Positions 1 to 23,773 of a stretch of 23,773 nt of DNA are shown piece by piece. The stretch's first letter is position 1. Each line of letters begins with the position of its first letter. Origin of the DNA: a virus; IMG/VR virus record IMGVR_UViG_3300025674_000397, positions 1-23,773 of that record; one strand, written 5' to 3'. A program made the translations under genes and the position numbers. The notes under the pieces were generated by a model that was given only the letters and a program-made list of their open reading frames with translations, did not search any database and was not told the DNA's origin.

Positions 1-1244
1 ACTTGGCTGCCATTATTCGCTACTGCGCTAGTAGCTTTGAGAACGACCTTATCATTTGCATCACTTTCAATCTGCAGTTTTGAGTTAGCGTCAATGTTCG
101 TAGATGTCCCCACCAACAGCCTGCCCGATGCGTCGAGGCGGGCGCGTTCGTCGGGTGTTGGACCAGTAAAAAAGCGTATGTTTCCATATCCAGTTGCCGT
201 GCCTTGGACACTGAGGTCTAAAAATTCAGAGCCTGAAGAGGTATATTTAACATCAGCTTTAGGTGTGTTGCCAGAAACGCCGAAACGAATGCCATTGGTA
301 GACCCGCCAATGTGCAATGCAGCCAAAGGACTCACCGTGCCAATCCCTACTCGCGAACTCTCATCAACAACCAAGGCTGTATTGCCTGCAATGTTGTTAT
401 AGAAGTGCAGTTTGTCATCGACAAGGCCGCGCAAGCCAAAAAACCATTTGTTCGTGTCCCCGGTGTTTAAACTTATTGTTGCCCCAGCAGTATTTGCATT
501 TCTCGATAGGACGAACTCTGCGCTGCCAGACGTATTCTTTAGGCGGGCGTTTGTTCCTGCGATGTCGAGCGTATAGCTCGGGCTACTAGTCCCCAGACCT
601 AGTTTCCCGTCCGATGTGATGCGGGCTTTTTCAGTGCTGCTATCTCCGTTATTTGCACCGTTGTAAAACTCGATTGTTCCAGAACTGCCGCGAATTTCTA
701 AATCGTTACCAGCAAGCTTGATAGGTGCGTAATAAGTGTCCGCTTGGTTAAGTCGAATAGTAGGAATGGAAGTAGCTTTAATTTCTAAATTAGCGCCAGG
801 ACTCGCCGTGCCGACCCCAACATTTCCACTCGCATCAACAAACAACCGCCCAGTGCCATTAGTCGAGATGGTTAATGGGTAATTATTTAATGTACCAATC
901 GTACCTTCTGTAGCACTACTTTGGATATATGTTGCAGCACCAAGGTCCCTACTAAACACACCAACAGCATTAGCTCCACTATTTACCACATGGAATTGAT
1001 AACTAGGACCACTACCAATACCAACATTACCATTTTCATCAATAAACAGCCTACCATTACCATTTGTAGCAACAGCAAGTTGATCATTACCAGGACGATA
1101 AATACCAGTATTTAGATCACTAGCAAAGGCAATACCAGGTAACGCTGCAGTACCGTCAGCAGCAGCACTAACCGTACCAGTACCTGTCAATACAGGACCT
1201 TCTGAATCTAAACTACCAGTAAAAGGATTAAATCTATAAGCCAT
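1..1244 (-). CDS. Long tail-fibre-like protein, cut by left edge
   Basis: The frame is open from an ATG at 1244 to the edge of the window (414 codons, no stop; I read every codon), so the C-terminus is missing. It opens MAYRFNPFTG, a start I recall from cyanophage structural proteins. The body is a series of imperfect repeats of the form 'GRLF(I/V)D..GNVG(I/V)G...SP...L.I' (about residues 65-85, 125-150, 200-215, 295-315 and 385-400). Such repeats are typical of phage fibres and bacteriophage-type adhesins, which often end in an intramolecular chaperone (peptidase S74). That end would lie outside the window, so the chaperone is only an inference. The start is 2 nt beyond the stop of the 65-residue gene upstream, so it belongs to the adhesion module. 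Codon use changes along the gene: near the start glycine is mostly GGT, while below about position 850 GGC, GGG and GGA dominate and the DNA is more GC-rich. The likely role is receptor binding. Confidence 0.8.
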   Translation of the reverse strand, partial: MAYRFNPFTGSLDSEGPVLTGTGTVSAAADGTAALPGIAFASDLNTGIYRPGNDQLAVATNGNGRLFIDENGNVGIGSGPSYQFHVVNSGANAVGVFSRDLGAATYIQSSATEGTIGTLNNYPLTISTNGTGRLFVDASGNVGVGTASPGANLEIKATSIPTIRLNQADTYYAPIKLAGNDLEIRGSSGTIEFYNGANNGDSSTEKARITSDGKLGLGTSSPSYTLDIAGTNARLKNTSGSAEFVLSRNANTAGATISLNTGDTNKWFFGLRGLVDDKLHFYNNIAGNTALVVDESSRVGIGTVSPLAALHIGGSTNGIRFGVSGNTPKADVKYTSSGSEFLDLSVQGTATGYGNIRFFTGPTPDERARLDASGRLLVGTSTNIDANSKLQIESDANDKVVLKATSAVANNGSQ

Positions 1245-1246
1245 AA

Positions 1247-1444
1247 TTAGTCTTTAGTTACAGAGGTCAATTTATTGTCAGCGTTATACCCAAGTGTTAA
1301 TACTGCAACAGTAGTTCCACTGGCTCCACCAACTTTATAAGTAATAGTTTCTACTTCACCAACACCGTTACCACCAGCAACGTAAGTAAGAGAAACATAG
1401 TCATGGTTCGGGATATAAAGACCCGCAATATCTTGTACAAGCAT
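1247..1444 (-). CDS. Small conserved-type phage protein (65 aa)
   Basis: A 65-residue protein between the LamG protein (ends 1456) and the long fibre (starts 1244). It is soluble with no signal peptide or membrane segment. It is rich in Val, Thr and Gly with alternating hydrophobic residues (VETITYKVGG, TTVAVLTLGY), which suggests a small beta-sandwich. I recall similar short proteins next to tail and fibre genes of cyanophages but cannot name the family. The tight spacing (11 nt upstream, 2 nt downstream) supports a real gene in the fibre operon. There is no Shine-Dalgarno sequence, as for most genes here. A minor virion or fibre-assembly protein is the best guess. Confidence 0.65.
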   Translation of the reverse strand: MLVQDIAGLYIPNHDYVSLTYVAGGNGVGEVETITYKVGGASGTTVAVLTLGYNADNKLTSVTKD

Positions 1445-1455
1445 TGTATTTAAAG

Positions 1456-2922
1456 TTAAATGAACATTTGAATAGGTGGTGTGAAGTTACTAGTATATTT
1501 AGCAACCCCTTGGTAGATCCTGTAATCTTGGAGGCGTACAGTGTTGTAAGAAGTGTCAGAACTATTAAGAATATTACCTTGGAATGATCCAGTAAAATCA
1601 GTAGTAACAGAACCACCAGAAACAACTTGATTTACACCATTAATAAAGATCCTTATTGTACTTCCAGACCTTGCAAAGGCAAAATGGAACCATTGATTAA
1701 GTGGACAACTTTGAGAAGTCCTTGTATTTCCAGCACCTGCACCACCGGCAAAATACAAAGCCCTAGGGTAAGATGTATCGTTACCTAAAAAGGTTACAGC
1801 AAACCCAGTATCTGTATCGTTGTGGTTATACAACAATGCCATCCCACTGGTACCTACAGCACTAGAAGGCATATACAACCAACCCTCAATACAGAAATCA
1901 TTTGCCCTGAATGCTGGTAAGGCTGTTGTTGTATATAGACGTTGTGTTGATGCATTATTAGCACCAGCTAACAACGAACCACCATAATCAGTCCATTTCG
2001 GATCAGTGGTCTCAATACTAGAATTTACAGACTCCAATGTATAAGAACTACCAGAACCACGAATAACGGATGAGTAATCAGTAGTACCAAATCCAACTCC
2101 AAATGGTGCAGCCAAAATTAAATTAGCTGCATTAGGATCTGATGCTGCAGTTAAGATGTCAAAAAACATCCGACCAGGTGGTGTGAAGTTACTAGTATAT
2201 TTAGCAACTCCTTGATAAACACGATAGTCCTGTAGCTTTACGGTGTTCCAACCTGTTTCTGAGCCAGGGGCTGCTAGAACCAATCCTTGATTATAAGTCC
2301 AGTTAGGATTACCACTAGCATCCCGATAACTGGTCCTATCAACACCATCAACATAAATTTTCAATGAATTAGATGCAGACCCATTACGTACAACAGCAAT
2401 GTGATGCCAAGTGTTAGGAGAAAGGCAGTTATATGCAATATTGACTTCTGCCCCTGCACCACCAGTAAAGAAGATTCCACGCCTTGCGGAGACATCCCCG
2501 AAGCTATCGCCACAAATAAAGCATTGAAATCCAGTATTATCTACATCATTTGTATGAGACCACAATGCACATTGAGTTAGACCAGTAAAAGTTGGAATGT
2601 AGACCCAAGTTTCTAAGGTAAAGTTACTAGAACCAAATGCAGCAATAGTTGGATTCTCAAAAGAGCACCACAAGGCTCTTACGGGTCTGTCTCCAAGTTC
2701 CCATGAAGTGTTGTAATATTTATTTGTTGTAGAAAATACTGGTTGCCCTGATTGTGAAAATTGAAGCTCACTAAATGTTGATGTAGAAGTATTAACTAAC
2801 CCTGCAACATTAGTAAGACCATGATCACTGCTACCGCTAACACCAATAACTAGATTATTAGCAAACGAATCTGGGTTAGCCAAATTTCTACTAGATGTTG
2901 CTAACATCTGTAAAATACTCAT
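1456..2922 (-). CDS. Two-domain LamG/concanavalin-A-like adhesin
   Basis: A 488-residue protein with two copies of a laminin-G/ConA-like jelly-roll domain, at about residues 75-250 and 315-488. Each copy carries the hallmarks 'F.(L/I)E.W.Y.P', 'W.H.A..R.GS....I(Y/F).(D/N)GV' and the closing motif 'V(K/R)LQDYR(V/I)YQGVAKYTSNFTPP'. Such domains bind carbohydrates and are common in phage adhesion proteins. I chose the ATG at 2922, giving MSILQMLATS, because it overlaps the fibre stop as ATGA. An ATG at 2979 would add 19 residues and lie wholly inside the upstream gene. The second copy ends almost at the stop codon. The two copies share an exact 33-nt direct repeat, so the second domain probably arose by duplication. 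The likely role is a tail-tip or fibre protein contacting cell-surface glycans. Confidence 0.75.
   Translation of the reverse strand: MSILQMLATSSRNLANPDSFANNLVIGVSGSSDHGLTNVAGLVNTSTSTFSELQFSQSGQPVFSTTNKYYNTSWELGDRPVRALWCSFENPTIAAFGSSNFTLETWVYIPTFTGLTQCALWSHTNDVDNTGFQCFICGDSFGDVSARRGIFFTGGAGAEVNIAYNCLSPNTWHHIAVVRNGSASNSLKIYVDGVDRTSYRDASGNPNWTYNQGLVLAAPGSETGWNTVKLQDYRVYQGVAKYTSNFTPPGRMFFDILTAASDPNAANLILAAPFGVGFGTTDYSSVIRGSGSSYTLESVNSSIETTDPKWTDYGGSLLAGANNASTQRLYTTTALPAFRANDFCIEGWLYMPSSAVGTSGMALLYNHNDTDTGFAVTFLGNDTSYPRALYFAGGAGAGNTRTSQSCPLNQWFHFAFARSGSTIRIFINGVNQVVSGGSVTTDFTGSFQGNILNSSDTSYNTVRLQDYRIYQGVAKYTSNFTPPIQMFI
1474..1506. repeat. 33-nt direct repeat, copy A (LamG module)
   Basis: Begins aggtggtgtgaagttactag and is identical over 33 nt to 2176-2208. 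It encodes the conserved end of the LamG domain (VAKYTSNFTPP). The two copies are 702 nt apart, which is 234 codons in frame. Confidence 0.85.
2176..2208. repeat. 33-nt direct repeat, copy B (LamG module)
   Basis: Exact partner of 1474-1506, at the end of the first LamG domain of the same gene. Sequence outside the 33 nt diverges, so this short stretch has stayed identical while the rest of the duplicated domains drifted. Confidence 0.85.
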
Positions 2923-5444
2923 GACAACCCACTTCCAGAAATCACAAAAACGTTTGAAGCTACGCATAGGATTGAACATAATCCGTAAGAAGAAAATGAT
3001 CGATTACCTGAAATTGTAGTACCAGAAAGACGTAAAGTTACACCACTACCTTGAGTGATAGTTTGTGTAGATGTACTGTTATTGTACACACTAATAGCGT
3101 CACCAACACTAAATACACCGCTAGGGATTGTAACACCGCCTGTAGTAATAGAGATGTGTTTACCAGCATCACTTGCTATAAGCGTGTAAGCAGCTGTTTT
3201 AGCGTTAGCTGGGATAGTTGGGAATGTTTGGGTATTAGTAAATGTTTGATCAGCAGTAAACGTTTGAGCTACGTCAAGCTTAGCTGTATCAGCATCGTAC
3301 GCCTGTACACTGACACCAATATCACTATTACTAAGTGCATTAGCATCATAAGCTTGGACACTGACACCAATATCAGAGCTATTCAAAATAGTGGCATCGT
3401 ATGCCTGTACAGTGCTACCAATATCACTTGTAGTCAGTGCATTAGTATCCACATAGTTCTTAGTGGCAGCATCTTGAGCATTGATAGGATCAGCCAATTC
3501 AGTAATGCGATAACTAGCTGCATTTAAGTTACCACTAAGTTCAGGGCTAAGGTCACTAGCAACACTAAACAAAGTAGTAGCATTTGCAGGGATATTCACA
3601 AAACCAGTTTGTTGATCAACCTCAAATGTATCACCAACTTTAAATTTACCGTTATGGTCAGTTGTAGCAGTCCAAATCTTACCACTATTCAACTCAACAA
3701 CTTGGTTAGCTTCAATAGGCATTCCACCATTCTCTGGTAGTGCTCGATAATCAGTACCGCTGCCAACGTACTCCATTGTATGACCACTACTTGCGATCAT
3801 TGAACGAAGATAGAAATTAACAACAAGATCATCTGCAACATTACCATTAAGACCCAAGTTATCACTACGATCAGTTGGGTTTGGACGGCTAATTGTTACA
3901 GTCCAGCCGTTACCACCTTCACTATCAGTATTAGGTACAGAAGATAGAACTGGGTAAGTGATACCATTCACCACGACCAACATATTACCTTGAGGTCTGG
4001 TTTCAGATCCATGCCAACTTGGATCAGCTGTAGGCTCATTAATGTTAAAACTAATGTCACCATCTGCAGCTGCACCATCTACATTGGAAGTAAAGATAGC
4101 AGTAGTAGATTTACCATCAGCAACCAAAGCACGATTACCAAAGTCAGTAGTAGAAGCAGCTAGGTTTGCTTGACCACCATTCAATACCTTAATGTGATAA
4201 GAGTTGAAGAAGGCATAACTACTAGTAGCTTGTACATAACCGTTGTTAGTGACAAGAATACCAGGTCCATTAAGTCCAACATGGGTGTAGCTATCACACA
4301 CCATAGACCGCAACGGACTAGCACTATTGACAACAGAGCCATCAACCAACAAACCACCGCCAGTTGGAGAAGAATCAATATCACCAGCAGCACCACCAGC
4401 AGGGGTGATTACATCCAAGTTATCGTTATCAATCTCCGAATCAGAGAAGTTGGTGCAGTTTTGGATGTACGGTGATTTATAAATTGTTGCACCAGGATAG
4501 AACGAAACGTTCCAACCTTGATTTACTGGTAGTTCAGGATCGACAGCGTTACCAGCAATACCACTAGCCTTAACACCAGTAAATGTCAAGTTCTGAAGGT
4601 AAGAACCACTATTAACCCGAAACAGTGAATTTTCTTCAGTAGCAGAAGTCGGATGTACAATACAGCTACGTAATGATTGACCGATAATTGATACATTAGG
4701 ACGTTCAATGTCAATCGGAGCAACCTCTTGATAGACCCCAGGAGCCACTACAACAACGCTACCATCACCATAGGTAGCATCAGCGTTGATCTGTTCAACA
4801 GCTGCTTTAATGCTCCTCTTCGGACGGCTAATACGGTGCCCATCATTAGCATCACTACCACTTGAAGCATCTACATAAACAACCTTGGGTTGGTTAATGA
4901 AGGCACCACCAGAAGCCACAGCAAGCCAATTAGTACCATCATAAACAGAAAATGTAAGATCACTGTCATTCTGCAACCAGGTCTTACCAGTTTGATACCC
5001 ACTACTAGCAGGTACACCAGCTTGAACAAGGGTATTAAACCGTTGACTAGATGCAGAAGTAGTAGCAATCAATCCATCAGAATCAGTCCAGGTTTCATTT
5101 GACTTAATGGTTTCAGTACCTGTGTCCCAAGTATTGTTAGCAATCTCTTGAACAGCGTAGTTGTTCTGAGTGAAGTTATTATTCAAGTCTTCTGCTTTAA
5201 CAGCAGATCCTGGAAAAAATGTAGCACTAAGAGTATCAATGTCCGTATCACGATAAATACGGATCTCTACACCATTAGCAGGAGCAGTATTAAATTGAAC
5301 AGTGGTGGCATTGGCAAGTGTGTATGCAGTTGTAGAAGCCCCATTAAGAGTGATCTTAATGTCAGACTCAGCGATATATTCAAATGTAAAAGAAAAGAGG
5401 ACGGTAGACCCGTCCCCTGTATAAGTATTTTGTGTAATTGCCAT
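2919..5444 (-). CDS. Tail fibre with T7 gp17-type N-terminus and beta-helix
   Basis: An 841-residue fibre. Residues 1-110 match the T7 tail-fibre N-terminal domain that attaches the fibre to the tail: NTYTGDGSTVLFSFTFEY near the start, then NTAPANGVEIRIYRDTD and AVKAEDLNNNFTQ. From about residue 185 to 440 there is a pectate-lyase-like right-handed beta-helix, opening VVYVDASSGSDANDG and followed by GVYQE and NVSIIG-type rungs. Residues 667-718 hold three tandem 17-residue repeats around SDIG..VQAYDA. The C-terminus (about 760-841) is Ser/Thr/Gly-rich beta sequence. It is longer than T7 gp17 (553 residues). It starts 2 nt after the gp16-like gene stops, and its own stop overlaps the LamG gene (ATGA). 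Adsorption to the host surface is the expected role; the beta-helix may also depolymerise polysaccharide, but no catalytic residues can be assigned. Confidence 0.88.
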   Translation of the reverse strand: MAITQNTYTGDGSTVLFSFTFEYIAESDIKITLNGASTTAYTLANATTVQFNTAPANGVEIRIYRDTDIDTLSATFFPGSAVKAEDLNNNFTQNNYAVQEIANNTWDTGTETIKSNETWTDSDGLIATTSASSQRFNTLVQAGVPASSGYQTGKTWLQNDSDLTFSVYDGTNWLAVASGGAFINQPKVVYVDASSGSDANDGHRISRPKRSIKAAVEQINADATYGDGSVVVVAPGVYQEVAPIDIERPNVSIIGQSLRSCIVHPTSATEENSLFRVNSGSYLQNLTFTGVKASGIAGNAVDPELPVNQGWNVSFYPGATIYKSPYIQNCTNFSDSEIDNDNLDVITPAGGAAGDIDSSPTGGGLLVDGSVVNSASPLRSMVCDSYTHVGLNGPGILVTNNGYVQATSSYAFFNSYHIKVLNGGQANLAASTTDFGNRALVADGKSTTAIFTSNVDGAAADGDISFNINEPTADPSWHGSETRPQGNMLVVVNGITYPVLSSVPNTDSEGGNGWTVTISRPNPTDRSDNLGLNGNVADDLVVNFYLRSMIASSGHTMEYVGSGTDYRALPENGGMPIEANQVVELNSGKIWTATTDHNGKFKVGDTFEVDQQTGFVNIPANATTLFSVASDLSPELSGNLNAASYRITELADPINAQDAATKNYVDTNALTTSDIGSTVQAYDATILNSSDIGVSVQAYDANALSNSDIGVSVQAYDADTAKLDVAQTFTADQTFTNTQTFPTIPANAKTAAYTLIASDAGKHISITTGGVTIPSGVFSVGDAISVYNNSTSTQTITQGSGVTLRLSGTTISGNRSFSSYGLCSILCVASNVFVISGSGLS
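3292..3444. repeat. Three tandem 51-nt repeats in fibre gene
   Basis: Units begin at 3292, 3343 and 3394, each starting gcatc(g/a)ta and containing '(a/c)accaatatca'. The period is exactly 51 nt (17 codons). They encode the SDIG..VQAYDA repeats near the C-terminal part of the fibre. Confidence 0.85.
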
Positions 5445-5446
5445 TT

Positions 5447-8400
5447 TTAATAAGAGAATTGCTTCATGTAATCAAGGAAGCGTTGTGCACCTTCTTGATC
5501 ACCTTGGCGTAGATATTGTGCAGTAGTTTCTTGGATGTAAGAACGACGTGCAATTTCTTCTTGATGTGGTGAAGCTGCCCTAGCCATCTTCATAGCATTA
5601 CGTAGTTCACGGTCCAATTCAATATGCACCATTTCAAATGTACTAAGATCAGGATCAAGTCCATTAGCAACAGCTTCTTGGTAACGTTTACGGAAAGCTT
5701 TAGCCTCTTTAGTTTGCATTACCCGCTTAATACCAGTTTTAAACAGCTCATCACGTCCAATGATATTAGTGATTTCAGAGCGTTCTTCAGCAGTCAATCT
5801 AACACCATTACCATCAGTAGATAGAGTAGGACGTGCATCATACTCAATATCCATTAGGAATTGCTTTTCTGGACTAATCTTACCGTTAACTTTCCAAGGC
5901 ATGTACGTGTTCCAGATGCGTGCAAAGATATTATCAGGTACACCCACCTCACCACCATCAATCCAATCGTATGTGGCTGGTAGTGTTGATTTAAGACCAG
6001 GCATCCTGTTACGAACCAAATCAATCACATTCATCTCAACTTCCTTTAGACCAGGGTCCATTAGACGTGAGATCTCTGCAAGCTGACTAGATCCAGGTAC
6101 AGCAGCACTAGTCAAGAAACTAGAAGACCATTTAGCAAGAGCATTAGGGTTACCATTAAGGATATCCATCAATGGCTCAAGACCTGCAAGTCCTGTCTTA
6201 TCTGTAATAGCAGAACTAAGTACAAAACCCATCTTATGTAGGTTTTCACCAAGTTCATTTGGCGCCAAAGCACCAGCACTTGATGCACCAGCTGCAGCAG
6301 ATAAACCAAAATCTAAACCATTATCCATGATGTCAACAGTAGTAGACAACCAACTAGTAATAGGTCCAAGGTTATCGTAACTTACCCACTCACCACCAGG
6401 AAGACGGATAGAACGTGGTTTCCAATCAGCATTACGTCTTAGTGCTTGTTTTTGCTTATCATAAAGACCATTGCCAGTGATGCGGTCATTAAGGAACAAC
6501 GAAACCGCACCAGTCACTGCTAAAGCACCAAAAGCTTTACGACCCTTCAAGTCAGCACGAATCTCATTATATTTAGCACGTGCAGTAATTGGGTTTACTT
6601 CAATACCACGTGATGCAAGTAGAGTTTCAACTTCCTCAAAAGGCATGTCGTCAAACTCACGTCTAAACGCACTAAAGTCTTTAACAAAAAGACCAAGTGG
6701 ATTATAAGAAGCAGCAAGCTTCAGTTCATTAATAGGTGTTTTGGTAAACAGAAGAAATGGCTTCAAAATAGGTGCATAATTAATCAAATTAGACAACGCA
6801 TTGCTAGCTGCGGTATCCAGATTCAATGAGATTTCACCACTAGTTGCTTTAACTGCTGAATCAGTAATAATACCATCAGCGTCAAACATCTTATCATATA
6901 CCTTACGGTACAGCTCATTACCTACTTTCTCATCAAATGGTAACTTACCACCTTTAGTTAGGTCATCAAATACCCTACCCTTTGCTTCAGACATAGCAAC
7001 CATAGACTGGGTAAACCCGTCCATAGCTTGCATAGCACGATTACCAAAACGTAACCAAGGATGATTAGCGAGGTCATTCATGTTATTAGCAACTTCTGCC
7101 ATAAACTGAGGACCATATTCACCTTGAGCTGCTTTAGCATCAGCAAATGCATTGATAAGTTCAAGTTGTCGTGAAGCTACCCCGTAGTCTTCCCGTGCTT
7201 CAATAATATTAGGATCCATACCAGAACGCTTGAACACTTGTTTCATGTATTCAAACGATTCTTGTAGTGATTCAACAACACTACTATATTGATACCATCC
7301 ACGTCGAACAGTCTTTAAATCTCCATTAAGTAGACCACCTGCCATCACACGTAGTGGTTTTTCAATAAGTTGTACAGTGTTAGAAAGTCCAGCACGAATT
7401 GGTGTACCAAAAGCACTCAATGTAGAGTTATAAACATTAGAGTAGAAACCCTTAAGGATTACAGAAGGGATCTCTGGTTGACCATCAATAAAAGCTTTAC
7501 TAAGAGTAGCTGTTGATTGCTTAAGATAATTGTTAAGTTTGGTAATAGTAGAGATATTACCATCAGTCATCTCATACGCCAGCATCAGCGGACGTAACAT
7601 CTCAGGTTCTGTCTGACTGATCTCTCGTAGGTTATCAATAGTAAACCTAGCTTCTTCTTTTACTTTAGCCAATGCAGCAGCAGTTTGATCTACTTCACCA
7701 CGAATAGCACGTTCAATACGTTTAGCTTCTTTAACGTCCAATGCCTCACCAGTAGTGAGTTTATTGAACAAGTTCATCATCTTATTAGACTTATTCTTGG
7801 TGTAAGAAGCCATGTTCTTTTGAACCATTAAGAACTCCATCCTATCAAGGATTTGTTCTGTTGCACGTTCAATAGCTGGTGTACCTTCAGTAAGACGCAT
7901 ACCCTGAGCCATGTCAGAGATCTGCCCGCCAAATGAAGTACCTACATAAGCTTGTGCCTTCATGTAATCCATGTTAGCAAAGTCATCCATGTACTTCTTC
8001 AAAGCACCGACAACACCTTTATAAGCATCATCAGATAGAACTGTAAGACCAGTGGGTTTAACATCAGACAAGTCAGGGAGTTGTGTACGTAGTGCTTGTA
8101 CATCCATTTCATAAAATGTAGCAGCAAGACGCTCACCTGCATCTTTAATGTCAGCACTACTTAGATCAAGTCCAGAAGCAGAACGATAACCATAATCATC
8201 TGCTGCAGTCAATACATCAGCAAGACCTTTTTGTACAGTCAGTTGATTGTCAACATTCTCCAAGCTAAACTTAAGAGCACCTTCAGATACAGCATTACCA
8301 AGACGACCATAAATAGTATCTGAGTTACTGGCGATGCGTGCTGCATCAATAGAAGCACCAACAATACCAAGATCATCTACAGAACGTACACCCATCTCCT

Positions 8401-9574
8401 GATAACCATAAAGATCATGGTAACCAAAGATAGGTTCAGAAATATCAACATTACGTTGAATTGTAGTCAACCCACTTTCTGCTGCCAAATCATCAAACCC
8501 TTTACGAGTAGCCTCATCCATGTTATCCCATGCGTCGGAATAAAGGACTCTAGCTTCTTCAGGCGATATAGTTGTAGCACGGGCTGACATTGAATCAATG
8601 TAATAGTCCCTACCACTTACAGGCACTTCAGTTTCTACAACACGTTTAGATAGGTTATAGTTACCGATCTCATCCAAAGAATCAGAACGTGCAGCGGCTG
8701 CTGCTTCTACAACATCATCTACATCACCTTCAGGTTCAACATTACGACTGAAGTATTGACCTGCCTTTTCAGTTTCAGGGATTGCTGCACCCTTGGCAAA
8801 ACCACCCCGACCACGGAATAGTTTATTAAGACCAAGTAGCATATCTGTACCAAGTCCTAGATACGTACCTTCAAGTACATTCTTTGCACGTTTAACTTCA
8901 GGGCTGTCTCCATCTAGTGTAGCTAGGTTTTCTGGCAACCAACCAAAGTAACGTGGATAAGTTTTACGAAGTACACCAGTAAGGTTATCATCCTCTTGGT
9001 TAAATTCAACTGTGTAGTCAACAGCTGCACCAGCACCTGCACTGAATGCTACAGTACCAAGTCGTCGTACAAGAGGATCATTCAAAAACTTACCAACCCT
9101 TGTTGTTGTACCTAGTTGACCTGCTGCACCTGTAAGCGCAGAGGTACCACCAGCACCTAGTGCTACAGTCGGGATAACAACAGACATGATCTCCCGAGAG
9201 CTTTGTGCTACTTCGTTTTCAAACTTAGGTACTTTTGGTAGGTCAACACCAGGAAGAAGATTAAGAGCATCAAGCACAAAATCTGACACACCGGCAAGAC
9301 CCATCATGTCAAATTCAGCGCCTTCACGACGCATCTTCTCTAAATCAATGTCACCTGTTTCAGTCCTGTATGGACCTGTTTGTGGTTGTTCAGGAGGTGC
9401 CTGCTGACCTCCAGCCGTAGCTGTTGGTTGAGACACCTGTGGGGTTGCAGGCTCTTGGGTTTGTTCTGGCTCCAGATAAGTTTGCAGTTCAGCTTGTTCA
9501 GCCTCAAGTAATGCAAGTTCCTCTGGTGTTAGATCGGGCGTACCCTCCAAAAGCTGCTCATCATAATCGTTCAT
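5447..9574 (-). CDS. Large internal virion/ejection protein (gp16-like)
   Basis: A 1375-residue protein placed last among the internal-core genes and just before the fibre, like T7 gp16 (1318 residues). T7 gp16 is the inner-core protein that is ejected and helps form the DNA channel across the cell envelope. Residues 1-75 are acidic and rich in Gln/Pro/Glu (probably disordered). There is a Gly/Ala-rich hydrophobic stretch at about 125-150 and another at about 170-185, candidates for membrane insertion. The rest is mostly charged and helical. I see no lysozyme motif near the N-terminus, where T7 gp16 carries its transglycosylase; in this phage that activity appears at the end of the gp15-like protein. 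The identity rests on size, position and composition rather than on a recognisable signature. Confidence 0.75.
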   Translation of the reverse strand: MNDYDEQLLEGTPDLTPEELALLEAEQAELQTYLEPEQTQEPATPQVSQPTATAGGQQAPPEQPQTGPYRTETGDIDLEKMRREGAEFDMMGLAGVSDFVLDALNLLPGVDLPKVPKFENEVAQSSREIMSVVIPTVALGAGGTSALTGAAGQLGTTTRVGKFLNDPLVRRLGTVAFSAGAGAAVDYTVEFNQEDDNLTGVLRKTYPRYFGWLPENLATLDGDSPEVKRAKNVLEGTYLGLGTDMLLGLNKLFRGRGGFAKGAAIPETEKAGQYFSRNVEPEGDVDDVVEAAAAARSDSLDEIGNYNLSKRVVETEVPVSGRDYYIDSMSARATTISPEEARVLYSDAWDNMDEATRKGFDDLAAESGLTTIQRNVDISEPIFGYHDLYGYQEMGVRSVDDLGIVGASIDAARIASNSDTIYGRLGNAVSEGALKFSLENVDNQLTVQKGLADVLTAADDYGYRSASGLDLSSADIKDAGERLAATFYEMDVQALRTQLPDLSDVKPTGLTVLSDDAYKGVVGALKKYMDDFANMDYMKAQAYVGTSFGGQISDMAQGMRLTEGTPAIERATEQILDRMEFLMVQKNMASYTKNKSNKMMNLFNKLTTGEALDVKEAKRIERAIRGEVDQTAAALAKVKEEARFTIDNLREISQTEPEMLRPLMLAYEMTDGNISTITKLNNYLKQSTATLSKAFIDGQPEIPSVILKGFYSNVYNSTLSAFGTPIRAGLSNTVQLIEKPLRVMAGGLLNGDLKTVRRGWYQYSSVVESLQESFEYMKQVFKRSGMDPNIIEAREDYGVASRQLELINAFADAKAAQGEYGPQFMAEVANNMNDLANHPWLRFGNRAMQAMDGFTQSMVAMSEAKGRVFDDLTKGGKLPFDEKVGNELYRKVYDKMFDADGIITDSAVKATSGEISLNLDTAASNALSNLINYAPILKPFLLFTKTPINELKLAASYNPLGLFVKDFSAFRREFDDMPFEEVETLLASRGIEVNPITARAKYNEIRADLKGRKAFGALAVTGAVSLFLNDRITGNGLYDKQKQALRRNADWKPRSIRLPGGEWVSYDNLGPITSWLSTTVDIMDNGLDFGLSAAAGASSAGALAPNELGENLHKMGFVLSSAITDKTGLAGLEPLMDILNGNPNALAKWSSSFLTSAAVPGSSQLAEISRLMDPGLKEVEMNVIDLVRNRMPGLKSTLPATYDWIDGGEVGVPDNIFARIWNTYMPWKVNGKISPEKQFLMDIEYDARPTLSTDGNGVRLTAEERSEITNIIGRDELFKTGIKRVMQTKEAKAFRKRYQEAVANGLDPDLSTFEMVHIELDRELRNAMKMARAASPHQEEIARRSYIQETTAQYLRQGDQEGAQRFLDYMKQFSY

Positions 9575-9590
9575 TAGTAATTAACCTAAT

Positions 9591-12290
9591 TTACTGGTTT
9601 AAAAATCTATTATAAATATCTAAAGATTGTTCTGCTGTTCTGTTAGTTTGCCCATAGTGAGGTGTTAGTCCTGCCCAAACACGACCAGCTTTACGTATTT
9701 GGTCTACGTTCATGTTTTCAAAATCAACACCAGCTTGCCTAGCAAGATCTATGAACATATCGTCTTGTATTTCAGGATTAAAAACAGTATCCCAGCTGTA
9801 ACCACCACGTTCGACAAAACCTCTTAATGTTTCAGGCATTAGCTGTAAAGCACCTGAAGCCGAGGAATTGTGTCGATCTTTTTTGAATGGGATTTTACCG
9901 CCGCCAAGACGGTCAGGAATAGCATCAGTTCCACCGAGTTTAATTGCGTCATACAATTCACCAAGTGTAAATTTAGTTAGCTGTGGTACAACTGCTCCAC
10001 CATACACTGTATTATAACCATTAGGTCCAGAAGTACCTTCAACAAACCTTACCATTTGGATAAAAGCAGCTTCATTTTTTGAAATTGATCTCCCAAAACT
10101 ACTACGTTTAGGAGCTTTAGCACCACTACGATTTAGCAGTGTATTAGCCCGATGAGTCCTTTCTACAACTTCACGGTTTGTATTACGAAGGCGTTTACCT
10201 TTGTTTGATTCTGCACTTTGTCGGATAATTTTATCCCATTGTGCCACTAGTGGACCTTTTATAACATCATGTCTACCAGCTTTATCAAGTACCTTTGCAA
10301 GCTCATAAGGGGACATATTAAGCTTGTTAGCTACATTATTAAACAAAGCACTTGTAGGTCTACCGCTCATTAAATTGTCTAAATCACTATAAACAACAGA
10401 AGCTCCCATAGCAGAAGCTAATTCTTTAAAATCTTTACGGGTTGTTGGTGTTGTTTTAATAACATCAATAGCGGCATTTAAAGCTGCAGCATCTACTTCA
10501 CCTCTAGCTCTATCAGAAGCTAGCTCATTCATAATAGTAGTATAGTTGCCTTTTGAATCAAATGCTGCTGGGTCTGCTTGAATTTTTTGGATCTTATCAA
10601 TAATAATAGCAAGTGCTGCATCAGGATCTGTAGTCCTCAAAAGTCTTTTATACTCCTGAATCATCCGTGTTTGCATGATAGAAACAGTACCACTAGCTGC
10701 AGCACTACCAAGTGCTTGGATTTGAGGAGCTGCTTTTACTTGATCACGAATTGCTTTTTCATGCTCTTTAATTTGAGGTGCGATCTGGTTACGATCCTTA
10801 ATAATTTTCAACCATTTACTACGAACACCAGCGTCAAGCTTAGTAAAGTTGTTAATCTCATCTATTGTAGGAAGTAAGCCTGTTTTTTCATACCTATTTT
10901 GCCAATTGGAATCAACAGCACGTGAAGCTATTACGTCAGCTTCATAGTTTAAAAACTTGTCAATAGAGGTTACATCACCACCATTTTGAAGTAAATAATC
11001 ACGCTCAGCCTCTAGATCTTCTTTTGTAACAAAACCTTGAGCATCCAACTTCTCGTTAAGTGTGTCGGTAGATTGAGCATTTACTTCTGCCTTTCGTAGA
11101 GCTTCTTCTTCTCTAAAGTTAACGTTATTCTGCTTCCGCCTACTTTCAATAGCTTCTTGCAATTCAGTAACTTCAGTAAACCCGTTGTACTGTTTAGCAA
11201 CCGTAGTTTCATTGTTACCAACTTTAATCTTACCATTTAAAATAGCTCTCGCTTCATCAATAGTAATAGAATTAGAACGTAAACTTTGCACCGCCCAGCC
11301 AAGAATATCCTTACGATTATCGGCACTAGGGTTAGCTTGTAATTCATTAATTATAGCATTTACGTCTCGATTTTCAAAAAACTTAGTGTTTAAAGTAGTG
11401 TACTTATCAATTTTAATTTGTTCTTCACGTTCTTTAGCAGCTTGCTTACTAAACGAGTTGATTAAAGTGTTGCTATTGTTACGAATTTTAGTGTAGACAC
11501 CAGAGCTTTCTAAGATCTCTGGACGTGCTCCAGCGAGTTTAGTTTCAATGTACCTAACATTAAAAGCTTCAATGCTTGCTTTGATTTGTGCATCACTAGG
11601 TGTAGCACCATCTTCAAACATTGACTCAACATGAGCACGTAAAGCAACATCATGACCAAGTACAGAGTTTTGGTAGAGACCTTTCATCTCATACCATTGA
11701 TTAGAACCACTCCGTTTAAACACTTCATAAAGCGCACTAATTTGAGTGGAACTAGCTCCTTCTTTAATTTTTTGTTGGATAAACGCAAGTTGGTTGAATT
11801 GTGATCTATCCAACTTATCTTCAATACCACGCAAAGAAGCGAGGTCTTCAAGGTCTAAACCAGCATCCAAGGCGAGCTTGTGTTTAACACCAAACTCAGC
11901 CTTTTTAACTGTTTGATCAATCTGACCATAAAGCTTAAATGCGGTCTCAGAGAATGCACTAAGATCTTTAAATGCTTGTTGTTGCGCTTTAGCAGCATTA
12001 GCATCGTTTTCAATTTCAGTCCGATAGTTTCGCTCTTCTGCTTTACGATAAGCACGACGGTACTCAGTCTCAGACTTAAAATTTTGATCACGTATTTGTT
12101 GTTCAGTTGCTTGGGCTGCCCGCATAGCTTGCCCAATAATTTCCTGATTCTTTTCAGTAAAAGACTGTGCAGCCTGCATACCACGCAGTTGACGTGCAGC
12201 TTCACGTTCGATCTTTGCAGACTGATCAGGTGCAGTCATTTGGAAGTCACTAAAACTTCCTTGGGGTGCAAAGCTTTTATATTGTGCCAT
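9591..12290 (-). CDS. Internal virion protein (gp15-like) with C-terminal lytic transglycosylase domain
   Basis: An 899-residue protein. Residues 1-720 are long charged helices rich in Ala, Gln, Lys and Glu, as expected of a T7 gp15-like core protein (747 residues in T7). Residues about 739-899 resemble the lambda R endolysin family (GH104 lytic transglycosylase). They share the 'VEGT...YN...GG' start with a Glu at residue 751 in the place of the lambda catalytic Glu, then SSASGALQLMPET, then FNPEIQDDMFIDLA, and an ending 'IRKAGRVWAGLTPHYGQ' that parallels the end of lambda R. This domain would cleave peptidoglycan locally so that the ejection tube can cross the wall. The gene starts 5 nt after the preceding gene stops and is followed 16 nt later by the gp16-like gene. 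The GH104 match is from memory of the lambda sequence. Confidence 0.8.
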   Translation of the reverse strand: MAQYKSFAPQGSFSDFQMTAPDQSAKIEREAARQLRGMQAAQSFTEKNQEIIGQAMRAAQATEQQIRDQNFKSETEYRRAYRKAEERNYRTEIENDANAAKAQQQAFKDLSAFSETAFKLYGQIDQTVKKAEFGVKHKLALDAGLDLEDLASLRGIEDKLDRSQFNQLAFIQQKIKEGASSTQISALYEVFKRSGSNQWYEMKGLYQNSVLGHDVALRAHVESMFEDGATPSDAQIKASIEAFNVRYIETKLAGARPEILESSGVYTKIRNNSNTLINSFSKQAAKEREEQIKIDKYTTLNTKFFENRDVNAIINELQANPSADNRKDILGWAVQSLRSNSITIDEARAILNGKIKVGNNETTVAKQYNGFTEVTELQEAIESRRKQNNVNFREEEALRKAEVNAQSTDTLNEKLDAQGFVTKEDLEAERDYLLQNGGDVTSIDKFLNYEADVIASRAVDSNWQNRYEKTGLLPTIDEINNFTKLDAGVRSKWLKIIKDRNQIAPQIKEHEKAIRDQVKAAPQIQALGSAAASGTVSIMQTRMIQEYKRLLRTTDPDAALAIIIDKIQKIQADPAAFDSKGNYTTIMNELASDRARGEVDAAALNAAIDVIKTTPTTRKDFKELASAMGASVVYSDLDNLMSGRPTSALFNNVANKLNMSPYELAKVLDKAGRHDVIKGPLVAQWDKIIRQSAESNKGKRLRNTNREVVERTHRANTLLNRSGAKAPKRSSFGRSISKNEAAFIQMVRFVEGTSGPNGYNTVYGGAVVPQLTKFTLGELYDAIKLGGTDAIPDRLGGGKIPFKKDRHNSSASGALQLMPETLRGFVERGGYSWDTVFNPEIQDDMFIDLARQAGVDFENMNVDQIRKAGRVWAGLTPHYGQTNRTAEQSLDIYNRFLNQ

Positions 12291-12295
12291 AAGGA

Positions 12296-13651
12296 TTAAG
12301 CAATATTAGAAGCGGATAAATTTGTCCCACTCATTACTGGATAATTATTTAAATTAAACCCTGTTGGATTTGGAAAACTACCTCCAGGAATAGTATTATC
12401 AAGAGCACCAAAACCACCTAAATTAAACCCTGTTGGACTTGCAACAGTTGCTCCATACTTAGGTGTCATTTGCTGGGTCAAGAAGTTTTGGAATGAATCG
12501 GATCCAACAAAACTACTAAGCCCACTGACAGCTTGTCCTAAATTGCTATAAGGATTTCCAGAAGAATATCCTACTCCCTTTACAGGTGCAACCGGATCAC
12601 TTGGTTTAAATATTTCAGGATATTGCGGAATAGGAGGCTCAATGACTTCAGGAATTGGTGGGGTCTTCTGAGGTTCAAGGGGCTTACGTGCTTCATTATT
12701 AATATCAGCTTGCTTACGCTGCATCTTAATACGGTCACGAATAAGCTTATCATTAGCCAAAAGATTATCACGACTGATGTCCATCTTAGCTTGGTCTAAA
12801 TCAAGTTGATAATTTAAATTAGCAAGATTAAGATCAGCATCAGCTTCTGTAGTAAGCAGTTGGTTGACAATAGCACGTTGATTATAAACCATGTTAGTCA
12901 TGGCTTCACGTTGCTGCATAACTAATTGCTTAGACATCTGTGCCTTAGCTGCGCCAAGTTCAGCTTGAATACCCTGTTGTGCTTTACCAGCTGATACACC
13001 AGCTCCACCGCGTGCAGACAATTGACCACTTGCTTTAAGTGCTTCGATGTTTGCTTGACGCTTGCCAAATGCTGTTTTAGTTTTAGCAGCATCCATAGCA
13101 AGATATGTGGTATCTTGTAATTTACCAAGTTGAATATCAGCACTCGCTTTGGCACTGGCTTTTTTTAAATTAAGTCCAGCAGTAGCGGAAGTATAATTAA
13201 GAAGAGTCTGAGCTTTATCAAACTCCATCCCAACTAGATCTTCGTATTTCTTCCGATCTTGCTGACCCATTGCCATTTGTTCAGCAATCTCATTAAATTC
13301 ACGCTGCTGTGTAAACGTCCCCATCTGAGAGTCGTACACTCGCATTGCTTGATCAAACTCAAAATCACGAATACCCATTTGGTAATCGCGTTGTTGATTG
13401 AGATTATCTATTTGAAATTGACGATTGTTAGCATCGTTTTGTTTTTGAATCTCAAGGGATTTTACTTGATGCTCAAAAACTCGGTCAATTTCGTTTTTTT
13501 CAAAATGGTGTAAGTCTTGAGCGTAGTTCCACTCTTTTTTTTCTTGCCTTCTTCGTTGTCTACCTTGTGCAGCTGCTTGCGCATTACCAGAAAGAATACT
13601 TAAACCGGTAGTAGCAGCTTGTATAGCAAGAGTTGCCCACGGAAACGCCAT
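12296..13651 (-). CDS. Internal virion protein (gp14-like)
   Basis: A 451-residue protein in the T7 gp14 position, directly after tail tube B with 2 nt between them. The N-terminus is a hydrophobic Ala-rich segment (about residues 5-28, AFPWATLAIQAATTGLSILS) followed by a basic cluster (RQRRRQEKKE). Residues about 35-330 are predicted long coiled coil, very rich in Gln, Asp, Lys and Ala. The C-terminal 120 residues are Pro/Gly/Asn-rich with a duplicated '(S/N)PTGFNL' motif. T7 gp14 is the ejected core protein that lodges in the outer membrane; the N-terminal hydrophobic segment fits that role. It is longer than T7 gp14 (196 residues), as I recall for cyanophage counterparts. Confidence 0.7.
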   Translation of the reverse strand: MAFPWATLAIQAATTGLSILSGNAQAAAQGRQRRRQEKKEWNYAQDLHHFEKNEIDRVFEHQVKSLEIQKQNDANNRQFQIDNLNQQRDYQMGIRDFEFDQAMRVYDSQMGTFTQQREFNEIAEQMAMGQQDRKKYEDLVGMEFDKAQTLLNYTSATAGLNLKKASAKASADIQLGKLQDTTYLAMDAAKTKTAFGKRQANIEALKASGQLSARGGAGVSAGKAQQGIQAELGAAKAQMSKQLVMQQREAMTNMVYNQRAIVNQLLTTEADADLNLANLNYQLDLDQAKMDISRDNLLANDKLIRDRIKMQRKQADINNEARKPLEPQKTPPIPEVIEPPIPQYPEIFKPSDPVAPVKGVGYSSGNPYSNLGQAVSGLSSFVGSDSFQNFLTQQMTPKYGATVASPTGFNLGGFGALDNTIPGGSFPNPTGFNLNNYPVMSGTNLSASNIA

Positions 13652-13653
13652 AC

Positions 13654-16221
13654 TCAGACCCTCCTATAGAAACGAGGTGTATATTGTCCTTCCCACATCA
13701 TCGCATTAACTGCAACTGGGAACGGTGAATTGTTAAACATTCTTACTCTAAAATTTTCAGTACGTTGATGAATAGGAAGAATAAATACATTCTCTGTATC
13801 TAGCGGTACATCATTGGCTAGATAGGTGTTAGCTTCAATAGTGGGTTGGATGCTAAACCACTCTTTAATGTAGAATTTAATTTCCGCATTATTAGCAGGA
13901 GCAGTGTCAAACACAATAGTTGTGTCGTTAGTGAAACTAAAATCAGTGTTTGCAATACCATTAACACTTACCTTAACGTCAGACCTATCTACATAATCAA
14001 GGTCACGTTTGTTAAACGTATAGGTAGTGGTAGAACCATCACCAGTAAACTTAAGTTCATAAGGTAACCTACCTGTTTGCTGTAGTTTAAAGCTCATCAT
14101 ACCGGACAAACCGACAGAGAACTTCATACGTGCAATAGTAAGGTTAGCAGTAAAATCTGCATCAACCTTTTGTGGACGGAAATAAGTACGTGGTAGTTCA
14201 ACATCAAAGTTATACTTAAAACCAACGACAACATCAGAAGCTACGCTAGTTAAGTCTTTATTAGTAATGCTGAAGTAATCACCTGTACCATCTGTACCAC
14301 GTTCAGGAGTTACAGTAAAACCAGATTCAACAAATGAACCTGTTTGTGTAGTACCTTTAATAACAATAATAGGTGTCAATGACGACACATCATTATAAGG
14401 TAAGTAGCACTTAGTTGTCTTTGTAGCAGCATCATACGTAACGCTAGAAGCAGTTGCATACAAGTCTACACATGGGTTAACACGTTGACCTTGGTTATTA
14501 ACAATAATAGCTTCTTCTGGTGACTGACTTAAAGCTGCTTTACTGATGGTAAACTGGTTACCTTGTTTGGTAACAGCATACATGTCATCAGTATTAGTAG
14601 CTAAGAACTGTACAGTACCTGGCATCAACCAACTAACCCAAGACTCCATCAAGTTCTTCTCCCCATCATTATAATAACGGAATAAGAACACTTCATTTGA
14701 GTCTTGACCACTCAACGCAATCAACGAGTTTTGAGGACTAGCAATCATTGAATCAATATCTGGGCTAACCCATTCTTTAACCACACGACTGATGTCTAGT
14801 ACCTGAGGGTTCTCTTGTTGACCCCTAGTTACCATACCAAACACACGTGAATACCCAGGTGTTTTGCTGACAAAATTAATGTTAGTACCGACGTCAACAG
14901 GGTAAATGTTTTTATCTACCTCATAGTTAGAGATAGTTCTGATGGTAGTTAGTGATGGTGTTAACACACCAGTGTCAGAGAACATGATAAACTGCTGATC
15001 TGCAGAGAACAGGATTACACCTTGTGCTGTAGGAATCACAGCATGAAGTGCAGTAGGTCTCGTAGAAGAGCAGCTAATATCAATAGGATCACTATCAATA
15101 GAAGTTTGTGCAGTCTTAACGTAGAAATTATAAAAATCCCCAGACCTGCTCATGATTACATTATCTTTAGATAAAAATCCAAGACGATTGTTATGGAAGA
15201 AACCAGCAGTAATTTTGTTATCTACAAACTTAGGTTGTGGGTTGGTAGTATCATCACCAACCAATCGATCTTCGTAATCAATTTGACGGAAGACAAAGGT
15301 ATTCAAGGCTGTATTAACAAGCTCATGAGGCATTGTAGAATTATTGAAACCAGTAGATACAGAAGGATCAACTGTTTCTTCCCAATAACCTTCACCGCTT
15401 ACACCATCGTGTGCTACAAATTTAACCCAATAATCGTCTTCAGCAGCGCCAGTGTTGACGATTTTTAAAATACGACCTTGAAGTGATTTATCTGGAAGAT
15501 CAGAAACATCAGCTACTTCATCCTCTAGTGCAACTAGATATGTGTTAGTAATACCACCTTCCGCCTGTACCTCCATATCAGAAGTACATTCTAGTTCTAA
15601 AGAGTTGCTTAAACGTGTAATTGTAAGACCAGGAGTACCACTTAGATCACTTTCCAAATCAGTAAGCACTGAGTTAACATCATCAGAAGAGCTGGTATTA
15701 TAAGTAGCAGAATATGTTGTACCCCCAATCACAACATCAATAGAGTAAGTTTCAGAATCACCATACTGCTTAAGCACAACACTAGCTTTACGGTTTGGTG
15801 TGTAAGAAGGTGCAGCTGTTACTGTAACTGTTGTGTTAGTGTTAATAATAATAGAAGTGTCTTGTACTGTGATAATTTTGTAATTATCTTTAGTACCATT
15901 TAAGTAACCAGTTCCATCAGGATAACTAACAGTACAAGTAGCACCACTTTGTGCGTTCCAAATACTAATACTTGTACCTTTAATGACACCAATATATTCT
16001 TCATCATCATCTCTGTTGATGTAGAACCATTTACCGTCATCATAAGTGGTACCAGTTCCAAGATTTAGAACATGTTTAAATCCAGGTCTTTTAGTTAATC
16101 CAAAGGTGGGGTCAGGATAGCCATTATAACACTCACGTACTTGACCTGGTAGTATTCTATCGTCTGATTGTTTTGATACCCCACCTAAATAATTTGTGAT
16201 TCGTTGAGTTACTGCTGGCAT
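13654..16221 (-). CDS. Tail tubular protein B (gp12-like)
   Basis: An 855-residue protein, the nozzle of the podovirus tail in T7 (gp12, 794 residues). It opens MPAVTQRITNYLGGVSKQSD.. with 'RECYNGYPDPTFGLTKRPGF' soon after, the recognisable N-terminus of this family. Central parts such as 'DRLVGDDTTNPQP', 'NNRLGFLSKDNVIMSRSGDF' and 'HAVIPTAQGVILFSADQQF' also fit. Near the C-terminus (residues 726-785) there is a module closely resembling the N-terminal domain of this phage's own fibre (TGDGST..YTF.., then FDTAPANNAEIKFYI). The start shares a base with the stop of tail tube A (TAATG), so the two are probably translationally coupled. The two tail-tube proteins form the tail below the portal. 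Confidence 0.9.
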   Translation of the reverse strand: MPAVTQRITNYLGGVSKQSDDRILPGQVRECYNGYPDPTFGLTKRPGFKHVLNLGTGTTYDDGKWFYINRDDDEEYIGVIKGTSISIWNAQSGATCTVSYPDGTGYLNGTKDNYKIITVQDTSIIINTNTTVTVTAAPSYTPNRKASVVLKQYGDSETYSIDVVIGGTTYSATYNTSSSDDVNSVLTDLESDLSGTPGLTITRLSNSLELECTSDMEVQAEGGITNTYLVALEDEVADVSDLPDKSLQGRILKIVNTGAAEDDYWVKFVAHDGVSGEGYWEETVDPSVSTGFNNSTMPHELVNTALNTFVFRQIDYEDRLVGDDTTNPQPKFVDNKITAGFFHNNRLGFLSKDNVIMSRSGDFYNFYVKTAQTSIDSDPIDISCSSTRPTALHAVIPTAQGVILFSADQQFIMFSDTGVLTPSLTTIRTISNYEVDKNIYPVDVGTNINFVSKTPGYSRVFGMVTRGQQENPQVLDISRVVKEWVSPDIDSMIASPQNSLIALSGQDSNEVFLFRYYNDGEKNLMESWVSWLMPGTVQFLATNTDDMYAVTKQGNQFTISKAALSQSPEEAIIVNNQGQRVNPCVDLYATASSVTYDAATKTTKCYLPYNDVSSLTPIIVIKGTTQTGSFVESGFTVTPERGTDGTGDYFSITNKDLTSVASDVVVGFKYNFDVELPRTYFRPQKVDADFTANLTIARMKFSVGLSGMMSFKLQQTGRLPYELKFTGDGSTTTYTFNKRDLDYVDRSDVKVSVNGIANTDFSFTNDTTIVFDTAPANNAEIKFYIKEWFSIQPTIEANTYLANDVPLDTENVFILPIHQRTENFRVRMFNNSPFPVAVNAMMWEGQYTPRFYRRV

Positions 16222-16844
16222 TACCTATAAAGCGCGTGGAACGGTTTGTAAGATTGGTAATTATTAGTCTCTCCGCTATGACCGAAGAAAGTATAATCAC
16301 CTTGATTGCACTCATACTCAACAAGATTAGACCTAAGATAAGCTTCTTTTTGTTGAAGGATTTGGTATTGGTTAGGATCACCAACAATACGACTAGATAC
16401 AATAGCTGCAGCTCGTGCAGTAATGTAATCTTGAACAGCTGTAGGGAGATCAACCCAGTCAAACAACCAGGTAATATCACATGCTACATTATTTTTACCT
16501 TCAGCCCAATCATAGGAATGGCTGATCTTGTCGTATAGTTTACCATTACGCCTTACGACATCATAACTCATATTATTAGGGTTAGATGATAGGTCAATTT
16601 GGAGTACGTTGTTAGGAATTTGGATTTCGTTGTTATTATCAGGAATCATTTCATAGTTAAGTTCCCGATTAAATGACCAACCTTCCGCCTGTACTTCCCG
16701 AGAGACTTCTAACAAAGTCCCATAGGCAATCGCAACGTCCGGGTTGGTTTGATCTAGGGTAGTGACAGGCGCTTGCCCACATGATTGCAAGATTTGATTA
16801 ACAGCAGGTAGTTCCTGTGTTGCATTAGTGGTAGGAAAAGCCAT
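16221..16844 (-). CDS. Tail tubular protein A (gp11-like)
   Basis: A 207-residue protein, close to T7 gp11 (196 residues), the gatekeeper ring between portal and nozzle. The N-terminal part 'LPAVNQILQSCGQAPVTTLDQTNPDVAIAYGTLLEVSREVQAEGWSFN' is typical of the family, as is the Tyr-rich C-terminal part. It is the first gene after the terminator at 16870-16900 and the first of the tail block. It starts about 25 nt beyond the U-tract, without a clear Shine-Dalgarno sequence. Its stop overlaps the start of tail tube B (TAATG). Confidence 0.9.
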   Translation of the reverse strand: MAFPTTNATQELPAVNQILQSCGQAPVTTLDQTNPDVAIAYGTLLEVSREVQAEGWSFNRELNYEMIPDNNNEIQIPNNVLQIDLSSNPNNMSYDVVRRNGKLYDKISHSYDWAEGKNNVACDITWLFDWVDLPTAVQDYITARAAAIVSSRIVGDPNQYQILQQKEAYLRSNLVEYECNQGDYTFFGHSGETNNYQSYKPFHALYR

Positions 16845-16869
16845 TGATTATCATTCTCAATAAGAAATT

Positions 16870-16900
16870 AAAAAAAAGGAGCCCCCGAAGGAGCCCCCAA
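16870..16900 (-). terminator. Intrinsic terminator after the capsid gene
   Basis: On the minus strand GGGGCTCC, loop TTCG, GGGGCTCC form an 8-bp stem (two G-U pairs) closed as C(UUCG)G, a very stable tetraloop. It is followed by eight T. It lies 9 nt after the capsid stop codon, the place occupied by T-phi in T7. It would trim or attenuate transcription before the tail genes. It is the clearest intrinsic terminator I see in the window. Confidence 0.88.
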
Positions 16901-16908
16901 AAAAAGGA

Positions 16909-18033
16909 TCAGAATGCAGTAGGTGCAGTAGCACCAACGTACAGCTCAACGGCTGCAGCAGGGTTGAGGTAATCACAACCGCAAGCCAGACGACCCAGCA
17001 TCACATCACCTTGATAGATAACGGACACGTCGCCGCTGGTCACTTGGACCTGGGGACCAATTGCTTCCACCATACCGGCGGCTTCCTTTTGGAAGATCAG
17101 ACCACAGGACTTGGCACCAACTTCAGCAGCAGTACCATAATCATTGTTGATACCAGTAGAAGCGTCAGAGGCGTTCTCCAGGGCTTCACCAACGAAAGAA
17201 CCGGTGTTAGCAGGAGCGGTCACACCAGTAGTACCACCATAAGCAGTACCATATTTACCCAGGAACGGAATGTTCATGGACTTGTAAATCTTGATACCAG
17301 CGATCTCCACGATACCCTGACCACTTTGCAGTGCGGTACCTTGAACATCACGGTTCACAAGACCGTTAGAACCGACAGCTTGGATCAGTTCATAGTATTG
17401 ACGGGGGTTCAGGACAGCCACACGACCGTCGGAAGACACACCCTTTTCATCCAGAGCAGCGGCAGCATCATAGAATGCAGACACAAGGTTAGCAGCCACA
17501 TAAGCGTCAGAATCGTTAGTGGTAGAACCAACACGAATCTGAGTACCACCGGGCTCAACGTAGCCAGTAGCAGACACAGGAGAGGCAGCACGTGCACCAC
17601 GAGCAATAGCACGGAATGCAAGACGGTCATACTTCTCAGCCAGAGCATAGCCGATCTTACGGCTGATCTCAGAACGGAGGTCGTAATGAGCCAGGACTTC
17701 GTCCAGTTCATACACGAATGCGGAGCTGATCAGAAGGTCATCAATAGTGATGGTCTTCTCAGCCACCGGGGGTGCACCGTTGCTATCACCCAGGATGCTG
17801 TTTCCAGGAGTATGGAACTCAGACTTTGTACGACCCGTGTAGATGAACTGCAGAGATTTGCCGTTCTTCAGGGTACGCTTCATGATCAGATCCCGAGCAA
17901 TAGTATTGTACTGGAATCCTTTGAACATCTCACCGCTAAAAAGCTTGAGATACAGAGCACGGGTATCACCCGTAAGGTTAGCCTGACCCAGCTGAGTAAG
18001 CTGAGTAGGGTTAACAGAAGATTGAAATGCCAT
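16909..18033 (-). CDS. Major capsid protein (gp10-like)
   Basis: A 374-residue HK97-fold major capsid protein of the T7 gp10 type (345 residues for T7 gp10A). It begins MAFQSSVNPTQLTQLGQANL and contains 'DTRALYLKLFSGEMFKGFQYNTIARDLIMKRT' in the N-terminal arm/E-loop region, 'EKTITIDDLLISSAFVYELDE' and, near the end, 'VIYQGDVMLGRLACGCDYLNPAAAVEL', all family-like. The gene uses C- and G-ending codons (CTG, AAG, AAC, ATC) far more than its neighbours, consistent with very high expression. The start has no Shine-Dalgarno sequence but follows an AT-rich leader with several palindromes. A strong terminator follows 9 nt after the stop. I did not find an obvious gp10B-type frameshift extension. Confidence 0.95.
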   Translation of the reverse strand: MAFQSSVNPTQLTQLGQANLTGDTRALYLKLFSGEMFKGFQYNTIARDLIMKRTLKNGKSLQFIYTGRTKSEFHTPGNSILGDSNGAPPVAEKTITIDDLLISSAFVYELDEVLAHYDLRSEISRKIGYALAEKYDRLAFRAIARGARAASPVSATGYVEPGGTQIRVGSTTNDSDAYVAANLVSAFYDAAAALDEKGVSSDGRVAVLNPRQYYELIQAVGSNGLVNRDVQGTALQSGQGIVEIAGIKIYKSMNIPFLGKYGTAYGGTTGVTAPANTGSFVGEALENASDASTGINNDYGTAAEVGAKSCGLIFQKEAAGMVEAIGPQVQVTSGDVSVIYQGDVMLGRLACGCDYLNPAAAVELYVGATAPTAF

Positions 18034-18066
18034 TGTAGTAATAAATAATTAAATATAAAAGACTAC

Positions 18067-18131
18067 CAAACGTTTGATATATAAAAATTTTTGTGGTAAA
18101 AATTTAAAGGTCTTTTACCAAACCGGTTCGG
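18067..18131. promoter_or_regulatory. Palindrome-rich leader of the capsid gene
   Basis: The capsid leader holds a perfect 10-bp palindrome CAAACGTTTG (18067-18076), a TATATA box-like run (18078-18083), an 8-bp inverted repeat tggtaaaa/ttttacca (18094-18101 with 18113-18120, 11-nt loop) and a 14-bp nearly perfect palindrome around AACCGGTT (18118-18131). These could be promoter or operator elements or RNA hairpins controlling the most expressed gene of the phage. No known cyanophage promoter consensus is available to me, so the role is open. Confidence 0.4.
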
Positions 18132-18164
18132 CAAAGGGTGTCCTCGTAAGGGCCAATGCCAAAT

Positions 18165-18230
18165 AAGTAAGGAGGGGAATCGAACCCCTCCCAGTGCGCG
18201 TTAAGCACGCACTAAGTCACCAGATTACTT
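18165..18230 (-). ncRNA. tRNA-like element lacking a normal D-arm
   Basis: On the minus strand, the last part has exact class-I tRNA spacing. An anticodon arm (5-bp stem TGCGT/GCGCA, 7-nt loop GCTTAAC) is followed by a 5-nt variable loop, then a T-arm AGGGG-TTCGATT-CCCCT with the consensus T-loop, then an acceptor-like strand ending TTACTT. TTACTT pairs with AAGTAA at the 5' end, but the two inner acceptor pairs are mismatched. Only about 10 nt lie where an 18-nt D region is expected, and position 33 is C instead of T. Read strictly, the anticodon would be UUA, which reads UAA. It could be a degenerate tRNA, a mimic processed by host tRNA enzymes, or a terminator-like hairpin. A standard functional tRNA is unlikely. 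The 5' arm overlaps the stop of the 33-residue gene. Confidence 0.45.
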
Positions 18231-18326
18231 CTTGTACTCAACACCGCGATAGCGGAGCGTATCAACACGATAACGCTCAGCACGCTTGCGCTGATTATCA
18301 AGGAAACGAATGAGATTAATAGACAT
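18225..18326 (-). CDS. 33-residue protein with C-terminal YRGVEY motif
   Basis: An ATG-to-TAA frame of 33 codons between psbA and the capsid gene. It is strongly basic (about ten Lys/Arg), begins MSINLIRFLDNQRKRAERY and ends LRYRGVEYKK. The end resembles the '(L/T)YRGVSY' motif of short cyanobacterial proteins (DUF4278), so a cyanobacterial origin alongside psbA is plausible but unproved. The start lies 2 nt downstream of one arm of the long-range stem at 18329-18407, which could control access to it. There is no Shine-Dalgarno sequence. A 60-residue frame overlaps it in another phase but has less plausible, hydrophobic and Ser-rich content. Function unknown. Confidence 0.5.
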   Translation of the reverse strand: MSINLIRFLDNQRKRAERYRVDTLRYRGVEYKK

Positions 18327-18328
18327 GG

Positions 18329-18407
18329 TTCGTACAAAATAAACCTAGTCCCCGTTCCATGACTAGGCAACATGCGGAAGCAGCGTAGCTGCAACTGAAC
18401 GTACGAA
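18329..18407 (-). ncRNA. Possible three-way-junction RNA between psbA and the 33-aa gene
   Basis: Outer arms TTCGTAC (18329-18335) and GTACGAA (18401-18407) are perfect complements. They enclose two more perfect hairpins: CCTAGTC/GACTAGG (18344-18350 with 18361-18367) and GCAGC/GCTGC with a 3-nt loop (18380-18392). Together these predict a three-way junction in the psbA 3' untranslated RNA, directly before the next start codon. There is no U-tract, so it is not a standard terminator. It could stabilise the psbA transcript or control the next gene. The fold was read by eye, not computed. Confidence 0.45.
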
Positions 18408-18411
18408 TTAA

Positions 18412-19488
18412 TTAACCAATAGTAGGGGCAGTAAGAGCTACTTCAGTAGTAGATGCAGCTGCAAGATCAAGAGGGAAGTTGTGCGCATTACGTTCATGCA
18501 TTACTTCAAAACCAAGGTTAGCACGGTTAAGAATGTCAGCCCAAGTATTAATGGTATGACCTTGACGATCAATAATAGATTGATTAAAGTTGAATCCATT
18601 CAAGTTAAACGCCATAGTGCTAACGCCAAGAGAAGTGAACCAAATCCCCAGGACGGGCCAAGCGGCAAGGAAGAAATGAAGAGAACGACTATTATTAAAC
18701 GACGCATATTGGAAGATAAGTCTGCCAAAGTAACCATGCGCAGCAACAATGTTATAAGTCTCCTCCTCCTGACCGAACTTGTAGCCATAGTTTTGGCTTT
18801 CATTTTCAGTTGTCTCACGCACCAAAGAACTGGTGACAAGACTACCATGCATAGCTGAGAACAGAGCCCCACCAAATACGCCGGCAACACCAAGCATATG
18901 GAAAGGATGCATAAGAATATTATGTTCAGCTTGGAAGACCAACATGAAGTTGAACGTACCGGAAATGCCAAGAGGCATCCCATCAGAAAAAGAACCTTGT
19001 CCAAATGGATAGACAAGGAAGACTGCAGTCGCTGCAGCCACGGGGGCAGAGTAAGCAACAAAGATCCAAGGCCTCATCCCAAGTCGGTACGAAAGTTCCC
19101 ATTCTCGTCCCAAGTAAGAGAAGATACCGATAAGGAAGTGGAACACGACGAGCTGATAAGGTCCGCCATTGTAGAGCCATTCTTCAAGGGTATTGGCTTC
19201 CCAGATCGGGTACAAATGTAGTCCAATTGCGTTACTGCTAGGCACGACGGCACCAGAGATGATGTTGTTACCATAGAGTAGAGATCCGGAGACTGGTTCA
19301 CGGATGCCATCAATGTCTACAGGAGGTGCAGCAATGAAAGCAAGAATAAAACAGGTGGTGGCGGCAAGGAGACACGGAATCATCAGTGTCCCAAACCAAC
19401 CTACATAAAGACGGTTATTGGTAGAGGTAACCCAGGAACAAAACTCTTCCCAGGTATCCCTCTGCCGAGTAAGTACAGAAGCAGCCAT
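18412..19488 (-). CDS. psbA: Photosystem II reaction-centre protein D1
   Basis: A complete, uninterrupted 358-residue D1, one residue shorter than the canonical numbering near the N-terminus. All key residues are present: TyrZ (Y160), D169, E188 and H189, the P680 ligand H197, the iron ligands H214 and H271, and the manganese ligands H331, E332, H336, D341 and A343 in '[16 protein letters not shown]'. A 15-residue C-terminal extension follows for CtpA processing. The residue matching position 130 is Glu (GREWELS), the form of high-light D1 (D1:2) in cyanobacteria. Five transmembrane helices fit the family. It replaces host D1, which turns over quickly in light, so photosynthesis can power phage production. 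It lies between scaffold and capsid and will be expressed late. There is no intron. It starts 52 nt after the barrel gene, with an AT-rich leader and no clear Shine-Dalgarno sequence. Confidence 0.99.
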
Positions 19489-19510
19489 AAAAATGTTTTA
19501 GTTGTGTTAA

Positions 19511-19516
19511 ATAATA
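19511..19516 (-). promoter_or_regulatory. Weak candidate -10 box before psbA
   Basis: TATTAT lies 22 nt before the psbA start in the only real gap of the accessory cassette, just downstream of an unusual G-rich run (GGTGGGTGGGTCGG on the minus strand). A convincing -35 element at normal spacing is not seen. It would allow psbA its own transcript, but the evidence is thin. Confidence 0.2.
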
Positions 19517-19540
19517 CCGACCCACCCACCACAAATTAAA

Positions 19541-19882
19541 TTAGAAGCTGTACTTCACACCAACTTTAGTACCATAACCATTGTTGTCGTCACCAGTGAT
19601 AAACGACAGCTCACCATAAGCACCCAGCTTCTCAGACAGGGGGACAGAACCACCAACTTTACCAGACAGTTCCACTTCAGACTCACCACCATCGGGAGAT
19701 ACAATAGAAGGACCACCTTGGATGTACCAGTTAGAACCTTCGTAACCAATGTGGTTGTCAATCACAGTACCATTATAATCAGAACCAGTGAAACCAGAGT
19801 TAGCTTCAATGTTCACATAAGGACCAGCAAGTGCAGGGGTTGCAGAGAGAGCAACGACAGGGAGGATAGCAAGAAATTTCAT
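19541..19882 (-). CDS. Small secreted outer-membrane-barrel-like protein
   Basis: A 113-residue protein with a clear Sec signal peptide (MKFLAILPVVALSATPALA, cleavage before G20). The mature part (about 94 residues) alternates polar and hydrophobic residues, is rich in Gly, Ser and Tyr, and ends YGTKVGVKYSF. A terminal Phe preceded by alternating aromatic/hydrophobic residues is the usual beta-signal for outer-membrane barrels inserted by BamA. The size would allow about six short strands. I recall porin-like small proteins of this kind in picocyanobacteria and their phages but cannot name a family. Its start overlaps the lysozyme stop (ATGA), so it may be coupled to lysis. It could alter the outer membrane of the infected cell (permeability, exclusion of other phages, or lysis). 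The function is inferred only. Confidence 0.75.
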   Translation of the reverse strand: MKFLAILPVVALSATPALAGPYVNIEANSGFTGSDYNGTVIDNHIGYEGSNWYIQGGPSIVSPDGGESEVELSGKVGGSVPLSEKLGAYGELSFITGDDNNGYGTKVGVKYSF

Positions 19883-20331
19883 TGTAGTTTGTTTAAAAAA
19901 GAATAAGTGTACTGTGTGCGATTACCATGAATACCCCAACCTAGCCAATACCAGGCATGGTGCATATAGTAATCAAGGGTTTGATGTTTAGTTTGAAATG
20001 CATGGAGATCATCTCTGAACTCCATCTCATTAATCATGTAGCGTGTTTGCCCCTCCAACGAGGATGGGTCACAACGCCATTGTTTGCAGAACGTTCCCAA
20101 GCCATCATAACGATGTTGGGAGGTCCATTGAATGAGCCCATAGCCACCACGAAGGCACTGATCGTAGGGCACGATGGCCCCACCCTCACATACCTTAGGG
20201 CGGAAGTTGGACTCTTGTTCTATGTTGCCCATGATCACAGCCAGGGCAGTTTTGTCAGTCACTTCAGCACGAGTCTGCAGTTGCTCTAACACATACTGTT
20301 GTGCTGGCGTGCAATCTGGGCAAGTAATCAT
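19879..20331 (-). CDS. Phage lysozyme (tail-lysozyme/endolysin family)
   Basis: A 150-residue enzyme with the signature of the phage tail lysozyme family: 'ALAVIMGNIEQESNFRP' (residues 29-45, candidate catalytic E38 or E40) and 'GGYGLIQWTSQHRYDGL' (62-78), the Gly-rich 'G.GL.QWT' strand of lysozyme folds. Six cysteines (4, 7, 48, 59, 82, 87) may form metal or disulfide pairs. There is no signal peptide or membrane anchor, so it would act from the cytoplasm after a holin, or be packaged in virions. No holin is seen in the window. Both ends overlap the neighbouring genes (ATGA at each junction). It cuts the glycan of peptidoglycan. The placement next to hli and psbA rather than with T7-style lysis genes is notable. 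Confidence 0.8.
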   Translation of the reverse strand: MITCPDCTPAQQYVLEQLQTRAEVTDKTALAVIMGNIEQESNFRPKVCEGGAIVPYDQCLRGGYGLIQWTSQHRYDGLGTFCKQWRCDPSSLEGQTRYMINEMEFRDDLHAFQTKHQTLDYYMHHAWYWLGWGIHGNRTQYTYSFLNKLQ

Positions 20332-20477
20332 TTTTTCTTAGCAGTTTTAGCTGCTCGTTTGAAGTTAGCTGCAGTAGGAGCACCAGCACTGCCGGGCTTA
20401 CGCATCTTTTCTCCAGAGCCTTGTTTAATACGCAATCGTTTTGCGTGGATGTTAGCGTAAAGACCTTGTTTAGCCAT
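20328..20477 (-). CDS. 49-residue basic conserved-type phage protein
   Basis: A 49-codon frame too short for most gene callers. It begins MAKQGLYANIHAKRLRIKQG and continues with SGEKMRKPGSAGAPTAANF, ending in a Lys-rich tail. I recall many marine phages carrying a short protein with 'YANIHAKR.RI..GSGE.MRKPG..GAPT', so I consider this a real gene, though I cannot name the family. It is highly basic with no membrane segment, suggesting nucleic acid or capsid binding. It shares bases with both neighbours: TAATG with the 22-residue gene before it and ATGA with the lysozyme after it. Confidence 0.8.
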   Translation of the reverse strand: MAKQGLYANIHAKRLRIKQGSGEKMRKPGSAGAPTAANFKRAAKTAKKK

Positions 20478-20545
20478 TACTTTTTAGACCCTTTTTTAGG
20501 GGGACGACCTTTTTGCGTACCGTAAGTACCTTTACCTTGTGGCAT
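20477..20545 (-). CDS. 22-residue AT-hook-like peptide
   Basis: A 22-codon frame beginning MPQGKGTYGTQKGRPPKKG and ending in Lys-Lys. It overlaps hli upstream and the 49-residue gene downstream, each time as TAATG. The core KGRPPKK resembles an AT-hook (GRP flanked by Lys/Arg), which binds the minor groove of AT-rich DNA. I recall nearly identical tiny proteins in other cyanophages. The precise stop/start sharing on both sides is strong evidence that it is translated. Function unknown; DNA binding is an inference from the motif. Confidence 0.7.
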   Translation of the reverse strand: MPQGKGTYGTQKGRPPKKGSKK

Positions 20546-20736
20546 TACCAAACTCCAGGGATAATTTGACCAGTTAGAGCGTAAGCGCCCAGAGCAGCCA
20601 TGACGCCCAGCATAGCAAGACGACCGTTAAGCTGCTCAGCTTTTTCATTGTGTGTCACAGTGATGTTTTCCATAATGATGGGTGGTTCTTTTGCAAAAAT
20701 GTTTTGTTGTCCGTGTTCGTTGGTAACTGTTGTCAT
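20545..20736 (-). CDS. hli: High-light-inducible protein (Hli)
   Basis: A 63-residue single-helix chlorophyll-binding protein. The diagnostic motif E..NGR.AM.G is at residues 34-44 (AEQLNGRLAMLG), followed by the membrane helix VMAALGAYALTGQIIPGVW, which runs to the end. E34, N37 and R39 are the chlorophyll-ligand and ion-pair positions of the LHC/Hli family. Residues 1-30 are a variable soluble tail; an internal ATG at codon 22 could give a 42-residue form. Hli proteins protect photosystem II and its repair by quenching excess energy and binding free chlorophyll, so it acts with psbA. The start shares a base with the scaffold stop (TGATG), so it is translated from the late structural transcript. 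Confidence 0.96.
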   Translation of the reverse strand: MTTVTNEHGQQNIFAKEPPIIMENITVTHNEKAEQLNGRLAMLGVMAALGAYALTGQIIPGVW

Positions 20737-21473
20737 CAGAATTGAATGTTAGAGCGTTCGAGTTTTTTCATTACGTCACGACGATAAGCAGGGTCGCTAT
20801 CGTAACGAGGATCGGACATAGCTTGTACAACTTCAGCCTGACTGCGGAATGCTCCACCAACACCAGGAGACTTGCCTTGAACAAGGTCAGGTTCGACACC
20901 ATTTGATTCTTGGTATCGATAAGCTAGGGCTTCAATAGCAAACCTAGCAGCAGCAGGATTACCAAGTTCCATTACTGCATCATACATTTCGATGTCTTGT
21001 TCAGACAAGTTTTGACTTGCCCAACCAAGCATTTCATTGTAATTTTTTTCACCACCAACAAGACCTTTAAGACCATTAACATCTTGGTCAGTCATTGTAG
21101 ATGATTGTTGTGAAGACTCTTGTTGAGAACGATACTCAAGATACATCTCTGCAAGCTTACTTGGATCAGCTTCAGAAATAGCTTTAACAGTTTCAGGGGT
21201 GAGTTCTGTTTGAGACTCTTCCCACAAACGATCTAAGATAGAGCCAGTGTCTTCAGGTTCTGACTCTTCAGTTTTTTCTTCAGGTTGCTCACCAAGTTTC
21301 TTTTGAAGTTCAAGGTAAGCAGCCTCAAGTTCTTCAGCGTTTTTATATTTACCAGCAAGACGCTGATCTTGCTCTTGTTCCATTTGTTCACCGACCTGAA
21401 GAGACTCTTGCTCATCAGCATTGAGTTCTCCTGCTGGGGTTTCGTCAGGAATCATGGACATTACTTCAGCCAT
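20736..21473 (-). CDS. Capsid scaffolding protein (gp9-like)
   Basis: A 245-residue, very acidic protein, between portal and capsid genes as T7 gp9 (307 residues). Residues 1-120 are rich in Glu and Gln and mostly helical or disordered (e.g. LQVGEQMEQEQDQRLAGKY, EEKTEESEPEDTGS). The middle part 'NGLKGLVGGEKNYNEMLGWASQNL' and the helical-plus-basic end 'DPAYRRDVMKKLERSNIQF' are typical of podovirus scaffolds, where the C-terminus binds capsid subunits. It guides assembly of the procapsid and leaves before DNA packaging. It starts 2 nt after the portal stop, and its own stop overlaps hli. Confidence 0.88.
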   Translation of the reverse strand: MAEVMSMIPDETPAGELNADEQESLQVGEQMEQEQDQRLAGKYKNAEELEAAYLELQKKLGEQPEEKTEESEPEDTGSILDRLWEESQTELTPETVKAISEADPSKLAEMYLEYRSQQESSQQSSTMTDQDVNGLKGLVGGEKNYNEMLGWASQNLSEQDIEMYDAVMELGNPAAARFAIEALAYRYQESNGVEPDLVQGKSPGVGGAFRSQAEVVQAMSDPRYDSDPAYRRDVMKKLERSNIQF

Positions 21474-21475
21474 AT

Positions 21476-23053
21476 TTAACTAGGTGGTTGTTGTTGTTGT
21501 TGCATTAGTCCAGGGTTAAGTTCTGGATTTTTAGATGGATCATTGATTGGTGCCTTCATAGCATCAACCTCCATCTGTTGTTGTTGCATTGCCATTTGCT
21601 GTTGCATTGCATTGGCTTGCTCTTGTTGTACTTCTTGCATTGAACGTACAAGGTTAAGTACATCAATACCTTGAGAAGCAGCAAAGCGTTTGATCACTTC
21701 ATCAGTATTAATGAATTGACCAATGGCTTCAGGTCCAAGCGTGTTAGCAAGTACAGTAAGGAACTGTGTCAAGCTATCACGATCTTGTCCGCGACCAAGT
21801 GCATTGATACCAGCAACAATCGTAGGTTTAACGATGTTCTTAGGAAGACGTGGGATCTCACCAGACTTCTGTGCAGAATCCAACTTACGATTAAGATACG
21901 GAACAAGAAACTCAACAGTCAATAGACTAAATAATCCACCGAGTTGTGACTCAAGTTCCATCTGTGTCATTCGTACTTCTTCAGCAGTAGTGCGTTCACT
22001 ATCCCTGACATTAAGAATCAGGAATGCTTCACTTAGTCTACGCTCAAGTACACCTGCCATTTCATAAGCAGTGCGGAAGTCAGCTGTCTTACCAACTTGA
22101 ATGACACCAACGTCATCAGGACGACCTTGGATGATAGCACCGTTACCAGCGTTAGCAAGGGTAGCAGGCTTGGTGGTAGAGCTGGGGCTCACCACAAACA
22201 CTACCTTAGCAGCTGCTGCGCTGCCTTCAACCAGGGCTTGTGTCAGTGCTTCAAGTGACTTCAGGTCACCGATGAACTGACCAACCCTACCACGTCCATA
22301 GTTCTCCCCATCAACAGTGTTGAACCGCAGTGGGATCCATGGGTTAGTTCCTTCAGGTGCTTTACCTTGTGAACCCTTCAGGACATGGTCGTATACTTCT
22401 TGATGCCATACAAAACGATTGTTCTCACGTCGAACATGTGTGTACACATCACATTCATCATCATAGTCACCGTAGTTATCGCTGACCATTCTATCCTTGA
22501 GATAATTCTCAGGAAGTTTATCTTCAACTAATTTTTTGTTGATGCGTTCTTTAGTGACGATTTCAATCACGTTGCCGTTGCCATCACGATCGACAACAAA
22601 GCGATTCAAAGGATAAACTTTAAGCCCTTTACGACCCATGAATACCAAAGCATTACCACCAACAACAAGGTGAAGCAGTGCTTGATGCACAGCAACACGA
22701 TCATCAGTAGCAGCAATGGATTCAAGGATGATTCGTTCGACTTTAGCAAAAGATAAATCAAGTTCAGATTTAATCTCTGGTCCCATCTCTTGACCCAACT
22801 GACTTTCGTCAAGTTGTAGTTTAAAGAAGCTGGTTTGAACGGGAAGGAGAGCTAGCATCAACTTAGATGCCAGAGTCACAACACCTTTCGCACCAACGCT
22901 TTGGTAAGGAGTCAAAAGATTTTTCATGCCGGAGACATGTTCTTCATGTCCACGAATCAAGTAAGGAAGTGTAAGTTTAGATGCCTGTTCAGCTTCGTTT
23001 AAGAACTGGGCACGGTCACTGGATAAAACGTCATATCTAGTTTTAGCAGACAT
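21476..23053 (-). CDS. Portal protein / head-tail connector (gp8-like)
   Basis: A 525-residue portal, matching T7 gp8 in size (536 residues). Family features include the N-terminal helical region 'ASKLTLPYLI', then 'LLTPYQSVGAKGVVTLASKLMLALLP', the core 'HQALLHLVVGGNALVFM' and 'LKVYPLNRFVVDRDGNGNVIEIVTKE', the 'GENYGRGRVGQFIGDLKSLEALTQALVEGSAAAAKVVFVV' helices, and 'ERTTAEEVRMTQMELESQLGG' in the wing/stem region. The last 60 residues are Gln/Met-rich and end in a poly-Gln run, DNA (ttg)n on the plus strand. Twelve copies form the DNA gate at one capsid vertex. It starts 5 nt after the preceding gene ends. Confidence 0.95.
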   Translation of the reverse strand: MSAKTRYDVLSSDRAQFLNEAEQASKLTLPYLIRGHEEHVSGMKNLLTPYQSVGAKGVVTLASKLMLALLPVQTSFFKLQLDESQLGQEMGPEIKSELDLSFAKVERIILESIAATDDRVAVHQALLHLVVGGNALVFMGRKGLKVYPLNRFVVDRDGNGNVIEIVTKERINKKLVEDKLPENYLKDRMVSDNYGDYDDECDVYTHVRRENNRFVWHQEVYDHVLKGSQGKAPEGTNPWIPLRFNTVDGENYGRGRVGQFIGDLKSLEALTQALVEGSAAAAKVVFVVSPSSTTKPATLANAGNGAIIQGRPDDVGVIQVGKTADFRTAYEMAGVLERRLSEAFLILNVRDSERTTAEEVRMTQMELESQLGGLFSLLTVEFLVPYLNRKLDSAQKSGEIPRLPKNIVKPTIVAGINALGRGQDRDSLTQFLTVLANTLGPEAIGQFINTDEVIKRFAASQGIDVLNLVRSMQEVQQEQANAMQQQMAMQQQQMEVDAMKAPINDPSKNPELNPGLMQQQQQPPS

Positions 23054-23058
23054 TGTTA

Positions 23059-23773
23059 TTATGCGAAGGATCCAGCTGTATTATTCATTGCATTTTCACC
23101 AGCAGAAACATTAAGATTACGAATGCGCAACCCTTGACGACCAAAGGTACCCGTTGCACCAGCACTAACCATGCCAGCACGTTGAGCACGTGACCTACTG
23201 AATCTTACATCAGCAGGATCAGACTGACCGTAGGCTTGAGCAATTTGCATCTGTCTACGTTGACGTTCTGCAGCTTTAGCAGCTTCTTGTTGAGCAGCTT
23301 GAAACTGACTAACCATCAACTGCATTGCACGCTCTTGAGCTTTTGCTTGCTCATCCATCCGAGCTTGCATGTCAGCTATCTGCTGATCAAACCTTTTTTG
23401 TGCTTCAGCGTATGGATCAACGGTAGGACCACCTCCACCGCCGCCTCCACCGCCTCCGCCACCGCCGTCTCCTCCACCGCCTCCTCCAGTGGTGTCGCCA
23501 CCGCCGGTACTGGCTCCACCGCCGTCTCCTCCACCGCCTGTTGATGGAGTACCACCTCCAGTGGGGCCTGAAGGGGTTGTTGGCTGTTGGATTACAACAG
23601 TAGGTGCTTGTTTTTGCTGTGGTGGTGGTGCAGGAGGTCGATAAGTGTTGGTATTTCTGATACCATAATTAAAAGTTTGACTTGCTTCCTTTTGTATCTG
23701 TTGTTGACGTTGTTGTTTTACAAAGTCTTTGCCAGACATTCCAGATTTTTCTGCCGCTTGAGCAGCAGCCAAG
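23059..23773 (-). CDS. Gly/Pro-rich protein before the portal, 5' end outside window
   Basis: The frame is open to the right edge. The first codon usable as a start in the window is a TTG at 23772, which I do not trust, so the N-terminus is probably outside. Visible parts are a Gln/Lys-rich segment, a Pro-rich segment (RPPAPPPQQKQAP), a poly-Gly/Ser/Thr linker of about 60 residues, a Gln/Ala/Arg-rich coiled coil (about residues 120-180 of the visible part) and a basic C-terminus 'FSRSRAQRAGMVSAGATGTFGRQGLRIRNLNVSAG'. The position just before the portal and the basic, Gly-containing end recall T7 gp7.3 (a tail/adsorption protein), but similarity is weak. I cannot assign a function. It is probably a minor virion or assembly protein. 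Confidence 0.7.
   Translation of the reverse strand, partial: LAAAQAAEKSGMSGKDFVKQQRQQQIQKEASQTFNYGIRNTNTYRPPAPPPQQKQAPTVVIQQPTTPSGPTGGGTPSTGGGGDGGGASTGGGDTTGGGGGGDGGGGGGGGGGGGGPTVDPYAEAQKRFDQQIADMQARMDEQAKAQERAMQLMVSQFQAAQQEAAKAAERQRRQMQIAQAYGQSDPADVRFSRSRAQRAGMVSAGATGTFGRQGLRIRNLNVSAGENAMNNTAGSFA
23461..23539. repeat. 22-nt direct repeat in poly-glycine linker
   Basis: accgccgtctcctccaccgc plus ct occurs at 23461-23482 and again at 23518-23539, 57 nt (19 codons) apart. It lies in a GC-rich low-complexity tract (about 23430-23570) encoding Gly-rich linker. Such tracts expand and contract readily. Confidence 0.75.

Follow-up and report, generated by a model that had tools for sequence, protein, structure and literature searches.

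The interval described here lies in the window, i.e. the whole stretch of 23,773 nucleotides of viral DNA that was analysed (IMG/VR record IMGVR_UViG_3300025674_000397); among isolates, Synechococcus phage S-RIP1 comes closest over this interval, at 93.5% identity. On the minus strand, psbA is followed by a Glutamine-II riboswitch, a 33-aa open reading frame (ORF), a tRNA-like element, a structured leader termed module B and the major capsid gene (table 1). The riboswitch and the ORF, which carries a YRG motif and for which a Pfam search gave no match, together occupy positions 18404-18225 downstream of psbA in the window, and the same pair precedes the capsid gene in many relatives.

Table 1. 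Features of the psbA-capsid interval, copies of the inserted hairpin and copies of the tRNA-like element at early genes.
Feature	Source	Position	Strand	Basis or remark
psbA (photosystem II D1), upstream cistron	window	19488-18412	minus	Pfam Photo_RC, 302 bits
Glutamine-II (Downstream-peptide) riboswitch	window	18404-18343	minus	Rfam RF01704, 37.7 bits, over its cut-off
33-aa ORF MSINLIRFLDNQRKRAERYRVDTLRYRGVEYKK	window	18326-18225	minus	sequence
Stop codon TAA of the 33-aa ORF	window	18227-18225	minus	sequence; inside acceptor 5' strand
tRNA-like element, entire	window	18230-18165	minus	fold, scan, covariance model, relatives
Acceptor-like stem, 5' strand AAGTAA	window	18230-18225	minus	pairs with 18170-18165
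Degenerate D-like mini-hairpin TCTGGTGA	window	18224-18217	minus	4-6 bp hairpins instead in many relatives
Inserted hairpin AGTGCGTGCTTAACGCGCACT (anticodon arm of the initial annotation)	window	18213-18193	minus	missing in L029 and most relatives
T-arm GGAGGGG-TTCGATT-CCCCTCC (7-bp stem, loop TTCGATT)	window	18191-18171	minus	sequence, covariation
Acceptor-like stem, 3' strand TTACTT	window	18170-18165	minus	sequence
Module B, structured capsid leader, begins TTTGGC	window	18163-18095	minus	76-sequence alignment
Module B, P1	window		minus	76-sequence alignment
Module B, P2 hairpin	window	18151-18142	minus	76-sequence alignment
Module B, P3	window	18131-18118	minus	76-sequence alignment
Module B, P4	window	18119-18095	minus	76-sequence alignment
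Palindrome CAAACGTTTG, between module B and capsid start	window	18076-18067	minus	other palindromes there in relatives
Major capsid protein (gp10A-like), downstream cistron	window	18033-16909	minus	Pfam Gp10A-like, 240 bits
Copy of hairpin GTGCGTGCT(N)AACGCACAC	L214	1538		inside Glutamine-II riboswitch
Copy of hairpin GTGCGTGCT(N)AACGCACAC	L016			after psbA
Copies of hairpin GTGCGTGCT(N)AACGCACAC	L038; L057	2727; 2799		in another RNA structure
Copy of hairpin GTGCGTGCT(N)AACGCACAC	S-B28 (L247)	near 41495		
Copies of the element between early genes	S-TIP37; S-SBP1; Syn5; NATL2A-133	1010, 1463; 952, 1348; 2723; 43749, 43112	coding	structural scan
Copies of the element before early genes	S-SBP1; P-SSP7; S-RIP2	610; 625, 1022; 39637	coding	structural scan

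The tRNA-like element, its sequence and its fold, had been recognized in the initial annotation, and both are borne out: an acceptor-like stem, formed by the pairing of AAGTAA with TTACTT as had been proposed, encloses a hairpin and a T-arm of tRNA type, while the D region, rightly described as near-absent, consists of TCTGGTGA only. The folding energy of the element is -27.9 kcal/mol, as compared with -16.6 +/- 2.8 for dinucleotide shuffles (z = -4.0), and a scan of the window for an acceptor stem joined to a T-arm returned one match where 0.0 were expected. The T-arm has the 5+7+5 geometry, the T-loop and the G53-C61 pair of a tRNA. The acceptor stem has 6 pairs rather than 7, there is no D-arm, and the arm in the anticodon position has neither U33 nor a conserved anticodon, its loop being CTTAA or CTGAA. 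The searches that had been suggested for a regular tRNA or tmRNA gave little: ARAGORN found no tRNA over the window, the Rfam tRNA model called none in the window interval, and with Rfam at E <= 10 the interval returned solely the Glutamine-II riboswitch and a cyano_tmRNA match of the size of the T-arm, sub-threshold at 15.2 bits against a cut-off of 70. The combination of a tag-peptide region with a tRNA-like domain, which would define a tmRNA, was found neither by ARAGORN nor by Rfam.

The middle arm had been read as an anticodon arm with a 5-bp stem and a 7-nt loop, the literal anticodon of which, UUA, would decode the stop codon UAA. A loop GCTTAAC does arise if the arm is trimmed to 5+7, but the arm as it stands in the window comprises 9 pairs closed by the 5-nt loop CTTAA. 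Furthermore, the loop reads UGA (CTGAA instead of CTTAA) in S-RIP1 and L221, and the arm is missing altogether in S-TIP37, in most other relatives and in L029, where TCTGGTGACTT runs directly into GGGAGGGG. The same hairpin, GTGCGTGCT(N)AACGCACAC, of 18-21 nt, is found in the window at 18213-18193 and at unrelated sites within RNA structures (table 1), so that it is apparently a stereotyped and mobile unit. Because the arm is such a hairpin, present also at unrelated sites, and its loop is not conserved, the literal suppressor anticodon is ruled out, and with it the idea that the loop serves to read a stop codon.

The conserved features emerge from the comparison of 188 distinct capsid-gene leaders. 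A T-loop arm upstream of module B was scored in 100 of them, and a different hairpin, with the loop CACCTCAGAGTCGGA, in 76 (e.g. L005, L009, L010, L011, L012). In the tRNA-like form, the conserved core combines the T-arm with an acceptor stem 5-7 pairs long and, as a rule, a small hairpin; C61 lies 11-13 nt from the end of the acceptor in nearly all cases (12 in tRNA). Both acceptor and T-arm are present in 95 capsid leaders, among which the acceptor 3' strand takes 38 distinct forms, the pairs varying among AAGTAA/TTACTT, AACTGA/TCAGTT, GCTGA/TCAGC, GAGTA/TACTC, GCGGGTG/CACCCGC and others. Since a MAFFT sequence alignment (A2) throws the acceptor strands out of register, their pairing was tested by permutation, swapping the upstream regions among the 38 distinct acceptor types: pairing of each acceptor with its own strand scores 6.59, as compared with 5.34 +/- 0.16 after permutation, and none of 2000 permutations reaches the observed value. 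The T-arm helix is paired in 99.7% of cells over 63 distinct sequences, with both sides changed in 5 of 6 pairs. In the model-based alignment A4 the overall covariation is 0.343 versus 0.140 +/- 0.011, with the acceptor and D-like helices badly registered (41-47% paired cells); therefore, the claim for the acceptor rests on the permutation test and on individual sequences. Thus, the stems are maintained by compensatory change in dozens of phages, as the initial annotation had asked of related genomes, and the recurrence of the element with co-varying strands, along with the excess in the window scan, is more than chance.

The alternative CACCTCAGAGTCGGA hairpins comprise 29 distinct stems in which the inner four pairs are always formed and the loop is near-invariant, and they presumably serve the same boundary as the tRNA-like element. 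On a tree of 172 capsid-protein sequences (FastTree, parsimony) the leader type switches between tRNA-like and plain hairpin at least 29 times, recombination perhaps accounting for part of this count. In L098 and L132 a complete tRNA-Gly(UCC), found by ARAGORN as a full cloverleaf, abuts module B, and Gly-like forms with a reduced D region directly adjoin it in L129, L130, L146 and L208.

On the capsid side, the copies of the element give way to module B after 0-2 nt. Part of this module, GGGAWAGACCAC, is found 56-127 nt ahead of the capsid start in 170 places, the other nine matches belonging to incomplete contigs or being unrelated chance matches. Module B is built from P1, a UACG-type hairpin, GAUACC, the palindromic P3 and a hairpin with a GAUAGA loop; its covariation in the 76-sequence alignment is 0.495, versus 0.146 +/- 0.012 when shuffled and <=0.095 in slid versions, and at 11 loci Rfam returned nothing on its own strand at E <= 1. 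P3 overlaps the 3' strand of P1. The palindromes at 18131-18118 and 18076-18067 differ among phages (CCGTCTAGACGG, CCGTCATGACGG, CCAAACGTTTGG, CAAAGATCTTTG and others) and are perfect or near-perfect, beyond what a hairpin needs. Pieces similar to P2 are also found ahead of the capsid gene in two pelagiphages, HTVC019P and HTVC011P. In L020, L042 and L228 an ORF of ~107-123 aa reading AAGLFEGEGYIT, the sequence of which resembles that of a LAGLIDADG homing endonuclease, is interposed between the leader and the capsid gene. A further conserved structure, TTTCCACAAYTGTAAAGCCCGAAGGAACGGTTTAAGGAGTGG..GGAAAGC..CCACGCC, precedes the capsid gene in L197 (2490), L010 (4343, minus strand), L114 (361) and L120 (6659, minus strand), and is present in part in L008 (2195) and L240 (19800).

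The element is not confined to capsid leaders. When the window and 10 complete records of T7-like cyanophages were scanned for the structure, 19 matches fell on the coding strand and 0 on the other, with 0.1 expected overall; the same scan found none in T7, and a stricter version of it dropped true cases. One of the 19, at S-TIP37 32621, falls inside a coding gene and is regarded as a chance match. The early copies (table 1) carry a single hairpin within a few nt 3' of each, and a copy is found ~90-130 nt ahead of psbA in 11 metagenomic loci. Over 1.97 Mb, 90 distinct sense matches (66 in capsid leaders and 24 elsewhere) stand against 0 antisense, numbers that do not represent a frequency, as many loci were fetched via their capsid genes or the element's own pattern; the strand bias outside capsid leaders, 24:0, is unaffected by how loci were fetched. 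A covariance model, R1, searched at E <= 1 against 12 records (519,572 bases), returned 18 matches, each of them on the coding strand; members of the seed necessarily match, and the matches from outside the seed are Syn5 19839, the window, S-RIP1, P-SSP7 1007 and both in NATL2A-133. R1 had no match in S-B28 and S-CBP4, and in the controls (T7, SP6, pelagiphages HTVC019P and HTVC011P, and 50 kb of S-PM2) nothing fell below E = 0.1, T7 being without any match. By comparison of sequence and predicted fold, the window element belongs, as one of its copies, to a family of reduced tRNA-like structures that T7-like cyanophages carry at gene boundaries. Rfam holds no family for it, and a search of the literature on cyanophage tRNA-like elements, RNase P, tRNA punctuation and structured RNAs, outside which most subscription papers lay, yielded no description of it.

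A further regularity is the overlap with the preceding cistron. Among 55 distinct capsid leaders with a small YRG-motif ORF, 54 have the stop codon of this ORF inside the element; in 38 of these it falls in the 5' strand of the acceptor and in 16 in the stretch separating the acceptor from the T-arm. The annotation of S-TIP37, S-SBP1, Syn5 and NATL2A-133 likewise shows upstream stop codons overlapped by the early copies. As the upstream stop lies in the 5' half of the element, folding, and any cutting, should wait for the departure of the last ribosome.

The use of tRNA-like folds to define transcript ends is known from other systems. The mascRNA of MALAT1 is a tRNA-like element that sets a transcript end via RNase P and RNase Z, differing from the phage elements in belonging to a eukaryotic nuclear lncRNA and in occupying a single site. 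In phage T7, too, the long RNA is cut at structured sites located at gene boundaries, but these are long double-stranded hairpins and the enzyme is RNase III. The tRNA-Gly(UCC) of L098 and L132 occupies the same place and shares the T-arm and acceptor geometry of the window element, which, unlike it, lacks a D arm and a real anticodon arm. The C4 antisense RNA precursor of phages P1/P7 is, as cited in PMC11143913, a phage RNA and a substrate of the host RNase P, but is not a repeated gene-boundary signal. A parallel in arrangement is offered by the t-elements of plant mitochondria and mitochondrial tRNA punctuation, in which tRNA-like structures at gene ends are cut by RNase P and RNase Z, which defines mRNA ends (PMC11658184): here, too, a tRNA-like fold is found at cistron boundaries on the coding strand, although the phage elements sit in the genome of a cyanobacterial phage, are strongly reduced and overlap the upstream stop codon, and their cutting is presumed.

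On these grounds, the element is probably a form of tRNA punctuation, at which host RNase Z and/or RNase P would cut the long transcript at gene boundaries; among the readings put forward in the initial annotation, that of a mimic which recruits RNase P/Z to cut just ahead of the capsid gene appears to fit best. The phage would produce long polycistronic RNAs, in which the stacked acceptor and T-arm would be recognized by both host enzymes. The Syn5 RNA polymerase has two promoters, and >37 kb are transcribed from one of them (PMC3950665), so that boundaries need processing; in the window, only 4-mismatch matches to a Syn5-type promoter were found, none near the element. RNase P cleaves acceptor/T-arm minihelices (PMC11143913), and cyanobacteria possess both RNase P and RNase Z (PMC10989914). 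The RNase Z cut would be expected right after 18165 or after the next nucleotide, A18164, and a cut just 3' of the acceptor would free a capsid mRNA with the structured leader at its very 5' end. The psbA/small-ORF message would then either keep the element at its 3' end, as a tRNA-like cap, or lose it through a second cut on the element's 5' side. Because a 5' cut by RNase P would take the upstream stop codon away in most capsid leaders, where RNase Z would have to do by itself, a 3' cut by RNase Z is the most likely minimum. Recognition could be weakened by non-canonical traits, namely acceptors of 5-6 bp, no encoded CCA and the lack of D and anticodon arms. Furthermore, as some phages use the other hairpin alone (S-B28 and S-CBP4, without match), likeness to tRNA is not required for a boundary.

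The main rival of the punctuation reading is an RNA structure that is selected but uncut, which would stabilize mRNA ends, block 3' exonucleases, separate the ribosomes of neighbouring cistrons or bind a protein (e.g. as a translational operator of the capsid gene). It is possible rather than likely: the strong fold with its covariation, the interchange with a plain hairpin and the upstream stop codon within the element would all be in keeping with it, but a T-loop on a stem of acceptor length and a complete tRNA-Gly at the same place are unexpected for a mere stabilizer, and the sites ahead of psbA, capsid and early genes are easier to reconcile with a processing signal of general use than with an operator for a single gene. 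It is highly improbable that an intrinsic terminator, which the initial annotation had named as a potentially better fit, or an attenuator separates psbA from the capsid gene. The T-arm hairpin followed by TACTTATTTG does pass a loose terminator scan, in the window only (1 found, 0.5 expected), yet this tail is the acceptor strand, and relatives read CAAGC, CAGTC, ACTCGC etc. in its place, with no conserved T run; moreover, a stop there would silence the capsid gene, the nearest upstream Syn5 promoter being kilobases off.

Two further proposals of the initial annotation treat the element as a relic. That a tRNA gene captured from host or phage is decaying without function is very unlikely, in spite of the resemblance of the tRNA-Gly of two relatives and the Gly-like forms with reduced D region to a reduction series, given that compensatory change preserves the stems and that one genome repeats the element at several boundaries; such changes, the 90:0 bias for the coding strand and the several copies per genome are signs of selection. 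An integration (att) site relic or recombination hot spot is the least credible and seems extremely improbable. T7-like cyanophages do integrate at tRNA-Leu (PMC8776855), and the cassettes around the element vary, but in the known attP sites, which lie beside the integrase gene, the match is to the first half of tRNA-Leu (PMC8776855), whereas the element lies between psbA and the capsid gene, away from int, and occurs in several copies per genome; since, in addition, a search of 84,980 prokaryote genomes gave no exact match to its T-arm and acceptor strand GAGGGGTTCGATTCCCCTCCTTACTT (26 nt), this origin is not supported. Thus, the decay, attachment-site and terminator readings all fit worse than punctuation.

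An extension of the punctuation reading, unlikely as it stands, would make the element a translation-gated switch: ribosomes on the stop codon of the peptide controlled by the glutamine riboswitch would keep the element unfolded, so that the glutamine level of the infected cell would determine what share of the transcript is cut between psbA and capsid gene, with the same type of element punctuating the early genes.

T7-like cyanophages are among the ocean's commonest viruses. If the punctuation reading is true, it would directly answer how they adjust the output of capsid, psbA and early proteins separately when the transcripts are long, and it would show tRNA punctuation in a DNA phage, by means of a repeated signal missed by tRNA finders and Rfam. 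It makes sharp predictions for P-SSP7, Syn5 and S-TIP37, all of which have laboratory systems.
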